Assembly: GCA_017516745.1 (NCBI GenBank)
Contig: JAFXBF010000002.1
Location: 124,001-188,000 of the forward strand
Length of the DNA: 64,000 nucleotides
Source of the DNA: Clostridia bacterium
GTDB taxonomy: Bacteria > Bacillota > Clostridia > Oscillospirales > Acutalibacteraceae
Reading direction: 5' to 3'
Position 1 is the first letter of the stretch, and each line of letters opens with the position of its first letter. Made by a program: the position numbers and the translations under genes. The notes under the pieces are model-generated. The model was given only the letters and a program-made list of their open reading frames with translations, searched no databases and was not told the DNA's origin. Positions 1 to 64,000 of this stretch are shown one piece after another.

Positions 1-2456
1 ACTTCTTCAACCTTACCGTCGGGGTTGATGCGGAAGGTCTTTATCTCGTGGGGCAGGAAATCAACCCTGAATGCGGCGTCAAACATATCGCAGAAGATGT
101 TTGTTCTCGTTTTCTTGCCCTTGGCCTCGAAGCAACGGAGAATAGCTGCACCTGAGCCGTCCTCGCTGAATTTGAAAGCTGTTGCGATAATGTTGTCTGC
201 GCTGATTTCAAGGAAGCTTGCCTTTTGCTCTCTGCCCTTGCCCTTGTGATAACCCTCGGCTATTGCAACGGGACGGCAGTTGAACTTTGCGGCAAGGTTC
301 ATGATTTCCGTTTCTTCAACCTCACCCTCGTGGGGGAAGATTGCGTACTCAAACCTCTGCATACCTTCATCGGTAAAGTTAAAGTCTGCTGCAGGTCTGG
401 GTGAATAGTGGTCTGCGAAAATTACGTTTCTGATGGCCGTCAGGCGCAGCATCGTGCCGGGGCAGTCATAGCTGTACTTGCTGTCGTTGATAACTGCAAG
501 GCCGACTCTCTTGCCGTTGACGGTTGAGGTGATATCAGCCCACTGCTGTGTCGGCTCTTCTTCGCCGTTGCACGGGCGCTTGATATAGCCGCAGGGGATT
601 TCATAAGTTGAAATCTCGTCTGTGCCGCCGATATCAAACGGAATTTTAAGCATTGTGAACTGCTCGCTCCAGTTAGCCTTGCACTTTACACGGACTGTCT
701 TCTTGCCCTCTGTCAGGCAGAATTCCTGTGTAAGAGTAGAGGTGTTGAAGGTGTACTTTATTCTTACACTTGCACGAAGCGGACCTTTTTCAACAAGCTC
801 AATGCTGCTGACATTCATTGTGCCCTTGATATCGTGGAACTTAAACACGTTGTGTGCCCATGTATCTGTCTTATGGTCATCAATAACTGTGGGTACGGCA
901 AGTGCAGCATTTGCCGCAAAATCGTTGCCGCTTGTCTTGTCAATAAATTTTGAAATACCGCCGATAGCCTTGTCAAATTCAACTCTGACAAGCTCGTTTT
1001 CCATAAATATAACGTCGCCGTCGCCGCAGGTCAGCTTGCTTTCCTGCTCGGGCTCATCGTCGCTTTCAAAATACAGCCAGTAGGTCGCATAGCCGAGTGC
1101 AGGCACCTTTGCCATAAACAGCGTGTCAAGGTGGCTGTCGTTGGAGCGTGAGGAGCGGACGTTCTGGAAGAGAACATCGTTACCCTCGCTGTCAGTAACT
1201 CTTTCGGACAGGTGGTAAACTCTTATCGGCATTTCAACCTCAAAGGAGTGGGGATTGAATACAACAATCGGACGGGGGAAATCCGCACGTGCGCCGAGGT
1301 TGCGTACCTCTGTGCTTACGGGGTCGGATACACCTTCAACCCAGGTGTCAATCTGTCTTGCGATTTTAATAAGAGCGGTGTTATAAATTTTGGAGGCAAC
1401 ATCAAGAGCGTAGCCCGTGCTCTCCTTTACATCCTCATAAGCCTCCATAATAGAGCAACCGCAGAGTATATCGTGGAACTGGTTGAAGCAGACGTTGCGC
1501 CAGGCTTCGGCAAATTCCTTCGTTGCAGGCATTGCACCTGTAACCTTTGAAGCAACCGTGTTGAACTTTTCTGCCGCTGCAAGGCGGTTTTCAGCCTTTC
1601 TGTTGAGCTGTTTAACCATTGATGTTGCCGAATAACAGCCGCTTGCGTGGTGCTGAAGGTCGTCTGTCCATACAGGGATATCAAGGGGAGTGACAAGCAT
1701 CTGCTGGAAGAATTCATCGGGTGTGGAGAATTCAAGCTCGCAGAAGCCGTCTTCCTCCATCTTGTTCTGTAAGTATTCAATATCGCCTCTTGTCGGGCCG
1801 CCGCCGTGGTTGCCTATACCGTAGAAGAGCATCATACCGTGGCCGCTTTCTTTGGCTCTCTCGGAGTATTCGTCAATCTTCTTTCCGAGATGTTCGGGGC
1901 CGCTGTGGCCGTAGCCCTCGGGAATGTGGTAGGTGAGCACACGGCTGCCGTCGGGACTTTCCCACCAGAACATATTCTCGGGAATTTCGGCGTTTTCGTG
2001 CTGGCCGGGGCGCATCATAACATAAGCGCTCATACCGCCCTGTCTTAAAAGCTGGGGAAGCATAGCGTTGTGGCCGAAGGAGTCAACATTGTAGCCGGTC
2101 TTGCAGATTTTGCCGAACTTTTCATAGTAGTAAAGCTGGCTGTAAAGAGCCTGTCTTGCAAAGCTTTCACCGCTGGGCATATTGCAGTCGGGCTGTACCC
2201 ACCAGCCGTTAACCGGAAACCAGCGTTCTTTTTTTACCATTTCCTGAATTTCCGCAAACATCTCGGGGTCAATTTCTTCAACCCAGCGGTAATAAGCGGC
2301 GGAGGAGCAGGTGAAAACAAAATCGTCATATTCTTTAAGTCTGTCAAGTGCACTGCGGAAGGTCTGCATTACTTCGTTACAGCCCTCCTGCCAGCGCCAC
2401 AGCCAGATAGGGTCAAGGTGAGCGTTGCCTGTAAGATGAATTGTGTGTTTGGGCAT
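1..2456 (-). CDS. GH38 family alpha-mannosidase (C-terminus off the left edge)
   Basis: Partial gene; 818 codons are visible and the stop lies beyond base 1. It should hydrolyse terminal alpha-mannosyl residues of glycans. The start MPKHTIHLTGNAHLDPIWLW has the GH38 zinc-binding HxD (H13, D15); NVDSFGHN supplies the probable nucleophile D125 and FYGIGNHGGGPT another zinc histidine. The C-terminal part reads as the beta-sandwich half of the family. There is no signal peptide, so it is probably cytoplasmic and acts on imported oligosaccharides. The ATG at 2456-2454 is preceded by AGGAGG. It lies 13 bp after an unknown gene on the same strand (2470-4251), so the two are probably co-transcribed; a GPH symporter is nearby. 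Family assignment is firm, the exact linkage is not. Confidence 0.92.
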   Translation of the reverse strand, partial: MPKHTIHLTGNAHLDPIWLWRWQEGCNEVMQTFRSALDRLKEYDDFVFTCSSAAYYRWVEEIDPEMFAEIQEMVKKERWFPVNGWWVQPDCNMPSGESFARQALYSQLYYYEKFGKICKTGYNVDSFGHNAMLPQLLRQGGMSAYVMMRPGQHENAEIPENMFWWESPDGSRVLTYHIPEGYGHSGPEHLGKKIDEYSERAKESGHGMMLFYGIGNHGGGPTRGDIEYLQNKMEEDGFCELEFSTPDEFFQQMLVTPLDIPVWTDDLQHHASGCYSATSMVKQLNRKAENRLAAAEKFNTVASKVTGAMPATKEFAEAWRNVCFNQFHDILCGCSIMEAYEDVKESTGYALDVASKIYNTALIKIARQIDTWVEGVSDPVSTEVRNLGARADFPRPIVVFNPHSFEVEMPIRVYHLSERVTDSEGNDVLFQNVRSSRSNDSHLDTLFMAKVPALGYATYWLYFESDDEPEQESKLTCGDGDVIFMENELVRVEFDKAIGGISKFIDKTSGNDFAANAALAVPTVIDDHKTDTWAHNVFKFHDIKGTMNVSSIELVEKGPLRASVRIKYTFNTSTLTQEFCLTEGKKTVRVKCKANWSEQFTMLKIPFDIGGTDEISTYEIPCGYIKRPCNGEEEPTQQWADITSTVNGKRVGLAVINDSKYSYDCPGTMLRLTAIRNVIFADHYSPRPAADFNFTDEGMQRFEYAIFPHEGEVEETEIMNLAAKFNCRPVAIAEGYHKGKGREQKASFLEISADNIIATAFKFSEDGSGAAILRCFEAKGKKTRTNIFCDMFDAAFRVDFLPHEIKTFRINPDGKVEE

Positions 2457-2469
2457 CTTCGTTTCCTCC

Positions 2470-4251
2470 TTAGTCCTCTATAAATCCGTAATATTTGCCT
2501 ATCCAGTAAGCAAAGGTGTAAACATAGCAGCTTTCAACAACGTAAATTCCGCCCGAATCCTCGTTCTTGTATTCCCACGGGTTGCGGTCGTACTTTGCAA
2601 TAAAGTGCTCGTCGGGCTGAAGCTTGAACGATGTTTCGCAGTAATCGTAATTCCAGCGGTGCTTCTTGGCAACATCGTATCTTGTTTCCATTGAAACACC
2701 TGCTGCAAGACGGCTGACGTTGAAACGCTCGAACCATTTTGCGTTCTGCTCAAGGTCAAGCCCCTCACAGCCGACACTTAAAGCAAACGGATATTCGTAG
2801 CCGGGGTTGTTTTCACGGCAGACCGTGCCTCTCCAACTGTCAAAAGCACGTGTGTAGATATCAAGGAGCTTTTCGTCCTTTTCGAGTATTGAAAGCATCC
2901 AGAACGATGAAACGGCAAGCATATTGTCGCCGTACATAAGCTCTGTTGCAATGTCGCCGCCCTCAAGCAAGGAGGTCTGATATGCTCTGTCAAAATGCTT
3001 GAGTGTGAGGTCGGCGTAGCCCATATCAAGGAGCTTCTGGTATTCGTCTGTCCATCTCTGCTCACCTGTTATGTATTCCGCTACCTTAAGGTAGGCGAGA
3101 AGCTCTGCGGAGTTGAGGCAGGCATCTGCCCAGCCCATATAAGTGTTGAAGTAATCATGATTCCATTTTGCCCATGTTGTCGGCTTGCCGTTACACTCCA
3201 TAAGCTGGTAGCCGTTGTCAACAATGTGGCTCATAAGTCCCTTTGCAGACTGCTTGATAAGCTCGTCAAGGTCGGGGTCAACATCCTGCAGGAACATATG
3301 CGAGAAGAGCATATTCATAAAATGACCCGTGATTTCGTCGCTGCTGGTGTCGCCCTTGTAAACAAGTCCATCTTCCGTGTAGCCGTGTTCTGTGAAGCAG
3401 CGGCGCAGTCTTTCGGGAATTGGTGCGCTTGCATCAATTTCAAGTCCGAAAATGCCTTTCTTGACTGTATCTGTTGTTTCCACGCCGACAGCCTTGTCGC
3501 CCTGTATGCGGTAGAAAAGACCGTCATCCGGAACAGGCTCGTCGGGTGCAAGGTAGCTTCTGGCAACAAAGCCGTTGCCTCTCTTTGAAACATAAAGGTG
3601 AAGAAGGCAGGTTTCACAGGTTCTGATTGCAAGCTCCTTTGCGGCTATGGTTTCGGGTGCTTCGTCGCCAAGCTCTCTGCGCAGTGTTGCAAAGCGGAAA
3701 AGCGTACCGACGGAAAACCATGATGTGAAGCCGCCGTCGTTGTCGGAATGGCCGTAGGGTACCTTTGAGGAAAGGTCACGGGGCTTTGCAAGGCGCTTCT
3801 GGCTCATCATACCTCTTCTGTTAACGATTTTAAGCGATTCGTCAAGCAGCATTTCAGCCTTTTCTCTTGTTGAAACGGGCTTCATTTCAATATGTGTAAC
3901 GCCTGTTTCGGTCTGTACCCATACGCCCTTGTCGCCGTCGGGTATCATTGAAACAACCTTGTTGTCGTAAAGGTAGCGGTTTGCAGTGAAGTGCATAGCC
4001 TTATCGTCGTCATCATCAGCAACGGCATCCCAACGGGTGACACCGCCGTCCGAGCCGAGCCAGAGCACACCGTCGGCACTTACTGCCGAGCAGGTGTAAT
4101 CCTTTTTTCTTGAGGGCAGGGGATAGCGTATGCCCGAAAGGTCAGGCACTTGAGCCTTTGCGCTAAAGAGCTGCTGCGGAATTGCCGCATCGTCCTTTGC
4201 GTAAAAACTGCAGAAGCGGTTGAGTGTTGTACGCAGTTTGATAGTGTTCAT
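2470..4251 (-). CDS. Hypothetical 593-aa protein, possible carbohydrate-active (alpha/alpha)-barrel protein
   Basis: I do not recognise the family. Residues about 40-130 hold short WLGSDGGVTRWD and GVWVQTETGVTHIE stretches that resemble the beta-propeller repeats of sensor proteins. The rest is helical and rich in W, Y and H (for example WAKWNHDYFNTYMGWADACLNS), like (alpha/alpha)6-barrel glycoside hydrolases, epimerases or lyases. No signal peptide is seen. It is directly upstream of, and probably co-transcribed with, the GH38 mannosidase, which suggests a role in breaking down the same glycan. The catalytic activity cannot be named from sequence. It could equally be a non-enzymatic glycan-binding protein. 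Confidence 0.75.
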   Translation of the reverse strand: MNTIKLRTTLNRFCSFYAKDDAAIPQQLFSAKAQVPDLSGIRYPLPSRKKDYTCSAVSADGVLWLGSDGGVTRWDAVADDDDDKAMHFTANRYLYDNKVVSMIPDGDKGVWVQTETGVTHIEMKPVSTREKAEMLLDESLKIVNRRGMMSQKRLAKPRDLSSKVPYGHSDNDGGFTSWFSVGTLFRFATLRRELGDEAPETIAAKELAIRTCETCLLHLYVSKRGNGFVARSYLAPDEPVPDDGLFYRIQGDKAVGVETTDTVKKGIFGLEIDASAPIPERLRRCFTEHGYTEDGLVYKGDTSSDEITGHFMNMLFSHMFLQDVDPDLDELIKQSAKGLMSHIVDNGYQLMECNGKPTTWAKWNHDYFNTYMGWADACLNSAELLAYLKVAEYITGEQRWTDEYQKLLDMGYADLTLKHFDRAYQTSLLEGGDIATELMYGDNMLAVSSFWMLSILEKDEKLLDIYTRAFDSWRGTVCRENNPGYEYPFALSVGCEGLDLEQNAKWFERFNVSRLAAGVSMETRYDVAKKHRWNYDYCETSFKLQPDEHFIAKYDRNPWEYKNEDSGGIYVVESCYVYTFAYWIGKYYGFIED

Positions 4252-4279
4252 TTTATTCTCCTTGCGTTTTAAATTTTTA

Positions 4280-4307
4280 TTGACAAGTGGAAATCACTTA
4301 ATTTAAT
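4280..4307 (+). promoter_or_regulatory. Candidate sigma-A promoter with small inverted repeat
   Basis: TTGACA (4280-4285) and TTTAAT (4302-4307) are 16 bp apart, upstream of the YkgJ-like gene. The spacer holds the inverted repeat AAGTG-GAAAT-CACTT, a possible operator. Seen directly; function is inferred. Confidence 0.4.
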
Positions 4308-4331
4308 ATGTAGCTGAAAGGTGTGATTACA

Positions 4332-4835
4332 TTGAAAATTGAAAATAAATCCTTGAGAGAGGCTTATGCGCTTATCGAAAATGCAACTCCGCTGGGTTAT
4401 GCCGATTGCGGTCTTGCCTGCGGTGCCGTATGCTGTACCGATAAAACTGGCGACAGTATGGAGCTTTTTCCCCATGAAAAGGAAATCTTCTCTTCACTTG
4501 ACGGCTTTGAGGTTGTTGACGGTGAAGTACCCCTCGTAAAATGCAACGGATGCTGCTCAAGAGAGCAAAGACCGCTTGCCTGCCGCATTTATCCTCTGTT
4601 TCCACTTGTTGTGAATGAGGACGGTGAGGATAAAATCCGTGTCATTTATGACCCGAGGGCTTCACACGCCTGTCCGTTGGCAAGTGAAAGAGTAAGGCTC
4701 GACCGTCGCTTTTTAAGAGCGGTAAGGCGTGCAGGCAAATACCTGCTTAAAGATAACGAAACGGCAGAATACCTTAAGAAAACAAGTGAGTTTTTAAAAG
4801 AGCTTATCGAGCTTGAAATAAAACTCGGGCTCTGA
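4332..4835 (+). CDS. YkgJ-like cysteine-cluster protein (putative metal-binding)
   Basis: 167 aa. The cysteines (DCGLACGAVCC, then VKCNGCCSREQRPLACRIYPLFP, then HAC) match the zinc/iron-chelating YkgJ-type family. Biochemical role is unknown and no catalytic motif is visible. I place the start at TTG 4332 because AAAGGTG lies 8 nt before it; the upstream GTG at 4323 is part of that ribosome site. The stop at 4833-4835 directly abuts the stop of the convergent symporter gene at 4836, so there is no room for a terminator between them. Confidence 0.75.
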   Translation: MKIENKSLREAYALIENATPLGYADCGLACGAVCCTDKTGDSMELFPHEKEIFSSLDGFEVVDGEVPLVKCNGCCSREQRPLACRIYPLFPLVVNEDGEDKIRVIYDPRASHACPLASERVRLDRRFLRAVRRAGKYLLKDNETAEYLKKTSEFLKELIELEIKLGL

Positions 4836-6203
4836 TTATCTTTTGCCTGCAAGCTCTGCCTGGACTTCTTCTTTTTTCTTGCCTGTGTAATCGTTGAATA
4901 TCATCGGGATAATTGCAAGTGCAAAGCCGATTACGGGCAGAAGGGTAATCATAAAGAACAGACCGTCCTTTGTGGTTTCACTCTGCGGCTGAATAACATC
5001 GTTGATGGGCTGTACAAAGTTGCTGACCTTAAGCACAACGCTTGTTGCAAAGGTTGCAATACCTGCGGAAACCTTGCTTAAGAAGGTCTGGAACGCAAAG
5101 CACACGCCTTCAATGTGAACACCGCTCTTCCAACGGGCGTAATCTGCGCTGTCGGCAATAAGTGCATAGGTGATAACGTTGTATATACCGAGCGGTATGC
5201 CCATAAAGATAAAGCAGATAAGCAGTACATAAATGTTTGAATAACCGATAAACCACAGCGCAAGGTGGGATATTACGCCGAAAACCGATGCGCCGATATA
5301 AATTGCCTTGAGCGAAAATCTCTTGCGCAGGAAGGGCAGAAGCACCATTGCGGGCACCATACCCACACCTATGGCAACTGTCATTGCCGTGAGCAGTATT
5401 CCCTGCGGAATAATTCCGCTGTCCTCAACAAGATAATTGTAAACATAGCTTGCCGAAACATTGGCCATTACGGTGGTGGAGCCGAGTACAGTCGAAAGAA
5501 CGACGATTATAAGTACCTTGTTGCTCATAACCGCCTTAACCGTGGTCTTGAGCGGCAGGCTTTCTTTTGTCTGTTCAACTCTTTCCTTGGTGTTGAAGAA
5601 GGCAAGGCTTGAAAGCACCGTGCCCAGTACGGCAAAGATGATTGCGGAAACGAAGAAGCCTTTTTTGAGGCCGAGTGCGTTGTCAGCAATAAACAGGGGA
5701 ATAAGTACGGTCGGAATAATTCCGCCTGCCGTACTGCCGAGACGTGCCGTTGAAATGAAAGAGGTTCTTTCGCTTTCAAGCGGTGTGATAACCGAGCTTA
5801 AGCCCCAAAACGGAACATCCTGAACGGTGAAGCAGATACCCCAGAGTATATAGGTTACTGCCGCATAAGCAATCTTTGCACCCATTGACTGGAACGAGGG
5901 CGTGAAGAACAGCAGAACGGTGGCAATGCCTATGGGCAGGGGAGAAAACAGCAGATAGGGACGCATCTTACCCCACTTGGATTTCGTGTGGTCAACGATG
6001 TAGCCCATAAGCGGGTCGTTGAGTGCGTCGAAAACTCTGCCGCCGAGGATTATGTAACCGGCAACGATGGGGTCGATGCCGGCGGCGTCGGTGTAAAAGC
6101 GAAGGAGGAACATTGACATAATCGTGTAAATGCCGCTTCTGCCAAAGGCGGCAACGGTGAACGATATGCGTTCCTTGGTTGTCAGTATTTTTTCTTTCAT
6201 CAT
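4836..6203 (-). CDS. GPH-family (MelB-like) sugar:cation symporter
   Basis: 455 aa with about 12 hydrophobic segments. The N-terminal loop GGRVFDALNDPLMGYIVDHTKSKWGKMRPYL is the glycoside-pentoside-hexuronide symporter signature. It should couple uptake of a glycoside or oligosaccharide to Na+ or H+ across the inner membrane. Length is normal for the family. The substrate is not readable. The nearby mannosidase suggests a mannose-containing glycan, but that is inference because a divergent gene separates them. Start is either of two adjacent ATGs (6203 or 6200). Confidence 0.9.
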   Translation of the reverse strand: MMKEKILTTKERISFTVAAFGRSGIYTIMSMFLLRFYTDAAGIDPIVAGYIILGGRVFDALNDPLMGYIVDHTKSKWGKMRPYLLFSPLPIGIATVLLFFTPSFQSMGAKIAYAAVTYILWGICFTVQDVPFWGLSSVITPLESERTSFISTARLGSTAGGIIPTVLIPLFIADNALGLKKGFFVSAIIFAVLGTVLSSLAFFNTKERVEQTKESLPLKTTVKAVMSNKVLIIVVLSTVLGSTTVMANVSASYVYNYLVEDSGIIPQGILLTAMTVAIGVGMVPAMVLLPFLRKRFSLKAIYIGASVFGVISHLALWFIGYSNIYVLLICFIFMGIPLGIYNVITYALIADSADYARWKSGVHIEGVCFAFQTFLSKVSAGIATFATSVVLKVSNFVQPINDVIQPQSETTKDGLFFMITLLPVIGFALAIIPMIFNDYTGKKKEEVQAELAGKR

Positions 6204-6309
6204 AAAAAACCGCTTTCCTTGTTTTGGATATTAATGGTTATATTTTATAATAACTTTTTTCTTTTTTCAAGGCTTTTATTATAAATTATACAAAATTAAT
6301 TACTCCCTT

Positions 6310-6867
6310 TTATTCTTCCTCTTCAAACGGCTCAACTCCGCCCGAAATCAGCGTTTCAAAACAGGTGTCCCTGCCTTGAATTTCAAAACGTATGCCTTCA
6401 ATGTGCAGGTAGCGGATGTAGGCGTAATCGTAGCTGCTCAGCTTGCGGTTGTAATAATCGTCCGAATGTGAGGCGATATAAATTTCGTTATCCTGCTTGT
6501 CAATTACGATGACAGTGTGGTAAAACAGCCCTTCTTCATTACCAAGCTGAATAACATCGCCTCTTTCAATTCTGTCAGCCGTCACTTCGGTTGCAAACGG
6601 GCCCTGCTCTTTGTTGTTTACCATAAAATCATAAAAAAACTGAACTCCGCTCCACGAGGGTGTGCGGTCGTTTGACGAAATATAGTACCATCCGTAGGTG
6701 GGTGTGTAATTCATAACGCAGCCGCCTGCAAAAATGCACTGCGAAACAAAGTTTGTGCAGTCACCGCCTATGCCGTTGAAGTTGAAAAACAGCGGATTGC
6801 GGTCAAGTGCCCAGCGCTTTGCGTATTCAAGTGCTTTTTCACGGTTGTATTCTTTTGTCACAAACAT
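6310..6867 (-). CDS. Amidase_6-domain protein (putative cysteine amidase)
   Basis: 185 aa. YNREKALEYAKRWAL, then GIGGDCTNFVSQC (nucleophile Cys), GWYY and the late YHTVIVI and IASHS match the putative amidase domain found in Firmicutes spore and cell-wall proteins. Residues fit an NlpC/P60-like Cys/His fold. There is no clear signal peptide, so the substrate is not evident. An AGGAGG site precedes ATG 6867. The domain call is fairly firm and the role is not. Confidence 0.82.
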   Translation of the reverse strand: MFVTKEYNREKALEYAKRWALDRNPLFFNFNGIGGDCTNFVSQCIFAGGCVMNYTPTYGWYYISSNDRTPSWSGVQFFYDFMVNNKEQGPFATEVTADRIERGDVIQLGNEEGLFYHTVIVIDKQDNEIYIASHSDDYYNRKLSSYDYAYIRYLHIEGIRFEIQGRDTCFETLISGGVEPFEEEE

Positions 6868-6919
6868 CGGGTAAAACCTCCTTCATAAAGCCTTATACCG
6901 CATTTTATGAATTTTGCGG

Positions 6920-6948
6920 TTGAAAGTTCGTATATGAAGTGTTATAAT
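6920..6948 (+). promoter_or_regulatory. Sigma-A promoter of the DUF554 gene
   Basis: TTGAAA (6920-6925), a 17-bp spacer, TATAAT (6943-6948). It lies 31 bp upstream of the ATG at 6980, in the divergent intergenic region. Confidence 0.6.
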
Positions 6949-6979
6949 CGTTTGCAGTTTTGTTTGGAGATGTTTATTT

Positions 6980-7681
6980 ATGGATAAATTGTTTGCGCTT
7001 ACGGGAAGCTTTGTGAATGTGGTGCTTGTTGTTGCGGGCGGCTCAATAGGTCTTCTGCTCAAAAAAGGTCTGCCCGAAAGGGTGTCCGACGCTGTAATGA
7101 AGGCTATGGGTCTTTGCGTGCTGTTTATCGGTATTGACGGTGCGCTTGAGGGCACAAACGCTCTTGTTGCCGTTATTTCAATGGCAATCGGCACTATAAT
7201 CGGCAGTTGGCTTGACCTGGACAAGCGTATAAATAATGTTGCTTCAAAAATCGAAAAGAAGCTTACAAAACCGGGCGAAAAAGCTCAGTTTGCCGAGGGC
7301 TTTGTTTCGGCAACCCTGCTTTTCTGTATCGGCGCAATGGCTATAGTCGGCTCGCTTGACAGCGGTATTTCCGGCGACCACGAAACGCTTATCACAAAAT
7401 CCGTAATCGACGGTGTAACATCAATCGTGCTTGCTTCAACCCTCGGCTGGGGTGTGCTTGCAAGTGCCGTGCCCGTATTTTTGTATCAGGGCACGATAAC
7501 GGTGCTTTCGGGCTTTATAGCACCGCTTCTCAACGATTACACTGTTGCACATATGACCTGTGTCGGCTCGTTGCTGATTATTGCGATAGGCCTGAATATG
7601 CTTAAAATTACAAATATCAAGGTTATGAACAGCCTGCCTGCGGTGTTTTTACCGATTGCAGTATGTGCTTTCCTGAAGTAA
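6980..7681 (+). CDS. DUF554 family integral membrane protein
   Basis: 233 aa, about six or seven hydrophobic segments. GSFVNVVLVVAGGSIGLLLKKGLPE, GLCVLFIGIDGAL, GTIIGSWLDLDKRI and FCIGAMAIVGSLDSGISGDH follow the DUF554 pattern with its glycine-rich helices. Transport or channel function has been suggested for the family but is not settled. It has its own promoter and is followed by the lipoprotein pair, which also has its own promoter, so it is probably monocistronic. Confidence 0.88.
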   Translation: MDKLFALTGSFVNVVLVVAGGSIGLLLKKGLPERVSDAVMKAMGLCVLFIGIDGALEGTNALVAVISMAIGTIIGSWLDLDKRINNVASKIEKKLTKPGEKAQFAEGFVSATLLFCIGAMAIVGSLDSGISGDHETLITKSVIDGVTSIVLASTLGWGVLASAVPVFLYQGTITVLSGFIAPLLNDYTVAHMTCVGSLLIIAIGLNMLKITNIKVMNSLPAVFLPIAVCAFLK

Positions 7682-7715
7682 AACAAAAATTTACGATTTT
7701 GTTATCATTTTATTA

Positions 7716-7745
7716 TTGACTAATACGTATGTTTTTTGGTATAGT
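7716..7745 (+). promoter_or_regulatory. Strong sigma-A promoter of the lipoprotein pair
   Basis: TTGACT (7716-7721), an 18-bp spacer, TATAGT (7740-7745), 57 bp before the first lipoprotein start, which itself has a GAGAGGG ribosome site. Confidence 0.65.
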
Positions 7746-7801
7746 GTACGAAGAGGCTTATTAATGCCCAAACCAAATCTTGAAATGAGAGGGATAATCC
7801 A

Positions 7802-8686
7802 ATGAAAAAAGTACTTACCTCAGTTCTCGCACTGCTCATGGCAGCAATCATGGTTCTCACATTTGCAGCTTGCGGCGGCAACGATGAACCCGAAACCACA
7901 ACAGAAGCTCCCGTAGCTCAGTCCACAGATGCAGTTGATGCAACAGAAGCTCCGTCCGAGGTTGAGTCCACAGAGGCTGCTTCCGAGGCAGAGTCCACAG
8001 AGCCCGCTTCCGAAGTTGAATCCACAGAAGCTGCTTCCGAAGCAGAATCTACAGAGGCAGAAGAAGTTGTTGCTCCCACAGCAAAGGCTGACATCGTAGC
8101 TCTCTACAACGAAGCTACTGCATACGCAAAGTCCGCAAAGCCCGGCTTCAAGAAGACAGTTACAACAGAGCTCCAGAACCTTGATATGGGCGCTATCGGT
8201 AAGCTCGATATGGTTCGTGACGCTGTCGGCAGCTTCCTTGGCGAAGGTACAGAAACAGCTACAGCCGCAAAGGGCAAGGCTTCTGACGAAATCGTTAAGA
8301 GCACACTTTCCGCAGCAGACGTTACAGCAGCTACCTGCAAGCTTTCCGCTGACGGCAAGTACTACGAAGTAGAAATCACAGTTAAGAACGAAACAAACCC
8401 CCTCAAGGGTAAGAGCGCTCTCAACAAGTTCACAAACGACTACAAGGACATCAACGAAATGCACGAAGGCCTCGCTTCCGAGGGTGCATCCGCTGAAACA
8501 ATTACCTGCACAGTTAAGACAGCTACAATCAAGGCTAAGATTGCTGTTGCTGACAAGTCCTTCAGCGCACTTGATTACACAATCAAGATTGATACCGTCC
8601 TTACAAAGGTTCACTACATTCTCACAATCAAGCAGGGTGCAGGCGTTATCTACACAACCGCAAAGTTTGCTAACTTCGCATATTAA
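7802..8686 (+). CDS. Secreted lipoprotein A with repeat linker (paralogue of lipoprotein B)
   Basis: 294 aa. A lipoprotein signal peptide ends in FAAC-GGNDEPE, so it should be lipidated and surface-anchored. Residues about 30-85 are a low-complexity linker of 9-residue STEAASEVE-type repeats, a typical extended cell-wall spacer. The C-terminal domain of about 200 residues is not recognised; its KFTNDY...E..HEGLASEG segment aligns with the paralogue. Codon choice is very biased (AAC, AAG, GCT, CTC), suggesting high expression. The second copy starts 66 bp downstream, and both end before one terminator at 9659. Confidence 0.8.
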   Translation: MKKVLTSVLALLMAAIMVLTFAACGGNDEPETTTEAPVAQSTDAVDATEAPSEVESTEAASEAESTEPASEVESTEAASEAESTEAEEVVAPTAKADIVALYNEATAYAKSAKPGFKKTVTTELQNLDMGAIGKLDMVRDAVGSFLGEGTETATAAKGKASDEIVKSTLSAADVTAATCKLSADGKYYEVEITVKNETNPLKGKSALNKFTNDYKDINEMHEGLASEGASAETITCTVKTATIKAKIAVADKSFSALDYTIKIDTVLTKVHYILTIKQGAGVIYTTAKFANFAY

Positions 8687-8752
8687 TCAGTACTTTTAGT
8701 CGGGTACGAAACCGATTAGAATAAAAACTATCCAACGAAAGGAATTTTTACC

Positions 8753-9637
8753 ATGAAAAAGCTTTTAGCTCTTCTTATGGCTCTCGCTATGGTATTCACC
8801 CTCGCTGCTTGCGGCGGTAACGATGAGCCCGAAACCACAACAGAAGCTCCCGTAGCAGACGCTACAGACGATGTCAACGCAACAGAAGCTCCCTCCGAGG
8901 TTGAGTCCACAGAGGCAGCTTCCGAGGTTGAATCCACAGAAGCTGCTTCCGAAGTTGAGTCCACAGAGGCTGCTACGGAAGAGGCAACAGAAGCTGCTCC
9001 CGCAGCTGATATGACAGCAGCAGAATTTGCAGCTTTCATCAACGCTGAAACAGCTAAGATTGCCAAGAGCGGCAAGTACACAGCAAACAGAGTTTGTAAG
9101 TACACAAACCCCATCGATGTCGGCGGTGCAACTGATATCCTCAACGGTATTATCCGTGCAATCGATAAGGAATCCAGCCTTGACACAGTTGTCGGTGACT
9201 TCCTCGGTATCGGCACAAAGAAGGCTAATGTTCCTGCAGAAGACCTTGACGGCGATTACAAGATCAAGGCTACAGCTCTCAAGCCCGAAGATCTCGGTTC
9301 TTTCGCAGCTAAGGACGGCGTTTACACCTTCACACTTAAGAACGAAACAGACCCCAAGAAGACAGGTGCTACTCCCTTTAACAGATTCACAAACGACTTC
9401 ATCACACACGAAGAGGTTGTTGAAGGTATTGCTGAGTTCACAACAGCTATCAAGGTTAACAGCACAACTGTCAACTACAAGAACATCAAGGTTGAAGTTA
9501 AGGTTGCTGACGGCAAGATCACAAACATCAAGTACTCCTACGCTTTTGATGCAAAGCTTGCTCTTAAGGCAGTTGTAACAATCAACGGTACAGGTGCTGC
9601 TGTTACAGACGGCACATTCTCCAACATCAAGTATTAA
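8753..9637 (+). CDS. Secreted lipoprotein B with repeat linker (paralogue of lipoprotein A)
   Basis: 294 aa, the same length as its upstream neighbour. The lipobox is LAAC. A linker of STEAASEVE repeats spans about residues 40-80. The C-terminal domain ends in INGTGAAVTDGTFSNIKY, matching IKQGAGVIYTTAKFANFAY of copy A. The two signal-linker regions are much more alike than the C-terminal domains, as after a tandem duplication with divergence. Function is unknown. It is probably co-transcribed with copy A. Confidence 0.8.
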   Translation: MKKLLALLMALAMVFTLAACGGNDEPETTTEAPVADATDDVNATEAPSEVESTEAASEVESTEAASEVESTEAATEEATEAAPAADMTAAEFAAFINAETAKIAKSGKYTANRVCKYTNPIDVGGATDILNGIIRAIDKESSLDTVVGDFLGIGTKKANVPAEDLDGDYKIKATALKPEDLGSFAAKDGVYTFTLKNETDPKKTGATPFNRFTNDFITHEEVVEGIAEFTTAIKVNSTTVNYKNIKVEVKVADGKITNIKYSYAFDAKLALKAVVTINGTGAAVTDGTFSNIKY

Positions 9638-9658
9638 TCGGTTTTAATACAAAATAAA

Positions 9659-9690
9659 GCCTGTGCTCCAATCGGGGCACAGGCGTTTTT
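9659..9690 (+). terminator. Rho-independent terminator of the lipoprotein operon
   Basis: GCCTGTGC (9659-9666) pairs perfectly with GCACAGGC (9677-9684), followed by a T run. Confidence 0.85.
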
Positions 9691-9749
9691 CTGTTCTGTG
9701 TAAAAAAATCAAGGTCTGTACCAAATGGTGCAGACCTTAAAAATTTGCG

Positions 9750-10883
9750 TTATTTCTTTCTGTTTTTTATTTTCTTTATACCCAATGCAACTGCGCCTGC
9801 TGTTGCGGCGGCTGCGGCAATTTGTGCGGTTGTTACTATGGCGATATACTGCTTGTCGTTGAAATTGCGAAGAATTGGACCAAGGCAGGTGCATGTAAGG
9901 CCGAATTCCTTGTAATGAATAACCTTTGTTTCAAGCTTTGTGAGGTTTCTTTCGTCAATATCAACTATTCTTACACAGCTTCTTGCACCGTCAGTAAAGC
10001 AACGAAAGCCTGCTGTCTTGCACTGTCCCATCGTAATACCGTCAACCACACAGGTGAAATCGTTCAGGTGGTCGTGGCCGAAGAAAGCGCCGATAACATC
10101 ACCGGTCTTTTTCCAGCTTTCAAACTGACCGGGGTTGTATTCGGGTGCGCAGGGGTCTTCGCCTACATAGCCGTCTGTCACACATTCATTTCCGACATAG
10201 CGCTTTTTGGAGCGTTTGCCGTGACCCTTTACCGATTGGTACAGCTCCCACGGCTTAGCCAATCTGTAAGCGTTGCGCTCCTCGTAAACAGGTGTATGCT
10301 GGAACAAAATTGCAGGTACGGGTTTGCCGCCGTTTTGCTCTTTAAGCTCGTTAGCCTTGCGCTCGTACCACGCAATTTGGTCTTCGTGCACCCAGTCATA
10401 AATGGAAACATTTCTGTCCTCACAGCAGTTGTTTGAATCGATAAACCACAGGTTGAATGCTGTCTTGTCGCTGTCGCTTGCCTGAATTGTAAGGTTGAAG
10501 TTCATATCGCCCGTAATGTCGGGGTCATCGTTGAAGCAAAGGCAGTTGGGGTTGTTGACGTAAGCGTCAACAATATCCTTCTCTGTGCCGAGGTCGTGCT
10601 CGTGGTTGCCGAGTACGGCGGCAAACGGAACACCTGCGTCTGTAATCGGCTTTGTAATAAGGGCAATGTTGCCCTTGGGGTCTCTGTTGCCGTCTGTGTA
10701 GGTATCGCCCATAAGCACGCAAAGGTCTGGCTTCAATTGCTTTACGGCTGTCTGCATAAGCAGCTGCATATCGTGAAACCTGGCTCTGTCATTTGGTGTG
10801 TCAAATACACAGGGCTCGTGCAAATCACCGAAAAGAAGCATACGGAATTTGCCGTTGTTATCAAATTTAAGCTGTTTTTTCAT
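9750..10883 (-). CDS. Calcineurin-like metallophosphoesterase with C-terminal membrane tail
   Basis: 377 aa. All metal-binding motifs are present in order: GDLHEP, GDTYTDGN, LGNHEHD and FGHDHLNDF. It should be a dinuclear-metal phosphomono- or diesterase. The last 45 residues hold a hydrophobic Ala-rich segment (AQIAAAAATAGAVALG) ending KKIKNRKK, so it is probably tail-anchored facing the cytoplasm. It follows another phosphoesterase by 11 bp on the same strand, so the two form an operon read from the promoter at 12387-12416. Substrate is unknown. Confidence 0.88.
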   Translation of the reverse strand: MKKQLKFDNNGKFRMLLFGDLHEPCVFDTPNDRARFHDMQLLMQTAVKQLKPDLCVLMGDTYTDGNRDPKGNIALITKPITDAGVPFAAVLGNHEHDLGTEKDIVDAYVNNPNCLCFNDDPDITGDMNFNLTIQASDSDKTAFNLWFIDSNNCCEDRNVSIYDWVHEDQIAWYERKANELKEQNGGKPVPAILFQHTPVYEERNAYRLAKPWELYQSVKGHGKRSKKRYVGNECVTDGYVGEDPCAPEYNPGQFESWKKTGDVIGAFFGHDHLNDFTCVVDGITMGQCKTAGFRCFTDGARSCVRIVDIDERNLTKLETKVIHYKEFGLTCTCLGPILRNFNDKQYIAIVTTAQIAAAAATAGAVALGIKKIKNRKK

Positions 10884-10894
10884 CGTGGTTCTCC

Positions 10895-12349
10895 TTAACC
10901 GAAAATACCGTCGAACAGCGGAATATCAAAGCCGAGCTGAGTGTTGTCGTAGTATCTTCCGATGTTGTTTATAATGCCTGCAATTGCGCTTATAACCTTG
11001 ACAAGCGGATAGTACCAGGCTGCAGGTGTCGAGTAGCTGTGACCGCCCTCGTTGGTAGTCTTTTTAATTGTTACCGAGCCTATGCACTCATCGCTTTCAA
11101 CCGTGTAGGATTTGAGCACAATGCTGTCCTCGGAGAAATCGATGAGATTGTAAATCTTTTCTGTTGTGAGAACGGCGTGACCGATGTCGGCTTCTCTCAG
11201 ACCGATGTCGTCTTCCTCACCACGGGGTCTGTTGATAGAGCCCGTAACCATATAAATTGTACCTTGGGGGTCGGTAATGGTTGCGTTGTTTTCAACCGGG
11301 GAAACAGGCTTGTTGTTGTAAAGCACGTTGGAAATTGTGTAATAGTGGCTGTGTCCGAGCAGGCACAGGTCAAAGCCGTATTTGTCCGCAATTGGTGCCC
11401 ACATAAGGCGGAGCCACTGGTTTTCGCTCTCTCTGTTGGGCTTTCTTCCGCTGTAAAGGTCGTGGTGGAAAATTGCAACCCTCCACTTGGCGTCGGGGTT
11501 TTCGCTTACAGCCTTCTTTACGAATTTCTCGTGGTCGCCCATACTGATGTTGTTACTGTCCATAACCATAAACAGTACATCGCCCTTGACAAACCAGTAG
11601 TCCGTGCCGACGTAGGATTTAACAGCCATATCAACCGTGCCGTACTGAATGGCGTTGAAATATCTGTAATCAACGCTCTTGCGGTCGTGGTTGCCGATAC
11701 AGGGTGCAAAGGGGATTGTCTTCATAAAGCCGTTAGCAACAAGACCCTCATATTCGACACGCATACCCTCGGAAGCCTGGTCGCCGCCCGAAAGGATAAG
11801 GTCAAGCGTTGAGCCGTTAGCAGCTGCCTTGTTTGCGGCTGTTGTAAGCGTTTCGTTGAGTGCGTAAGCGTTATCCCTGATTTCATCGGAGTTGTTTTCG
11901 TTGTAGCTTACGTGGATATCCGAAACATAAACTGCGGTGAAAGAATCGGTGTCATAAGCGGCAATTGTGTAGGCTGCGCTTGTCCGATCGCCCGATTGGC
12001 AGGTATAAGTGTATGTTTTGCCTTCTTCAAGGCCGCTGATGTAAGCAACAAGGCGGTAGTCACCCTGCGGAGTTGCAACAGCCTCTGCCTCAAAAGTGCC
12101 GAAGGTGCTTGAATCTTCGTTTTTGACGGTAACTGTACCGCTGTCGGAAGCGGAATACCAGGAAATGTATCTGTCCGTGTCGTTGCTTGCGGGTGTCATT
12201 GTAACTGCGGCAGCAATTTCAGCCGTGTTTTCTGCCCAGTTGGTGTCCCAGACTTCCTTTTCGAGTGCGGAAGCGTTGAAGCACACTGCGCTTGAAAGCA
12301 AAAGAATAGCGGCAAGCAATACCGAAAGGGGAGTGCGTAATTTTTTCAT
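10895..12349 (-). CDS. Secreted metallophosphoesterase with purple-acid-phosphatase N-domain
   Basis: 484 aa. A signal peptide (hydrophobic core LSVLLAAILLLSSAVCFNASA) is followed by a fibronectin-like domain at residues about 40-135 (DRYISWYSASDSGTVTV, YRLVAYISGLEEGKTYTYTC) as in purple acid phosphatases. The catalytic core follows with VSDIHVS, GGDQ, IGNHDRK and LLGHSHY. It is exported and probably hydrolyses extracellular phosphate esters. A TTGACA/TATAAT promoter lies directly upstream. The gene heads a two-gene phosphoesterase operon. Phosphate control is plausible but no Pho box is evident. Confidence 0.88.
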   Translation of the reverse strand: MKKLRTPLSVLLAAILLLSSAVCFNASALEKEVWDTNWAENTAEIAAAVTMTPASNDTDRYISWYSASDSGTVTVKNEDSSTFGTFEAEAVATPQGDYRLVAYISGLEEGKTYTYTCQSGDRTSAAYTIAAYDTDSFTAVYVSDIHVSYNENNSDEIRDNAYALNETLTTAANKAAANGSTLDLILSGGDQASEGMRVEYEGLVANGFMKTIPFAPCIGNHDRKSVDYRYFNAIQYGTVDMAVKSYVGTDYWFVKGDVLFMVMDSNNISMGDHEKFVKKAVSENPDAKWRVAIFHHDLYSGRKPNRESENQWLRLMWAPIADKYGFDLCLLGHSHYYTISNVLYNNKPVSPVENNATITDPQGTIYMVTGSINRPRGEEDDIGLREADIGHAVLTTEKIYNLIDFSEDSIVLKSYTVESDECIGSVTIKKTTNEGGHSYSTPAAWYYPLVKVISAIAGIINNIGRYYDNTQLGFDIPLFDGIFG

Positions 12350-12386
12350 AGCAATTTACCTTTCTTTCATTCATTTATAATATTAA

Positions 12387-12416
12387 ATTATACACTACAC
12401 TGTATATTGATGTCAA
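12387..12416 (-). promoter_or_regulatory. Promoter of the secreted phosphoesterase operon
   Basis: On the minus strand TTGACA (12416-12411), an 18-bp spacer, TATAAT (12392-12387), 38 bp before the start at 12349. Confidence 0.65.
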
Positions 12417-12514
12417 ATTTAATTAATAAAAATTAACAATAAAACAGTTGCCTTGCAATGTCTGATATGTTAAAATCAAAAAGATGAAAAACACCGAAAG
12501 GGGATTTACATAAA

Positions 12515-13717
12515 ATGGAAAACTTTACACCCGTTTTAAGATTTATCGCTTCCAGCGACCTTCACGCAAACCGTGAGCACCCTTCAAGAGTTGCAAACTT
12601 CCGCAAGGGTCTTGACCTTATGTATAAATACGCCGAGAGCTGTGATTATAAAAACCTCGATGCCGTAATCATCAACGGCGACTTTGCCGACGGCGGTCGA
12701 GATGAGCAGATGCAGGACGTTAAGGACGCCTTTGATGAGTGCCTCAGACCCGATACAAAGTGGATTCTGACAATGGCAAGCCACGAGTTTTTCTGCGAGG
12801 GCGGCGAGGCAGCAGCACTTGAAAAATTCGGCAGAATTTTCGGTGTACCATGCGATAACCATAACATAATTAACGGCTTCCACTTCATTTCCGTTACCAC
12901 AACTAACGGTTGCCGCTTCAACGATGAAAAGCGTGCGTGGATTAAGGCTGAGCTTGACAAGGCAGTTGCGGATAACCCCTTCAAGCCTGTTTTCTTCTTC
13001 CAGCATCCCCATATTCAGGGCACGGTTTACGGCAATGTTTACTGGGGTGAGGACGAAATTACCGATATTCTTATGAATTATCCGCAGATTATTGACTTTT
13101 CGGGTCACTCTCACGCTCCTGTCAATGACCCCCGTTCAATCCACCAGCAGCACTTCACAAGTGTCGGCACGGGCAGCTTCAAGTATTTTGAGCTTGACGA
13201 GTTTGACAAGATTTACGGCACAGTACCTCCCAATGAGCCCGAGGCGGCACAGTTTGTGCTTGTCGAAGCAGACGAAAAGGGCAGGGTATTAATCAGACCC
13301 TATGATGTCCTTACAGAGAGCTTTTTCGGCTATGAGTGGCTTGTTGAAACACCCTGGGAGCCCGACACATTTACCTATACCGACAATCGCTATAACACAA
13401 GCGTAAAGCCCTATTTTGCCGATGATGCAAAAATCGAAGTCAAGGTAGAGGGCAACGACGCAACCGTTGAGTTCACCCAGGCAAAAATTGACGAGGACAG
13501 AGTAAACGACTATAAGGTAACCGTCCGCCGCAAGAGTGATAACGCAATTGTCCGTCAGCTCTGCTTCTGGTCAAGGTATTACGTTAAAAATATGCCCGAA
13601 ACGGCAAATTGTAAAATCGAAAGCCTTCCTGCGGGCGAATATACCCTCAACGTCACCGCAAAAGGCTTCTGGAATAACAAATCAACTAACAGTCTTACTG
13701 CTGATTTTGCCGTATGA
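12515..13717 (+). CDS. Cytoplasmic calcineurin-like phosphoesterase
   Basis: 400 aa. Metal motifs SSDLHANREH, INGDFADGG, FFFQHPHIQG and FSGHSHAPV are present. The usual GNHE block is altered to TMASHEFF, leaving the histidine but losing Gly-Asn, so activity may differ from its two neighbours. The C-terminal 120 residues form a separate beta-rich domain. No signal peptide. It is transcribed away from the other two phosphoesterases, and its stop overlaps the patatin gene start by 4 bp (ATGA), indicating translational coupling. Confidence 0.85.
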   Translation: MENFTPVLRFIASSDLHANREHPSRVANFRKGLDLMYKYAESCDYKNLDAVIINGDFADGGRDEQMQDVKDAFDECLRPDTKWILTMASHEFFCEGGEAAALEKFGRIFGVPCDNHNIINGFHFISVTTTNGCRFNDEKRAWIKAELDKAVADNPFKPVFFFQHPHIQGTVYGNVYWGEDEITDILMNYPQIIDFSGHSHAPVNDPRSIHQQHFTSVGTGSFKYFELDEFDKIYGTVPPNEPEAAQFVLVEADEKGRVLIRPYDVLTESFFGYEWLVETPWEPDTFTYTDNRYNTSVKPYFADDAKIEVKVEGNDATVEFTQAKIDEDRVNDYKVTVRRKSDNAIVRQLCFWSRYYVKNMPETANCKIESLPAGEYTLNVTAKGFWNNKSTNSLTADFAV

Positions 13718-14559
13718 TGGTAGGCGTTGTTGATGTCGGCGGCGGTCTGCGAGGAGTTTACGGTGCAGGCGTGTTTGACCGCTGTATTGATGAAAATATA
13801 CGGTTCGATTACTGTATCGGAGTTTCGGCAGGCAGCGCAAATATTGCCTCCTATACTGCAGGACAAAGGGGAAGAAATTACAGATTTTTTACTGATTATA
13901 CATTCCGAAAAGAATATATGAGCCTGTCGAATTTTATTCACAGCGGCTCTTATCTCGGGCTTGATTATATTTATTCAACCCTTACAAATCAGGGCGGTGA
14001 GGACCCTCTGGACTTTAAGACGATGTCTGAATTCAACGGTGTAATTAAAACCGTTGCAACAAATGCACTCACGGGTCAGCCGCAATATTTCGGCATTGAC
14101 GATTACAGCCTTAACGATTACGGCGTGCTGAAGGCTTCATGTGCCTTGCCTGTGGTTTGCAAACCGGTGTCAGTTGGCGGCGTGGCGTATTTTGACGGCG
14201 GAATTGCTGACCCCGTGCCGATTGAAAAAGCCTTTACAGACGGCTGTGATAAACTCGTTTTGATTCTGACCAAGCCGCTTGCACAAATTCCCGAAAAAAA
14301 TCCTCGCAACGAATTGACGGCAAGACTTCTGAAGCGTAATTATCCCAAGCTGTCAGAAAGCCTTTGCCTTATGCAAAGCAGGTATAACGACAGCATAAGA
14401 AAAGCGTTGGAATATCAAAAGCAGGGCAGGGTGCTCATTATTGCACCGGACGACTGCTGCGGAATGAAAACACTTACAAAGGACAGAGAGAAAATTGACA
14501 GGCTATATACTAAAGGGTATGAAAATGCGGCAAAAATAAAAGAATTTGTCCGACTTTAA
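13714..14559 (+). CDS. Patatin-like phospholipase
   Basis: 281 aa. The GGGLRG oxyanion loop (residues 9-14), the nucleophile motif GVSAG (S38) and the DGG dyad motif (D161) are complete, so it should be an active Ser-Asp acyl hydrolase on phospholipids or other acyl esters. Length fits the bacterial RssA/YlbK-like subgroup. No signal peptide. It is coupled to the upstream phosphoesterase by a 4-bp overlap, so both may act in one lipid or phosphate-ester turnover step (inference). Confidence 0.9.
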   Translation: MMVGVVDVGGGLRGVYGAGVFDRCIDENIRFDYCIGVSAGSANIASYTAGQRGRNYRFFTDYTFRKEYMSLSNFIHSGSYLGLDYIYSTLTNQGGEDPLDFKTMSEFNGVIKTVATNALTGQPQYFGIDDYSLNDYGVLKASCALPVVCKPVSVGGVAYFDGGIADPVPIEKAFTDGCDKLVLILTKPLAQIPEKNPRNELTARLLKRNYPKLSESLCLMQSRYNDSIRKALEYQKQGRVLIIAPDDCCGMKTLTKDREKIDRLYTKGYENAAKIKEFVRL

Positions 14560-14604
14560 TATTAATTATGCTGCCCTCATAGAATTATATCGGAGGTGTG
14601 AACA

Positions 14605-15435
14605 ATGTCAGTTTCTGTAACGGAAATAATCAAAGCGGTTTTCCTCGGTATAGTCGAGGGCATAACCGAATGGCTGCCGATAAGCAGCACGGGTCATATG
14701 CTGCTTGTCGATGAATTTTTACAGCTGAATATGAGCGAAGCATTCAAGGAAATGTTCTTCGTCGTAATCCAGCTCGGCGCAATTTTAGCCGTTGTAAGCG
14801 TGTTTTTCAAACGGATGATACCTTTTGAAATGAACAATGGGCTGAAAATAAAAAAAGACACCTTTTCCCTGTGGATAAAGGTCGTTATAGCCTGCGTACC
14901 GGGTGCGGTTGTAACATTGCTGTTTGACGATTTTATCGAATCACGCCTGCATACACCCGTTGTAATTGCGCTGACTCTGATTATCTACGGTGTGGCGTTC
15001 ATAGTTATCGAAAATGCGGCAAAAAATAAACAGCCTAAAACCAATCAGCTTGAAATGATAAGCTACAAAGAGGCACTTTTAATCGGTCTGTTTCAGGTGC
15101 TTTCAATAATTCCGGGCACATCACGCTCGGGCTCAACAATAATCGGTGCCTTGCTCATTGGTGTCTCCCGTGTGGCTGCGGCAGAGTTTACGTTCTTCCT
15201 TGCCGTTCCCGTAATGTTCGGCTTGAGTGCACTCAAACTCCTCGATTTCGGCTTCAGCTTTACAACAGATGAAATAATAATTCTCCTTGTCGGCTGTGTA
15301 ACCGCCTTTGCGGTTTCGCTCGGCGTTGTAAAATTCCTTATGAGCTATATCAAGAAAAAAGATTTCAAGCTCTTCGGCATATACAGAATTGTCCTCGGCG
15401 CCCTCGTCCTTGCATATTTTCTGATTATAAAATAA
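14605..15435 (+). CDS. uppP: Undecaprenyl-diphosphatase UppP (BacA)
   Basis: 276 aa, multi-pass membrane protein. The signatures GIVEGITEWLPISSTGHM and IIPGTSRSGST are intact. It recycles the lipid carrier for peptidoglycan by removing one phosphate from undecaprenyl diphosphate and is associated with bacitracin tolerance. A GGAGGTG site precedes the ATG. No hairpin terminator is visible directly after it. Confidence 0.95.
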   Translation: MSVSVTEIIKAVFLGIVEGITEWLPISSTGHMLLVDEFLQLNMSEAFKEMFFVVIQLGAILAVVSVFFKRMIPFEMNNGLKIKKDTFSLWIKVVIACVPGAVVTLLFDDFIESRLHTPVVIALTLIIYGVAFIVIENAAKNKQPKTNQLEMISYKEALLIGLFQVLSIIPGTSRSGSTIIGALLIGVSRVAAAEFTFFLAVPVMFGLSALKLLDFGFSFTTDEIIILLVGCVTAFAVSLGVVKFLMSYIKKKDFKLFGIYRIVLGALVLAYFLIIK

Positions 15436-15465
15436 TTCGTTTTTTCAGTTTTTTTAATAATTCTC

Positions 15466-15515
15466 TTGACTTTTCAATGCCTCATGTGCTATTATACTTA
15501 AGCACTTGAGGCATT
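15466..15515 (+). promoter_or_regulatory. Promoter embraced by a 15-bp inverted repeat, upstream of the hairpin array
   Basis: TTGACT (15466-15471) and the extended TGC-TATTAT (15490-15495) form a promoter with an 18-bp spacer. AATGCCTCATGTGCT (15476-15490) and AGCACTTGAGGCATT (15501-15515) are an inverted repeat with one mismatch that brackets the -10 box, as an operator or a 5' hairpin would. It would drive a transcript into the hairpin array and tRNA segment. Confidence 0.5.
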
Positions 15516-15521
15516 AATAAC

Positions 15522-15626
15522 TTTTGCCGAAGGCAAAAATATCACTTCGCCAAGGCGAAATATCACACACCGTAAGGTGTATATCACATCTGCGAAGCAG
15601 ATATATCACACAATGCGCAGCATTGT
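15522..15626 (+). repeat. Array of five short hairpins separated by constant ATATCAC linkers
   Basis: Five different palindromes occur in a row: TTTTGCC/GGCAAAA (15522-15538), TTCGCC/GGCGAA (15546-15559), ACACC/GGTGT (15567-15580), ATCTGC/GCAGAT (15588-15602) and ACAATGC/GCATTGT (15610-15626). Each pair is separated by exactly ATATCAC, at 15539, 15560, 15581 and 15603, a spacing of 21-22 bp. Stems differ while linkers are constant. No protein is encoded convincingly. Confidence 0.85.
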
Positions 15627-15633
15627 ATAATAT

Positions 15634-15680
15634 GGGGGCGTAGCTCAGCTGGGAGCCCAAAGCACTCAGAAACGCACCCC
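15634..15680 (+). pseudogene. Truncated tRNA-Ala-like 5' half, copy 1
   Basis: GGGGGCGTAGCTCAGCTGGG is an alanine tRNA acceptor strand plus D-arm. It stops after GGGAG and continues as CCCAAAGCACTCAGAAACGC then ACCCC, with no anticodon or T-arm. The 3' end can pair back with the GGGG start. It cannot be a functional tRNA. Confidence 0.75.
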
Positions 15681-15723
15681 GTCAAAAAACTCAATAAATA
15701 AATTGTTCGATGTACCCCTACAT

Positions 15724-15770
15724 GGGGGCGTAGCTCAGCTGGGAGTCCAAAGCACTCAGAAACGCACCCC
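15724..15770 (+). pseudogene. Truncated tRNA-Ala-like 5' half, copy 2
   Basis: Identical to copy 1 over 47 bp except one base (GAGTCC instead of GAGCCC). It lies 90 bp downstream of copy 1 and 42 bp before the intact tRNA-Ala region. Confidence 0.75.
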
Positions 15771-15789
15771 ACAAAAACTTAATAAATCA

Positions 15790-15903
<114 letters not shown>

Positions 15904-15912
15904 ATTTTTTTG

Positions 15913-15936
15913 CCCACTTTTAAAGTGGGTGTTTTT
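15913..15936 (+). terminator. Terminator after tRNA-Ala
   Basis: CCCACTTT-TA-AAGTGGG followed by GTTTTTG, 25 bp downstream of the tRNA. Confidence 0.75.
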
Positions 15937-15965
15937 GTTTTCGTTGGGTTACTACTTTGGGTTTG

Positions 15966-15994
15966 TTGAAATATTCATATGTATATGGTATAAT
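15966..15994 (+). promoter_or_regulatory. Promoter of the zinc-ribbon/nuclease gene
   Basis: TTGAAA (15966-15971), a 17-bp spacer, TATAAT (15989-15994), 41 bp before ATG 16036, which follows AAGGTGAG. Confidence 0.6.
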
Positions 15995-16035
15995 AAATAA
16001 CATAGTAGTTAATTGAAGTAAGGTGAGCCTAAGTT

Positions 16036-18095
16036 ATGGCAGAGAAGAAATATATAATTGATAATGCCGAACTGATGGCAGAATGGAACTGGGAAAAGAA
16101 TAATGAACTGGATTTTGACCCTGAAACATTAACCTTTGGAAGTAATAAAAAAGTGTGGTGGAAATGTCAAAAAGAACACGAATGGCAAGCATCAATAAAG
16201 GAAAGAAATAATGGGTGTGGATGCCCATATTGTGCAGGTAATAACGTTTTAAAAGGTTATAATGATTTACAGACACTCAACCCCGATTTAGCAAATGAAT
16301 GGAATTTTGAAAAAAACGACGGTTTAACACCTATGGATGTAACACCTGGTAGCCATAAAAAAGTATGGTGGAAGTGTAGCAAAGGACATGAGTGGCAAGC
16401 AACAATTAGCAATCGAAACAGAGGAAGCGGATGCTCTTATTGTGCAGGCAAAAAAGTACTAAAAGGATATAACGATCTTGCTACTTTTTATCCCCAAGTT
16501 GCAACTGAATGGAATTATAAAAGAAATGGAGAATTTACCCCTGCAACTGTTACGTTTGCAAGCAACAAGAAGGTATGGTGGATATGTAAAAAATGTGGCG
16601 GTGAATATGAGTCGTATATAAACAATCGAACTCGAAAAGGTGTTGGTTGCCCTTACTGTGCAGGGCAAAAAGTCCGCGCCGGTCATAACGATTTGCAAAC
16701 AATTTCCCCTGATTTGGCGGCTGAGTGGAGTAAGAAAAACACAATTAAGCCGACCGAGGTTACAGCACATTCGAATAAAAAAGTATATTGGGCTTGCCCA
16801 CTTGGTCATGATGATTATTTGATGTCAATCAAGCAACGTAGCAATAGGCAGGGCTGCCCTATTTGTGCACAGCAAAGTCAAACATCGTTTCCTGAACAAG
16901 CGATTTATTTTTACCTCAAGCAAGCCTTTCCTGATACTGTAAACAGATATATATTCGACGGACGAGAAATTGACATATTCATTCCATCCAAAAATATTGG
17001 CATTGAATATAACGGTTATTTCTCACACAAGAAAAAGACAGAAAAAGATATGCTTAAAAAGGCATTCTTCGAATCTATTGGCATTACTTTATTTGTTGTA
17101 AAGGAATACAAATATGCAGAAGAAAAGGAAAATGCAGACTTTTATATTCATGAGCGAACCACTTTTAACAACTTAACTCATCTTATCGAGAATATTCTCA
17201 AATCCTTAAATATTGATATTTCTGTCGATGTGGATTGCTCAAGAGATGCCATTTTTATTAAAAATCAATATGTTATCTTGCGTAAAGAAAATAGCATTGC
17301 TGCTGTAAGACCCGATTTGGTTAGCAGGTGGGATTATGAAAAAAACGGATCTATAACTCCAGAAATGGTCACACTTGGAACCGGTCAACGGTTTTATTGG
17401 AAATGTAGAATATGCAATAGATCATATTTAGCATTGCCAAGCAAAATTGCTGAGGGAAGCGTATGTTCTAAGCATCGCAATCTTTTAAAATATGAGGGCA
17501 ATGATTTAGCAACAAAACACCCTGAATTACTCAAATATTGGGACTATGAAAAAAACGATGTTGAACCGTCCGAAATATTCGGTGGTGGCGAAAGGGTTGT
17601 ATATTGGAAGTGTGAAAAAGGACATAGTTACACTAAGTCAATATTAAAACATATTCGAGGCGAAGGTTGTCCAATTTGTGCCGGGAAAAAAGTATTAGAA
17701 GGTTTTAACGATCTCTTATCGCAAATCCAGAACTTGCTAAAGAATGGGATTATGAGTTAAACAATTGTAAGCCAAATGAGATTCACTATAATAGTCAATC
17801 AAAGAAAATACATTGGATTTGTTCTGTATGCGGTCACAAGTGGCAGTATAAGGTAAGCAACAGAAAAAATTGTCCCGAATGCGAACGTAGAAAGAAGCAA
17901 ATCAATGTATATGATGCAAATGATTTGTCTTTTGTAGGCGCTTTTGATGGAATTAAATCTTTGTGCGAACATCTTGGATTGGATTATAAAAAACAGCATG
18001 GTAACATATCCTCTGTTTGTACTCGTAAACAAAAAACTCTAATGGGGAAATATGTTTTAAGACATGCAAACGATGATGAATTTGGTGAAAAATAA
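16036..18095 (+). pseudogene. Zinc-ribbon repeat protein with Vsr-like nuclease domain, split by a frameshift
   Basis: The first frame runs 16036-17760 (574 aa). The homologous reading continues one frame back from about 17717 (IANPELAKEWDYEL...) to a stop at 18093-18095, so the original protein was near 686 aa. Four N-terminal and two to three C-terminal repeats of the form NDLxTxxPxLAxEW...WWKC...HEW...CPYCAG each carry a CxxC pair, as in DUF4379 zinc ribbons. Between them (residues about 290-385) FDGREIDIFIP...IGIEYNG resembles a Vsr/PD-(D/E)XK endonuclease core. It is the first gene of the island after the tRNA. The frameshift may be decay or a sequencing error. Confidence 0.75.
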
Positions 18096-18115
18096 AATTA
18101 ACTTTTAATAATGAA

Positions 18116-18148
18116 AAACTCCGAGTAGAATTCTATTACTCGGAGTTT
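18116..18148. terminator. Bidirectional terminator
   Basis: AAACTCCGAGTA and TACTCGGAGTTT form a 12-bp stem between the convergent zinc-ribbon gene and recombinase gene. Confidence 0.75.
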
Positions 18149-18155
18149 CCTATAT

Positions 18156-19751
18156 TTACGCCACCTTATCTATTCCCGCTATGAACTGCTCAAAGTCAAT
18201 ATTAAACTCAACTTTCAACTTATATCCTCTGTAAACTTCCACCCGTTTAATCAGGCAGTTTACAATCATTTTCTTCTTTTCAAAGCTTGCTTCGTCATAA
18301 AGCTCTGCCCAAGAAATCAGTTCATCAAAGCTGTCGGATAAGTTTTTGAGAACACTTTCACCGTCTGCAACATCCTTTTCAGCATCACCACATAAATCAA
18401 AAAGTCTGTCGCATTCTTTCTCCGATTCTGCAATAAGCTGCGAAAGTGTATTAGCCGAAAAGGAGCTTTCACCCTTGATTGCCTTAATAACCTCGGATTT
18501 CAGAATAGTGAAATTTTCAAACTCTTTGTCGTAAGCTGACTTTAACATATTTCGCCTTGCTTTTCTTACTTCAAGCTCGTTGGCATATCGTGACATAACG
18601 ACATCATTTTTCGATACACCTTTCATCTTCTTGAAAATGTCACGGACAATATCATCAATCAAATCATCAAGAATGTGCAGTGTATAACCCGATTGACCGT
18701 CACATTTAGTTTGCTTTCTGCTTTTGCCATAACAGGCATATCTGATGCGTTTTGTCGTATCAACAGTCCCGTCTTTTCTTTTACGGTATCTTCCGCTTGT
18801 TGTAAGATTCAGTCTTGAACCGCAATGTCCACAGTAAACCTTGCCGGAGATAAGTGATTTGCCTTTGGTGTTAAGGGGTACTGTGGGATTTTCTTTCTTC
18901 CTATCGGAACGCTCTTGCATTATCATTCTTGCTCTTTCAAACTGTTCAGGTGGTATTATCTGCAGTTCAGGTATAATCTCGGAACGAGATTCACCGCTGC
19001 GGAGAACACCCGTATAGGTTAGATTACAAAGAATCCCTCTTATTGTAGCTTCGTGCCACATTTTACCCGTTCTTGCTCTGTAACCGTTATTATTCAGCCA
19101 AGTTGTAATTCTGTGAGCTCCGTAACCTTCATTAGTGTACTTGTCAAAAATAATTTTAACAACAATAGCTTCATCGGGATTTATCTGCAAATCATTAAGC
19201 TCATGCTTGCGTTTGTTAACTCTGCCGCTTTTCACAAGGTCATATCCAAAGGCTGCAATGCCGCCCTTGAAATGACCTGCTTCAACTAACTGACCAAGAC
19301 TTGTTTTTGTTCGTACTGACGTTTTCTCACTTTCACCGTCAGCCTGCCAGAAGCGAATATAGTTTAAGAGCTTGTCAATGTGATTATCAAATCTCTGTTC
19401 GCCCTCTTGGGTACTCCAAACCTCAATGCCGTTTTTAACAAACCATTCAACAACAAAAGGTGTTTCATCTGCGATTCTGCCTATACGGTCAAACATAAAC
19501 ACAAGCAGAATATCAAACTTTTTCTTTCTTGCAAGGTCTTTTATGATTTGGATTTTGTCACGGTTCTCAGCTCTTACTTTATGACCTGAAACACCGTCTT
19601 CCTGTTCTTCATGAACAATATCCCAACCCATTTCACTTGCGAATTTATGACAAGCCTTTCGTTGCATAGGGATATCAGCTTCATTGTTGCTGTCATAGTC
19701 AACCTGCTTACCTGTTGAAACTCTGTAAAGACAGCACACTCGTTTTGACAT
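18156..19751 (-). CDS. Large serine recombinase (integrase/transposase type)
   Basis: 531 aa. The N-terminal resolvase domain has CLYRVSTGKQ (catalytic Ser12) and VFMFDRIGRIADET. A Recombinase domain follows (NPDEAIVVKIIFDKYTNEGYGAHRITTWLNNNGYRAR...GILCNLTYTGV), then a zinc ribbon (VYCGHCGSRL...YACYGKSRKQTKCDG) and a coiled-coil region. This is the layout of recombinases that integrate and excise phages and conjugative elements. Its start overlaps the upstream gene stop by 1 bp (TAATG). It is the only complete recombinase of the island. Large serine recombinases rarely target tRNA genes, so its link to the tRNA-Ala site is uncertain. Confidence 0.92.
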   Translation of the reverse strand: MSKRVCCLYRVSTGKQVDYDSNNEADIPMQRKACHKFASEMGWDIVHEEQEDGVSGHKVRAENRDKIQIIKDLARKKKFDILLVFMFDRIGRIADETPFVVEWFVKNGIEVWSTQEGEQRFDNHIDKLLNYIRFWQADGESEKTSVRTKTSLGQLVEAGHFKGGIAAFGYDLVKSGRVNKRKHELNDLQINPDEAIVVKIIFDKYTNEGYGAHRITTWLNNNGYRARTGKMWHEATIRGILCNLTYTGVLRSGESRSEIIPELQIIPPEQFERARMIMQERSDRKKENPTVPLNTKGKSLISGKVYCGHCGSRLNLTTSGRYRKRKDGTVDTTKRIRYACYGKSRKQTKCDGQSGYTLHILDDLIDDIVRDIFKKMKGVSKNDVVMSRYANELEVRKARRNMLKSAYDKEFENFTILKSEVIKAIKGESSFSANTLSQLIAESEKECDRLFDLCGDAEKDVADGESVLKNLSDSFDELISWAELYDEASFEKKKMIVNCLIKRVEVYRGYKLKVEFNIDFEQFIAGIDKVA

Positions 19752-19993
19752 TAAACCGCCTCCTTGATATTTTCTTTTAGTTTAATATCAGAGGTGTCGA
19801 TTTGTCGAATGTGTGAATCGCCAAGTAGAATTTCTTTCATCCGTGAAAAGATTTCTTTGTCAGGCTTATCGGAAAATGTTGCAACAACTTCGTGACCTTT
19901 AACTGTGAATCTGAATTCACCACGGGTATCGGTACAGAGCCAACGAAAAAATATTTTTAATTTTCTTTTTATGTTTATCATCACTCCTTTCAT
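19751..19993 (-). CDS. Small hypothetical protein of the recombination module
   Basis: 80 aa, or 76 aa if translation starts at the internal MINIKRK. It begins basic and hydrophobic (INIKRKLKIFFRWL) and continues FTVKGHEVVATFSDKPDKEIFSRMKEILL. No family is recognised. It overlaps both neighbours (4 bp with the ParB-like gene, 1 bp with the recombinase). That tight coupling suggests an accessory factor of recombinase or ParB function. Confidence 0.7.
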   Translation of the reverse strand: MKGVMINIKRKLKIFFRWLCTDTRGEFRFTVKGHEVVATFSDKPDKEIFSRMKEILLGDSHIRQIDTSDIKLKENIKEAV

Positions 19994-20883
19994 CTGTATC
20001 TACCTCGCTGTCGTTCAAGATAGCGGCAGTAATGCTCGATTGCTTTAATAACAAAATCTTTATTCGACTTTGGTGTCGGTCTGCCTTTGATATATTTCTG
20101 AAACAACTCTGTAGGAATGCTGACGGTATCTTTTTGATTTGCTTTCAGTTCAGACATTATGTTGAACACTGTGTCGCTGTCGAGTTCACCTTCTTCCGAA
20201 AGTTTACGCATACGTTGTGCCTGCGGAAATGATGGTGTTACCTCATCGCTGTCATACATCGCATAAACCATCTGTTGTTCTTCGTGTGTCAGATATGAAA
20301 GCTCAACCGCAGGTCGCATTGCAATTCTGTTTTCATCAACAAGGTTAAGTAGTTCAGAGATAAGATATGTCAGACGAATATAGTGACGGATTGTTTCTCT
20401 GCTGTCACCGCTTTGCTCGGAAAGTTTTTGAATTGATGTTTCACCCTTTAACTTCTGCAACACTGTTGCAGAAGTTGGCTCATCCAAATCAGTTCGGTAA
20501 CCTTGTCGTTTCATTGCATCGAGTTTCAATTTGTAAGCGATACCTTTTTCACTCGGCAAGATATGTTCACGGTGGCAAAGGTTAGAGTCAATCATCGCAA
20601 CCAATGCTTCATCATCGGATAAGTTGTTGATGAGAACGGGTACGGTTTCGTAACCGAGCTCATTGAGAATTTGCAGTCGACGGTTGCCGCAGACAATCTC
20701 ATACTCGTTAGTGTCGGGCAGTTGTCTTATGACAATCGGACTGAGTAAACCGAACTGACTGATGCTCTCTCGAAGCTTCTGCATATCTTCATCCTCCTTA
20801 ACGGTGAACGGAGAGTTGGTCATCGGTTTAATCAAATTGATTTTTACATTATCCATTGTTACTTTGGTTTCAAATACTTTCAT
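19990..20883 (-). CDS. ParB/Spo0J-type DNA-binding protein
   Basis: 297 aa. The ParB N-domain is clear: INLIKPMTNSPF, LRESISQFGLLSPIVIRQ, EIVCGNRRLQILNELG (the CTP-binding GERR box reads GNRR) and a helix-turn-helix region (SIQKLSEQSGDSRETIRHYIRL). Such proteins accompany serine recombinases on integrative elements, where they may help keep the excised form or regulate. No ParA lies beside it. It is translationally coupled to the 80-aa gene and the recombinase. Confidence 0.88.
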   Translation of the reverse strand: MKVFETKVTMDNVKINLIKPMTNSPFTVKEDEDMQKLRESISQFGLLSPIVIRQLPDTNEYEIVCGNRRLQILNELGYETVPVLINNLSDDEALVAMIDSNLCHREHILPSEKGIAYKLKLDAMKRQGYRTDLDEPTSATVLQKLKGETSIQKLSEQSGDSRETIRHYIRLTYLISELLNLVDENRIAMRPAVELSYLTHEEQQMVYAMYDSDEVTPSFPQAQRMRKLSEEGELDSDTVFNIMSELKANQKDTVSIPTELFQKYIKGRPTPKSNKDFVIKAIEHYCRYLERQRGRYR

Positions 20884-20948
20884 AAAAATAATCCTTCCTT
20901 TGTTTTAATTTTTCTTTAAGGGTTTCAGGGAACTTTCCCTGACAAGCG

Positions 20949-21055
20949 AATTTGTCCGTACAGATTCAGTGCTTGCTGAGACTGATGACACGGCATCGAA
21001 AGTCTTGGCAAGCGGATTTGAATATACAAATCCATTGCTCGCTGAGACAGATGCC
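20949..21055 (+). repeat. Two tandem copies of a hairpin-plus-tail repeat
   Basis: Copy 1 (20949-20990): GAATTTG-TCCGTA-CAGATTC then TGCTTGCTGAGACTGATG. Copy 2 (21014-21055): GGATTTG-AATATA-CAAATCC then TTGCTCGCTGAGACAGATG. A third copy lies in the opposite orientation at 28781-28821. The copies share a hairpin with a variable 6-nt loop and a conserved tail. Confidence 0.75.
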
Positions 21056-21057
21056 AT

Positions 21058-21363
21058 TTATTTTTTGCTGTTGCGATTTCGCAACTTATGTTTTTGTTTC
21101 TTTGCAAACTCACTTGCAGCAGAGCGTCGCTCTTTGCTGTACGGCTCTGTGAGTCTGAAACAAAATCTTCCTTTCTCAATCTCAAACATCAGTCTTCCGT
21201 CTTCCGAATCGTCAACCAACTTACACAAGTCCGGATGTTTTTCTGAATAAGCAGACAAACGATTTTTCAAATCAGTGTTGTAGGTTGACACCGTAATAAT
21301 CGTACTTGCTTCATCAAAAAACATCTCGGTTGTCTTCTGAGATTTCTTCAAACCTGTCTTCAA
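21058..21363 (-). CDS. Small conserved mobile-element protein (chaperone-like annotation family)
   Basis: 101 aa from a TTG start at 21363, chosen because a perfect GGAAAGGAGG lies 7 nt upstream; longer readings to 21498 would have no ribosome site. The sequence (KTGLKKSQKTTEMFFDEASTI, then STYNTDLKNRLSAYSEKHPD, then RFCFRLTEPYSKERRSAASE) is a pattern I recall from small proteins on Firmicutes mobile elements often labelled molecular chaperone. The real function is unknown. It lies in the recombination module downstream of the structured leader RNA. Confidence 0.7.
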   Translation of the reverse strand: MKTGLKKSQKTTEMFFDEASTIITVSTYNTDLKNRLSAYSEKHPDLCKLVDDSEDGRLMFEIEKGRFCFRLTEPYSKERRSAASEFAKKQKHKLRNRNSKK

Positions 21364-21433
21364 AACATAAACCTCCTTTCCAAAAAAATATTTTTCAAAA
21401 GGCGGCTTTTTTGAAAGATTATTCATAGCTGAA

Positions 21434-21530
21434 CAACTGTAAAAAACAAGTTTCATCTGACAGAAAATTTTGAAACGATGCAGATATAAATCAAACACTC
21501 ACCAAATTGATTTCTGCATTTTTTACAGTT
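21434..21530 (-). other. Nested inverted repeats that can form a three-way junction
   Basis: AACTGTAAAAAA (21434-21445) is the exact complement of TTTTTTACAGTT (21519-21530). Inside are two more arms, GTTTCA/TGAAAC (about 21450-21476) and ATGCAG...AAATCAA with TTGATTTCTGCAT (about 21478-21520). It sits between the leader-RNA terminator and the small chaperone-like gene. Confidence 0.6.
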
Positions 21531-21552
21531 CTGAAATAAATTTAAGCAAAAC

Positions 21553-21814
21553 AAAAAAGCCGTCACACAGACAGCATCAATCGGCGGGAGCATTTGCTCT
21601 CGCTTTTACAAATGATGTCTTATGTAACGGCTTTGAAATTTAAAATAATCTCAAAGGCATACTGTTTTCTAATCCCGCATCACCTGAAGCATTCGCCACA
21701 TACAGTATCAACAAAGGTGAGGAGTGCGATAATTTTCTCTTAGCATATCGCCGGCTTTAGGCGGATTTATATCCACAATCAATCACATCGTTATTCAATT
21801 GTCAATTTTAAATT
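21553..21814 (-). ncRNA. Candidate structured RNA or attenuating leader of the recombination module
   Basis: Read on the minus strand, a promoter at 21850-21821 starts a segment of about 260 nt with no good reading frame. It ends in a long hairpin (21634-21555; AAAGCCGT pairs with ACGGCTTT and the interior arms GAGAGC/GCTCCC are largely paired) followed by TTTTTTG. Internal pairings include GGATATAAATCC, ATACTGT with ACAGTAT enclosing about 44 nt, and CACC with GGTG inside that loop. The chaperone-like, ParB-like and recombinase genes lie downstream on the same strand, so it may be a leader that terminates or reads through, or a free RNA. Confidence 0.6.
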
Positions 21815-21820
21815 TAACTT

Positions 21821-21850
21821 ACTATACCACACGGAACATTTGTTTGTCAA
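21821..21850 (-). promoter_or_regulatory. Sigma-A promoter of the leader RNA
   Basis: Minus-strand TTGACA (21850-21845), an 18-bp spacer, TATAGT (21826-21821). Confidence 0.7.
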
Positions 21851-21879
21851 TAGACTTCGTAAAAATTTTCAAATTATAT

Positions 21880-21953
21880 TTGACGGCGGAAGTGACATCA
21901 TCATTTCAAAAGTATTCTGAGTTCTCGGTGAGTTGACGGCAGATATGACGTCA
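21880..21953 (+). repeat. Pair of 21-bp direct repeats upstream of the leader promoter
   Basis: TTGACGGCGGAAGTGACATC (21880-21899) and TTGACGGCAGATATGACGTC (21933-21952) match at 16 of 20 positions, 53 bp apart (about five helical turns), 30 to 100 bp upstream of the minus-strand promoter. They are candidate activator or recombinase sites. Confidence 0.6.
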
Positions 21954-21972
21954 CAAAATACTTTCCGACAAT

Positions 21973-22002
21973 AAAAAATGCCCTCCCGAAAATCGGGAAG
22001 GC
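21973..22002 (-). terminator. Terminator of the secreted-protein gene
   Basis: GCCTTCCCGA-TTT-TCGGGAGGGC on the minus strand, followed by ATTTTTT. Confidence 0.8.
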
Positions 22003-22014
22003 AAAACAAAATGT

Positions 22015-22851
22015 TTATTTCTGTTCATCAAGATGCTTTTCAGCATCCTGCTCTGCGTAATATGCATTAGCAGCTTCATCAGAGGCTTTGACTCGTTCAA
22101 TCATATCTTCTTCATAGATGTCGGCATATAAGAAATCTCTTACCTCAACTCGACCTTCTTTTTTTGTGCCGTTCTCGTTTTTGGGATATTCAAGCACAAA
22201 ATCCAAAGCATAAAATTTTAGATTGGCATCGTCAAATATTTTTTTGATATCAAGGATTACCTCTGCCAAACGCTCATATGAAACATTTTCATCATCGAGA
22301 TAGATTGTGAGTTTGCCTGCCTTTGAGCCAAGCTCGTTTATGTTATATTTCCCATCGAGCTTTAAATCTTCAATGATTATTGCATAGTTGGGAACAGAAG
22401 AATCGTTTGCATACTCTGTAGGAATAAACTCTATATCTCCGTATCCGATATCCTCAACATACGGAAACGATTGGCTGTCTAAAATTGCATCAACCTTATC
22501 TCTGTATTCATTTCCAAGTCTGTTTGCCGTGTTCCATCCTGTGAGAACACTGTCCTCATAATTGTCAATTCCCAAGATGCCCCACATATCAATCAAAAGA
22601 GTGAAGTGACTGTCTATGCTGCTCGGAGATTTAATGAAAGCATGATAATATCCGTCTTTAAAGTTATATACAACTTTTTCAATTTCAAAATCTCTGTCAG
22701 TATATTTTTCTTCAAGATGTTTTTCAGCTGTGTTGGTTGCAATGTGTTTTGATATCGGATTCCCTACAAAGGCATTTGCAATAACACAAACCCCAACAAT
22801 AAGTACAATTGAAATGATAACTGCAACAGTCTTTAAAATCTTTTTCTTCAT
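22015..22851 (-). CDS. Hypothetical membrane-anchored extracytoplasmic protein
   Basis: 278 aa from ATG 22851, preceded by AAAGGAG (a longer reading to 22875 lacks a site). One N-terminal membrane helix (ILKTVAVIISIVLIVGVCVIANAF), then an extracellular domain with TAEKHLEEKYTDRDFEIEKV, a pattern seen in YfjL-like Firmicutes proteins. The C-terminal third is charged. Function is unknown. It is the last of a same-strand series (26884 to 22015). Confidence 0.75.
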   Translation of the reverse strand: MKKKILKTVAVIISIVLIVGVCVIANAFVGNPISKHIATNTAEKHLEEKYTDRDFEIEKVVYNFKDGYYHAFIKSPSSIDSHFTLLIDMWGILGIDNYEDSVLTGWNTANRLGNEYRDKVDAILDSQSFPYVEDIGYGDIEFIPTEYANDSSVPNYAIIIEDLKLDGKYNINELGSKAGKLTIYLDDENVSYERLAEVILDIKKIFDDANLKFYALDFVLEYPKNENGTKKEGRVEVRDFLYADIYEEDMIERVKASDEAANAYYAEQDAEKHLDEQK

Positions 22852-22894
22852 AGTTAGGCTCCTTTCCGAAAACAATTTGAGCTTCTAAAACATT

Positions 22895-23833
22895 TTAAAA
22901 TATTCCGGGAAGTATTTGTGCAATTACAATTCCTGCGCCAAAGGATACCGCGTTTGCAATAAGAGCGTAAAGCCAATAGAACCATTTTTGTTTCGGTTTC
23001 TCGCTGTTCTTCTTCAGAATTCTGCTATACAGCATTGCTTCAATAACGAATACTACAATTTCTAAAAGAACATAGAACACAACGAATGCCAATTCTCCCG
23101 AATGGTAGTTAATAATATTCAGAAGCACATTCAGAAGAATTTGTGTTGCGGTATTTACACCGATGAGTAATAAGAACTGATTCTTTTTTCTGAATCCAAA
23201 GAGTAAGGCGATAACCATTTCTATTGCTATGGTTATAAGGATGCGGGCTATGAGAGAGATTATTTCCACACGGTAGTTATAAGAACGATAAGCTTCAATT
23301 TGCTCATCCGTACTCAGTTCCTCATTATAGTTTACCGAACCGATATTGATACCGTTCATATCAACGGTGTAATAAGTGTCAAAAGCATATTTTTCATAAA
23401 TACCACTGACAACGAAAGTTTCTGTTTCGGGATAATAGAGAAGGATTTTAAAAGAGTTGGGTGGGTAATAAGTCCACTCGATCTTTTTAGTTTCGCTTAC
23501 CTTCCAACCTTCCTGCAAAAAGAAATATCCGTCAACATCTTCATATTCTACAAATTCTTTCCAAGTTTTGTAATCAAAGGTTTCGTGAGAATATTTTTCA
23601 TTTTCATTGTGACGGGCAAATTCATCACTGCCATCCCAAGTACTTGCAGGACCGGTTGATTTTTGCTCTGAAAGCAATGTGCCGTAGCAAAGCTCATTAC
23701 CCATATTCTCAAATATAATGCGAACAGATGCTTTCGGTCCCATATCCGCACTGGCAGTTATGGAAAAAATCATAATCACCATTACGGTACAGAGTATCAT
23801 TGTAAAGACATTAGTAAATCTTTTTGATTTCAT
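22895..23833 (-). CDS. Hypothetical exported protein with four C-terminal membrane helices
   Basis: 312 aa from ATG 23833, with GGAGG 9 nt upstream. A signal peptide (VFTMILCTVMVIMIFSITASA) precedes an external domain of about 150 residues (ADMGPKASVRIIFENM...CYGTLLSE). Four hydrophobic segments follow (IARILITIAIEMVIALLFGF and later). The ADMGPKP-type start after signal cleavage is common in uncharacterised Firmicutes membrane proteins. Function is unknown. Confidence 0.75.
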   Translation of the reverse strand: MKSKRFTNVFTMILCTVMVIMIFSITASADMGPKASVRIIFENMGNELCYGTLLSEQKSTGPASTWDGSDEFARHNENEKYSHETFDYKTWKEFVEYEDVDGYFFLQEGWKVSETKKIEWTYYPPNSFKILLYYPETETFVVSGIYEKYAFDTYYTVDMNGINIGSVNYNEELSTDEQIEAYRSYNYRVEIISLIARILITIAIEMVIALLFGFRKKNQFLLLIGVNTATQILLNVLLNIINYHSGELAFVVFYVLLEIVVFVIEAMLYSRILKKNSEKPKQKWFYWLYALIANAVSFGAGIVIAQILPGIF

Positions 23834-23856
23834 CTCAAAACTGCCTCCTTTATTTT

Positions 23857-24312
23857 TTATCGTGTTATTGTCAGACAATAGAATGACGGTCTTTCGGAAT
23901 AAATTTTATCGGGATTATTCCAAATCACAGCATTGTCAATCTCCTTGATATGCTCTGTGGTCAGTTCGTCAATGGAGATAGTTTTTCTGTGAATAAAAGG
24001 TCTGTCCTCAAATTCGTAGTAATCCATCAGCCAAACGTGCCAGAACTCAACGACCTCAGATTTCTGCAAAGCATTTTTTATGTATTCAATGATTTGTTTG
24101 GCTCTACCTTCGGTATAGTCCCATTCAAGATAAACACCGTAATTTTTGTCGGTGTAGTCTTTTACATCTGCAAAGGTATTTAAAAAGTAGTTGTCATCCG
24201 CACCTCCGTCATATATTGTGCCTTCATCTAAATTTATATGAATCGGATAATCCTGCGATGGTGCAAACTAAGGCAAAGCTATGTCTGAAGCTATAAATCT
24301 GCAAGCACTCAT
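23857..24312 (-). pseudogene. Hypothetical gene interrupted by an in-frame amber stop
   Basis: The start at 24312 has a GGCGGTG ribosome site and reads MSACRFIASDIALP, then TAG at 24270-24268, then continues in the same frame FAPSQDYPIHINLDEGTIYDGGADDNYFL... to a stop at 23857 (151 codons in total). The sequence on both sides is coherent, so one base change (for example GAG to TAG) explains it. The domain is not recognised. Either the gene is dead, the stop is suppressed, or the base is an error. Confidence 0.7.
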
Positions 24313-24328
24313 AATATCACCGCCCACA

Positions 24329-25120
24329 TCATTCTGTTACAATATCGGTTATACCTAATGAAATATACTTTTCAAGAATGGCATTTACGGTTGCTTTATC
24401 TTCTTCCGATAACACTAAACTTTTTCCGTCGATGCCTTGCTTGCTTGAAGAATAACTTGTCATATCAGCGAAGTTGTACTTATTTAATGTTCCGCTATTG
24501 GAATCATAATATGTCCAATAACCCTTAAGGTTAATAACACAATCACTTTCACACTCGGTAGGTTCTTCTTTCCAAACATCATTATTGATTATTTGTGATA
24601 ATTTGTTTGCGTCATCCTCAGTTATTTCAACGGGCAGTTTAAATTCTTCTCTGCCGATTTCTGAAACGGAATTTTCTGTTACTTTTATTGTTTTGTAATT
24701 TTTGTTAGATTCATAATACCGAGATACAAAATCTAAAAATTCAGGTGTTGAAAGATAAATACCTTCATACGGGATTTCAATATAAACAGTATCCTCATTA
24801 TAAATAAAATAACGATGTTCCCGATCTTGGGTTTTAACTGCGATTACATAAAAGGGCTCTGCGGTGGGATAGTCATTCAGACTTTGTTTTCTGGTCGGTT
24901 CAGCTTTGCTGATACCCGAAATCAGTTCTTTAAAGATTCCCTCGCTTACTCCGATTTCATCTTCATTGTTATAGGAGAGTGATGCCGAAACTATGTTTTC
25001 AACGGTTGGGTATTTAATATGTTCTGCTTTGGGAAATATGCTGTTGAAAACAGAATAACCGCCTATAACTGCAATTGCTGAAACAAGAACAATGCAAATT
25101 ATCGCTATGCGTTTTTTCAT
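24329..25120 (-). CDS. Hypothetical membrane-anchored extracytoplasmic protein
   Basis: 263 aa. One N-terminal membrane helix (IAIICIVLVSAIAVIGGYSVF) followed by an extracytoplasmic domain with IKYPTVENIVSASLSYN and YFIYNEDTVYIEIPYEGIY. This resembles the DUF5301-type domain of small Firmicutes lipoproteins, but I am not certain. No catalytic motif is visible. It belongs to the run of small exported proteins. Confidence 0.7.
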   Translation of the reverse strand: MKKRIAIICIVLVSAIAVIGGYSVFNSIFPKAEHIKYPTVENIVSASLSYNNEDEIGVSEGIFKELISGISKAEPTRKQSLNDYPTAEPFYVIAVKTQDREHRYFIYNEDTVYIEIPYEGIYLSTPEFLDFVSRYYESNKNYKTIKVTENSVSEIGREEFKLPVEITEDDANKLSQIINNDVWKEEPTECESDCVINLKGYWTYYDSNSGTLNKYNFADMTSYSSSKQGIDGKSLVLSEEDKATVNAILEKYISLGITDIVTE

Positions 25121-25164
25121 ATTATCACCTTTTCTTTAATCGTCACTATATACAAAAACCTTGG

Positions 25165-25617
25165 TTAAATAAAGCTCTCAACAATATAAAGCTTATTCAA
25201 ATTATTATCCCAAAAAAATATTATTTCGCTGTTATCATCTTGAGATTTACTCCAAGAGCAGCATTTTGAATAATCGGGTCTTTCATCCGAAGGAACATCA
25301 ATTTCATCAAGCCATACTTCTGCCGCTTCACGGGTTGTCGGATAGAAATTGGTTTTATGCTCGTTGGGTGTCCAAGCAAACATCAAATCAATATAGTCTT
25401 CATACTTGTATGAAAAAACGTGGTATCGGACACCGTCACCGTGAAAACTTGCACCGGAATCCTTTTCATAAATTTCGGTTAATACCGCTTTGATAGGAAG
25501 TGATATACCCCAGTTTGATTTTATAACAGAAGAGTAGGAAGGAAATAATCTTGAAATGCCGAATACAGCAAGAATAACCATTAAAACGGTTACGGTTAAA
25601 ACAGCTTTCTTTTTCAT
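25165..25617 (-). CDS. Hypothetical exported or membrane-anchored protein
   Basis: 150 aa. An N-terminal hydrophobic helix (AVLTVTVLMVILAVFGISRLF) is followed by a small external domain rich in aromatic residues (YHVFSYKYEDYIDLMFAWTPN). Unrecognised. Its upstream sequence (AAAGGAGTGTGATTGT then ATG) is nearly identical to that of the gene starting at 26423, suggesting duplicated expression signals. Confidence 0.7.
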   Translation of the reverse strand: MKKKAVLTVTVLMVILAVFGISRLFPSYSSVIKSNWGISLPIKAVLTEIYEKDSGASFHGDGVRYHVFSYKYEDYIDLMFAWTPNEHKTNFYPTTREAAEVWLDEIDVPSDERPDYSKCCSWSKSQDDNSEIIFFWDNNLNKLYIVESFI

Positions 25618-25660
25618 ACAATCACACTCCTTTGTTAGATTGGAATTGGTTGAGTAACTA

Positions 25661-26083
25661 TCAGTTTTGTGTTTCTTCTAAAATCCAAGGTAGTGTTGCA
25701 TAGAACTCCAAGTCAAAATGTGGTTTGGGAAAGTCTGGTGCTCCGTATGGATAGGGTTCGTGGCAACAGCGTCCCTCGTTCCAATTTTCACCATTAGTAA
25801 TTGGAGTATCTATAATTGTGCCTGCTATTCGATAACTAAACTGATAATGTATGCCCATATCATCCGTATACAGTTCACATACATAGGTTGCTTTTTCAGG
25901 TGATATATCAAGTTCATCAAGAATTTGTATGATGTGCAAAGGGAGTTTTTTCATTTTCGCTAACCTCAAAAAATTGTGGCAATGACCACATTCACATCCC
26001 CAACCATCATATTCTTCATACCATTTCGTTGTAGCATTTTTGTCAATTTCAACTTGATAGTTACACAAATTGTGCTTTTGCAT
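25661..26083 (-). CDS. Hypothetical cytoplasmic protein with Cys/His cluster
   Basis: 140 aa. CNYQVEIDKNATTKWYEEYD, then WGCECGHCHNFL (CxCxxCH, possible metal site) and later CCHEPYPYGAPDFPKPHFDLEFYATLPWIL. No signal peptide. The pattern recurs in uncharacterised Firmicutes proteins, but I cannot name a family. Neighbours on both sides are membrane or exported hypotheticals. Confidence 0.7.
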   Translation of the reverse strand: MQKHNLCNYQVEIDKNATTKWYEEYDGWGCECGHCHNFLRLAKMKKLPLHIIQILDELDISPEKATYVCELYTDDMGIHYQFSYRIAGTIIDTPITNGENWNEGRCCHEPYPYGAPDFPKPHFDLEFYATLPWILEETQN

Positions 26084-26114
26084 TCAGTCACCACCTTTGT
26101 CAAATTGGGATTTA

Positions 26115-26423
26115 TCAGTTTGATTTTCTGTTCTTCAAAATCAAATCCACAACAAGACCAATCAAAATAAGTGCAATGTAACTCAAATACCAATATACAT
26201 ACAAATTATTGGGAACATCATATAAGGGCGTATCACACAATACCGCAATTAAATAAGTTATTGGATATGCGATAGCAGATATCCAACCGATAATTTTTAG
26301 CGAGAATACACATTGAACAATAATACCTGCTATGCCCAATATCAGTATAGCATCTCCCCACACCAAGAAATATGCAAGCAGTATGATTGATAATTGACAT
26401 ACCAATAAAACAATATTTTTCAT
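26115..26423 (-). CDS. Small multi-pass membrane protein
   Basis: 102 aa from ATG 26423, with AAAGGAG upstream. Three to four hydrophobic segments fill the protein (NIVLLVCQLSIILLAYFLVW onward), ending in a short basic tail KNRKSN. Unrecognised. Confidence 0.7.
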   Translation of the reverse strand: MKNIVLLVCQLSIILLAYFLVWGDAILILGIAGIIVQCVFSLKIIGWISAIAYPITYLIAVLCDTPLYDVPNNLYVYWYLSYIALILIGLVVDLILKNRKSN

Positions 26424-26440
26424 ACAATCACACTCCTTTG

Positions 26441-26884
26441 TCAAATTGATGTTTGTTCTTTTTCGATACTCACACTAAAGCAATCATCATATTGATTAAC
26501 TACACTTTCAAAAAACAAAATATCCTCGTCAGATACTCTTTCCAAATACATTTCTGTACCATAATGAGCACTGCAAAAGAAGCATTTTTCTTTCTCAACA
26601 TTTATTGTGAAATATTTTGTCATTTTGTTATAAATGCTTTTGTCACTTGGTTCATCCGACAAAAGCTCTGCAAGAAGTTCTGAAGTAACAACACCTTTAA
26701 CAGAAACCTCGTTCCTATCTTCCGTAGGATTACCGTACAGAGATGCTTGACGGATTTCATCAAGTTCTTCTTTCCAACATCTGATTTCAAAAGCATCTCC
26801 GACATTAACAAAATGCTCAACGATCTTTCGCCACCAATCAGACGATATTCTGTTATCTGTCATTTGTAAACCGATTACGCCCAT
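26441..26884 (-). CDS. Hypothetical protein, possible immunity-type
   Basis: 147 aa, soluble, acidic, with no signal peptide (WWRKIVEHFVNVGDAFEIRCWKEELDEI). Unrecognised. Small acidic soluble proteins next to exported ones can be immunity proteins, but nothing in this sequence proves it. It is first in the same-strand series, with a promoter at 26957-26929. Confidence 0.65.
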   Translation of the reverse strand: MGVIGLQMTDNRISSDWWRKIVEHFVNVGDAFEIRCWKEELDEIRQASLYGNPTEDRNEVSVKGVVTSELLAELLSDEPSDKSIYNKMTKYFTINVEKEKCFFCSAHYGTEMYLERVSDEDILFFESVVNQYDDCFSVSIEKEQTSI

Positions 26885-26928
26885 AAAACACCTCCGTAGA
26901 AAGATTTGATACAGTTATTCCCAATAAA

Positions 26929-26957
26929 ATCGTATCATATAAATATGAATTTTTCAA
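26929..26957 (-). promoter_or_regulatory. Promoter of the small-protein series
   Basis: Minus-strand TTGAAA (26957-26952), a 17-bp spacer, TACGAT (26934-26929). Confidence 0.5.
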
Positions 26958-26980
26958 CAAAAGAAAAATGTTAAAACTTC

Positions 26981-27009
26981 TTGACATTTGTTTCTGAAAT
27001 CTATATAAT
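26981..27009 (+). promoter_or_regulatory. Strong promoter of the membrane protein/XRE pair
   Basis: TTGACA (26981-26986), a 17-bp spacer, TATAAT (27004-27009), consensus at both boxes. Confidence 0.8.
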
Positions 27010-27015
27010 AAAAAT

Positions 27016-27031
27016 GTAAAGAGTTCTTTAC
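27016..27031 (+). promoter_or_regulatory. Probable XRE operator
   Basis: GTAAAG-AGTT-CTTTAC is a perfect 6-bp inverted repeat at the expected transcription start, just before the AGGAGG site... GGAGGTG of the first gene. The XRE protein encoded two genes on is the likely ligand. Confidence 0.6.
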
Positions 27032-27048
27032 TTTTTGGAGGTGTTAAA

Positions 27049-27417
27049 ATGAAAAAATTTTTCAAAAAATTAGGCTTTCACAAAATGGATGAAATGGAAC
27101 AGCATATTACCTTCAAGGCGCAGCGAAACGCTTTTGTTTTTCTTGAGTTTGCATTGATAATATGGGCTTTTTATGAAAGCTATAAGGTTTTGGCGTATCA
27201 CACACACCTTAATATTTTACCGTCAATGCTTGCAACAGGCGGATTGATTATCCAAAATGTGTCACAGTTAATAATGACCCATAATGCGGTAAAAGGTGAT
27301 GAAGAATCACCCAAGGCTTCACCATTATTCAAAACAGTCTTGATATGTATTATCGTTTCGATAATTACCCTCATAATTTTAAATATGGTAATTATGTTTT
27401 GGGTGATGAAATCATGA
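27049..27417 (+). CDS. Small membrane protein paired with an XRE regulator
   Basis: 122 aa. A soluble start (FKKLGFHKMDEMEQHITFKAQRNA) precedes three hydrophobic segments. Two-gene units of such a membrane protein and a 64-aa helix-turn-helix protein are common in Firmicutes, with unknown function. Its stop overlaps the XRE start by 4 bp. It has a consensus promoter with a palindrome at the start site. Confidence 0.8.
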   Translation: MKKFFKKLGFHKMDEMEQHITFKAQRNAFVFLEFALIIWAFYESYKVLAYHTHLNILPSMLATGGLIIQNVSQLIMTHNAVKGDEESPKASPLFKTVLICIIVSIITLIILNMVIMFWVMKS

Positions 27418-27608
27418 CAAACAGAATAAAAGAATTACGCAAACAACAAGGATACAGACAAGAGGATTTGGCAGAAGCATTAAACGTATCCCGACAAACG
27501 ATTATTGCAATCGAGAATGATAAGTATAACCCGACTCTTGAATTAGCAATGAAACTTGCACGATATTTGAATACAACAGTAGAAGAACTCTTTATTTTAG
27601 AAGCATAA
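27414..27608 (+). CDS. XRE-family helix-turn-helix regulator
   Basis: 64 aa from ATG 27414. The whole protein is one HTH_3 domain (RIKELRKQQGYRQEDLAEALNVSRQTIIAIENDKYNPTLELAMKLARYLNTTVEELFI). It probably represses its own operon through the palindrome at 27016-27031. Translationally coupled to the membrane protein gene. Confidence 0.92.
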   Translation: MTNRIKELRKQQGYRQEDLAEALNVSRQTIIAIENDKYNPTLELAMKLARYLNTTVEELFILEA

Positions 27609-27613
27609 CATAA

Positions 27614-27645
27614 AAAATCCGAGGTTTATATAACCTCGGATTTTT
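27614..27645. terminator. Bidirectional terminator
   Basis: AAAAATCCGAGGTT-TATAT-AACCTCGGATTTTT between the XRE gene and the convergent gene ending at 27698. Confidence 0.85.
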
Positions 27646-27697
27646 CTTATCTTGGTAAAGTTTTTTACAATAAACCGAAAAACTTTTTTCATATATT

Positions 27698-28633
27698 TCA
27701 CCCCCAAAGGGATTCATCTCCGTATAGCATATTTCCGTCTTTATCGAAGATGGTTTCACCGCCGAATACGGTTTCAGCCTGAGCATCATTTTCGGATTCA
27801 ATCCAATAGTGAGCAAGGGTTTTATGAACATATCCTAGTGAATCTTCTGCAATAACATATACTTTTAGTTCATCACCGTGAGCCACTTCAAAAGATTTAA
27901 CATATTGTGTGTTATAAACTTCACCTGACTTGCGAACTTCAGATGTTATGTCTTTTTTGCTTATTTCTTTACCGTTCACTTCTTCGACAAGTGTAAACGA
28001 TGTGAATGTAATGGGCGCATTTCCGTAAGCAGGTTTTGAAGAAATTCTGAAGCCGGCATCAACCTGTAATTTTCCATTGCTTAATTCAGATGATGCAGAC
28101 ATATCAGCTTCCAATGTGGGCAAATGGCGTGTGAACATATAGGAAATATCTATATCATCCAAGTATTCGGTTTTTGTTCCTTCTTCTGATTTGATAGTCA
28201 GCAGTGGCCATTGATTGTAGTTAATAAATAATCCGACATCAATAGTTCCGGTGAACTCACTTTCATTTCTCAATAACGGAGCAGTAACTCCATCCACCGT
28301 AACAGATAGTTCCATATCATCAGTAATCATTTTAGGAACAACGGTCAAAATAAGTTTTACACTTTTCATATCATCGCTTGGATCTCCGATAGAAAAGTCA
28401 ACTCCCGATATAAGACTTGCTTCTTCTTTTAACTGTTTGTCAACATTATTGTAGATAGAATTAATTTCATTTCTTAACATTTGAATTTCTGAATCAAGAT
28501 TGGAGTTTTGACTTTTGAGCTTTTTTACATCATCTGTAAGTGCTCCGATTTTGATAGCACCTAACACAAGAAAAACGGCAAGAATTATAACGATTATTCT
28601 GTTAGCATTAGTTTGTTTCTTGTTTTCATCCAT
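27698..28633 (-). CDS. Hypothetical membrane-anchored protein with coiled coil
   Basis: 311 aa. A short basic N-terminus, one membrane helix (IIVIILAVFLVLGAIKIGAL), then a coiled coil at residues about 33-70 (DDVKKLKSQNSNLDSEIQMLRNEINSIYNNVDKQL). A beta-rich extracytoplasmic domain (VKLILTVVPKMITDDMELSVTVDG...) follows. Unrecognised; a surface sensor or structural role is possible. Confidence 0.75.
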   Translation of the reverse strand: MDENKKQTNANRIIVIILAVFLVLGAIKIGALTDDVKKLKSQNSNLDSEIQMLRNEINSIYNNVDKQLKEEASLISGVDFSIGDPSDDMKSVKLILTVVPKMITDDMELSVTVDGVTAPLLRNESEFTGTIDVGLFINYNQWPLLTIKSEEGTKTEYLDDIDISYMFTRHLPTLEADMSASSELSNGKLQVDAGFRISSKPAYGNAPITFTSFTLVEEVNGKEISKKDITSEVRKSGEVYNTQYVKSFEVAHGDELKVYVIAEDSLGYVHKTLAHYWIESENDAQAETVFGGETIFDKDGNMLYGDESLWG

Positions 28634-28683
28634 AATAAAACCTCCTTAAAATCTCACAGACAAATCCAATCTCTTACATAATA

Positions 28684-28713
28684 ATTATATCATACCGATA
28701 TCATAAATTTCAA
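28684..28713 (-). promoter_or_regulatory. Promoter of the coiled-coil membrane protein gene
   Basis: Minus-strand TTGAAA (28713-28708), an 18-bp spacer, TATAAT (28689-28684), 50 bp before the start at 28633. Confidence 0.6.
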
Positions 28714-28780
28714 CATATATAAATCGAGATGGGTTAATTGTTGTTAATCAGTAAAAGAGATGAACATTAAACAATTTGTG

Positions 28781-28821
28781 GCATTTGTCTTAGCGAGCAA
28801 TGGATTTGAACGTACAAATCC
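28781..28821 (-). repeat. Third copy of the island hairpin-plus-tail repeat (inverted)
   Basis: GGATTTG-AACGTA-CAAATCC (28802-28821) with the tail TCTTAGCGAGCAAT (28788-28801), the inverse orientation of the copies at 20949-21055. The rest of the 300-bp gap 28634-28934 holds the promoter above, a GGGGTTTTACCCC hairpin and the TnpV terminator. Confidence 0.75.
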
Positions 28822-28868
28822 GCAATTAAGGGGTTTTACCCCTGATACCCCGAAGGAAAAAAGAAGCA

Positions 28869-28917
28869 TAAAAAGAAACTCAGGTGCAGCAGAAATTAAA
28901 TTCCGTTGCACCTGAGT
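28869..28917 (-). terminator. Terminator of the TnpV gene
   Basis: Minus-strand ACTCAGGTGCA pairs with TGCACCTGAGT (28878-28888 with 28907-28917), followed by TTCTTTTT. Confidence 0.8.
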
Positions 28918-28934
28918 TATGTTTTTAGAAATAA

Positions 28935-29312
28935 TTATGCTGTGAAAATCAATTCGTGATTAACAATCTCCCTTGCCCTCGCTTCTATATTGTTCATACG
29001 GGCAACCCATTCCATTTGGTTGTCTGCTTTCAGTTGTTCCGTTATGCCCTCATTGACCTTCATCTTTTCTACCAGCCGAGAAAACATATCAGATGTCTGT
29101 TCATCAACCTCTGCAAGATGAGTCCACAATGTGCCGTTCATAAGCATAATGTTGAACATAACTCGCCTATGTTGCATAAGATAATCTTTGCGTTTCAATC
29201 CCCACATACCGAATGATTTACTCGCTTCGGTAGGTAATGTGATGTTGGGTATCCTGTAATCACCGACCGTTCTATATGTGCCGCCGTTCTGTTCAAATGA
29301 TGGTTTTTGCAT
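28935..29312 (-). CDS. TnpV family transposon-encoded protein
   Basis: 125 aa. YRTVGDYRIPNITLP, GLKRKDYLMQHRRVMFNIMLMNGTLWTHLAEVDEQ and a C-terminal ...GITEQLKADNQMEWVARMNNI match the TnpV family carried by Tn4551-type and conjugative transposons. Role is not established. Its presence supports that this stretch belongs to a mobile element. Confidence 0.88.
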   Translation of the reverse strand: MQKPSFEQNGGTYRTVGDYRIPNITLPTEASKSFGMWGLKRKDYLMQHRRVMFNIMLMNGTLWTHLAEVDEQTSDMFSRLVEKMKVNEGITEQLKADNQMEWVARMNNIEARAREIVNHELIFTA

Positions 29313-29402
29313 AAAAATAGCCTCCTTGTAATTCTGTAATTCAATTTTACAAGAAGGCTTATGTTATGTCGAATGTGTGGATTGTTAAAATGATGTAATC
29401 AA

Positions 29403-29443
29403 GTCGAAAAATAAACATTTTTGTCGAAAAATGAAACGTTTTT
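29403..29443 (+). repeat. Two adjacent direct repeats upstream of the TIR-NACHT gene
   Basis: GTCGAAAAATAAACATTTTT (29403-29422) is followed without gap by GTCGAAAAATGAAACGTTTT (29423-29442) plus one T. The unit contains a loose AAAAAT...TTTTT inverted arm. The rest of the gap 29313-29603 is A+T-rich with a weak promoter. Confidence 0.6.
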
Positions 29444-29472
29444 GTAAAAAGTATGGGTTTTGATGAGTCTAT

Positions 29473-29502
29473 TTGTTATCCTAGATATCAGGAGATTATA
29501 AC
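29473..29502 (+). promoter_or_regulatory. Possible promoter of the TIR-nuclease-NACHT gene
   Basis: TTGTTA (29473-29478), an 18-bp spacer, TATAAC (29497-29502), about 100 bp before the GTG start. Weak match. Confidence 0.35.
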
Positions 29503-29603
29503 TTGATTATATATATATCAAATTATGATTACCATAAAATATAGCTGGGCATAAAATTCCCTGTAAATTGGGATGAACAAAACAAAAGGAGTGAACATAA
29601 AAC

Positions 29604-32600
29604 GTGGAGAAAAAAGATTATTTTATAAGTTATAATAAAGACAATAAGGCCTGGGCAAAGTGGATAGGCGGCACTTTGGAAGAAAATGGATATAGCGTAT
29701 ATTTGCAGGCATGGGATATTATGCCTGGAAATGATTTTATAGAACGCATGAATGACTTTTTGGAATATTCAAAAAACTATATTGCGATTTATTCACAAGC
29801 CTTTTGCAATTCTGAATATTGTATGAAAGAATTTCAAACAGCATTTAATGCACACATTAATAAAGAAATCGATAAATTTATTCCTATTAGGTTGGAAAAT
29901 GTAAAGTTGGGAACATTATATAAAACAACAGTATATATAGATTTATTTGATTTAACTGAGGAAAAAGCTACAAAAGCGTTACTAGATGGAGTTGGTCATA
30001 CGGACAACCCAAGAAATAAAGGAAAGTATCCTGGGAAAATAGATAATGAAATTTCCTTTCCTGGAATAATTAAAAATGATAGTGTTAACTATAGAGATAT
30101 TTTAATATTAGAAAAAGATAAGAATAAAAAAGGCGATTTATTTAATAGATTAGTTTTTGATGTGTTTCATGCTCTTGGATTTGATGAATTTCAATATAAT
30201 GTTCAAAAAACTGGACGAGAAATTGATATGGTTTTGAAACACAGAACCGAAAACAAAGTGGCTTTAGTTGAGTGCAAAGCTCAAAAAGAACCTATTGGCG
30301 GGGATGAGATTAACAAGTTTGTTGGAGTATTAGATGTAGAACAGAAAAGATACAGGTTTGAAGGAAAACGTACAGTTGGATATTTTGTTTCTAAATCAGG
30401 ATTTAAAGCTACAGCAATTGAACAGGAGAACGAACGTGCTCGATTTAATAGTGATCAAGAAGAGAATATTATCTTGTTAGGAACAAATGAAATTATTAGA
30501 GAACTAGTATTAGGAAACATGATTTGTTCTTTAGAAGAAGCAATAGATGTTGTAAAAAAGGATAATGATTTATGTTTGTGTAAAGATGTTGACTTAATTG
30601 CGTGTGAATATGGTTGGATATGGGTGTTATATTATTCAAGCTGCTCAACACAAAAGGCTACACATTTTGCTTTTGTGCATGCAGATGGTAAACCTCTTTT
30701 AAACGAGATTGCAAATAATATATTGAAGTCTGATGAATACTCATTGCATTTTTCTAATCTTTCATACATAAAGTCTAGCGTAAATAAAAATTTAGATAAA
30801 GATGCTGCAAAAAACGCATATTTTGATTATTTAGAGAAGGAACTTGGAGAAATACAATTTGAAGGTTTGCCTACAGACAAAGAAGCGGGCTCTGTAAAAG
30901 TACAATTAGAGAATATTTTTGTTCCACTAGGTTATTATAAGAACGATGATAAAAATAATAAACTTACTATTAATGATGTGTTAAGTTCAAATAAATCTGC
31001 TATATTAGCAAAACCTGGTGGTGGAAAATCTACCTTAATACGAAGAATAGCATTAGCATATGCATATCCTAGTAGAAGAATAAAAGTGGATGATGGTTTA
31101 CCAGACAATGAATGGTTTCCTATCTATATTCGTTGTAGAGATCTCGGTGAAGAAGCGAATAGTGGTCTTTTAGAAATAATTAGTTCAATTGTTAAAAGAG
31201 CTGAAATTAGACAGTACAAAGATGCTTTTGATTCAATGGTGGAAGATTATTTACAAAACGGCAATGTCCTTCTTTTGATCGATGGTTTGGATGAAATAGC
31301 AAACGAAATGAATAGAATAAGTTTTGTTAATCAACTTCGTACATTTGTGGCTATTTATCCTACAACACGACTACTAATTACATCTAGAGAGGCAGGATTT
31401 CGCACAGTGGCAAATACTCTGTCAGGATATTGTGATCACTATTCTATTGCAAATTTGCAGGAGAAACAGATTAGAGATTTAAGTTTAAAATGGCATCAGG
31501 CAATTTTAGGTGATTGCGAAGAAACAAAAACAGAGTCTCAAAAAGTATGTGATATAATATTGTCTGATGATAGAATTATGTCTTTAGCACAAAACCCTCT
31601 ATTGTTAACGACATTGCTTTTTGTAAAACGTTGGGTAGGATATCTTCCGACTAAAAAATGCCAACTGTATGAGGAAATGATAAAACTACTCCTTGTTACG
31701 TGGAATGCGGTTGCTCATGAAAAACTTGATATGGATGAAACAGAACCGCAGTTAGCGTATATAGCTTACAGAATGACATTACAAGGAAAACAAAAAATAA
31801 CAAAAGATAAATTAGCTAAATATATAATCGAAGCGAGAAAAGAATTACCTGAATTGCTAGGATATACAACTTTATCACCATCCCAATTTATAATACAGGT
31901 AGAAGAAAGAAGTAGCCTGTTAATTCAGCTAGGTTTGGAGGAAAATGAAAAAGGAAAACTTGTTCCGTCATATGAATTCTCTCATTTAAGTTTTCAGGAA
32001 TATTTGACCGCAAAAGCTGTTGTCGAAGGATGGAGACCAAATGCAGATAAAACGGACATAAAAGATGTTATCAATGAACATTTATTACAGGAACATTGGA
32101 AAGAAGTTATACCTATGATTGCTGTGTTGTCAGGTCGTCAATCGAGGGTGATAATTGAATCTTTTTTACAAGAATGTGAAAAACTTGAAAATGATTTTAA
32201 AAAAGGTTTTATTTCTAAACACGAACTAAGAGAAAGTATAGTTCCATTTCACTTAGTTAATTGTGTTGCAAGTGAAGTACCAATTAGTGTGGATATGCTT
32301 GAAAAAGCCATTAATTTCATCATAAAGGGCAAGCGTAATATTGATAGAATTGTTAGAAAAAATTCGGGTTATAGTCATGATGGTAGCGTTTATGACATCA
32401 TATTGAAAAGTAAATACGGAGAAAAATATTCAAATATTGTAAACAACAAGTTGTTTGAAAATTTTGATAAAAGTTATCTTTATGAGTATTGTGATGCGTG
32501 GTTGAGAACAAATTTGCGCACAAATATTTCACTTGAAGATATAGAGCAGCATTTTAATTGTTCAGAAAACAAAGAGTATATTAAAGGCTCCTTGCTTATG

Positions 32601-33182
32601 ATGCATTACTCTTACAGAATTGCACAACCCATAATAAAAAATCTGAATAGTGAAAAGAAAAGAAGTCAAGAAAAAGCAGATAAAAAATATATCAATACTA
32701 TTTTTAACAAGGTGTATGAATTATTAAAAACAGATGATGTGTTGAGTTTGTTTGTTGCCTCATGGTGCTTAGCTTGGTCGGGTTATAATGAAATTGATAT
32801 CATACCTACAAAACTTTATAGTTGTTTGTTTGAACGATTGATTGAGTTGTGGGAAAGTAATCTTGTTTACACAGAGTTGGAACGAACAGTATCCTGGGCA
32901 CTAAGAACTATAATAAGACCTAATATACAGATTAATAATATCAATTACGATAGGTTAGTAGAATGTATAGAAAGAAAGTATAATGAACCTCAAAATGAGT
33001 TTGATGCGGAAGTTTCCATAATGTTGGCTTTCCTAACTGGATATTGGAATGTTAAAGAAACTGTTAAAAAAATTCATCAATTAAGAAATAATAATTTTAG
33101 TGTTGATGAAAATTTGCGATTCTGGGAAGAGATTGCCAAAAATAATAAACTTTTCGATAAGGAACTCAAAAAGATAAAATAA
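29604..33182 (+). CDS. TIR + PD-(D/E)XK nuclease + NACHT STAND ATPase, putative antiphage protein
   Basis: 1192 aa. Residues 1-135 are a TIR_2 domain (DYFISYNKDNKAWAKWIGGTL) with the NADase-type box YCMKE (E76). Residues about 170-305 are an Mrr-like PD-(D/E)XK domain with GREID (D208) and ECK (E223, K225). A NACHT NTPase follows, with the lead-in FEGLP...ENIFVPL, Walker A AKPGGGKST (K475), Walker B VLLLIDGLDE (555-564) and sensor LLITSREAGF. About 350 helical C-terminal residues have no recognised repeats and may sense the trigger. STAND proteins with TIR or nuclease effectors act in phage defence, killing or arresting infected cells. GTG start; AAAGGAG lies 13 nt upstream. It has its own terminator, a standalone gene at the island end before the att copy. 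Confidence 0.9.
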   Translation: MEKKDYFISYNKDNKAWAKWIGGTLEENGYSVYLQAWDIMPGNDFIERMNDFLEYSKNYIAIYSQAFCNSEYCMKEFQTAFNAHINKEIDKFIPIRLENVKLGTLYKTTVYIDLFDLTEEKATKALLDGVGHTDNPRNKGKYPGKIDNEISFPGIIKNDSVNYRDILILEKDKNKKGDLFNRLVFDVFHALGFDEFQYNVQKTGREIDMVLKHRTENKVALVECKAQKEPIGGDEINKFVGVLDVEQKRYRFEGKRTVGYFVSKSGFKATAIEQENERARFNSDQEENIILLGTNEIIRELVLGNMICSLEEAIDVVKKDNDLCLCKDVDLIACEYGWIWVLYYSSCSTQKATHFAFVHADGKPLLNEIANNILKSDEYSLHFSNLSYIKSSVNKNLDKDAAKNAYFDYLEKELGEIQFEGLPTDKEAGSVKVQLENIFVPLGYYKNDDKNNKLTINDVLSSNKSAILAKPGGGKSTLIRRIALAYAYPSRRIKVDDGLPDNEWFPIYIRCRDLGEEANSGLLEIISSIVKRAEIRQYKDAFDSMVEDYLQNGNVLLLIDGLDEIANEMNRISFVNQLRTFVAIYPTTRLLITSREAGFRTVANTLSGYCDHYSIANLQEKQIRDLSLKWHQAILGDCEETKTESQKVCDIILSDDRIMSLAQNPLLLTTLLFVKRWVGYLPTKKCQLYEEMIKLLLVTWNAVAHEKLDMDETEPQLAYIAYRMTLQGKQKITKDKLAKYIIEARKELPELLGYTTLSPSQFIIQVEERSSLLIQLGLEENEKGKLVPSYEFSHLSFQEYLTAKAVVEGWRPNADKTDIKDVINEHLLQEHWKEVIPMIAVLSGRQSRVIIESFLQECEKLENDFKKGFISKHELRESIVPFHLVNCVASEVPISVDMLEKAINFIIKGKRNIDRIVRKNSGYSHDGSVYDIILKSKYGEKYSNIVNNKLFENFDKSYLYEYCDAWLRTNLRTNISLEDIEQHFNCSENKEYIKGSLLMMHYSYRIAQPIIKNLNSEKKRSQEKADKKYINTIFNKVYELLKTDDVLSLFVASWCLAWSGYNEIDIIPTKLYSCLFERLIELWESNLVYTELERTVSWALRTIIRPNIQINNINYDRLVECIERKYNEPQNEFDAEVSIMLAFLTGYWNVKETVKKIHQLRNNNFSVDENLRFWEEIAKNNKLFDKELKKIK

Positions 33183-33229
33183 AGCTTTCAATAATTATTT
33201 TTATATCATTTCTATGAAACAGATATTTC

Positions 33230-33263
33230 AAAAACTCCGAGCATATAAAATCTCGGAGTTTTT
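33230..33263 (+). terminator. Terminator of the TIR-nuclease-NACHT gene
   Basis: AAAAACTCCGAG and CTCGGAGTTTTT form a 12-bp stem, then TTGATT. The stem resembles that of the island terminator at 18116-18148. Confidence 0.8.
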
Positions 33264-33451
33264 GATTGTTATTAAAATAAATTTCAATGAGAATTAGGAT
33301 AATATAAGAATTATAGTTTACCAGTATACATGAAATTGTTCTCAATAAAAACCTTGGAAATGAAAAAGTTTTTCTATGTATATGAGCGAATTCTTTGGTG
33401 TGTTTTGTGACACTACATTATGAAAAAAGAGGGTGCGTTTTTGCGTGTATC

Positions 33452-33510
<59 letters not shown>

Positions 33511-33531
33511 AGGTACACAGAGCAAAGCTGT

Positions 33532-33574
33532 CAAAATCCGCTATTCTGCGTGGGTTTTGGCGGTTTTGTTTTTT
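33532..33574 (+). terminator. Terminator behind the tRNA-Ala remnant
   Basis: CAAAATCCGC and GCGGTTTTG form an imperfect stem followed by TTTTTT, probably the original terminator of the displaced tRNA end. Confidence 0.5.
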
Positions 33575-33629
33575 CTTTAAAAACTCTTGATTAATTCTAA
33601 ATATGCAAAAATAGCCTTAAAAATTCAAT

Positions 33630-33651
33630 AAAGTGTAACAAAAGTGTAACA
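33630..33651 (+). repeat. Tandem 11-mer AAAGTGTAACR near the integrase
   Basis: AAAGTGTAACA and AAAGTGTAACA in tandem, beside the att copy and the integrase gene. The same double unit recurs at 52018-52039. These are candidate arm-type binding sites of the integrase. Confidence 0.6.
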
Positions 33652-33664
33652 CAAAACAACGTAT

Positions 33665-33698
33665 AAAAGCCGCCTGAGAAGCAATTTTCTCGGCGGCG
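33665..33698 (-). terminator. Terminator of the integrase gene
   Basis: GCCGCC-GAGAA stem (33669-33697), with TTTT on the minus side and TTTTTTT on the plus side; it can act in both directions. Confidence 0.7.
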
Positions 33699-33703
33699 TT
33701 TTT

Positions 33704-34816
33704 TTATTTTTTCTCGGCTTTTGCTTTTTTAATCTGCGAAACAGCAAAAAGAATCATTTCATCGTCAATATGTGTGTAAACTTTTTCGGTAACATCAGCG
33801 GCAGGGGAGTGTCCGAGCAGCTTTTTTGTTACGAGTGGGTCAACGCCTTGCTTACGGCAGATTGTGGCGAAGGTGTGACGGGTGACGTGGGGCGTGAACG
33901 CTTCGCCTGTAGTTTGCTTTATTCCAAGCGCATCCAGGCAGGGTGAAAACATAAACTTTCGGAAATAATCGGATGTTACGGGTACGAGCTCGATGCGTCT
34001 GTTCTTACCTTTGCCGACAACATTCTCACGGCAAACCAGTTTCGGACCGTTGCGCCCGAGCAATTCATCAACATACGGCTGCACGTGCTCCGGCACAGGC
34101 ACAACTCTGTTTTTGCCGCTTTCGGTTTTGAGACCGCCTGTGAATGCTTTTGTTTCCGCATTGTAGTCTTGCGCTGTAAGGCTCAAAAATTCGCTTACAC
34201 GCCAACCTGTGTAACAGAGTATAACAATGAGCTTTGCAACCTTGTTGCCGCATTCTGCGGCGATTTCGAGCGTTTCTAACTGCTTTGCTGTGAATATCTC
34301 TTTTTCTTTCTTTTCTTCAGCAGGAAGCTGTATGAAATCTGCGTAATTCTTTTCTATGATATCATACTGCATAGCGTGTTTTTCGAGCATACTTGAAACG
34401 AGTTTGACGTTTCGCATTGTAGAGAGGGATTTGCCTTCGTCCGTCATTCGGTCGATTACTTCCTGGAAATGGCCGCTTCTGAGAGTTCGTATTTTCATAT
34501 TGTGCAGCTCATCCAGGTGCTTCCACGCTGCACGGTAGCAGTCGGCCGTGCTCTTGCTAATAGACTGATACGCTTTTTTGCTCCATTCGGTGTAGAGGTC
34601 TTCAAGAGTGAAGTTGAGCTTACTGCCCTTGAATTTGTTGTAATCGGCGAGCATCTGCAAGGCTTCATCCTCGGTCTTGGCCGAGCCGATTATTTCACGG
34701 CGGCGTTTACCGTCCGAACAACGCTTGAGCGGAGTGAACACAATAAACGGATTGGCACGGTTGCCGTCCTTGTACTCTCTGATAGAGCCGTAGCCGTTTG
34801 GAAATCTTTTCTTCAT
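33704..34816 (-). CDS. int: Phage tyrosine integrase
   Basis: 370 aa. The N-terminal AP2-like and SAM-like DNA-binding part (KKRFPNGYGSIREYKDG...) is followed by the catalytic domain with LCYTGWRVSEFL (Arg), PHVTRHTFATICRKQG (HxxR), LLGHSPAADVTEKVYTH (His and Tyr nucleophile). It inserts and excises the prophage by site-specific recombination. It sits 194 bp from the tRNA-Ala remnant, which is therefore the likely attL, and is transcribed toward it, as usual for Firmicutes Siphoviridae- and podovirus-like prophages. AAAGGAGG precedes the ATG. Confidence 0.95.
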   Translation of the reverse strand: MKKRFPNGYGSIREYKDGNRANPFIVFTPLKRCSDGKRRREIIGSAKTEDEALQMLADYNKFKGSKLNFTLEDLYTEWSKKAYQSISKSTADCYRAAWKHLDELHNMKIRTLRSGHFQEVIDRMTDEGKSLSTMRNVKLVSSMLEKHAMQYDIIEKNYADFIQLPAEEKKEKEIFTAKQLETLEIAAECGNKVAKLIVILCYTGWRVSEFLSLTAQDYNAETKAFTGGLKTESGKNRVVPVPEHVQPYVDELLGRNGPKLVCRENVVGKGKNRRIELVPVTSDYFRKFMFSPCLDALGIKQTTGEAFTPHVTRHTFATICRKQGVDPLVTKKLLGHSPAADVTEKVYTHIDDEMILFAVSQIKKAKAEKK

Positions 34817-34927
34817 AATTAAAAAATCCTCCTTTGGTAATGCTTGACTAATCCCAAAGAAGGCAGTATAATAAAAATACTGCTCCTTTGAAATATTGTT
34901 TTCCTTTCAATGTTTCGTTTTATTCTC

Positions 34928-34954
34928 TTTCTTTCCTTTAGAGAATTGTGCTTG
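34928..34954 (-). repeat. Phage motif CAAGCACAAT...AAAGGAAAGAAA, copy 1
   Basis: Minus strand CAAGCACAATTCTCTAAAGG then AAAGAAA. Two further copies on the plus strand lie at 36607-36631 and 36645-36671. The rest of the 34817-35006 gap holds a TCCTCGGTG/CACCGGGG hairpin with a T run on the plus side. Confidence 0.65.
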
Positions 34955-35006
34955 GGGTAGTGCTTATATCTCCTCGGTGCTGGTAACACCGGGGGGATTT
35001 TTTTGT

Positions 35007-35567
35007 TTAATAATCGGAACGTATAGGGAGTTGAAGGATATCTGCTATTTCGTTTCTGCAATTGAAAATAGGTGAGTAAGCATCGTATTCGAGGTCGTCG
35101 AAGTATATATCGCTTCCACCAAATTCGTTTCCGCCACCATAATCATAAGATAAAGAATCAATTTGAATCTGCAAATCCTTAACTATCTTTTTTAAATTCT
35201 GCTCTTCGGCGTTTATAACAACTTCATTTGAATATATATAACCGTTGTAATCGGAGCAGGCGTTAGCCCATATTTCAACTACATTCCTTGCTTCAAACAA
35301 AGAAATGTTTTTGTCTTGGAACTGGTCAACTGTATCAACAATAGCTTCTGCAGAACGTGATAAATCTTCATTGACATTTGTTGAAAATATTTTTTCGGGT
35401 AAATCCAAAATGTTAATTACAACCAAGAGGGCAATCAAAACTAAAATGGTGTTCGCAATTATCGTGTGCGTTTTCTCTTTGCATTTTTTTAATACTGCCG
35501 AACCAAGGATGAAGCCTAAACCACCTGTTACAACCATTTCTGTTAATAAATCATAAATAAATTTCAT
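35007..35567 (-). CDS. Prophage membrane protein of the lysogeny module
   Basis: 186 aa. Two N-terminal hydrophobic segments (MVVTGGLGFILGSAVL and IIANTILVLIALLVVINIL) are followed by a soluble acidic domain. Unrecognised. It sits between integrase and repressor on the same strand, so it is probably expressed in the lysogen. Membrane proteins in this position often act in superinfection exclusion, which is inference here. Confidence 0.7.
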   Translation of the reverse strand: MKFIYDLLTEMVVTGGLGFILGSAVLKKCKEKTHTIIANTILVLIALLVVINILDLPEKIFSTNVNEDLSRSAEAIVDTVDQFQDKNISLFEARNVVEIWANACSDYNGYIYSNEVVINAEEQNLKKIVKDLQIQIDSLSYDYGGGNEFGGSDIYFDDLEYDAYSPIFNCRNEIADILQLPIRSDY

Positions 35568-35582
35568 ATCGCTATAATGACC

Positions 35583-36215
35583 TCATTTTACTTTGCTCGC
35601 AAACCATACAGCTTTGCCGAGGATTCGCACGTCGTTTATTTGCTCATTTACATATACAAACGGTCTATATGCCGAGTTTTCAGGCTGTAATATAAGCTGA
35701 TTATCTTCTAAGTACACTCTCTTAAGAGTTGTTTCACCGTCAATCATAACTGCGGCAATTTCGCCGTTCTCGACCTTTGGTTGCATTTTGATGAAAACAA
35801 GGTCACCGTCATATATACGGGCGTTTATCATACTGTCACCCTTGCAGGTTAAAGAAAAATCGCAGTCTATAAAATCGGGTATGTTGTCGAAGCCTTCAAA
35901 ATTTTCCTCTGCCATTATAGGTTCTCCGCAGGCGATTGTGCCGAGACGGGGGACTCTTTTCATTTTAGGCATCGGCATAATACCAGGAATGGAGAAAATG
36001 TCTGTTTTTTCTTTATCTTCCCAGCCCATAAGGTATGCAGGAGAAACACCCAATGCCATTGCCAATGCTTCAATTTTGTCAGAAGGGATATTGGAAATTA
36101 CGCCAGTTTCGTATCTTTGTATGGTTTGTTTGCTTGTTCCAACCAACTTTGCTAATTCTTCTAATGTATATCCTTTTTTCAATCTTTGCTGTTTTATTTG
36201 TGTTCCGATACTCAA
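35583..36215 (-). CDS. CI/LexA-like prophage repressor with S24 peptidase domain
   Basis: 210 aa from a TTG start at 36215, chosen because GAGGTG lies 6 nt upstream (the GTG at 36224 belongs to that site). N-terminal HTH (IGTQIKQQRLKKGYTLEELAKLVGTSKQTIQRYETG). C-terminal S24 domain with cleavage region TIACGEP, catalytic GDSM (Ser) and TTLKRV (Lys). It should maintain lysogeny and self-cleave after DNA damage via RecA. Divergent from the Cro-like gene, with palindromes between. Confidence 0.92.
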   Translation of the reverse strand: MSIGTQIKQQRLKKGYTLEELAKLVGTSKQTIQRYETGVISNIPSDKIEALAMALGVSPAYLMGWEDKEKTDIFSIPGIMPMPKMKRVPRLGTIACGEPIMAEENFEGFDNIPDFIDCDFSLTCKGDSMINARIYDGDLVFIKMQPKVENGEIAAVMIDGETTLKRVYLEDNQLILQPENSAYRPFVYVNEQINDVRILGKAVWFASKVK

Positions 36216-36238
36216 TTTTATCACCTCGTTACATCAGC

Positions 36239-36266
36239 ATTATAACACAAGTTACGCAAAATGCAA
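36239..36266 (-). promoter_or_regulatory. Promoter of the repressor gene
   Basis: Minus-strand TTGCAT (36266-36261), a 16-bp spacer, TATAAT (36244-36239). GTTACGCAAAATGCAAC (36251-36267), an imperfect palindrome, lies across it as a likely operator. Confidence 0.55.
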
Positions 36267-36297
36267 CATATTTTTCACAATTTGTCAAAAAAATCAC

Positions 36298-36326
36298 TTG
36301 ACAAGCGACAGAAACGGGTGTATTAT
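36298..36326 (+). promoter_or_regulatory. Early lytic promoter
   Basis: TTGACA (36298-36303), a 17-bp spacer, extended TG-TATTAT (36321-36326). Confidence 0.7.
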
Positions 36327-36329
36327 GTA

Positions 36330-36346
36330 GTCACGCAGTAAGTGAC
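36330..36346 (+). promoter_or_regulatory. Operator for the phage repressor or Cro
   Basis: GTCACGCAGTAAGTGAC, a palindrome with 5-bp arms just after the early promoter. A near copy, GTCACGCAACAAGTGAC, lies inside the Cro-like gene at 36557-36573. Confidence 0.6.
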
Positions 36347-36358
36347 GGAGGTGATATA

Positions 36359-36598
36359 GTGATTAATTCAAAACTGCTGAGCGAAATCATTTTTAAACGA
36401 GATTTGTCACAACGTAAGGTTGCGCATCATCTTGGTATGACCGAAAAGACTTTCTACAGCAAAATGAAAAAGGGTATATTTGATAGTGACGAAATTGAAG
36501 AGATGATATCTTTTCTCGAGATTAAGGAGCCTATGCCTGTTTTTTTTCCAAACTCGGTCACGCAACAAGTGACAAATTCCGAAGAAATATTCTCTTAA
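36359..36598 (+). CDS. Cro-like helix-turn-helix protein
   Basis: 79 aa from GTG 36359 after GGAGGTG. LLSEIIFKRDLSQRKVAHHLGMTEKTFYSKMKKGIFDSDEIEEMISFL is a compact HTH of the phage DUF739/Cro type. It is the first gene of the lytic direction and probably competes with the repressor for the operators around it. One operator-like palindrome is embedded in its own 3' end. Confidence 0.82.
   Translation: MINSKLLSEIIFKRDLSQRKVAHHLGMTEKTFYSKMKKGIFDSDEIEEMISFLEIKEPMPVFFPNSVTQQVTNSEEIFS
36557..36573 (+). promoter_or_regulatory. Intragenic operator copy
   Basis: GTCACGCAACAAGTGAC, differing by two bases from the operator at 36330-36346, within the last codons of the Cro-like gene. Confidence 0.5.
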
Positions 36599-36606
36599 AA
36601 CATAAC

Positions 36607-36671
36607 CAAGCACAAAATTAAAGGAAAGAAATTTACTCATACCTCAAGCACAATTCTTTAAAGGAAAGAAA
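36607..36671 (+). repeat. Phage motif CAAGCACAA...AAAGGAAAGAAA, copies 2 and 3
   Basis: CAAGCACAAAATTAAAGGAA (36607-36626) and CAAGCACAATTCTTTAAAGG (36645-36664), each continuing AAGAAA. They lie between the Cro-like gene and the next gene; a third copy is inverted at 34928-34954 upstream of integrase. Confidence 0.65.
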
Positions 36672-36697
36672 AATAAAACTCTGAAAGGAGATTAAAA

Positions 36698-36991
36698 ATG
36701 AACAGACCTACAGATGAAGAAATTCTCAGCACAAACCGTGTAACAATCGCAACGGCTGCACGTTATCTCGGAATGGCTAACGAAACCGTAGCGGACGGGC
36801 TGCAGTTCGGAGCGTTTCCGTTCGGAACGGCGTATCAGAGACCGAGCGGCTCGTGGATATATGACATAAGGTCTCAGGCTCTTGTTGAATACAACCGCAG
36901 CGGAAGAATTAACGTTGAACAGATAGCGGAAACCGTGGCCGGTAAGGTGTTGGAGCTGCTTTCCAACAGGTTTTCGGGAGGTACGAAATGA
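36698..36991 (+). CDS. Phage DNA-binding protein, excisionase-like
   Basis: 97 aa. RVTIATAARYLGMANETVADGLQFGAFPFGTAYQRPSGSWIYDI is an MerR/excisionase-type winged-helix pattern. It may direct excision or act as an early regulator. GAAAGGAG precedes the ATG. Overlaps the next gene by 4 bp. Confidence 0.7.
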   Translation: MNRPTDEEILSTNRVTIATAARYLGMANETVADGLQFGAFPFGTAYQRPSGSWIYDIRSQALVEYNRSGRINVEQIAETVAGKVLELLSNRFSGGTK

Positions 36992-37227
36992 TGTTATTTA
37001 CGATTATTGAATTTCTGCTTGTCGTTGCCGTAACGTTGGCACTTATTTTTGAGGAGCAGCTTATAGCGTGGGAAGACAAGCACGTTCCGAAAGTAAGAAG
37101 TTTTTTTGCTTCGCTCGGTTATGCCTTCCTCGTGCAGCTTGAAAAGGTATTTGACCGTTTCGCCTGGGTGTGCGCTCAGATAATTCTTACATACAGAAAG
37201 AAGAGGGCACTGAAATGGCGTGGTTAA
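36988..37227 (+). CDS. Small phage membrane protein
   Basis: 79 aa. One N-terminal hydrophobic helix (LFTIIEFLLVVAVTLALIF), then an amphipathic, basic tail. Unrecognised early phage protein. Overlaps both neighbours, so it is part of one transcript. Confidence 0.7.
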   Translation: MMLFTIIEFLLVVAVTLALIFEEQLIAWEDKHVPKVRSFFASLGYAFLVQLEKVFDRFAWVCAQIILTYRKKRALKWRG

Positions 37228-37610
37228 GTGATAAGCAAATCTGCATTATGTACCGTGATTCCGCCAACCGTGAGGAACAGATAAAAATACTTTCCGAACT
37301 CACTTTGTATTCGGTTGAACGAATAGTGTCTATTCTTCGTGCAGGCGGTTATAAGGCGGAAGCACCTAAAATGCGATACAGCGACAGACCGCCGAGAAAA
37401 TGCAGCCGCCGTTGGACTGCGGAAGAGTATTTAAAGGTGTGGCGAATGTTCAATGAAGGCGCAAGCCTTTTGAGGATAGCGAAAGAGTGCGACAGGAGCA
37501 TGGGCGCAATCAGGGGAGCCTTGCGTGGCCTTCAACAGAGCCCCGGTTACTGCACAACCGATGATATGCGTACAGCGTTGCGCTTGTATGAACGGGAGGC
37601 GAACCGATGA
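37215..37610 (+). CDS. Phage protein with homeodomain-like HTH
   Basis: 131 aa from ATG 37215 (AGAAGAGGG upstream; a longer reading to 37170 lies inside the previous gene). The C-terminal half, RRWTAEEYLKVWRMFNEGASLLRIAKECDRSMGAIRGALRGL, looks like a Myb/GcrA-type helix-turn-helix. Likely a regulator; not identified further. Confidence 0.7.
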   Translation: MAWLSDKQICIMYRDSANREEQIKILSELTLYSVERIVSILRAGGYKAEAPKMRYSDRPPRKCSRRWTAEEYLKVWRMFNEGASLLRIAKECDRSMGAIRGALRGLQQSPGYCTTDDMRTALRLYEREANR

Positions 37611-37909
37611 AGTGTTTAGGAAACCCGAAAACAGCAGGGCGGTTAATAAGAAAAGAAGCCGATAGACAAGCAAAGGAAAAATCCGACGCAATGCTTGATA
37701 TATGCAATAACCTTTATACAGCTTGCAACGACCTTGTTCTGCTTGATAAATTTGGCTTTTCGCTTGAAGATGTCGAAAAATTCAATAACGACACACGATA
37801 TCTGTTCGATAGCATTAACCAAGGCTATATTGATTTTGACTGTATATTGGAAACGCTTGAGAAAGAATATGGGCTTACATTTGTTTTTAATAACAAGGAG
37901 AAGAAGTAA
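37607..37909 (+). CDS. Hypothetical early phage protein
   Basis: 100 aa, helical, soluble, with no recognised domain. It starts within the stop of the previous gene (ATGA) and ends at the start of the next, so it is translationally coupled. Confidence 0.65.
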   Translation: MKCLGNPKTAGRLIRKEADRQAKEKSDAMLDICNNLYTACNDLVLLDKFGFSLEDVEKFNNDTRYLFDSINQGYIDFDCILETLEKEYGLTFVFNNKEKK

Positions 37910-38166
37910 TGGCCGCTTCGTGGTATTCCGTTTTCGGAACGCAGGAAATAAAGGTCGTTAAGGAAACGGACAGCATCTACATACCGTTTAACAAATACGG
38001 CTTTATGATTGACATTAATCATCCAGTCGTAAATGAAGTGTATAGGGAATACAAAAAAGAAATCGGAGAGCTTTTGTTTCCTATAACCAACGAGCAACGG
38101 TTTGAATTTGAAAAACGGGTAATGAATGGCTATTATCCGCAACTTGAAAAATATTTAGCGAGGTAA
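37909..38166 (+). CDS. Hypothetical early phage protein
   Basis: 85 aa. AASWYSVFGTQEIKVVKETDSIYIPFNKYGFMIDINHPVVNEVY... Unrecognised. AAGGAGAAG ribosome site. The stop of the preceding gene overlaps its ATG. Confidence 0.65.
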   Translation: MAASWYSVFGTQEIKVVKETDSIYIPFNKYGFMIDINHPVVNEVYREYKKEIGELLFPITNEQRFEFEKRVMNGYYPQLEKYLAR

Positions 38167-38168
38167 AA

Positions 38169-38609
38169 ATGATGTTTATTTGCACAGATTGTCGCAGGCT
38201 CTATGATAATCAGCCTGTTTTTATTGAAGACGGGAGAAGCTATCCCGACCGCTGCTATTGCGGCGGAATAATCGAAGAAGCAAAACGCTGCCGTGTTTGC
38301 GGCGAATACACGACCGAGGATGATATTGTGGACGGCGTTTGTGAGGGCTGTCTTCACCTTGAAATGAAGGCGGACACGGTGGAACGGTTTATCGACCACT
38401 ACACTTTCACCGAGCGAACACACTTTCAGCTCAACCCCGTTATTGAACACGTGTTTACAGATGACGAGGTAAACGAAATCCTCTTGCGTGAAATCAAAGA
38501 AACTTTACGGCTGAAAAATATGATGCCGACACGCCTTGAAAACGCTATGAAGAGCGACCTGCAGGAAGATTGGGCGGCGTTTCTCGCAAAAACGAAAGGA
38601 GAATATTGA
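38169..38609 (+). CDS. Phage zinc-ribbon protein
   Basis: 146 aa. Three CxxC-type pairs in the first 60 residues (CTDCRRLYD, RCYCGG, CRVCGE, VCEGCLHL) suggest two zinc ribbons, followed by a helical acidic domain. No family name can be given. It precedes the recombination genes. Confidence 0.7.
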   Translation: MMFICTDCRRLYDNQPVFIEDGRSYPDRCYCGGIIEEAKRCRVCGEYTTEDDIVDGVCEGCLHLEMKADTVERFIDHYTFTERTHFQLNPVIEHVFTDDEVNEILLREIKETLRLKNMMPTRLENAMKSDLQEDWAAFLAKTKGEY

Positions 38610-38611
38610 AT

Positions 38612-39193
38612 ATGAGCACACCGCTTATTTACAAAAAAATCAGCGATATTATGGCGGATTGTCCCGCTATTTCTAAATCACAGAAGAATGCACAGCAAAA
38701 TTATATGTTCCGAGGTATCGACCTTGTTATGAACGTGCTTCAGCCGCTTTTTATCAAGCACCGTGTTTTTGCAGTTCCCGAGATACTCGAAGGCACCCGT
38801 GAGGAAAGAGCAACCAAGAGCGGCGGTAATCTGATTTATACCGTTTTGAAGGTAAAATACACCTTCTATGCCGAGGACGGCTCAAGCGTTTTCGCTGTAG
38901 TGCAAGGCGAAGGAATGGACAGCGCAGACAAATCAAGCAATAAAGCTATGAGTGTTGCTTATAAATACGCCTGCTTCCAGGTTCTTTGCATTCCCACGGA
39001 GGAAATGAAAGACCCCGAAGCCGAGACCCCCGAAATATCAAAGCCGAAGCCTACGGCGTGTAAGGACTGCGGAAACGAAATCAAGGCATTCGGCAAAAAA
39101 TCTGTTGCTGAAATGGTGCGATATACAACCGAAAAATACGGTGATGCACTTTGCGCTGACTGCGCAACTAAGAGAGCCGGTGCAGCACAATGA
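38612..39193 (+). CDS. ERF-family single-strand annealing protein
   Basis: 193 aa from ATG 38612 (AAAGGAG upstream). PLIYKKISDIMADCPAISKSQKNAQQNYMFRGIDLVMNVLQPLFIKH...GEGMDSADKSSNKAMSVAYKYACFQVLCIPTE is typical of ERF recombinases. The C-terminus carries a small zinc ribbon (CKDCG...CADC). It should anneal complementary single strands during phage recombination, together with the nuclease encoded by the next gene (4-bp overlap). Confidence 0.88.
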   Translation: MSTPLIYKKISDIMADCPAISKSQKNAQQNYMFRGIDLVMNVLQPLFIKHRVFAVPEILEGTREERATKSGGNLIYTVLKVKYTFYAEDGSSVFAVVQGEGMDSADKSSNKAMSVAYKYACFQVLCIPTEEMKDPEAETPEISKPKPTACKDCGNEIKAFGKKSVAEMVRYTTEKYGDALCADCATKRAGAAQ

Positions 39194-39987
39194 CGCTGAC
39201 ACACGAAAATTATTATTCCCTCGAAGCCTCGGCGGCATATATGAGCGTGTCACAGCTCAAAGCGTTTGACGAGTGCGAAGCTGCCGCAATGGCTCAGCTG
39301 AGGGGTGAATATAAAAGCATGAAAACAACACCTCTGCTTGTTGGCGGTTACGTTGACGCTTTTTTTGCAGGGGAACTTGACGAATTTAAGGAAGCAAACC
39401 CCGAAATATTCTGCAAAAACGGTAAGCTCAGAAGTGATTACGCCAAAGCTGATGAGATTATCGAACGTATACAGCGAGACGATTATTTTTATTCGTTTTT
39501 CGGCGGTGAGATTCAGCCAATAATCACGAGTAATATAGCAGGCGTGGATTTCAAATGCAAAATAGATTTCTTGCACGATGATAAGATAGTTGACCTTAAA
39601 GTTATGCGTGATTTTGCCCCGATTTACCTTCCTAACAGAGGTAGGGTTAATTTTATCGAGGCGTGGCACTATGACCTTCAAGGGGCAATTTATCAAGAAA
39701 TAGTGCGGCAGAAAACAGGAAAGAAACTTCCGTTTTACATTGCTGCCGCTACCAAGGAAGAAGTAACGGACCTTGCAATAATACAAGTACCGCAGGAAGT
39801 ACTTGATTTTGAACTGGAAGCAGCTACAGAACGTATACCGTATTATGCTGCTGTTAAAAAAGGCGTATTTGAGGCGGAACGGTGCGGCAATTGTAATTAT
39901 TGCAAATCAACGAAGAAATTAAATGCTCCTATGTCTTGGGACAAACTGTGTAACAACGATTTTTCGGAGGATATAGAAGAAAGATGA
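39190..39987 (+). CDS. PD-(D/E)XK exonuclease (RecE/AddB-like)
   Basis: 265 aa. YYSLEASAAYMSVSQLKAFDECEAA, GGYVDAFF, ...VDFKCKIDFLHDDKIVDLKVM (D...DxK) and YDLQGAIYQEIVRQKTG follow PD-(D/E)XK phage exonucleases of the RecE/Cas4-like group. A four-cysteine set near the end (CGNCNYCKSTKK) may be partial. It probably resects DNA ends for the ERF protein encoded just upstream. Confidence 0.85.
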   Translation: MTLTHENYYSLEASAAYMSVSQLKAFDECEAAAMAQLRGEYKSMKTTPLLVGGYVDAFFAGELDEFKEANPEIFCKNGKLRSDYAKADEIIERIQRDDYFYSFFGGEIQPIITSNIAGVDFKCKIDFLHDDKIVDLKVMRDFAPIYLPNRGRVNFIEAWHYDLQGAIYQEIVRQKTGKKLPFYIAAATKEEVTDLAIIQVPQEVLDFELEAATERIPYYAAVKKGVFEAERCGNCNYCKSTKKLNAPMSWDKLCNNDFSEDIEER

Positions 39988-40436
39988 TACAGGTGGATAC
40001 ACGTGAAAAGCCCCAAGCAATAAGGCAGATTCTCGCTGAATTTAAACGGCAGAACATCGAATACTTGATACAAAAACTTGATGAAGGCGACTATATGTCA
40101 GACCGTAACGGATTTCTGTGTATTGACCGCAAGCAGAATCTTTTTGAACTCTGTTCAAATATAGCGCAGGAAGAAGCTCGTTTTTGCCGCGAGTTGCAAA
40201 GAGCGACGGATAAAGGCATACATCTTGTAATTCTTTGTGAACACTCAAGTAAAATTATAAGCCTTCAAGATTTGCGCAAGTGGCATAATCCGAGAGTGCG
40301 AACATCGAAATACGCAATAAGCGGCGAAGAACTTTATCGCCGTATATGCATTTTGCAGAAGAAATATGATGTGGAATTTCAGTTTTGCACCAAAGACCAA
40401 ACGGGAAGAAAGATAATCAGTATTTTAGGAGAGTAA
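39984..40436 (+). CDS. ERCC4-type nuclease
   Basis: 150 aa. The N-terminus VDTREKPQAIRQILAEF, LDEGDYMSDRNGFLCIDRKQNLFELCSNI contains the ERCC4/XPF nuclease residues (DTRE, D, IDRK). Probably a structure-specific nuclease for recombination or replication intermediates. Overlaps the previous gene by 4 bp and is followed directly by SSB. Confidence 0.85.
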   Translation: MIQVDTREKPQAIRQILAEFKRQNIEYLIQKLDEGDYMSDRNGFLCIDRKQNLFELCSNIAQEEARFCRELQRATDKGIHLVILCEHSSKIISLQDLRKWHNPRVRTSKYAISGEELYRRICILQKKYDVEFQFCTKDQTGRKIISILGE

Positions 40437-40438
40437 AA

Positions 40439-40876
40439 ATGCTTAACTGTGCAATATTAATGGGTCGGCTCGTTGCTGACCCCGAACTTAAAACAACCAC
40501 AAATAATATCAGCGTAACGTCGTTCAGAATTGCGGTTGACCGCAGCTTTCAGAAGCAAGGCGAAGAACGGCAGGCAGATTTTATCGACATTGTTGCGTGG
40601 CGACAGACTGCGGATTTTGTTACACGTTATTTCCGCAAGGGCTCAATGATAGCTGTTCAAGGCTCTATACAGACCCGTAGTTATGAGGACAAGCAGGGTA
40701 ATAAGCGTACAGCCGTTGAGGTCGTCGCCGATACCGTCAGCTTCTGCGGCTCAAAAGCAGAAACAGGCACCGCTGCACCGGGCTTTCCGCCTGTTGTCGC
40801 TGCTCAGAGGTCTTCGCCCGATGTCGCTTTTTCCGATGTAGAAGAAGACGATGACGACGAATCAGTGCCGTTTTGA
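40439..40876 (+). CDS. ssb: Single-stranded DNA-binding protein
   Basis: 145 aa from ATG 40439 (GGAGAG upstream). OB fold with LMGRLVADPELKTT, VTSFRIAVDR, DIVAWRQTADFVTRYFRKGSMIAVQGSIQTRSYEDKQGNKR. The acidic tail EEDDDDESVPF is the protein-interaction tip. Phage-encoded partner of the recombination and replication proteins nearby. Confidence 0.95.
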   Translation: MLNCAILMGRLVADPELKTTTNNISVTSFRIAVDRSFQKQGEERQADFIDIVAWRQTADFVTRYFRKGSMIAVQGSIQTRSYEDKQGNKRTAVEVVADTVSFCGSKAETGTAAPGFPPVVAAQRSSPDVAFSDVEEDDDDESVPF

Positions 40877-40887
40877 GGTGAGGGACT

Positions 40888-41037
40888 ATGAATAATTATA
40901 ATTCGTTCAGAGCAGTAATGACTGCGCTGATTATTGTCGGAGTTGTTCTGTTGTTGGTATTGGGATATGCCAGGGCAGATGCAATTATAAGCAGTGATTT
41001 GCCTGACTGGTTGAAATATTTTCTCTTAAGAAGGTAA
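40888..41037 (+). CDS. Very small phage membrane protein
   Basis: 49 aa. GAGGTGAGG lies 5-13 nt before ATG 40888. One hydrophobic helix (VMTALIIVGVVLLLVLGYA) then a short external tail ending WLKYFLLRR. Fits snugly between ssb and the methyltransferase, so it is probably real. Function is unknown. Confidence 0.6.
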   Translation: MNNYNSFRAVMTALIIVGVVLLLVLGYARADAIISSDLPDWLKYFLLRR

Positions 41038-41041
41038 CCCA

Positions 41042-42451
41042 ATGAACATATTAAGCCTATTTGACGGAATGGGGTGCGGATATATAACCTTGCGAGAGCT
41101 TGGCGTACCCGTTGACCGATATGTAGCGTATGAAATTGACAAATACGCTATACAAACAGCCCTGCACAACTTCCCCGATATTGAACAGAGGGGTGATGTC
41201 AAGACCGCAGATTTTACTGAATTTGAGGGCTTTGACTGGGTGCTTGCAGGCTTCCCTTGCACCAAATTCAGCATAGCACAAAAGAAGGACAGGGAAACCA
41301 AGCCTTACAGCGGTGAAGGCTGGGAACTGTTCGAGGAAGCGTGGCGAGCTGTGCAGGAAGCAAAACCAAAATATTTTCTCTTTGAGAATAACAAATCAAT
41401 GGCGAAAGCCGTTCAGCAAGAAATATCAAAGATAATCGGCTTTGAGCCGGTACTGATTAATTCGGCTCTTGTATCGGCGCAGAACAGACAGCGCATTTAC
41501 TGGGTCGGTGTCCGCAACGCAGACGGCACATATTCAAAGGTTGCCGTTGAACAGCCTGCCGACAGAGGAATATTACTCAAGGATGTGCTTGATGATAGTT
41601 GCTTTGTGGAACGTGACAAAGCATATTGCTTGAAACATCAGGCAGGCAACGCAAGGGATTATTTCAAGAAGCATCATACCAATGTGAAGTTTGAACCTGT
41701 AATTTTTCAAACACCAAGAGGAAAAAATATCGGTGGTGCAAAATACAATAAATCGCCAACGCTTACCGCCAATGGTTCTTGGGTTGAAAACAATAAAGTT
41801 GTTGAGCCTGTCTGTGTTGCAGAGCGTGGCAGGTACACCGACAGCGGAAACCGTTCACAAAGAGGCAACAATCCCGTTGAGCAGTTTTACGAGGCCAGGG
41901 AAGACGGCAAAACAAACGCACTTACAACTGTGCAGAAAGATAATGCAGTAGCAGAGCCTGTACGCATCGGCACGTATCCGAACAATGCGAAAAATCCAAA
42001 GCACGACAGCCAACAATACCGCATTTATAGCCACGAAGGGAAAAGCGTTGCTTTGTGCGGTAACGGCGGCGGTATGGGTGCAAAAACAGGACTTTACGCA
42101 ATACCCGTTGAATTTGCCGACGGAATACCGACAAAAGCAATATCCGCAGCTGACGGAAAGGTTTATCCCGTTTATGAGGTCAAGAACGGACTTATAACCG
42201 TTAAAGGTAAGCAGTACCCGATTAAGCTGAAAGACGGTTATTACATAATTCGCAAGCTGACCGTAAGCGAGTGCCGCAGGTTGCAGACCATACCCGATTG
42301 GTACGAAATGCCGTGCTCGGATTCGCAGAATTATAAAATACTCGGCAACGGCTGGACAGTAGAGGTAATTAAACATCTCGTCAGCTCGGCATTGGCTCAC
42401 GAAACCCCACAGCGAATATACAGCGATTTTATGAAAGGATGCGAGATATGA
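41042..42451 (+). CDS. Phage C5-cytosine DNA methyltransferase
   Basis: 469 aa. Motif I LSLFDGMGCGYITLRELG, the Pro-Cys motif as GFPCTKFS (C73), ENN for the ENV motif, and QNRQRIYWVG (QxRxR motif VIII) are present. The C-terminus has RxLTVSECRRLQTIPDWYEMPCSDSQNYKILGNGWTVEVIKHL. The middle 200 residues are the target-recognition part and hold repeated EPV-x-x-x-RGR-like units. It probably protects phage DNA from host restriction. Next to an adenine methyltransferase (4-bp overlap). Confidence 0.92.
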   Translation: MNILSLFDGMGCGYITLRELGVPVDRYVAYEIDKYAIQTALHNFPDIEQRGDVKTADFTEFEGFDWVLAGFPCTKFSIAQKKDRETKPYSGEGWELFEEAWRAVQEAKPKYFLFENNKSMAKAVQQEISKIIGFEPVLINSALVSAQNRQRIYWVGVRNADGTYSKVAVEQPADRGILLKDVLDDSCFVERDKAYCLKHQAGNARDYFKKHHTNVKFEPVIFQTPRGKNIGGAKYNKSPTLTANGSWVENNKVVEPVCVAERGRYTDSGNRSQRGNNPVEQFYEAREDGKTNALTTVQKDNAVAEPVRIGTYPNNAKNPKHDSQQYRIYSHEGKSVALCGNGGGMGAKTGLYAIPVEFADGIPTKAISAADGKVYPVYEVKNGLITVKGKQYPIKLKDGYYIIRKLTVSECRRLQTIPDWYEMPCSDSQNYKILGNGWTVEVIKHLVSSALAHETPQRIYSDFMKGCEI

Positions 42452-43284
42452 ACGCTATATTCAGATACCCGGGCTCTAAATGGAGTTTGGCGGAATGGAT
42501 TATATCGCATTTCCCCGAAGGCTATGAAAAAATGGTCTATCTTGAGCCGTTTGTTGGCTCGGGTGCGGTGTTCTTTAACAAACTTCCGGGAACAGTTGAA
42601 ACCATTAACGACCTTGACAGCGATATAGTGAATTTATTCTATGTATTGCGTGAACACCCGGAAGAACTGCGGAGAATGCTTGAACTGACACCGTTCAGCC
42701 GTGAGGAATACGACAAATCTTTTGAGCCCTGCGAAGATTCAATAGAAAAAGCCCGAAGATATATAGTTAAAACCACTCAGGCTATCGGCGCAAAACTTGA
42801 CGGTAAATGTGGTTGGCGAAACCATAAACAAACGAAAATCGGCGGTAGTGCCTGTAAGTGGAACGGTATTACTCGAACACTCGATACAGCTGCTACAAGG
42901 CTTAAAGGCGATACAACACACCTTGTTCAGATTGAGCATATGGACGCACTACGGCTTGTCGAAAGATATAACAATCCCGATGTGCTTATGTACCTTGACC
43001 CGCCCTATGTGCGTTCATCACGCAGAAGCGGCCGCTTATATAAGCACGAAATGAACGATACACAACAGCAACAGCTGCTTGAACTGATAACTGTCAGCAA
43101 GGCTCAAATCGTAATTTCGGGCTATGATTCGCAGTTGTACAATGACTGCCTAAAGGGTTGGAACAAATACCACCACATATCACAAACAACATCAACAGAA
43201 AAAGCAGACGAGTATATTTGGCTCAATTACGAGCCGCCTGCGAGGCAGTATTCACTTTTTGATGGAGGTGCGAGTGATGTTTGA
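42448..43284 (+). CDS. Phage N6-adenine DNA methyltransferase (Dam/D12 class)
   Basis: 278 aa from ATG 42448 (ATGA overlap with the preceding stop). FRYPGSKWSLAEWI (motif X), YLEPFVGSGAVFF (motif I, SAM binding) and VLMYLDPPYVRSS (catalytic DPPY, residues 184-187) give a complete D12-class enzyme. It methylates adenine in double-stranded DNA, likely GATC-like, but the site cannot be read from sequence. Confidence 0.92.
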   Translation: MNAIFRYPGSKWSLAEWIISHFPEGYEKMVYLEPFVGSGAVFFNKLPGTVETINDLDSDIVNLFYVLREHPEELRRMLELTPFSREEYDKSFEPCEDSIEKARRYIVKTTQAIGAKLDGKCGWRNHKQTKIGGSACKWNGITRTLDTAATRLKGDTTHLVQIEHMDALRLVERYNNPDVLMYLDPPYVRSSRRSGRLYKHEMNDTQQQQLLELITVSKAQIVISGYDSQLYNDCLKGWNKYHHISQTTSTEKADEYIWLNYEPPARQYSLFDGGASDV

Positions 43285-44119
43285 CATAATTCGTGTGTTT
43301 CCTCGGCGGACTTCATACATGCCCGATGATGATATGGTTTTCATCGGTATGCCGCCGCTTATAATTCCCGAACATAAGGAAGTGCATATTTCTTGTTCGT
43401 TCACTTGGGATAAAGAATATTGCAAAGAACTTGCTTTCCAATGGGAATGGCGTACAGATAAGCCCGTAAAGCTCGGCGGTCCTGCATTCAACAGCCCTGC
43501 GGAAGATTTTGTACAGGGTTTGTATATCAAGAAAAACATTATCTTCACTACACGAGGGTGTAACAATAATTGCCCATGGTGTTGTGTTCCGAAACTCGAG
43601 GGAAAGCTGAAAGAATTGCCAATTTGCGAGGGCAATATTATACAGGACAACAATTTTCTGCAAGCAAGTAGAGCCCACAAAGACAAGGTTTTTGAAATGC
43701 TTAAACATCAAAAAGGTATATGTTTCAAGGGTGGGCTTGAAGCTGATTTGATAGACGACCATTTTATCAACGGCATTTCTAACCTGAGCATTAAAGAATT
43801 GTGGCTTGCTTGCGATACCGATGCACGGTTGCCCGAATTTAAAAAGGCTTGTGAAAAACTCGCAAAAGCAGGTTTTAACCGCAACAAAATCAATTGCTAT
43901 GTGCTGTCATACGGAAAAGACCGTGACAAGGACGAAGCAAGGGCAAGGGCGGTTTATGAAGCAGGCGCAATGCCGTTTGTTCAGCTTTACAGAGATTTTT
44001 CGGACACCAAAACCGAATATGATGCCGACTGGAACGCTTGGGCGAGAATGTGGCAGAGACCTGCAGCAACAAGAGCCCATATGGAAAACGGCACAGATTA
44101 CAAAGATTTTAGGACGTGA
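43277..44119 (+). CDS. Phage radical SAM protein
   Basis: 280 aa from ATG 43277 with GGAGGT 7 nt before it (earlier ATGs are inside that site). The CxxxCxxC cluster motif reads TTRGCNNNCPWC (C95, C99, C102), ligating a 4Fe-4S cluster that cleaves SAM. A half TIM barrel with KGICFKGGLEADLID and LWLACDTDA follows. No SPASM extension. Substrate is unknown; the following gene is PAPS-reductase-like. Confidence 0.82.
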   Translation: MFDIIRVFPRRTSYMPDDDMVFIGMPPLIIPEHKEVHISCSFTWDKEYCKELAFQWEWRTDKPVKLGGPAFNSPAEDFVQGLYIKKNIIFTTRGCNNNCPWCCVPKLEGKLKELPICEGNIIQDNNFLQASRAHKDKVFEMLKHQKGICFKGGLEADLIDDHFINGISNLSIKELWLACDTDARLPEFKKACEKLAKAGFNRNKINCYVLSYGKDRDKDEARARAVYEAGAMPFVQLYRDFSDTKTEYDADWNAWARMWQRPAATRAHMENGTDYKDFRT

Positions 44120-44123
44120 TGAA

Positions 44124-44989
44124 ATGCCTGAACACGTATTAGACTTGAGCTATGGCAAGGACAGTTTTGCTTGCCTCGGTGCTATAAAACACCTTGGCTT
44201 ACCACTCGATAGAATTGTTCACGCCGAAGTGTGGGCAACGGACACAATTTCTGCGGATTTGCCGCCTGTGGTCGAATTTAAAAAACACGTAGATAAAATT
44301 ATCAAGCAACGCTACGGTATCGAGGTAGAGCATATTTGTGCGTTAAAAGCGCACGGGAGGGTGGAGGCAAGCAAACATACGAATCAATGTTCTATCACGA
44401 GTTGCAGAGTGGAAAATTTGCAGGCACAATCAAAGGATTTCCGCAAACAATCTGCTCTTGGTGCAAGAAACTCAAATACGAGAACGGCGGCGTTGACATA
44501 CGAAGATATGTTTTATCAACAATGTGTGAAAACACCAAAGATTTACGGATTTCCTCACGGGAGGACGGAGTGGTGCAATACCTCGGAATTGCGGCAGACG
44601 AGCCTTTGCGCATAGCGAGGCACATTAACCGTCCCGGCTATATCTTGCCGCTTGTTGAAATCGGTTGGGAAGAAGATTACTGCGGATTATGGTGTCAGTA
44701 TAACGACCTGCTTTCACCTATATACACCGATTCAGCCCGTGGCGGCTGTTGGTTTTGCCACAATCAATCTGTCGGTCAGTTGCGATTACTGCGCCGTAAT
44801 TATCCCGATTTATGGGCTTTACTGCTGAAATGGGATAAGGACAGCCCCGTATCATTCAAGCCCGACGGACACACCGTACACGATTTTGACCGCCGTTTTC
44901 AGCTTGAGGATGAAGGCTTTATATTGCCCGATGACCCGAAATTCCGTTGGGCGTGGCTCGATGGAGATATACAAATGAAATGGTTTTGA
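44124..44989 (+). pseudogene. Phage PAPS-reductase-like PP-loop protein, broken by a frameshift
   Basis: The first frame from ATG 44124 reads EHVLDLSYGKDSFACLGAIKH (PP-loop SxGKDS) to about HICALK (44351). The family-like reading then continues one base back, KSAREGGGKQTYESMFYH...KGFPQTICSWCKKLK...VVQYLGIAADEPLRIARHI...ARGGCWFCHNQSVGQLRLL to a stop at 44989. Joined, it would be about 288 aa, the size of phage PAPS-reductase/DndC-like proteins, which adenylate or reduce sulfur substrates. The shift is near GTTAAAAG (44342-44349), not a canonical slippery heptamer, so decay or sequence error is likelier than programmed shifting. Confidence 0.72.
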
Positions 44990-45003
44990 AAGGAAACAAC
45001 ACA

Positions 45004-45273
45004 ATGAAACCGATTAAAAAAAGTGAATTATACAACTGCCCGAACTGCAACGCTTGTTTTGAAGTGGAGCAGGGCGAAGAAATGCCCGGTTACTGCAAGC
45101 GGTGTGAAACCGAGTTTGACGAGCCGACACCGACACGCTATAAGCTGCTTAAACTGGTTGACGGTGAATGGTATGCAGAGGGTACTTACGATACACCCGA
45201 AGCACTTGTAACAGCGGCGCACTACCTCGGCACGCTCGGATATGAACAGGTTAAGGTTGAAAGGGTGGTGTAA
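45004..45273 (+). CDS. Phage zinc-ribbon protein
   Basis: 89 aa from ATG 45004 (AAAGGAAAC upstream). NCPNCNACFEVE...GYCKRCETEF is a CxxC...CxxC zinc ribbon. The C-terminus is beta-rich (LKLVDGEWYAEGTYDTPEALVTAAHYLGTLG). Unrecognised family. Confidence 0.7.
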   Translation: MKPIKKSELYNCPNCNACFEVEQGEEMPGYCKRCETEFDEPTPTRYKLLKLVDGEWYAEGTYDTPEALVTAAHYLGTLGYEQVKVERVV

Positions 45274-45275
45274 TT

Positions 45276-45749
45276 ATGGCAGCTAACGAGAAATCCTCGG
45301 CGGTTCTTACCGATGCGGAGTTTAAAAAGGCGTTGGAGTGCCACGCTAACTCTGATTTAGCAACTTGTAAAGTATGTCCTTTGCTCAATAGACCAGGTTG
45401 TGCATATACTTTGAGCGAAATTGCCCTTGACCTTATCAACCGCCTTGAAGCAGACAAAGAAGCTCTTATCGCAGGTCAGGAAACTTTGCAGAAGGCTCTT
45501 GCAGATAAGAATGCAGAGATTGAGAAGCTGAAAAACGAATGTTTCGGATTGAGCATTCAATGTATTGCAATGAAAGATTGCATTGTTACTGCGGCGGAAG
45601 AAGCAGTCCAAGAGTTTGCGGAGAGGTTGAAAGAAAGAGCAAAAGAAACTGTTGTGTATAAGAACGAGTTGTGTGTAATGGGTGCACCTTTTGTCAATGT
45701 AAAGGACATCGACAACCTTGTAAAAGAAATGGTTGGTGAAACCGAATGA
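45276..45749 (+). CDS. Hypothetical phage protein with Cys motif and coiled coil
   Basis: 157 aa. The N-terminal EFKKALECHANSDLATCKVCPL holds a small Cys cluster. Residues about 55-125 form a coiled coil (LEADKEALIAGQETLQKALADKNAEIEKLKNE). Similar small proteins are common in Firmicutes prophages. Function is unknown. Confidence 0.7.
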   Translation: MAANEKSSAVLTDAEFKKALECHANSDLATCKVCPLLNRPGCAYTLSEIALDLINRLEADKEALIAGQETLQKALADKNAEIEKLKNECFGLSIQCIAMKDCIVTAAEEAVQEFAERLKERAKETVVYKNELCVMGAPFVNVKDIDNLVKEMVGETE

Positions 45750-46225
45750 AAGCAGTTTTAATCAGCATTCAGCCGAAATGGTGTGAGCTTATTGCAAACG
45801 GCAAGAAGACGGTTGAGGTAAGGAAAACAAAGCCGAAACTTGAAACACCGTTTAAGTGCTACATATATCAGACCCGAAAAACATGGGTATATGACATTTA
45901 CAGCCGTATCGCAGATTGGCAAGGCAAAGTCATAGGCGAGTTTGTGTGTGACACAATTATTGCTGACAAAACATTCGGACACGATGCTCTTTTTAATGCA
46001 ATGTCTTGTATGAGCGTTGCTGAAATTGCTTCATATTGCGTTAAAAATCCAATGTACGGCTGGCACATATCCGACCTTGTAATCTATGACAAGCCGAAAG
46101 AGTTGAGAGAGTTTCATTTGCCTTGCATTCCTGAATGTGATGGACTATGCGAATACGGATGTTTAAGACCGCTCAAACGCACGCCGCAGTCTTGGTGCTA
46201 TGTTGAAAGGTTGGGCGAGGGTTGA
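45746..46225 (+). CDS. ASCH/PUA-like phage protein
   Basis: 159 aa. KAVLISIQPKWCELIANGKKTVEVRKTKPKLETPFKCYIYQT is the ASCH-type RNA/nucleotide-binding pattern (ISIQPKW, GxKTxExR). A C-terminal Cys-rich tail follows (PCIPECDGLCEYGCLRPL). Some ASCH proteins bind or cleave RNA or modified nucleosides. A regulatory role is possible. Overlaps the previous gene by 4 bp. Confidence 0.78.
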   Translation: MKAVLISIQPKWCELIANGKKTVEVRKTKPKLETPFKCYIYQTRKTWVYDIYSRIADWQGKVIGEFVCDTIIADKTFGHDALFNAMSCMSVAEIASYCVKNPMYGWHISDLVIYDKPKELREFHLPCIPECDGLCEYGCLRPLKRTPQSWCYVERLGEG

Positions 46226-46404
46226 TGTCTTGGACTGAGGAGGAAACCATAAGCCTTGCAAGAACTGATATTATAGCATTGAAAACTGTGAAATCATCAG
46301 AAATTTATAAAGTGATGACAGAATATAAGTGCGATTATCTTGAGGCAAAAAGAATTATACAACAAAGGAGTGACAACAATGCCGATAAAAAATTACACAA
46401 CTAA
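46225..46404 (+). CDS. Small hypothetical phage protein
   Basis: 59 aa from ATG 46225, overlapping the previous stop (TGATG). SWTEEETISLARTDIIALKTVKSSEIYKVMTEYKCDYLEAKRII looks like a small helical, possibly DNA-binding protein. It overlaps the next gene by 26 bp. Confidence 0.5.
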   Translation: MSWTEEETISLARTDIIALKTVKSSEIYKVMTEYKCDYLEAKRIIQQRSDNNADKKLHN

Positions 46405-46792
46405 AGTTGATGTTTATACAACTATTGGTGCAATACAAGGTTGCCTTGTAAAACATGGCGCACGGCAAATTATGCAGAACTATGATGATAACGGTGAGCC
46501 GCAGGCTCTGTGCTTTTCAATAGAAACACCTTTTGGAATGCGCGGTGTCAGACTTCCTGCAAATGTTGAAGCGGTACAACGCGTTCTGCTTCAGCAAAAA
46601 GTGAAGTGCGATAAAGTTCAAGCAGCTCGTGTCGCTTGGCGTATTGTTAAGGACTGGGTAGAAGCACAAATGGCTATCCTTGAATCCGAAATGGTTGGTA
46701 TGGATGAGATTTTCCTGCCGTATATGCTTAATTCTGCCGGCAATACCGTGTATGAGCTTTACAGTAAAAATCAATTAATGCTGGAGGGCTGA
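46379..46792 (+). CDS. Hypothetical phage protein
   Basis: 137 aa from ATG 46379 with AAAGGAG 8 nt upstream. VDVYTTIGAIQGCLVKHGARQIMQNYDDNGEPQALCFSIETPFGMRGVRLPANVEAVQRVLLQQKVK is a pattern found repeatedly in Firmicutes prophages. No function known. Confidence 0.75.
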   Translation: MPIKNYTTKVDVYTTIGAIQGCLVKHGARQIMQNYDDNGEPQALCFSIETPFGMRGVRLPANVEAVQRVLLQQKVKCDKVQAARVAWRIVKDWVEAQMAILESEMVGMDEIFLPYMLNSAGNTVYELYSKNQLMLEG

Positions 46793-46794
46793 CA

Positions 46795-46998
46795 ATGTTC
46801 AAAACAAGGGAATGTAATGAATGCATTCACGAAAAAATATGCAACTTTAAAACCGAATACAACAATATGTTTAACGCACTATTCGATGAAACTTACCCGG
46901 TCAGACTGGGCGAACACAAGAAAATAGGAGATTCCGAAATTAGAGTTTTTTTGGAGTGCCCGCATTTCATAAGAAAAGAAGGTGCTGACAATGGCTGA
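46795..46998 (+). CDS. Small Cys-containing phage protein
   Basis: 67 aa. TRECNECIHEKICNFKTEYNNMFNALF, later FLECPHF. The Cys pattern suggests a small metal site. Overlaps the next gene by 8 bp. Unrecognised. Confidence 0.6.
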   Translation: MFKTRECNECIHEKICNFKTEYNNMFNALFDETYPVRLGEHKKIGDSEIRVFLECPHFIRKEGADNG

Positions 46999-47269
46999 GT
47001 TCATAGAGCGTGAAGCGTTAATAAAAAGCGATGACTGGCAGAGCTTAAAAAGTGATTTTGATAAAGCAAGGGCACACATCATAATTTTAGGTCAACCTGC
47101 CGCTAATGTGGTTGAGGTTGTAAGGTGTAAGGAGTGCCGATATAGCAATCCGCATTTGCATTATTTCTACTGCGAAAATGACAATGCTCCGTGGGCTGAA
47201 AATACTATGGCAAACCTTGTAGATGCAAACGATTTTTGCAGCTACGGTGAGAGGAGATGCGAAGAATGA
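46991..47269 (+). CDS. Cys-rich phage protein (CKEC...FCSYGERR type), copy 1
   Basis: 92 aa from ATG 46991 (AAGGTG upstream). EFIEREALI... then VVRCKECRYSNPHLHYFYCENDN...DFCSYGERR, a four-Cys zinc-ribbon-like end that recurs in the gene ending at 48064. A common but uncharacterised prophage protein type. Confidence 0.72.
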   Translation: MAEFIEREALIKSDDWQSLKSDFDKARAHIIILGQPAANVVEVVRCKECRYSNPHLHYFYCENDNAPWAENTMANLVDANDFCSYGERRCEE

Positions 47270-47742
47270 AAGACAAGCTGATTGAACTATTGAGCAGCTG
47301 CCCGACAGACCCCGAAGGGAACAGAAATGTTGCGGTAATTGCACAGCATTTGCTCGACAACGGTGTGGTTGTGTTTGACAACGATGTTGTATCGCCCGAA
47401 AACAGACCGCTTATTCAGACTGTTGCCGGTATGCCTGTAAATGAGGTTATTGACCTTGTAAAAGCAAAGCAGGAAGGCAGAATTATTGTGCCGCCGTGCA
47501 AAGTGGGCGATACGGTGTATTATAATCTCGGCAAAAATGCGAGTTTGCCCTTCGGAACCAGAAGAACAATAGCTCTACCAGTTGGAGCAATAGCAAGTAT
47601 GAAATATAAAAAAGATTGGTTTGTGAGGACTGAGTTTGGCGGTGCTATAGGAGATTTTTATTTTTCCGATTTCGGCAAAACAGTATTCCTCACCCGGGAA
47701 AAAGCAGAAAAAGCGTTGAAGGAGTATGAAAGCGATGCGTGA
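47266..47742 (+). CDS. Hypothetical phage protein
   Basis: 158 aa from ATG 47266 (4-bp overlap). KDKLIELLSSCP...VAVIAQHLLDNGVVV, then IIVPPCKVGDTVYYNLGKN and a C-terminal FYFSDFGKTVFLTREKAEKAL. The last part (VGDTVYY..., VFLTREEAEKAL) is shared by many Firmicutes prophage proteins. Function is unknown. Confidence 0.72.
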   Translation: MKDKLIELLSSCPTDPEGNRNVAVIAQHLLDNGVVVFDNDVVSPENRPLIQTVAGMPVNEVIDLVKAKQEGRIIVPPCKVGDTVYYNLGKNASLPFGTRRTIALPVGAIASMKYKKDWFVRTEFGGAIGDFYFSDFGKTVFLTREKAEKALKEYESDA

Positions 47743-48064
47743 ATATGGATTTGAGATTAAATTGCAGTGTTCAGCAAGTGAAAGCGGCGATTATGCTCTA
47801 AATATACATTTGCCGAATGGTATTGTAACACTCTTTTTTAAGTCCTTGCGTCGTGCTGTTCAAGTTAAACGGATAATTGAATACGAAAACTGTGTATCGT
47901 ATATTACTCCGACAACCGATAAATTAGAAGTTGTACGTTGTAAGGAGTGTATGGGCATAAATTTTTCGATAAGTCGACCTGACGGTAGCCATTATTGCGA
48001 ACGTAAAGGGCATTGGGTACATGACCTTGATTTTTGCTCATTCGCAGAAAGGAAAGAGGAGTAA
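47735..48064 (+). CDS. Cys-rich phage protein (CKEC...FCSFAERK type), copy 2
   Basis: 109 aa from ATG 47735, with AAGGAG 10 nt upstream (the ATG at 47726 is too close to it). The end VVRCKECMGINFSISRPDGSHYCERKGHWVHDLDFCSFAERKEE parallels copy 1. The N-terminal part is unrecognised. Confidence 0.68.
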   Translation: MREYGFEIKLQCSASESGDYALNIHLPNGIVTLFFKSLRRAVQVKRIIEYENCVSYITPTTDKLEVVRCKECMGINFSISRPDGSHYCERKGHWVHDLDFCSFAERKEE

Positions 48065-48795
48065 TGGCAGTATTCCGAATAAATAAAACGGGTAATTTCA
48101 CTGTTATGAGCAACACACACCTGAAAGAAAAAGCAATGAGCTTGAAGGCGAAGGGCCTGCTTTCGGTTATGTTGTCGCTGCCTGATGAATGGGATTACTC
48201 GATAGAGGGCTTGTGTGCCATTTGCAAAGAGAAAGAAACGGCAATAAACTCCACCCTGAACGAGCTGAAACGCTTTAAATACTTGACCGTTGAGAAGAAA
48301 CGGGGTGCAAACGGGATGTACGAATATGAATACAGCGTATTTGAGCATCCGCAGGACGTTCAACCAGGGGTAGGTTTTCCAGGGGTGGATAATCCAGGGC
48401 TGGATGTTCCAGGGGTGGAAAATCGGGGACAATTAAATACTTATATATTAAATACGGATGAATCAATTACCGAGGGATTAAGTGTTGAAGGTAACAGCGT
48501 TGATGTAAACGAAGATAATCCCGAAAAAACAAAAAAATTCAAACCTCCGACAGTTGAAGAGGTTGCCGCTTATGTAGCGACACGCAAAACCAAAATTGAC
48601 CCGAAGAAGTTTGTTAATCATTACCAATCCAACGGTTGGATGGTAGGCAAAACGAAAATGAAGGACTGGAAAGCCGCTGTACGCACCTGGGAACGCAACG
48701 AGCGTGAATGGAAGAAGCGGAAGGAAGGGGAAAGCAATGGAAAAGTTAGCTCAGATGTTGAGCGAATTGCCGCAAATATCGGTATCAGGTGCTGA
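48064..48795 (+). CDS. Phage replication initiator with internal iterons
   Basis: 243 aa, stop-start TAATG overlap. AVFRINKTGNFTVMSNTHLKEKAMSLKAKGLLSVMLSLPDEWDYSIEGLCAICKEKETAINSTLNELKRFKYL is the winged-helix helix-turn-helix of Firmicutes phage initiators. A low-complexity middle, PGVGFPGVDNPGLDVPGVENRG, is encoded by 15-bp DNA repeats. The C-terminus (VEEVAAYVATRKTKIDPKKFVNHYQSNGWMVGKTKMKDWKAAVRTWERN) is DnaD-like. It probably binds the origin in its own gene and recruits the DnaC-like protein encoded next (59-bp overlap). Confidence 0.85.
   Translation: MAVFRINKTGNFTVMSNTHLKEKAMSLKAKGLLSVMLSLPDEWDYSIEGLCAICKEKETAINSTLNELKRFKYLTVEKKRGANGMYEYEYSVFEHPQDVQPGVGFPGVDNPGLDVPGVENRGQLNTYILNTDESITEGLSVEGNSVDVNEDNPEKTKKFKPPTVEEVAAYVATRKTKIDPKKFVNHYQSNGWMVGKTKMKDWKAAVRTWERNEREWKKRKEGESNGKVSSDVERIAANIGIRC
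48364..48460 (+). other. Candidate replication origin: four 15-bp iterons plus A+T-rich segment
   Basis: CCAGGGGTAGGTTTT (48364), CCAGGGGTGGATAAT (48379), CCAGGGCTGGATGTT (48394) and CCAGGGGTGGAAAAT (48409) repeat every 15 bp, then a degenerate fifth start CGGGGAC. They are followed by A+T-rich AATTAAATACTTATATATTA (48429 on). Iterons inside an initiator gene next to an unwinding-type A+T-rich stretch are the lambda-O-like plan. Confidence 0.65.
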
Positions 48796-49585
48796 TTTCA
48801 GCCGTGAAAAGGTGCTTGAAATGCAATGTGCAGGAGAAAATGCCGAGCGTGGTACACTGCTTGGTTACGACTGTGAAAAATGCCTTAACCGTGGATATAT
48901 TTCGTACATAGAGGACGGCGAAATACAGAAACGCACGTGCGAATGTATGCAAACACGCAAATATATTAAACGGGCAGCTGACAGCGGCATAGGTGAGCTT
49001 TTGAAGGTGAAACGCTTCGGTAATTACACCGTAAGCAATGCCGAGCAGCTCAACGCCAAACAGTTGGTGATTGAATACGCCAAGAGTGATACGGACAAAT
49101 GGCTTTTTATCGGCGGTCAAAAGGGTTTCGGCAAAACTCACCTTTGTGTGGCTGCCGTGCGCAAGCTGCTTGTTAATACGCCCGTGCAATATATCGTGTG
49201 GGAGCGTGAGATTGACCGCCTGCTTGAAATGGGCTTTTCACGCTATGACGAGCGTGAGGATATTATAAAATCGTGGGAGAATGCGCCCGTGCTATTAATC
49301 GACGATTTTCTGCGCTTTGAGCAGCCCGACAGAAAAGAATTGCGGATTGCGTTCAGCCTGATAAACCACCGTGCGAACAAGAATTTGCGCACGATTATAA
49401 GCAGTCAGCTCACAACGGCACGGCTGATTGCACTTGAAGAAGCAATTGCCGGAAGAATTATTGAGAAGTGCGGTAAATACGTAATATCGGTTGAATACGA
49501 CTTAGCAAAAGATTACCGCCTTAATGGAGGCTTATCGAATGGAGAAGATAATCAAAGAACGGATGTATCGGCTTGCGGCACTTGA
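48737..49585 (+). CDS. DnaC/DnaI-like helicase loader ATPase
   Basis: 282 aa from ATG 48737 (GGAAGGGG upstream). An N-terminal zinc-ribbon (YDCEKCLNRGYISY...CECM) is followed by an AAA+ domain: Walker A IGGQKGFGKTHLC, Walker B VLLIDDFLRF, and SLINHRANKNLRTIISSQLT with RIIEKCGKYV at the arginine-finger end. It should load the replicative helicase at the phage origin. Follows the initiator gene. Confidence 0.9.
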   Translation: MEKLAQMLSELPQISVSGADFSREKVLEMQCAGENAERGTLLGYDCEKCLNRGYISYIEDGEIQKRTCECMQTRKYIKRAADSGIGELLKVKRFGNYTVSNAEQLNAKQLVIEYAKSDTDKWLFIGGQKGFGKTHLCVAAVRKLLVNTPVQYIVWEREIDRLLEMGFSRYDEREDIIKSWENAPVLLIDDFLRFEQPDRKELRIAFSLINHRANKNLRTIISSQLTTARLIALEEAIAGRIIEKCGKYVISVEYDLAKDYRLNGGLSNGEDNQRTDVSACGT

Positions 49586-49961
49586 AACGCAGATGGAAAT
49601 TGAAAAGGACCGTATCGCAGAATTGCACGGCCTTGCTGTTTACTGCGGCACGGTGCTGAAGAAAACGCCGGGTGTTAAAGCCTGGAATAAGGACAAGCTC
49701 GGCAAAATTACGGCGCAGCTGTGCGAGGCTGAAAAAAAGCATATTGCAACGCTTAAGGAGCTGACAGAAAAGAAGGTGATTGCCGATGAATGGTACAACA
49801 GCCTTCCGCAGAATATATATAAACAAGCCTTGTACTGGTTTTTCTTCAAGGATTTAACCTGGTTGCAGGTACAACGCAAGCTCGGCAATAATAAAAGCGC
49901 AGACGCGCTCAGAATGGGCGTTAATAAGCTGCTGACAGACTGCGAGCCGCCCGAGATATAA
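49539..49961 (+). CDS. Phage late-gene regulator-like HTH protein
   Basis: 140 aa from ATG 49539 with GGAGG 10 nt upstream. A coiled-coil first half (MYRLAALETQMEIEKDRIAEL) is followed by PQNIYKQALYWFFFKDLTWLQVQRKLGNNKSADALRMGVNKLL, a sigma-4/ArpU-like helix-turn-helix. In Firmicutes phages such genes end the early region and switch on late transcription. Confidence 0.75.
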   Translation: MEKIIKERMYRLAALETQMEIEKDRIAELHGLAVYCGTVLKKTPGVKAWNKDKLGKITAQLCEAEKKHIATLKELTEKKVIADEWYNSLPQNIYKQALYWFFFKDLTWLQVQRKLGNNKSADALRMGVNKLLTDCEPPEI

Positions 49962-49986
49962 AAACAGCCGCCCCGAAAGAGGCGGC
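49960..49986. terminator. Terminator between the regulator gene and the reverse cassette
   Basis: GCCGCC-CCGAAAGA-GGCGGC (49967-49986); TTTTT follows on the minus strand, so it mainly ends the minus-strand cassette. Confidence 0.65.
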
Positions 49987-49996
49987 ATAATTTAAT

Positions 49997-50215
49997 TTAT
50001 GCAAATACTGTCTTGAAAAGCGTTGTTGCTGTTGCAGTGCCGTAATCGTTGCTGAATGTTTTAACCGTCGAATAACAACCGATATCATCGTCCCACGCTA
50101 ACAATTTAAGTGGCTTGATACTTGCCGTGTTTGCTATCCATTCTATGGCGGTTGCTTCAGTTTTAAAGCTCTTTTGCAATATTGCGTTGTTGCTGATATA
50201 GCTTACTTTAAACAT
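49997..50215 (-). CDS. Small hypothetical phage protein of the reverse cassette
   Basis: 72 aa. FKVSYISNNAILQKSFKTEATAIEWIANTASIKPLKLLAWDD. Unrecognised. Its start abuts the stop of the upstream gene at 50215. Confidence 0.6.
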   Translation of the reverse strand: MFKVSYISNNAILQKSFKTEATAIEWIANTASIKPLKLLAWDDDIGCYSTVKTFSNDYGTATATTLFKTVFA

Positions 50216-51009
50216 TACGCTGCACTCTCCTTTGATTTAATTATTGCAGGTTTAGTGTAAATCGTGTAATAAAAATTAGTGTCGAAGTAATCAACCTGGC
50301 CGTTGGAATCATCGTAATTGAACGACTTAACAATGCGATTTATCAAGTGGAGTTTTTCGCTGAACTCTTTTGTTGCGATTGTGTACTTTTCAAGATAGTA
50401 GTGATTTATGGAACGCTCTTGCTGTGTCAATATTTTATATTCGTACTTGGCTGCTGCTTGTCTTGCTATTTCACGGTCGTCTGATGTGAATTTTTCGTAG
50501 TAGTCTCTTGTGCTGAAACTGGTGTTTGCACTTGTGTTAACCCAATAATCGCTAAATTCAACGGTGTAATTATTTATATACTCGCTTTCGCTTACGAAGT
50601 CGGACGGGTTTGTTTTAACGGTAATTGTCAAGCTCTGGCCGCCTGAGTATGTTTTGCAGGAGACCGAAACGCCTTTAATGCCAGCGCTCTTGATCGCTTC
50701 ACGGATTGCCTTTGAAAGCTCTGCGCCGTATAAATACTGTTTGCTGTGATTACCGTACCAGGCAACCGCACCCATGTATCCGTCCGTTACTGTGCCGCCG
50801 AAGTCGTCCGCTGCGGTGTTGTTGCTTATCGCTCTGAGAATGTCAATCTCTGCGGCGTAGCCATACCAACAGCGCTTTACACCGTGCCAGCGCATTTTTA
50901 ACGCCTTGAGTGCATTGCGGACCTCTTCGGAAGGCTTGCCGTTGAAATATACTTCACGGCTGTTGTACTCGTGGTTTTCTTCGATTCTGTAAAACGTGTT
51001 ATTGTTCAT
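50215..51009 (-). CDS. LPD29-like phage protein
   Basis: 264 aa. The N-terminus REVYFNGKPSEEVRNALKALKMRWHGVKRCWYGYA is the short motif seen in LPD-type mobile-element proteins. The middle part (LSKAIREAIKSAGIKGVSVSCKTYSGGQSLTITVK) resembles the LPD29 domain associated with large polyvalent proteins. The C-terminus is helical. Role is unknown; these domains accompany conjugative and phage early genes. Transcribed against the rest of the lytic genes. Confidence 0.72.
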   Translation of the reverse strand: MNNNTFYRIEENHEYNSREVYFNGKPSEEVRNALKALKMRWHGVKRCWYGYAAEIDILRAISNNTAADDFGGTVTDGYMGAVAWYGNHSKQYLYGAELSKAIREAIKSAGIKGVSVSCKTYSGGQSLTITVKTNPSDFVSESEYINNYTVEFSDYWVNTSANTSFSTRDYYEKFTSDDREIARQAAAKYEYKILTQQERSINHYYLEKYTIATKEFSEKLHLINRIVKSFNYDDSNGQVDYFDTNFYYTIYTKPAIIKSKESAA

Positions 51010-51090
51010 TTTTATTCTCCTTATTATCTTGATTTTTTATTTGCGCTTTGATAATATAGAGAAGCACTGATTTGCTTCGGTGCTCTCTGC

Positions 51091-51138
51091 GTGTGGTCCG
51101 TGTCGCTTTGGTCGGTTGAGACGGTCCACACCTTTTTT
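51091..51138 (+). other. Long hairpin with a plus-strand T run in the reverse cassette
   Basis: GTGTGGTCCGT (51091-51101) pairs perfectly with ACGGTCCACAC wait-free at 51121-51131, followed by TTTTTT (51133-51138). As a terminator it works on the plus strand, protecting against antisense readthrough; on the minus strand it is an RNA hairpin between two genes. The segment 51010-51136 holds nothing else but a GAAGCA/TGCTTC hairpin at 51061-51077. Confidence 0.6.
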
Positions 51139-51331
51139 ATTTTCGGCTGTTTTTGATATCCTCACGGATTAACCGCTTGATATATGCGGCGTAGCCTTCG
51201 CCGTTTTTCTCCTGGTCGAGCTTTTCGCTGATGTCAGATTCAGCCGGTGAGCAGTTGATTGTAAACTTGCGGACGTTCCGTGCTGCTCTGTATCGCTGCT
51301 GTGCTCGTTTCTGTGCTTCGGTTTGTGGCGT
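51137..51331 (-). CDS. Small ribbon-helix-helix-like phage protein with apparent ACG start
   Basis: 64 aa if started at ACG 51331-51329, which is 8 nt after AAAGGAG (51346-51340). It then reads (M)PQTEAQKRAQQRYRAARNVRKFTINCSPAESDISEKLDQEKNGEGYAAYIKRLIREDI. This matches the usual short phage proteins starting MPKTEAQKRAQxRY and ending in a YIKxLIRxDI helix. No ATG, GTG or TTG lies in this frame downstream of the promoter at 51408-51380, so either ACG is used or the start codon has been lost. A palindromic operator sits in the promoter, suggesting self-repression. Confidence 0.6.
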   Translation of the reverse strand, partial: TPQTEAQKRAQQRYRAARNVRKFTINCSPAESDISEKLDQEKNGEGYAAYIKRLIREDIKNSRK

Positions 51332-51379
51332 TGTTCTCGCTCCTTTCGTCGGCGTTGTGCCGTTCGTTGTTGTGGCTTC

Positions 51380-51408
51380 ATTGTAGCACCGTGCTACACC
51401 GTTGTCAA
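51380..51408 (-). promoter_or_regulatory. Promoter with palindromic operator of the reverse cassette
   Basis: Minus-strand TTGACA (51408-51403), a 17-bp spacer, TACAAT (51385-51380). TGTAGCACCGTGCTACA (51382-51398) is a perfect 8-bp-arm palindrome filling most of the spacer and overlapping the -10 box, an ideal repressor site. Confidence 0.75.
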
Positions 51409-51517
51409 CACCTTTTTGCAACTTCGTGAAAGCTGCACAAATTCGGCGGCTCACGTGTTTGTTTTGCTATTTTCCTTGGAAATTTTTATCTCTTCGTTTT
51501 TTTCGTTTGTTTTGTGT

Positions 51518-51570
51518 TATAATGCAATCGTGAAATATTATATGCTCACCGTTTCAGGTGGGCTTTTTTT
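51518..51570 (+). promoter_or_regulatory. Short terminated leader before the late operon
   Basis: TATAAT (51518-51523) has only a weak -35. About 20 bp after it GCTCACC-GTTTCA-GGTGGGC (51544-51563) with seven T's is a terminator. A transcript would be about 40 nt unless antiterminated; the terminase gene starts at 51599 after GAGAGGTG. Confidence 0.55.
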
Positions 51571-51598
51571 ATTTTTATTGCAAGAGAGGTGTTGAAAT

Positions 51599-52018
51599 AT
51601 GGCAAGAATGGGCAGACCGCCAATTTTTAAAGATATTGACGCATTTGAAGAACGGCTGAACCTTTTCCCGGGCGGTTTTTTCGCTTGGTGCAAGGAAAAG
51701 AACCACATGCCGCTGCTTGAATGGTTCGCCGTTTATATGGGCTGTTCGTCCGATGCTATTCAGGACTACATGAAAAAGGACGGAATGCAACCGGATGGAA
51801 GCTACGACGCAAAGCAAGACTTTAACCGACCTTTAAAACTATTTATAGAAGAATTAAACGCATATTTGGTCGAATTTGGACTTACAACCAAGCTCAAGCA
51901 TGACCCGCTTGTTATATTTTGCTTGAAACAGCGCGGATATACAGATAAGCAAGAGGTTGACACAAATATGACTGTTTCGGTACAACTTGCGGACAATTTC
52001 AAGGACCTTGCGAATTAA
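51599..52018 (+). CDS. terS: Terminase small subunit (DNA packaging)
   Basis: 139 aa. ARMGRPPIFKDIDAFEERLNLFPGGFFAWCKEKNHMPLLEWFAVYMGCSSDAIQDYMKKD (helix-turn-helix) ... LKHDPLVIFCLKQRGYTDKQEVDTN fits phage DNA-packaging small subunits, which recognise the pac/cos site and hand it to the large subunit. The large subunit gene follows about 1 kb on, separated by one small gene. Confidence 0.8.
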   Translation: MARMGRPPIFKDIDAFEERLNLFPGGFFAWCKEKNHMPLLEWFAVYMGCSSDAIQDYMKKDGMQPDGSYDAKQDFNRPLKLFIEELNAYLVEFGLTTKLKHDPLVIFCLKQRGYTDKQEVDTNMTVSVQLADNFKDLAN

Positions 52019-52039
52019 AGTGTAACGAAAGTGTAACAA
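52018..52039 (+). repeat. Tandem 11-mer AAAGTGTAACR, second location
   Basis: AAAGTGTAACG plus AAAGTGTAACA directly after the terminase small-subunit gene; the same double unit lies at 33630-33651 near the integrase. The remaining gap to 52515 holds a C-rich/G-poor stretch (52247-52310) and two operator palindromes, with no credible gene. Confidence 0.65.
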
Positions 52040-52448
52040 GCAACCTGCATAATCGTTGAAACAGCGTTGATTTTTCCGCTGTGCTTCTTGATTAATCATC
52101 AAGCGTTTTAGTTGGCGGCGGCTCTGTTGCCTCCGCAGGGCTGTCGCTTTTGTTTATATGCTTTGTATTTGTTGCGGTATGTGTGTGTTCTGCACAAAAA
52201 TATCTGTGATGAATTACAAAGCCTGTTTGCGAGGTTGAAGAAGCAACCCCCAACCCTCCCGACACCCCCGGGGTAGGTAAGAAGTAGACCCCGTTGCGCA
52301 AAATTTTTAACAAAAAGGGGCAATGCGGCGAGGTTGTGGGCGACAAAAGTGTTCGATTTTTGGACGAATAAAAGAAGAAGAAGGAACAGAATTGCAAAAA
52401 ATCAGCCTTAAGCCTTAGAGTATCAACGGTTTGCGGCTTTTTGAGCAA

Positions 52449-52496
52449 CCGCCATATTTGGCGGAAAAGTAGCCGAAATACCGCCATATTTGGCGG
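52449..52496 (+). promoter_or_regulatory. Paired palindromic operators
   Basis: CCGCCATATTTGGCGG occurs exactly twice, at 52449-52464 and 52481-52496, 32 bp apart (three helical turns). Arms CCGCCA/TGGCGG around TATT. They lie just before the start of the next gene and fit cooperative dimer binding. Confidence 0.7.
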
Positions 52497-52515
52497 ACGC
52501 AATGCTGAAATCGGG

Positions 52516-53040
52516 GTGAGAATAACGGAAAGAGAGTTAAAAGGCGTTGTAATCGACCCGATAAGCGGAGAAGTGAACAACGAAATATATGAGGGTGACC
52601 GCATTTTAAGAAAGAAATCGGACGATTATCTGAACGAAACAGTTGAATTCAACGTCAGCGAAACCTTCGGAAAGATATATTTTGATATTCTACCCGATGT
52701 GATTGAGGCATTAACCCCACAAGAATGTAAGCTGCTTCTTATTTTGATGCAGTATCTTCGAAAAGACAGCGGAGTTCTCAAATACAAAAACGGTAAGCCC
52801 GTTACAATAGATAATATAGTTAAATCAAGTAAGACCGCCAAACGGACAGTTGAGCGAGCTTTGCAGGGCCTTCGTGAGAAGGATATAGTGCAGAGCATCC
52901 AACGACCGCAAGGGCGGTTTTTGCTTTTAAATCCATACGTCGTTATGAATGGCAGGCGAATAGACCGCACCTGTTACGATATTTTTTATCGTTCACGCTG
53001 GGCGGTACGGAGCAGAAAGAATGGCAGTAATATTACTTGA
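52516..53040 (+). CDS. Winged-helix DNA-binding protein (RepL-like) in the late region
   Basis: 174 aa from GTG 52516; reading to TTG 52441 would run through the operator palindromes. EALTPQECKLLLILMQYLRKDSGVLKYKNGKPVTIDNIVKSSKTAKRTVERALQGLREKDIVQSIQRPQGRFLLLNPYVVMNGRRI resembles firmicute RepL-type replication proteins or MarR-like regulators (helix-turn-helix, then LLNPYVxMNG). It lies between the terminase genes, so it is more likely a regulator here. Overlaps the terminase gene by 20 bp. Confidence 0.7.
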   Translation: MRITERELKGVVIDPISGEVNNEIYEGDRILRKKSDDYLNETVEFNVSETFGKIYFDILPDVIEALTPQECKLLLILMQYLRKDSGVLKYKNGKPVTIDNIVKSSKTAKRTVERALQGLREKDIVQSIQRPQGRFLLLNPYVVMNGRRIDRTCYDIFYRSRWAVRSRKNGSNIT

Positions 53041-54376
53041 AAATCCACAGCCGAAACAGCGTGAGTTTATGCTGCTTACAAACCGTTATGTTGCATACGG
53101 CGGCGCAAGAGGCGGCGGTAAATCGTGGGCAGTTCGAGCAAAGTGTGTGATTATGTGCATAGAGCACAGCGGACTGCGCTGCGTTATCATTCGTAAAACA
53201 TATAAAGACCTTAACAATAACCATATTGAGCCGCTTAAGGCTGTTCTCCGTGAAATGCTACAGGAGAAGAAGGTTAAATATAACGCCGAAACGCACACCT
53301 TCACATTTTGGAACGGCTCAACAATTGAATGTGCTTACTGTGCGACACGTTCAGACCTCGAACATTTCCAAGGTATTGAATATGACATCATTGTTCTTGA
53401 TGAAGCTACACAGCACACATACGAAGTATTCCAGGCCCTTACAGCTTGCTTGAGAGGACGTGAGCACTTGCCCAAGCGCATTTATCTCACCTGTAACCCC
53501 GGACACGTTGGACACGAGTGGGTAAAACGGTTGTTTGTTGACCGTGAATTTCTACCCGATGAAGACCCTGACGATTACGCTTTTGTGCGTGCCCTTGCAA
53601 CGGATAACGCATTTAACGGTAAAGATTATATGAAAATGCTTAATCAGCTGTCCGAGCCTTTGCGTTCTGCGTGGCGTGACGGTAAGTGGGATATATTTGT
53701 TGGACAGTATTTCCCCGAGTGGGATTTGGAAGCGATTTCTGTACCTGCTTTTGAAATACCCGAGCATTGGATTGTTTCGATGTCGATTGACTACGGCCTT
53801 GACGGATTTGCTCCTATTTGGTACGCAACTGACGAAAAGGGAACGGACTACATAATACGTGAATACTCGGCAAAAGACACGATTATCAAGGATGCCGCAA
53901 GGCTGATAAAAGAAATTGAAAGTGATTTAGGGCTTGACGGGCGCAGAATACGCCGATATGCTCCGCCCGACTTGTGGAATCGCAAATCCGACACAGGTAT
54001 GAGCACAATAGATATTTTCAATAAATTTGATTTACGTTTTATAAAGGCGGATAACGACCGTATCACTGGTTGGCTTGCCGTTAAGGAACGTATTTCAGAC
54101 GGCTCGCTCAAGGTTTTTGAAGGCAGAGCAAATCAACTCAGCTATTGTATGCGACTTCTGCAACACGACGAGGTAAGAATCAACGATGTTGCGAAAGACC
54201 CGCACGAAATAACACATTTACCCGATAGCCTGCGTTATTTCTGTATAATGCGCAGTAAGTCAGCCAAGCCGAAAACACGGCAAACCTCGGAAAATATAGT
54301 TTCACGCAGAGGTGCTGTCCGTGCGCCTAAGGTTGCTGTCAAGGTGAATGTATCAAGCCTGAAAGGAGGTTGGTAA
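53021..54376 (+). CDS. terL: Terminase large subunit
   Basis: 451 aa. ATPase: Walker A YGGARGGGKSWAVR, Walker B DIIVLDEATQ, coupling motif TCNPG. Nuclease: SIDYGLDGFAPIWYA with acidic residues and the late LPDSLRYF. It cuts concatemeric phage DNA and drives it into the prohead through the portal. Complete and of normal length. Confidence 0.95.
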   Translation: MAVILLENPQPKQREFMLLTNRYVAYGGARGGGKSWAVRAKCVIMCIEHSGLRCVIIRKTYKDLNNNHIEPLKAVLREMLQEKKVKYNAETHTFTFWNGSTIECAYCATRSDLEHFQGIEYDIIVLDEATQHTYEVFQALTACLRGREHLPKRIYLTCNPGHVGHEWVKRLFVDREFLPDEDPDDYAFVRALATDNAFNGKDYMKMLNQLSEPLRSAWRDGKWDIFVGQYFPEWDLEAISVPAFEIPEHWIVSMSIDYGLDGFAPIWYATDEKGTDYIIREYSAKDTIIKDAARLIKEIESDLGLDGRRIRRYAPPDLWNRKSDTGMSTIDIFNKFDLRFIKADNDRITGWLAVKERISDGSLKVFEGRANQLSYCMRLLQHDEVRINDVAKDPHEITHLPDSLRYFCIMRSKSAKPKTRQTSENIVSRRGAVRAPKVAVKVNVSSLKGGW

Positions 54377-54377
54377 T

Positions 54378-54674
54378 ATGAATTTGAAATTCATAGTGCT
54401 TGTCGCAGTGCTTATTCTCGGTTTTGCCGTAAACATAGTGGCTATGTGGCTTTTTAATCGCAGGCTTGCCCGGAAGTTCGATTTCTTGAAAGAAAATGCA
54501 GATAAAGCGTCTGTAACCGCTGTTGCTCCCCAAAAAGAGCTTACAGCGGAAGAGAAGAAAATCAAAGAAGCTGTCGAGGTTGAAAGAAAACGACGGGCAA
54601 GGCATTTGAATAACCTGATATCTTATGACGGCAGTCCGCAAAACAAAGTATTGCCGCAGGGGGACGATGAATGA
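54378..54674 (+). CDS. Small phage membrane protein between terminase and portal
   Basis: 98 aa. One N-terminal helix (FIVLVAVLILGFAVNIVAMWLF), then a charged, coiled-coil-like region (EKKIKEAVEVERKRRARHLNNLI). GGAGGTTGGT upstream. Overlaps the portal gene by 4 bp. Unrecognised; its position suggests a structural or assembly role. Confidence 0.7.
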   Translation: MNLKFIVLVAVLILGFAVNIVAMWLFNRRLARKFDFLKENADKASVTAVAPQKELTAEEKKIKEAVEVERKRRARHLNNLISYDGSPQNKVLPQGDDE

Positions 54675-56470
54675 GCGAGAAAACAACTGAAAAAGAAGTT
54701 TTGACTGCCGAGCAGATATGGAAAGAATATGAAAAGGGAAGAAACTACAAAGCTTCTCTCGGCAAAGAAGGACTTTACGAGCAGACAAAGAAAAATGAGC
54801 GTTTTATGCTCGGCGACCAATGGAATGGAGCTGATACAGGTGATATTCCGAAGGTTGTAATGAATGTTATCAAGCAGATAGGCGATTTCAAGGTATCGAA
54901 TATCATTTCTAATCCCTGTACGGCGATTTATGAGTTTGACGGTGTACCTACGGCAATTGAAGCACAGCGTACTCCGAATGCGAGTGAGCTATCGCAGGTG
55001 CTTTCCAGTATTGAAAAACCCGATGCGCAGGTATCGTTTGAGGCTGAGCATCAGGCGGTTGCAACTGCGCTGACGGCTCATTTTTGTTCTGTATGGGAAC
55101 GCTGCAAGATGAACAAGCTCAATCAGCGTGGTGTGCGTAAGTCTTATATAAGCGGCTCTTATGTGCTCTATAGCTATTTTGACCCGGAGCTGAAGACTGG
55201 TCTGTGGGCGAGTAGCGAAAAGAATGAGCCGATAAAAGGTGATATTGCAGTTGAGCTTCTTGATATCTCCAATGTGTATTTTGGTAATCCTACCATATGT
55301 GAGGTTCAGCAACAGCCCTCGATAATAATATCTCAAAGAAAGGCTCTCAAAACGATTAAGAGAGAAATGGTGAAAAATTTCGGTCCTGAGGCTGATGTTG
55401 AAAGTGTAACTGCCGACGACAAAAACGACGATGTAGGTAACTACAACGAAGGTTTTGACGAAGATAATAAGTACACTACGCTGTTAACCCGCTTCTGGAA
55501 GGATGAAAACGGCGATGTAAAGGCGATACAATGCACGAGCAAGGCAATAGTCAAAGATGAATGGGATATAGGGCTTACTCAATATCCCATATCTCTTTAT
55601 AACTGGGATGAAACCGATAGCTGTATTTATGGACATTCTGAAATAACAGAGCTTATTCCCAATCAGATTGCAATTAACCGTATGATTTCGCTTGAAATTC
55701 TTTCGGAAATGCAAATGGGCTTGCCGAAGATAGTCTACAACGAGGACGCTATCTCACAGGAAATTACAAACGACCCCGGACAGATTATTGCCGTCACCTC
55801 GCAGACCGATGTGCGAAACGCTATACAGTTTCTTAATCCTGCACAGATGTCTCCTAACTGGCACAGAGTTCAACAGGAGCTTATCGACAACACAAAATCT
55901 GTTGCAGGTGCAACAGCGGTTGCGCTCGGTGATGTAAGACCTGAAAATACTTCCGCTATTGTTGCCTTGCGTGAGGCGGCTAATATGCCCTTGCAACCAT
56001 ATCTTAACCGTTATTATGACTTTATCGAAGATAATGCCCGTATCTGGGGTGAAATGATAATCCGCAAATACGGTAAGCGTTCTCTGCGTGTTGAAACAGA
56101 CGGCAGGGTTACATATGTTCCGTTTGACGGTGATCGTTACAAGGATATGATGCTTTCAGCAAGAATTGAAGTCGGTCCGTCAACGCTCTGGGCGACAAGT
56201 ACAGTTATCGCAACGCTTGATAATCTTCTCAAGATGAAGGAAATCACTATAATTCAGTTCCTTGAGAGAATACCCGAGGGAATTATTCCGAAAAAGCAAC
56301 AGCTTATCAATCAGATTAAAGCCGCACAGGAAGCAGCACAGGCTCAACCGAAACCGCCGCAGGGCGCAGATATTCAGCAGCTTTTATCAACGCTCAGTGA
56401 TGAGCAGCTTGCCGCAGTACAGGAAAATCCTGCGCTGCTTGAACAGTTCGTTGCAAATATGCAACAGTAA
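54671..56470 (+). CDS. Phage portal protein (podovirus type)
   Basis: 599 aa. AEQIWKEYEKGRNYKASLGKEGLYEQTKKNERFMLGDQWNG... IPKVVMNVIKQIGDFKVSNI, then GHSEITELIPNQIAINRMISLEILSEMQMGLPKIVYNEDAI and ...PENTSAIVALREAANMPLQPYL are typical portal sequences. It forms the dodecameric ring for packaging and ejection at the head vertex. The Gln-rich C-terminal tail is like tail-nozzle-type portal barrels. Confidence 0.92.
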   Translation: MSEKTTEKEVLTAEQIWKEYEKGRNYKASLGKEGLYEQTKKNERFMLGDQWNGADTGDIPKVVMNVIKQIGDFKVSNIISNPCTAIYEFDGVPTAIEAQRTPNASELSQVLSSIEKPDAQVSFEAEHQAVATALTAHFCSVWERCKMNKLNQRGVRKSYISGSYVLYSYFDPELKTGLWASSEKNEPIKGDIAVELLDISNVYFGNPTICEVQQQPSIIISQRKALKTIKREMVKNFGPEADVESVTADDKNDDVGNYNEGFDEDNKYTTLLTRFWKDENGDVKAIQCTSKAIVKDEWDIGLTQYPISLYNWDETDSCIYGHSEITELIPNQIAINRMISLEILSEMQMGLPKIVYNEDAISQEITNDPGQIIAVTSQTDVRNAIQFLNPAQMSPNWHRVQQELIDNTKSVAGATAVALGDVRPENTSAIVALREAANMPLQPYLNRYYDFIEDNARIWGEMIIRKYGKRSLRVETDGRVTYVPFDGDRYKDMMLSARIEVGPSTLWATSTVIATLDNLLKMKEITIIQFLERIPEGIIPKKQQLINQIKAAQEAAQAQPKPPQGADIQQLLSTLSDEQLAAVQENPALLEQFVANMQQ

Positions 56471-56543
56471 ATTATCGCCTCACCAGGGCGGTTTTTTTAT
56501 ATCCAAATTTAAGCGGACACCATACCGCAGAAAGAGGTAAACA

Positions 56544-57353
56544 ATGGGAAACGAAAACCAGGATTTTGACGCTGTTATCGATTCAATGATTGAGGAATCA
56601 ACAGAGCCCGATGTAACTGAAACCGTTGAAACGACACAGCAGACCGAGCCTGCACAGGATGCACCACAGTCCGACAGTACAGGCGACACTACACAGACGC
56701 AACAGACCGAAGGAACGGAAGGTGAGCACACCACAGCTACACCCAACACTTTCAAGGTTAAGTTCCGTCACGAAGAAAAAGAGCTGACGTTGGAAGAAAT
56801 GACTGCTCTTGCTCAAAAGGGAATGCTCTATGACGCTGAGGATATGTCGACAAATCTCTCGGCACTCAGAGAAATTGCCAAGGGCAACGGCTATAACTCC
56901 GTAAAAGACTATCTTGAAGCCGTAAAGCAGGCCACTCTCAACAACCAGGCTCAACAGCTTGTTAACGACAAATCCATTCCGCAGGACATTGCAAAGGAAT
57001 TTGTCGAAAACAAGCTGAAAATTTCCGAGTTTGAAAACTTGGAAAAATCACGCAGAGAACAGGAAGAACGACAGCGCAAGGCAGTTGAGGAAATAACGGA
57101 TTTTCAGAACAAGTACCCCGGTGTAGATTGTAAAAATCTGCCGCAGGAAGTGCTTATTTCTAAAAGCCGAAACCCCGACGTGCCTCTTTCCTTCCATTAT
57201 GCGGCTTATCGTGAAAAAATGCTCGCTACTGAAGCGGCGGCACGAGAGAAGCAGGAAGAGAATGCTGCCAGTTCCACTCCTTCGTTGCGTGACAACACAA
57301 CAGACACTTTCAACGAAGAGGATGCTTTGCTGAAAGAAGTATTCGACGATTAA
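56544..57353 (+). CDS. Capsid scaffolding protein
   Basis: 269 aa. Acidic Thr/Gln/Glu-rich low-complexity start (residues 10-70), then KVKFRHEEKELTLEEMTALAQKGMLYD and a coiled coil (LEKSRREQEERQRKAVEEI), as in scaffold proteins preceding the capsid gene. It should assemble the prohead and then leave. AGAAAGAGG lies upstream. The 73-bp gap to the portal gene holds a weak CGCC/GGCG hairpin with seven T's. Confidence 0.85.
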   Translation: MGNENQDFDAVIDSMIEESTEPDVTETVETTQQTEPAQDAPQSDSTGDTTQTQQTEGTEGEHTTATPNTFKVKFRHEEKELTLEEMTALAQKGMLYDAEDMSTNLSALREIAKGNGYNSVKDYLEAVKQATLNNQAQQLVNDKSIPQDIAKEFVENKLKISEFENLEKSRREQEERQRKAVEEITDFQNKYPGVDCKNLPQEVLISKSRNPDVPLSFHYAAYREKMLATEAAAREKQEENAASSTPSLRDNTTDTFNEEDALLKEVFDD

Positions 57354-57372
57354 TTACAGGAGTGATTAAATT

Positions 57373-58299
57373 ATGGCATTTAATGTACAGACCTACACAG
57401 AAAAGTTCGCCAAAGAGCTTGACGAACAGCATGTTAAGACTATGGTAACGGGTTATTTTGCAGGCGGTAGCTTTAACGCCGAATTTGCTACATCAGATAC
57501 CGTACTTGTCGCAGAGTACGATATGAGCGGACTTGGCGATTATTCCCGTGAAGCAGGCTATCCCAAGGGCGGTATCGCTATGAGAAAGCGTGCTTACACT
57601 CTGCCTATGGAACGTGGCCGCCAGTTCTCTGTCGATGTCCGTGATCTGCAGACAAATGACCTCAAATCTGGTGTCAAGGAACTTTCCAAGGTTATGAAAA
57701 CGTTCCAGAAACGTAAGGTTGACCAGGAAGTTGACGCTTTCAACCTCTGCACAATCGGTAATTCGGCGCTTGCAACAAATATAAAGCCCGAAACATTTAC
57801 AGAGTCGTCAACCAATATTGTAAAGAGACTTATTTACGATATTGACAAAGCAACTGACGCAGCAGATGGTGAAGAGGTTATTGCACTGGTAAACGGTAAT
57901 ATTCACGGTCATCTTACTGCAAGCAATGAGTTCTATAAGTATATGGATGTTGCAAACTTCGCCAAGGGTAAGGTTAATACCGAACTCAAGACCATCAACG
58001 AAGCAGGTATCGTTAGGGTAGATGGCTCAAGAATGCGTACTGCGTACAATTTCTTCAATGGTGTCGATACCGAGGAAAAGCCCGGCGGCTTTGCACCTGT
58101 AAAGGGTAGCGGCAGCTACAACTGGATTATTCTTCCTCGTTCCGCAGCACAGTGTATCTCCGTTCTTCAGAGAACACGTGTTATCACACCCGAAATAAAC
58201 AACGATGCAGACGCTTACAAGCAGGGTTACCGCAGGCTTTACGGTGCTTTTGTTCTTGCAAGCGACCAGGAAAGAATCGTTGTTTCGCAGACTGCCTGA
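57373..58299 (+). CDS. Major capsid protein
   Basis: 308 aa. FNVQTYTEKFAKELDEQHVKTMVTGYFAGGSFNAEFATSDTVLVAEYDMSGLGDYSREAGYPKGG...RGRQFSVDVRDLQTNDLKSG and ...NWIILPRSAAQCISVLQRTRVITPEINNDADAYKQGYRRLYGAFVL fit an HK97-fold capsid protein of Firmicutes phages. Codon use is biased as in a highly expressed gene. Strong GGAG site. Confidence 0.92.
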   Translation: MAFNVQTYTEKFAKELDEQHVKTMVTGYFAGGSFNAEFATSDTVLVAEYDMSGLGDYSREAGYPKGGIAMRKRAYTLPMERGRQFSVDVRDLQTNDLKSGVKELSKVMKTFQKRKVDQEVDAFNLCTIGNSALATNIKPETFTESSTNIVKRLIYDIDKATDAADGEEVIALVNGNIHGHLTASNEFYKYMDVANFAKGKVNTELKTINEAGIVRVDGSRMRTAYNFFNGVDTEEKPGGFAPVKGSGSYNWIILPRSAAQCISVLQRTRVITPEINNDADAYKQGYRRLYGAFVLASDQERIVVSQTA

Positions 58300-58319
58300 T
58301 TACATAGGAGGTAACAGAT

Positions 58320-58775
58320 ATGGCATTTACACTTAATTACGGTGCGGCTTATAAGACAGTCAACACCGAGGCTCAGCGTGACGAGCTTATTGCAAGAGGC
58401 TGGACACTCGCAGAGGGTGGTACAGCAGGTGAGGCATACGACCCCCACAACTACACCGACCCTACTCCCCGTGAATTCAAGGGCGTAGGCTTTGAGGGCG
58501 AAGACCCCGCCTCAATCGCTTATGCTGCAAAGAAGGCAACTGAAGGTGTAGCAAACCAGGCTCAGTATGAGGCGCTTAATGATATCATTCACGATTTCGG
58601 CGACCACATTCCGCCTGAGACCTATACAGAGATTGTAACGGTTGCCGCTCTTCCTGCAAGCGGTCAGAAAACAACAACCGTTTACCTTCTTGTTGAGAAG
58701 GATGCAACCGCAGGCCTCGCACCCGGTGCTTACATTTACAGCGACGGAGAGTGGGTACCCTATACGGTTGCCTGA
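58320..58775 (+). CDS. Head fibre or decoration-like phage protein
   Basis: 151 aa. The start (LNYGAAYKTVNTEAQRDELIARGWTLAEGGTA) is followed by a linker and helical segment, then a beta-rich end (YTEIVTVAALPASGQKTTTVYLLVEKDATAGLAPGAYIYSDGEWVPYTVA), like the C-terminal domain of phage head fibres. It directly follows the capsid gene, which fits a surface decoration role. Confidence 0.7.
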   Translation: MAFTLNYGAAYKTVNTEAQRDELIARGWTLAEGGTAGEAYDPHNYTDPTPREFKGVGFEGEDPASIAYAAKKATEGVANQAQYEALNDIIHDFGDHIPPETYTEIVTVAALPASGQKTTTVYLLVEKDATAGLAPGAYIYSDGEWVPYTVA

Positions 58776-58830
58776 AACAGTAAGTGACGGCGGAACAAAT
58801 TCAATCAGCCGCCTGTAGCTTAAATTAAAG

Positions 58831-58870
58831 AAGCCGCAATATCTTTTGACAGTGACGGTGTTGCGGCTTT
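58831..58870 (+). terminator. Hairpin with terminator character before the prophage tRNA
   Basis: AAGCCGCAA (58831-58839) pairs with TTGCGGCTT (58861-58869), followed by only a few T's; it may end the capsid transcript or act as a processing stem just ahead of the tRNA. Confidence 0.5.
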
Positions 58871-58875
58871 GATAC

Positions 58876-58950
58876 AGAGGCGTAGCCAAGCGGTAAGGCA
58901 AGGGACTTTGACTCCCTTATTCGTCAGTTCAAATCTGACCGTCTCTGCCA
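58876..58950 (+). tRNA. tRNA-Gln (TTG anticodon) inside the prophage structural operon
   Basis: 75 nt with encoded CCA. Acceptor AGAGGCG pairs with CGTCTCT (one G-U pair). Anticodon stem AGGGA/TCCCT around CTTTGAC gives anticodon TTG. T-arm GTCAG-TTCAAAT-CTGAC. Discriminator G. It lies on the same strand and 17 bp ahead of the next coding sequence, so it is transcribed with late genes. Confidence 0.93.
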
Positions 58951-58967
58951 CGAAAGGAGAGTATTTT

Positions 58968-59291
58968 ATGCTCACACGATACACGATAAATGAAAACTTT
59001 ACTCTTGACGGTGATGAATTTCTGAAAGGAAGTACATTTATACACGATGACGAAATCGTCGGAGAGCTTTTACAGAAAGCAGGCTTTGTCAGCCCGAAAC
59101 CTATGTTCACTAAGATAAAAATTATTGATGACCCTTACAACAAGGTACCGTATTTATCGCAGATGAAGAAAAGCGAGCTTTTACAGGTTGCGGCTAATGA
59201 AAACATAGCAGTTGACCCCAAAGCAAACACGGTGACTATACGGGCGCAGATTAAGCAGGCGAGAGCACAAAGAGGTGAAAGTACAAGATGA
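58968..59291 (+). CDS. Hypothetical phage head-completion-region protein
   Basis: 107 aa from ATG 58968 with AAAGGAGAG 7 nt upstream. LTRYTINENFTLDGDEFLKGSTFIHDDEIVGELLQKAGF; C-terminus LSQMKKSELLQVAANENIAVDPKANTVTIRAQIKQARAQR resembles a short SAP/LEM-like helix pair. Position suggests a head-tail joining or decoration role. Confidence 0.7.
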   Translation: MLTRYTINENFTLDGDEFLKGSTFIHDDEIVGELLQKAGFVSPKPMFTKIKIIDDPYNKVPYLSQMKKSELLQVAANENIAVDPKANTVTIRAQIKQARAQRGESTR

Positions 59292-59656
59292 CAGCACGTG
59301 AAGTTGTGAAAAAAGCATTTGAACATTTAGGCTATACTGACAGGTTGGGTAAGCCCGACGCCAACACTTTTGCACCGCAGAATAAAATGGCACTTACCGC
59401 TTGTAATACGGTTATGAATGAGATTCAGCGCAAAGAGGGCAGAGAATACACTACGCTTAATACCCTCGACGATACAATCGACCTCTCTGAACGTTCTGTA
59501 AAAGAGGTTATGGTTTTTGGCGTTGCAATGTATCTTGCAATTATTGATAACGACGAATCACAGCAGAGTGTTTTTGCCGGGCTTTATACACAGAAACTCG
59601 GTTTAGTTCCGAAACAACAGAAAACAGTAACGCTCAAATATAAACCTACGGAGTGA
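59288..59656 (+). CDS. Head-tail connector-like protein
   Basis: 122 aa, 4-bp overlap with the previous gene. All-helical start TAREVVKKAFEHLGYTDRLGKPDANTFAPQNKMALTACNTVMNEIQRKEG, then RSVKEVMVFGVAMYLAIIDNDESQQSVFAGLYTQKL. This fits adaptor/connector proteins of the gp6/P22-gp4 kind that sit under the portal. Confidence 0.68.
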   Translation: MTAREVVKKAFEHLGYTDRLGKPDANTFAPQNKMALTACNTVMNEIQRKEGREYTTLNTLDDTIDLSERSVKEVMVFGVAMYLAIIDNDESQQSVFAGLYTQKLGLVPKQQKTVTLKYKPTE

Positions 59657-59660
59657 TTGT

Positions 59661-62288
59661 ATGAATTATCCTCAGATGGGAAGAAACAGAAAATATACGC
59701 TGAATATTCCCGATTTCAGCGGCGGTATAAATGCCTCGAAACCTATACAGGATATACAGGATAATCAAGCCGCAATGATAAAAAACATGTGGCTTAAGGA
59801 CGGCGTTTTGCAGACCCGACCTGCACTCAAAGTGGGAAGTGATGAGGCGTATTTGTCTTCTAATTCTCTGTTGTATGATATAGGGCTTGAACTGAAATAC
59901 AGTTATGAGCTTTATAGTTCTGCGGCAGCGTCGTTAGGTAATCTTATTTCTAAAAGCGGCAGGCTGTTCCGCAGCGGTAAGACTTATTTAATTTACAGCA
60001 ATGAAACCAACGGTTTTGTACCGATAACGCTTGAGTTTAATTCTCAAGATGCTGAAAATATTTTTTCAAACGGAAATATCGAAAACGAATATTTTTTTGA
60101 AAACGGCACTATCACCCACAGGATTGACAAAGACGAAACCAAGACCGATTATTATGAAGTTGTAAGCTCGAAAATTTACGGATATATTAACCTGCGTCCA
60201 AACGCGCAATCCGAAGTCAGGAGACTTTTTGCGTGCTTTGTTTTTGAACTCATAAGCGGTGAAGTTAGCGGTGAAGTTGTCACAAGGCTTAAAATGTACG
60301 ATTTGGATGAAGATTTGCCGGCGGAATACACACCGTATGCTCCTACGGTTATTTTAGGCTCGGGCTCTACCGCAGTAACATTGGACGATTTCAACCTTAT
60401 GACTGATGATTTTAAGCAACAAATGTTAGTCAGTAAAGATTTGTCACAATACACGGTTTATGAAGGCAACGAGGCTAACGACAGCTATTATGAAGGGGAC
60501 GAAGTCAGAGAAGTTAAAAGTTTTAATCTTGGTGACGGTTATAGCAAAGAATACGGGAATGATTACTTTACCAAGCCGATTAATTTTAAATATCAGGAAA
60601 TTCCAGGCAGTACAATTGACCGAATAGTGGTTTACGGGCAATTCAAATTCGGTTATTGGAAAGCTCAGCTTTTGAAAGATAAATATAAATACGGAGAAAT
60701 CGGCAGAGAATCAGTACCGGTTATTGGTGGCGGCACAAACACACATATTTATTACGGCAAAACAGACGAAGAGATACCCGAAGGATATTATCTTGATTCA
60801 GACCCGAAATTCTACGAGTTGAAAACAGCCACAAAACTTGTTATAGAGAATCCTTCGTTTGATTTCCATTACCGTACTTATAAATATTATGACAGCTACG
60901 ACAGAGAGGTTGACCCTGTAGCGGCTTTTGTGCCTCCCGAAAATGATGAAACTTATATTTATCCTTCAATTAATGGCGGCACGTCTGCTACTTTCAGCAA
61001 CGGAATTCTCACAATTAGATTTCCTACCAACGAACGCAAGAATATAAAAACATATAAAAAGCGTATGGAAGAGCATTATCAAACGGGCGTTGTTGAGGAA
61101 TGCTACGAAGAAATAGAAATACCGTCTTATCCTGCTGCCGGGATATATATTGACGAAATTTATATATTCCAATCTGTTCGAAGTTACGGCGACAGGGCAG
61201 ACCTTGTAATAAAAAATCCGCTTAAAACCACCTTCGGCGGTACAAACAGCGGATACGCAGGCGGTACACGTTTGTTTGTGGCCGGTAATCCCGAACACAA
61301 AAACGTTTTACGTTGGAGTGGTGTAAACGATTTTTCATATTTTCTTGAAAATAACTTTACATATATCGGCAGAGACGATGAAGCAATAACCGCTCTCGGT
61401 AAACAGGACGGTTATTTGGTTGTGTTTAAGGAGAACGAGCTATATGCGCTCGAATATGCTTCAACAACCGACAGCGAAAACGAGCTTATTGTTTATTTTC
61501 CGGTTACGCCGATTTCACCTTATATCGGGTGCGACTGTCCTCTGTCAATTCAGTTTGTAGCTAATCGTTTGACTTGGCTGACAAGTGACGGTAAGGTTTA
61601 CACATTGTTCAGCGAAAACAGCTACAGTGAGCGTAACGTGCGTGAGGTTTCAAAACACATTGAAAACGAGCTTAAAAAGCATAGCCGTGAACAGTTGAAG
61701 GCGGCAAGGTCTGTTGACTACAATGGCAATTATATGTTGTTTATCGGCGATACGGTTTACATTTGGAATTATGACAGGAATCCTCTGTATAACTATTCAT
61801 CTTCCGAAAAAGCACAACAAAATCTGTGTTGGTTTAAGTGGGAGTTTCCGCATACGGTTGAATATGTATGTGAAAAAGAAGGCGATTTAATCGTTATATG
61901 TTGCGACGGTAAAGACCATCAGGGCTATGTGCTTGATTACAACAGTTGTGAAGATGATACGGTAGGTACCAAAAATAAAATTCCGATTGTAACATCATAT
62001 AAAAGTAAACTCTGGGATTTCGGTAACCCGTTCAAATTCAAAAAAATAAACCGTGCCTTTTTCGAGATTGAAGCAGCTTCGGGCGAAATCGAAGTGCGTT
62101 TCTTTACCGAAAACGGAACGGATAGTATAAACACCAGGCTTGACGCTCGTTACAGCGGCAATAAAGCCTATAACACAAGACCGCACCTTGTAAGAGTTAG
62201 AAGCGCAGGCTTTGAACTTGAAAGCAAGGCAGCGGTCAAATTATATTCTGCCGCACTTTTTGCAGAAACCTACGGAGAGGTGAAATAA
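59661..62288 (+). CDS. Large tail-nozzle/DNA-stabilisation-like protein
   Basis: 875 aa, rich in beta strands. The start (KYTLNIPDFSGGINASKPIQDIQDNQAAMIKNMWLKDGVLQTRPAL) and later RLFVAGNPEHKNVLRWSGVNDFSYFLENNFTYIGRDDEAITALGKQDGYLVVFKENELYALEY are the pattern of podovirus nozzle or packaged-DNA stabilisation proteins with a beta-propeller. It should plug the portal and form the short tail. Supports a short-tailed virion. No tape-measure or tail-tube gene is seen before it. Confidence 0.75.
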   Translation: MNYPQMGRNRKYTLNIPDFSGGINASKPIQDIQDNQAAMIKNMWLKDGVLQTRPALKVGSDEAYLSSNSLLYDIGLELKYSYELYSSAAASLGNLISKSGRLFRSGKTYLIYSNETNGFVPITLEFNSQDAENIFSNGNIENEYFFENGTITHRIDKDETKTDYYEVVSSKIYGYINLRPNAQSEVRRLFACFVFELISGEVSGEVVTRLKMYDLDEDLPAEYTPYAPTVILGSGSTAVTLDDFNLMTDDFKQQMLVSKDLSQYTVYEGNEANDSYYEGDEVREVKSFNLGDGYSKEYGNDYFTKPINFKYQEIPGSTIDRIVVYGQFKFGYWKAQLLKDKYKYGEIGRESVPVIGGGTNTHIYYGKTDEEIPEGYYLDSDPKFYELKTATKLVIENPSFDFHYRTYKYYDSYDREVDPVAAFVPPENDETYIYPSINGGTSATFSNGILTIRFPTNERKNIKTYKKRMEEHYQTGVVEECYEEIEIPSYPAAGIYIDEIYIFQSVRSYGDRADLVIKNPLKTTFGGTNSGYAGGTRLFVAGNPEHKNVLRWSGVNDFSYFLENNFTYIGRDDEAITALGKQDGYLVVFKENELYALEYASTTDSENELIVYFPVTPISPYIGCDCPLSIQFVANRLTWLTSDGKVYTLFSENSYSERNVREVSKHIENELKKHSREQLKAARSVDYNGNYMLFIGDTVYIWNYDRNPLYNYSSSEKAQQNLCWFKWEFPHTVEYVCEKEGDLIVICCDGKDHQGYVLDYNSCEDDTVGTKNKIPIVTSYKSKLWDFGNPFKFKKINRAFFEIEAASGEIEVRFFTENGTDSINTRLDARYSGNKAYNTRPHLVRVRSAGFELESKAAVKLYSAALFAETYGEVK

Positions 62289-63338
62289 TTGGCTTATATT
62301 CAAACAATAGGACAAAATTCTGGTACGTGGTCTGCGGATGAAGAAATTGCCAGAGCTAACGAGTTTGCCAAGATGTATTCCGATGCGGTGGATATTAAGT
62401 ATGCAGCAGGCATTCAGAATCTTACCGAGCAAAAGCAAAATCTCCCTGCTGCCTACGACCCGTACCGTGCCGGCGTGAATGCACAGTACGAAAGAAGTAT
62501 GCGCACCAATAATGAGACTATGGCAAACCTCGGCCTTAACAGAAGCGGAACAAATCTTACAAATCAAATCAGGCTCAGTAATGAGCGTGCCCGTGGTATG
62601 GCGGAGGTTGACAGTAACCAAGCCAAAGCTGAACAGGAACTCAAAGCGCAGATTAACGATTATATTGCACAACGTGACAGCGCAAAGGCGCAGCAGAAGG
62701 CAGAAGCCTTTCAAAACGCTTATAACAATATTTCTTCTCATCAGCGTACACTTGCTCAAATGGAGCAACAGAATGAATATGATATTCAGCTTGCCGAGCT
62801 TGATTATGCGCACGATGAGGAAATGGCAAGGCTTAATCATCAGTACGCAATAGCCGAGATGAATAACGATTACGCCAAGAAGGCACAGCTTGAAAAGGAA
62901 ATGGCCGCTCTTGATTATTCTTACTCTATGCAGAAAATTGAGCGACAGCAACAGCTCGAAAACGAATCATATGCCGAACGTGCTGCAACGGATTGGAATT
63001 ATTATCAGCAACAAGCGGCTTTGGATAGTAAGCTCAGTCTTGACCAGTATGCAGCTAAAGCTGCAACGGATTGGGGTTATAAGCAAAAGCAATTGGCTCT
63101 TGAAAATCAGTATGATATGAGCTTGGCTTCAGCGAAAAATGCGGCTTCTGCTGAGAAAGAAAAAACAAAGTTATCAGCAAAACTTTCTAACAATGCCAAG
63201 ATACTTATGTCGGTTATTGATAGCCACGGTGGTGCGTCATCGGCAAGCTATGCAAAAAGCATCTTGGATAAAGCAATAAACGACGGCCATATCACAGACA
63301 CAGAATATATTAACTTGATTAACTTTTATGATTTATAA
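62289..63338 (+). CDS. Long coiled-coil virion protein (ejection/internal type)
   Basis: 349 aa from TTG 62289, directly after the previous stop, with GGAGAGGTG upstream. It is almost entirely helical (residues 60-310), with heptad-like and repeated segments (AERAATDWNYYQQQAALDSKLSLDQY and AAKAATDWGYKQKQLALENQY). A position after the nozzle gene fits an internal ejection protein that leaves the head with the DNA. Confidence 0.68.
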   Translation: MAYIQTIGQNSGTWSADEEIARANEFAKMYSDAVDIKYAAGIQNLTEQKQNLPAAYDPYRAGVNAQYERSMRTNNETMANLGLNRSGTNLTNQIRLSNERARGMAEVDSNQAKAEQELKAQINDYIAQRDSAKAQQKAEAFQNAYNNISSHQRTLAQMEQQNEYDIQLAELDYAHDEEMARLNHQYAIAEMNNDYAKKAQLEKEMAALDYSYSMQKIERQQQLENESYAERAATDWNYYQQQAALDSKLSLDQYAAKAATDWGYKQKQLALENQYDMSLASAKNAASAEKEKTKLSAKLSNNAKILMSVIDSHGGASSASYAKSILDKAINDGHITDTEYINLINFYDL

Positions 63339-63350
63339 GGGGGATATCTG

Positions 63351-64000
63351 ATGTCACGTGCTGATGAATTGTATGCAAAGCACAGTAAATCTCAACGAGC
63401 TCTACGTGAGATTGAAAACGAAAGAGCACAACGAGAGGCAGAGGAAAGCGCCCGTATTGCACGAGAAGCCACTGAACAACAACGCATAGCTGCCGAAAAG
63501 GCGGAACGAGAGAAAAATCGAAAATTGCCTTCGGTTTCACAAATGCAAACCACGACTTCGCTTGATATGGCAGATTCCGCATTGCAGATTGAGCAACGCA
63601 ATCGTGAAAACCGTGTTGCTGAAATTATGAAGCAATCGCAGGAACAGGTACAGCCTAAGGCAGAGAAACAACAGAAGAAAAAGGCTGTTGTTGAATCGCA
63701 CAATAACAAGTGGGAGCCCGAAGTTAAGGTTGATAAGCCTGTTACTAAAGAGCAAGCTCAAGTGCAGTATCAGAAAGAATACGAGCGTGAGCAAAACCGT
63801 ATTGAAGCAGAAAAGCAATTAAGAGATTATGAGGAAATAGGCAGAGAATACCCCGTGCTCGGTACGGCGTTAAGCGGTGCAACAAATCTCGGCTCCGTAG
63901 CAGGACTTGCCGAGGTCGGTAAAGCAGCTTTTGATAAAGATTACGAAGTTGACCCTAACTCTCCGTACTTCGCTCCGCAGAGAATAACACAAGCGTTACG
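63351..64000 (+). CDS. Large virion protein, partial (runs off the right edge)
   Basis: First 216 codons of an open gene starting at ATG 63351 (AAGGGGGAT upstream). Residues 1-170 are a highly charged coiled coil (ENERAQREAEESARIAREATEQQRIAAEKAERE). Then REYPVLGTALSGATNLGSVAGLAEVGKAAFDKDYEVDPNSPYFAPQRITQAL begins a Gly/Ala-rich membrane-active-like stretch. Probably a large internal/ejection protein with possible peptidoglycan-degrading domains further on, which cannot be seen here. Confidence 0.68.
   Translation, partial: MSRADELYAKHSKSQRALREIENERAQREAEESARIAREATEQQRIAAEKAEREKNRKLPSVSQMQTTTSLDMADSALQIEQRNRENRVAEIMKQSQEQVQPKAEKQQKKKAVVESHNNKWEPEVKVDKPVTKEQAQVQYQKEYEREQNRIEAEKQLRDYEEIGREYPVLGTALSGATNLGSVAGLAEVGKAAFDKDYEVDPNSPYFAPQRITQAL

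Follow-up and report, generated by a model that had tools for sequence, protein, structure and literature searches.

Avs4 and other Avs proteins are stand-alone STAND NTPases that combine an N-terminal nuclease with a C-terminal sensor. In E. coli, bNACHT25 and bNACHT32 (clade 6) possess an N-terminal PD-(D/E)XK DNase, a central NACHT, and a helical C-terminus; according to the accessible text, the DNase is required for phage defence and its D48 is essential (PMC12169576). TIR- and SIR2-bearing NACHT proteins, as well as TIR-STAND proteins, are also described in anti-phage families (PMC10952713, PMC9122126). In the accessible parts of these papers, TIR, SIR2, and Mrr_cat appear as alternative effectors of bacterial STAND proteins, one in each (PMC9122126, PMC10952713, PMC12169576), which agrees with the rule, stated in the preliminary description of the present locus, that such proteins usually carry a single N-terminal effector. 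REase and TIR are joined in one polypeptide in some partners of the short Argonautes, and the authors suggest, in the text available, that both may act upon activation (PMC10810196). No NACHT protein that joins TIR to Mrr was found in the literature searched, which comprised open-licence papers only.

In the 64,000-nucleotide stretch of DNA analysed here (the “window”), a single open frame with zero internal stops encodes a protein in which Pfam detects three domains (TIR_2, Mrr_cat, and NACHT), each above its curated cut-off (Table 1). This bears out the earlier claim that TIR, PD-(D/E)XK, and NACHT are united on one polypeptide; the residues named there (E76, D208, E223, K225, K475, and the Walker B motif) are all in place, and the fold assignments are those of sequence profiles only. 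The GTG start is aligned with the ATG of the homologue L028, and AGGAG occurs 12 nt 5' of it, a spacing rather large for a ribosome site. A frameshift or assembly artefact is ruled out by the one open frame and by the intact copies in two other genomes. The idea that translation might also begin between TIR and Mrr and yield two isoforms was rejected as well, because this junction has no in-frame start codon (Table 1).

Table 1. Position of the TIR–Mrr–NACHT gene, its parts, and the surrounding mobile elements in the window.
Feature	Coordinates	Strand	Remarks
tRNA-Ala(GGC), left island border	15812..15887	+	
Large serine recombinase of island	18156..19751	-	
TnpV-family transposon protein adjoining TIR–Mrr–NACHT gene	28935..29312	-	
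TIR–Mrr–NACHT gene	29604..33182	+	GTG start, 1192 aa; homologues L028 (78%), L009 (55%)
TIR domain, residues 1-130, putative catalytic E76	29604..29993	+	Pfam TIR_2
TIR–Mrr linker, residues 131-163	29994..30092	+	Lacks in-frame start codons (ATG, GTG, TTG) from residue 120 to 184
Mrr-type PD-(D/E)XK nuclease domain, residues 164-305; D208, E223, K225	30093..30518	+	Pfam Mrr_cat
Family-specific linker region with ELGEIQFEG, residues 306-425	30519..30878	+	Conserved whether or not the relative has TIR
NACHT ATPase, residues 426-640; Walker A K475, Walker B 556-564, TSR 593-595	30879..31523	+	Pfam NACHT
Post-NACHT region, residues 641-860	31524..32183	+	Well conserved: 84% to L028, 68% to L009
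C-terminal region, residues 861-1192, putative sensor	32184..33179	+	Most variable large region
Att-like site at the island–prophage boundary: 59-bp copy of tRNA-Ala 3' end (93%)	33452..33510	+	
Tyrosine integrase of flanking prophage	33704..34816	-	

We suppose that the gene probably encodes a stand-alone anti-phage protein of the bacterial NLR-like (bNACHT) kind that carries two effectors one after the other. By analogy with known families, from which the oligomerisation, the NADase and DNase chemistry, the phage trigger, and the cell arrest are all drawn, the variable C-terminal region would recognise an infection cue and the NACHT ATPase would then oligomerise. The clustering of the N-termini would switch on both the TIR, for NAD+ hydrolysis, and the Mrr-type PD-(D/E)XK domain, for DNA cleavage, and the two activities would kill or arrest the cell ahead of phage release.

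For the conservation analysis we used a 30-member alignment (A2) composed of the window protein and 29 relatives, out of the 35 in which a single ORF holds both Mrr and NACHT; it omits L024, L025, L030, L032, L035, and L047, in which the start is unclear or the frame is cut. The NACHT match (residues 470–632, 45.0 bits at a cut-off of 26.7, E 1.4e-11) includes K475 in PGGGKST and the Walker B sequence LLLIDGLDE, and K475, D560, D563, and E564 are each identical in 30/30 members. By the Pfam match and these invariant residues, the protein is a NACHT-clade STAND ATPase with Walker A and B, as expected of a bNACHT, and the N-terminal effector of this group is apparently represented by two effector-type domains, TIR_2 and Mrr_cat. 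The post-NACHT region is presumably helical or of the winged-helix type. Identity of the C-terminal region to L009 is 33–35%, whereas in the other regions of at least 120 residues it is 57–68%; this variability is as expected of a sensor. Residues 861–1192 give no Pfam match up to E 0.1. When the family profile was compared with solved structures, weak NLRC4 and importin matches were obtained, with no stretch passing alone; the matches for the TIR part were to Toll-like receptors only.

The TIR_2 match (residues 7–126, 98.8 bits, E 3.9e-28) contains E76 within SEYCMKEF, which we take to be the conserved catalytic Glu of the TIR NADases. By domain and conserved Glu, the window TIR fits the TIR NADase class, and NAD+ cleavage is predicted. 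The domain is under purifying selection, with a pN/pS of 0.09 (bootstrap 0.05–0.13) in the comparison with L028, and represents the most constrained part of the protein. Together with the presence of E at position 76 in 3/3 TIR-bearing members of the alignment and, more widely, in 14/14 aligned TIRs, this constraint argues against a single-effector NACHT DNase, in which Mrr would be the sole weapon and TIR, inactive as an NADase, would serve for homotypic assembly or for regulation, although a structural role of TIR is still compatible with both observations. We consider such a DNase unlikely; the evidence in its favour comes from the distribution of TIR among the relatives.

The genome scan retained 80 of 466 relatives, so that each count derived from it is a minimum. 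Mrr and NACHT occur in one ORF in at least 35 of the retained loci, at least two of which (L028 and L009) also possess TIR, while in 33/35 no TIR was detected, its absence being judged by blastp with the window TIR at E 1e-4 and, for the 30 aligned members, also by Pfam (Mrr_cat and NACHT in 30/30, TIR_2 in 3/30). Hence the combination proposed for an architecture search recurs intact in two other genomes, and the relatives are mostly TIR-less Mrr–NACHT proteins of bacteria and archaea (among the 80 of 466 retained). Four TIR-bearing genes, one of them broken, fall within one 12-row clade in which TIR-bearing and TIR-less rows intermingle. This mixing also favours the single-effector DNase; at the same time, the grouping in one clade suggests that TIR was added to an older Mrr–NACHT protein. 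A strict clade of the TIR genes is rejected when L018 is placed outside it (AU p 0.0009) and is not rejected when L018 is placed inside (p 0.277); this locus is cut at the 5' end and may or may not carry TIR. Judging by these comparisons, the Mrr–NACHT part is an old, widespread family and TIR an occasional addition to it. In the L005/L015 copy most of the TIR is lost, and, since the combination is also rare, the added effector may be useful only for a time.

Among the retained loci, the next group by similarity is represented by SIR2–NACHT proteins (tree group L050–L060, this label being Pfam-tested in 4/11). Ten other genomes of the same genus gave no match at E 1e-10. Viral contigs scanned with the window protein and with alignment A3 revealed no phage-borne copy; with A2 as the query, 10 loci were obtained. 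Of these, L089 and L090 match from the Mrr region onward, and L089 is a TIR-less Mrr–NACHT gene. No plasmid location covering 80% of the window protein was found.

The other effector of the preferred two-effector reading is the Mrr-type domain. The Mrr_cat match (residues 178–277, 37.7 bits, E 2.5e-9) encloses the D...E-x-K motif, with D208 in GREID and E223/K225 in VECK, which would place the domain among the PD-(D/E)XK nucleases; the three residues are each conserved in 30/30 members, and the domain is under purifying selection. Mrr enzymes often carry an acid at the helix position that corresponds to residue 181, which is N in the window protein, while the 30 members have N, G, A, or T there; for this reason the nuclease chemistry of the domain is not certain. 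The same position would suit a TIR-led protein, in which the gained NADase dominates and Mrr, itself inactive, merely spaces the structure or binds DNA. Perhaps consistent with it are also the pN/pS in the comparison with L028, somewhat higher for Mrr (0.17) than for TIR, and the median Mrr-to-NACHT divergence, slightly higher with TIR (1.16 in 3 pairs) than without it (1.06 in 21 pairs). However, D208, E223, and K225 are retained in the TIR-bearing members and likewise in the broken copy's Mrr ORF, and the divergence ratios of the three TIR–TIR pairs (1.15–1.22) lie within the range of the 21 TIR-less pairs (0.63–1.44), so that we regard this explanation as quite improbable.

Hardly more credible is a staged or in-cis coupled action, in which one effector would work at low activation (for example, cleaving invading DNA) and the other at high activation, or the TIR product would regulate Mrr: TIR and Mrr are adjacent and their linker is the least constrained stretch of the protein (pN/pS 0.43 in the comparison with L028 and 0.90 with L009), which offers an architectural possibility only.

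The setting of the genes is mobile, and in one case it is a defence cluster. The island that harbours the window gene spans from tRNA-Ala to the prophage, whose integrase lies just past the 59-bp copy of the tRNA-Ala 3' end, in accordance with the island beside a prophage reported at first. L009 adjoins DRT8 (494 bits) and a TOTE protein, and L028 adjoins a serine recombinase; the three intact loci have zero neighbours in common. The borders found here and the surroundings of L009 support the suggested mobile, defence-type location. The gene is also stand-alone, as was claimed: the scanned flanking genes encode TnpV, the integrase, and a protein of unknown nature, with no pAgo gene beside it.

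Membership in a catalogued system was rejected, since no catalogued defence family matches the whole protein. The PADLOC model bSEFIR covers residues 4–387 with a weak 19.7 bits and matches 3/30 members. EruA matches 27/30 (best 3.3e-11), although in the window protein it is limited to residues 550–702, where it scores 26.8 bits, the cut-off being 1000; mREase_IV matches 7/30 members, and the PDC-S02 models up to 5/30. PADLOC includes Avs models; they are absent among the 16 families matching any of the 30 members (E 0.001) and give no match to the window protein up to E 0.01.

The locus may represent an undescribed NLR-like receptor class, in which TIR was added to an old Mrr–NACHT protein and one sensor-ATPase would govern both NAD+ destruction and DNA cleavage; a phage neutralising one activity would still be stopped by the other. 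Two separately mutable effectors in one receptor would make it possible to test why NAD loss and DNA cutting are combined, be it as insurance against counter-defence, for speed, or for staged responses, and the relatives with and without TIR, plus one decaying copy, represent natural controls.

The window protein shares with bNACHT25/32 the location of PD-(D/E)XK before NACHT (Mrr_cat at 178–277, NACHT at 470–632), while TIR is named zero times in the main text of the paper on these proteins (PMC12169576). A search on the kinship of E. coli bNACHT25 matched 1/246 genomes, namely the centre itself, and further searches gave no match; the likeness to bNACHT25 (WP_001702659.1) is one by description. 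The NCH1 of bNACHT clade 6 has no Pfam match in the window protein, although Pfam may have no NCH1 model. Counted from the start used, the conserved Asp stands at residue 43–59 in the 27 A2 members that lack TIR, and exactly at 48 in 10 of them, which compares with D48 of the bNACHTs as a lead only. Avs4 and other Avs proteins resemble the window protein in their general layout, but none of the 30 members matches an Avs profile. The TIR-, SIR2-, and Mrr_cat-STAND proteins, as presented in the accessible text (PMC9122126, PMC10952713), place the same kinds of effector ahead of the STAND/NACHT switch; there the effectors replace one another, whereas here TIR and Mrr occur in one chain. Nuclease and TIR in one defence polypeptide are common to the window protein and the short pAgo partners (PADLOC Aga_REase-TIR; PMC10810196). 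In the latter, however, according to the text available, the sensor is the guide-loaded pAgo and the partner has APAZ, while the Aga models match the window protein by its TIR alone, up to residue 113. As far as these sources extend, single-effector bacterial STAND proteins and the REase plus TIR partners of short Argonautes are already known, and TIR plus Mrr on a NACHT represents a variant thereof.

The TIR, PD-(D/E)XK nuclease and NACHT domains proposed in the preliminary description do lie in one polypeptide, since the reading frame is unbroken and gives TIR_2, Mrr_cat and NACHT matches; the residues E76, D208, E223, K225 and K475 and the Walker B motif (here 556-564) had also been placed correctly. 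The GTG start is supported by L028, an intact homologue with 78% identity, whose ATG falls at the same aligned position. No in-frame start codon occurs between residues 120 and 184, so a TIR-less product initiating at the TIR/Mrr junction is not expected. Among the PADLOC and NCBIfam profiles, no family matches the whole protein: its TIR part is similar to the TIRs of TIR-Argonaute, retron-TIR and Thoeris III proteins, the EruA match, at 26.8 bits where the cut-off is 1000, is confined to residues 550-702, and bSEFIR matches weakly at residues 4-387 (19.7 bits).

Features of the TIR-Mrr-NACHT gene, its product (residues) and the borders of its island (window positions)
Feature	Position	Strand	Details
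TIR-Mrr-NACHT gene	29604-33182	+	single unbroken ORF, 1192 aa, GTG start
TIR_2	residues 7-126		Pfam 3.9e-28, above curated cut-off
Mrr_cat	residues 178-277		Pfam 2.5e-9, above curated cut-off
NACHT	residues 470-632		Pfam 1.4e-11, above curated cut-off
tRNA-Ala, intact	15812-15887		left island border
Copy of tRNA-Ala 3' part	33452-33510		59 bp, 93%; right island border

Residues D208, E223, K225, K475, T477, D560, D563 and E564 are each identical in all 30 aligned Mrr-NACHT proteins, as are the neighbouring G204, R205, E206, H213 and N237, while E76 is conserved in 3/3 TIR-bearing members and its column is E in 14/14 aligned TIRs. Against L028, pN/pS is 0.09 for TIR, 0.17 for Mrr and 0.16 for NACHT, whereas the TIR-Mrr linker reaches 0.43 and the C-terminus 0.29; these values are compared across domains and not taken as absolute because dS is high (0.65-1.65). 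The corresponding values against L009, the intact homologue with 55% identity, are 0.29, 0.41, 0.33, 0.90 and 0.61, with saturation of synonymous sites across most regions. The Mrr/NACHT divergence ratio in the three TIR-bearing pairs (1.15-1.22) falls inside the range of the 21 TIR-less pairs (0.63-1.44), its median being slightly higher with TIR (1.16 vs 1.06; 3 vs 21 pairs). Position 181, which is N, G, A or T in all 30 members, counts against the reading of a kept effector, an acidic residue being usual there in Mrr enzymes.

A 3-row alignment run against 84,980 species genomes retrieved 466 relatives, and the best 80 were analysed; among the hosts named for these are Bacillota, Bacteroidota, Pseudomonadota, Actinomycetota, Acidobacteriota, Planctomycetota and archaea. 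Among these 80, an Mrr match is present in 38 and Mrr with NACHT within one ORF in 35, mostly of about 1030 aa and without TIR; the full combination occurs in 2/35, namely L028 and L009. In the DNA examined around the other 36 Mrr loci, blastp with the window TIR (E 1e-4) found no TIR ORF. The copy in Thermacetogenium sp. UBA4966 (L005 and L015, taken as one contig) comprises about 16 TIR residues, then Mrr, a frame change and a NACHT ORF; at L005 1360-4606 most of the TIR is deleted in frame and the Mrr active-site residues are still present. It is a decaying copy. Next in similarity come SIR2-NACHT proteins, whose 11 loci lie on one side of a 100/100 branch (label Pfam-checked in 4/11, plus L008). 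At five further loci (L066, L068, L069, L071 and L078) a separate TIR ORF of 131-154 aa (stop to stop) lies directly 5' of or overlaps the NACHT ORF, which carries HEAT repeats in L066, L069 and L071 (3/3 scanned) and also a weak TIR_2 match in L066 and L071; these are possible two-gene or frame-shifted TIR-NACHT systems.

In six-frame searches, each with its own cut-off and with overlapping genome samples, matches were found in 1/11 genomes of the window genus and 1/300 of the taxonomic family (the window genome itself in both), 2/391 of the class (adding one TIR-only match), 2/398 of the phylum (adding the broken copy), 1/38 of the taxonomic family of L028 (its own) and 4/299 of that of L009, where one TIR-less Mrr-NACHT and two partial matches came in addition to its own genome. 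The phage records searched gave no match to the window protein, and no plasmid place searched covered 80% of it. A TIR-less Mrr-NACHT gene at L089 6022-9312, on a viral contig with an integrase and a tape-measure-like gene nearby (named by eye), probably represents the family on a prophage.

In the 53-row tree of the NACHT region, the four TIR-bearing rows are intermixed with TIR-less ones within a 12-row clade (100/100), the phylum-labelled rows of which are Bacillota, and a 17-row tree requires three changes for the TIR rows. Grouping them as one clade fails the AU test when L018 stays outside that clade (p 0.0009) but not when it is placed inside (p 0.277); L018 is truncated at its 5' end, where any TIR would lie. 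It is safe to state that TIR was acquired within or at the base of the 12-row clade and that L015 is losing it. The kind of donor is shown by L105, a free-standing TIR protein (387 aa) from the taxonomic family of L009, which is a close TIR relative and whose likeness continues past the domain into the NPRxKxx(Y/F)P stretch.

The gene lies at the right end of a low-G+C island (0.32-0.40 at 16-33 kb vs 0.43-0.50 leftward, 2-kb windows) with a large serine recombinase, a ParB-like and a TnpV gene. The adjacent prophage initially described is confirmed to the right of the tRNA-Ala copy by integrase, CI-type repressor, exonuclease, terminase, portal and major head protein genes. A third att-core copy (31 bp, 94%; L108 11749-11779) lies at 75.7 kb in window coordinates and would put the prophage length at about 42 kb; the two elements thus appear to stand in tandem at a single tRNA gene. 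A second possible nuclease of the island is encoded at 16036-17760 (+): this protein of 574 aa contains six treble-clef zinc-finger (DUF4379) stretches and matches the MTES_1575 REase weakly. An Rfam Gut-1 RNA lies immediately left of tRNA-Ala (15555-15635, -). At L028 about 150 bp separate the gene from the end of a serine recombinase upstream of it; at L009 its upstream neighbours are a tyrosine integrase and a DUF3368 gene, and a defence cluster adjoins downstream (12499-17917: PIN, a TOTE protein with primase, helicase and PLD, and a DRT8 reverse transcriptase). All-vs-all blastp of 143 ORFs of at least 80 aa (about 8 kb flanks, E 1e-4) found no match between the three intact loci, and this absence of common neighbours fits a single-gene system, as the gene had been described.

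The effector of many NACHT proteins is TIR or SIR2 (PMC10952713), SIR2 or Mrr_cat can substitute for the N-terminal TIR of a STAND family found in satellite hotspots (PMC9122126), and in bNACHT25/32 residue D48 of the PD-(D/E)XK domain is required for defence and DNA is degraded upon infection (PMC12169576). By analogy with these bNACHT proteins, the C-terminus may serve as a sensor, NACHT would then oligomerise and the N-terminus would be the acting part. With TIR and Mrr_cat in a single chain, the simplest reading is that NAD loss and DNA cutting are activated jointly, both activities and the phage trigger being inferred.

Within the limited coverage of the literature surveyed, we found no NACHT protein with both TIR and a nuclease. 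Other known systems likewise combine effectors: REase with TIR in short-pAgo partners (PMC10810196), PIN with NACHT and NaeI REase with cyclase (PMC7159879), and CHAT with TIR in a DGR target (PMC10907252). In the satellite-hotspot STAND family TIR, SIR2 and Mrr_cat are interchangeable, whereas the window protein carries TIR and Mrr_cat together.
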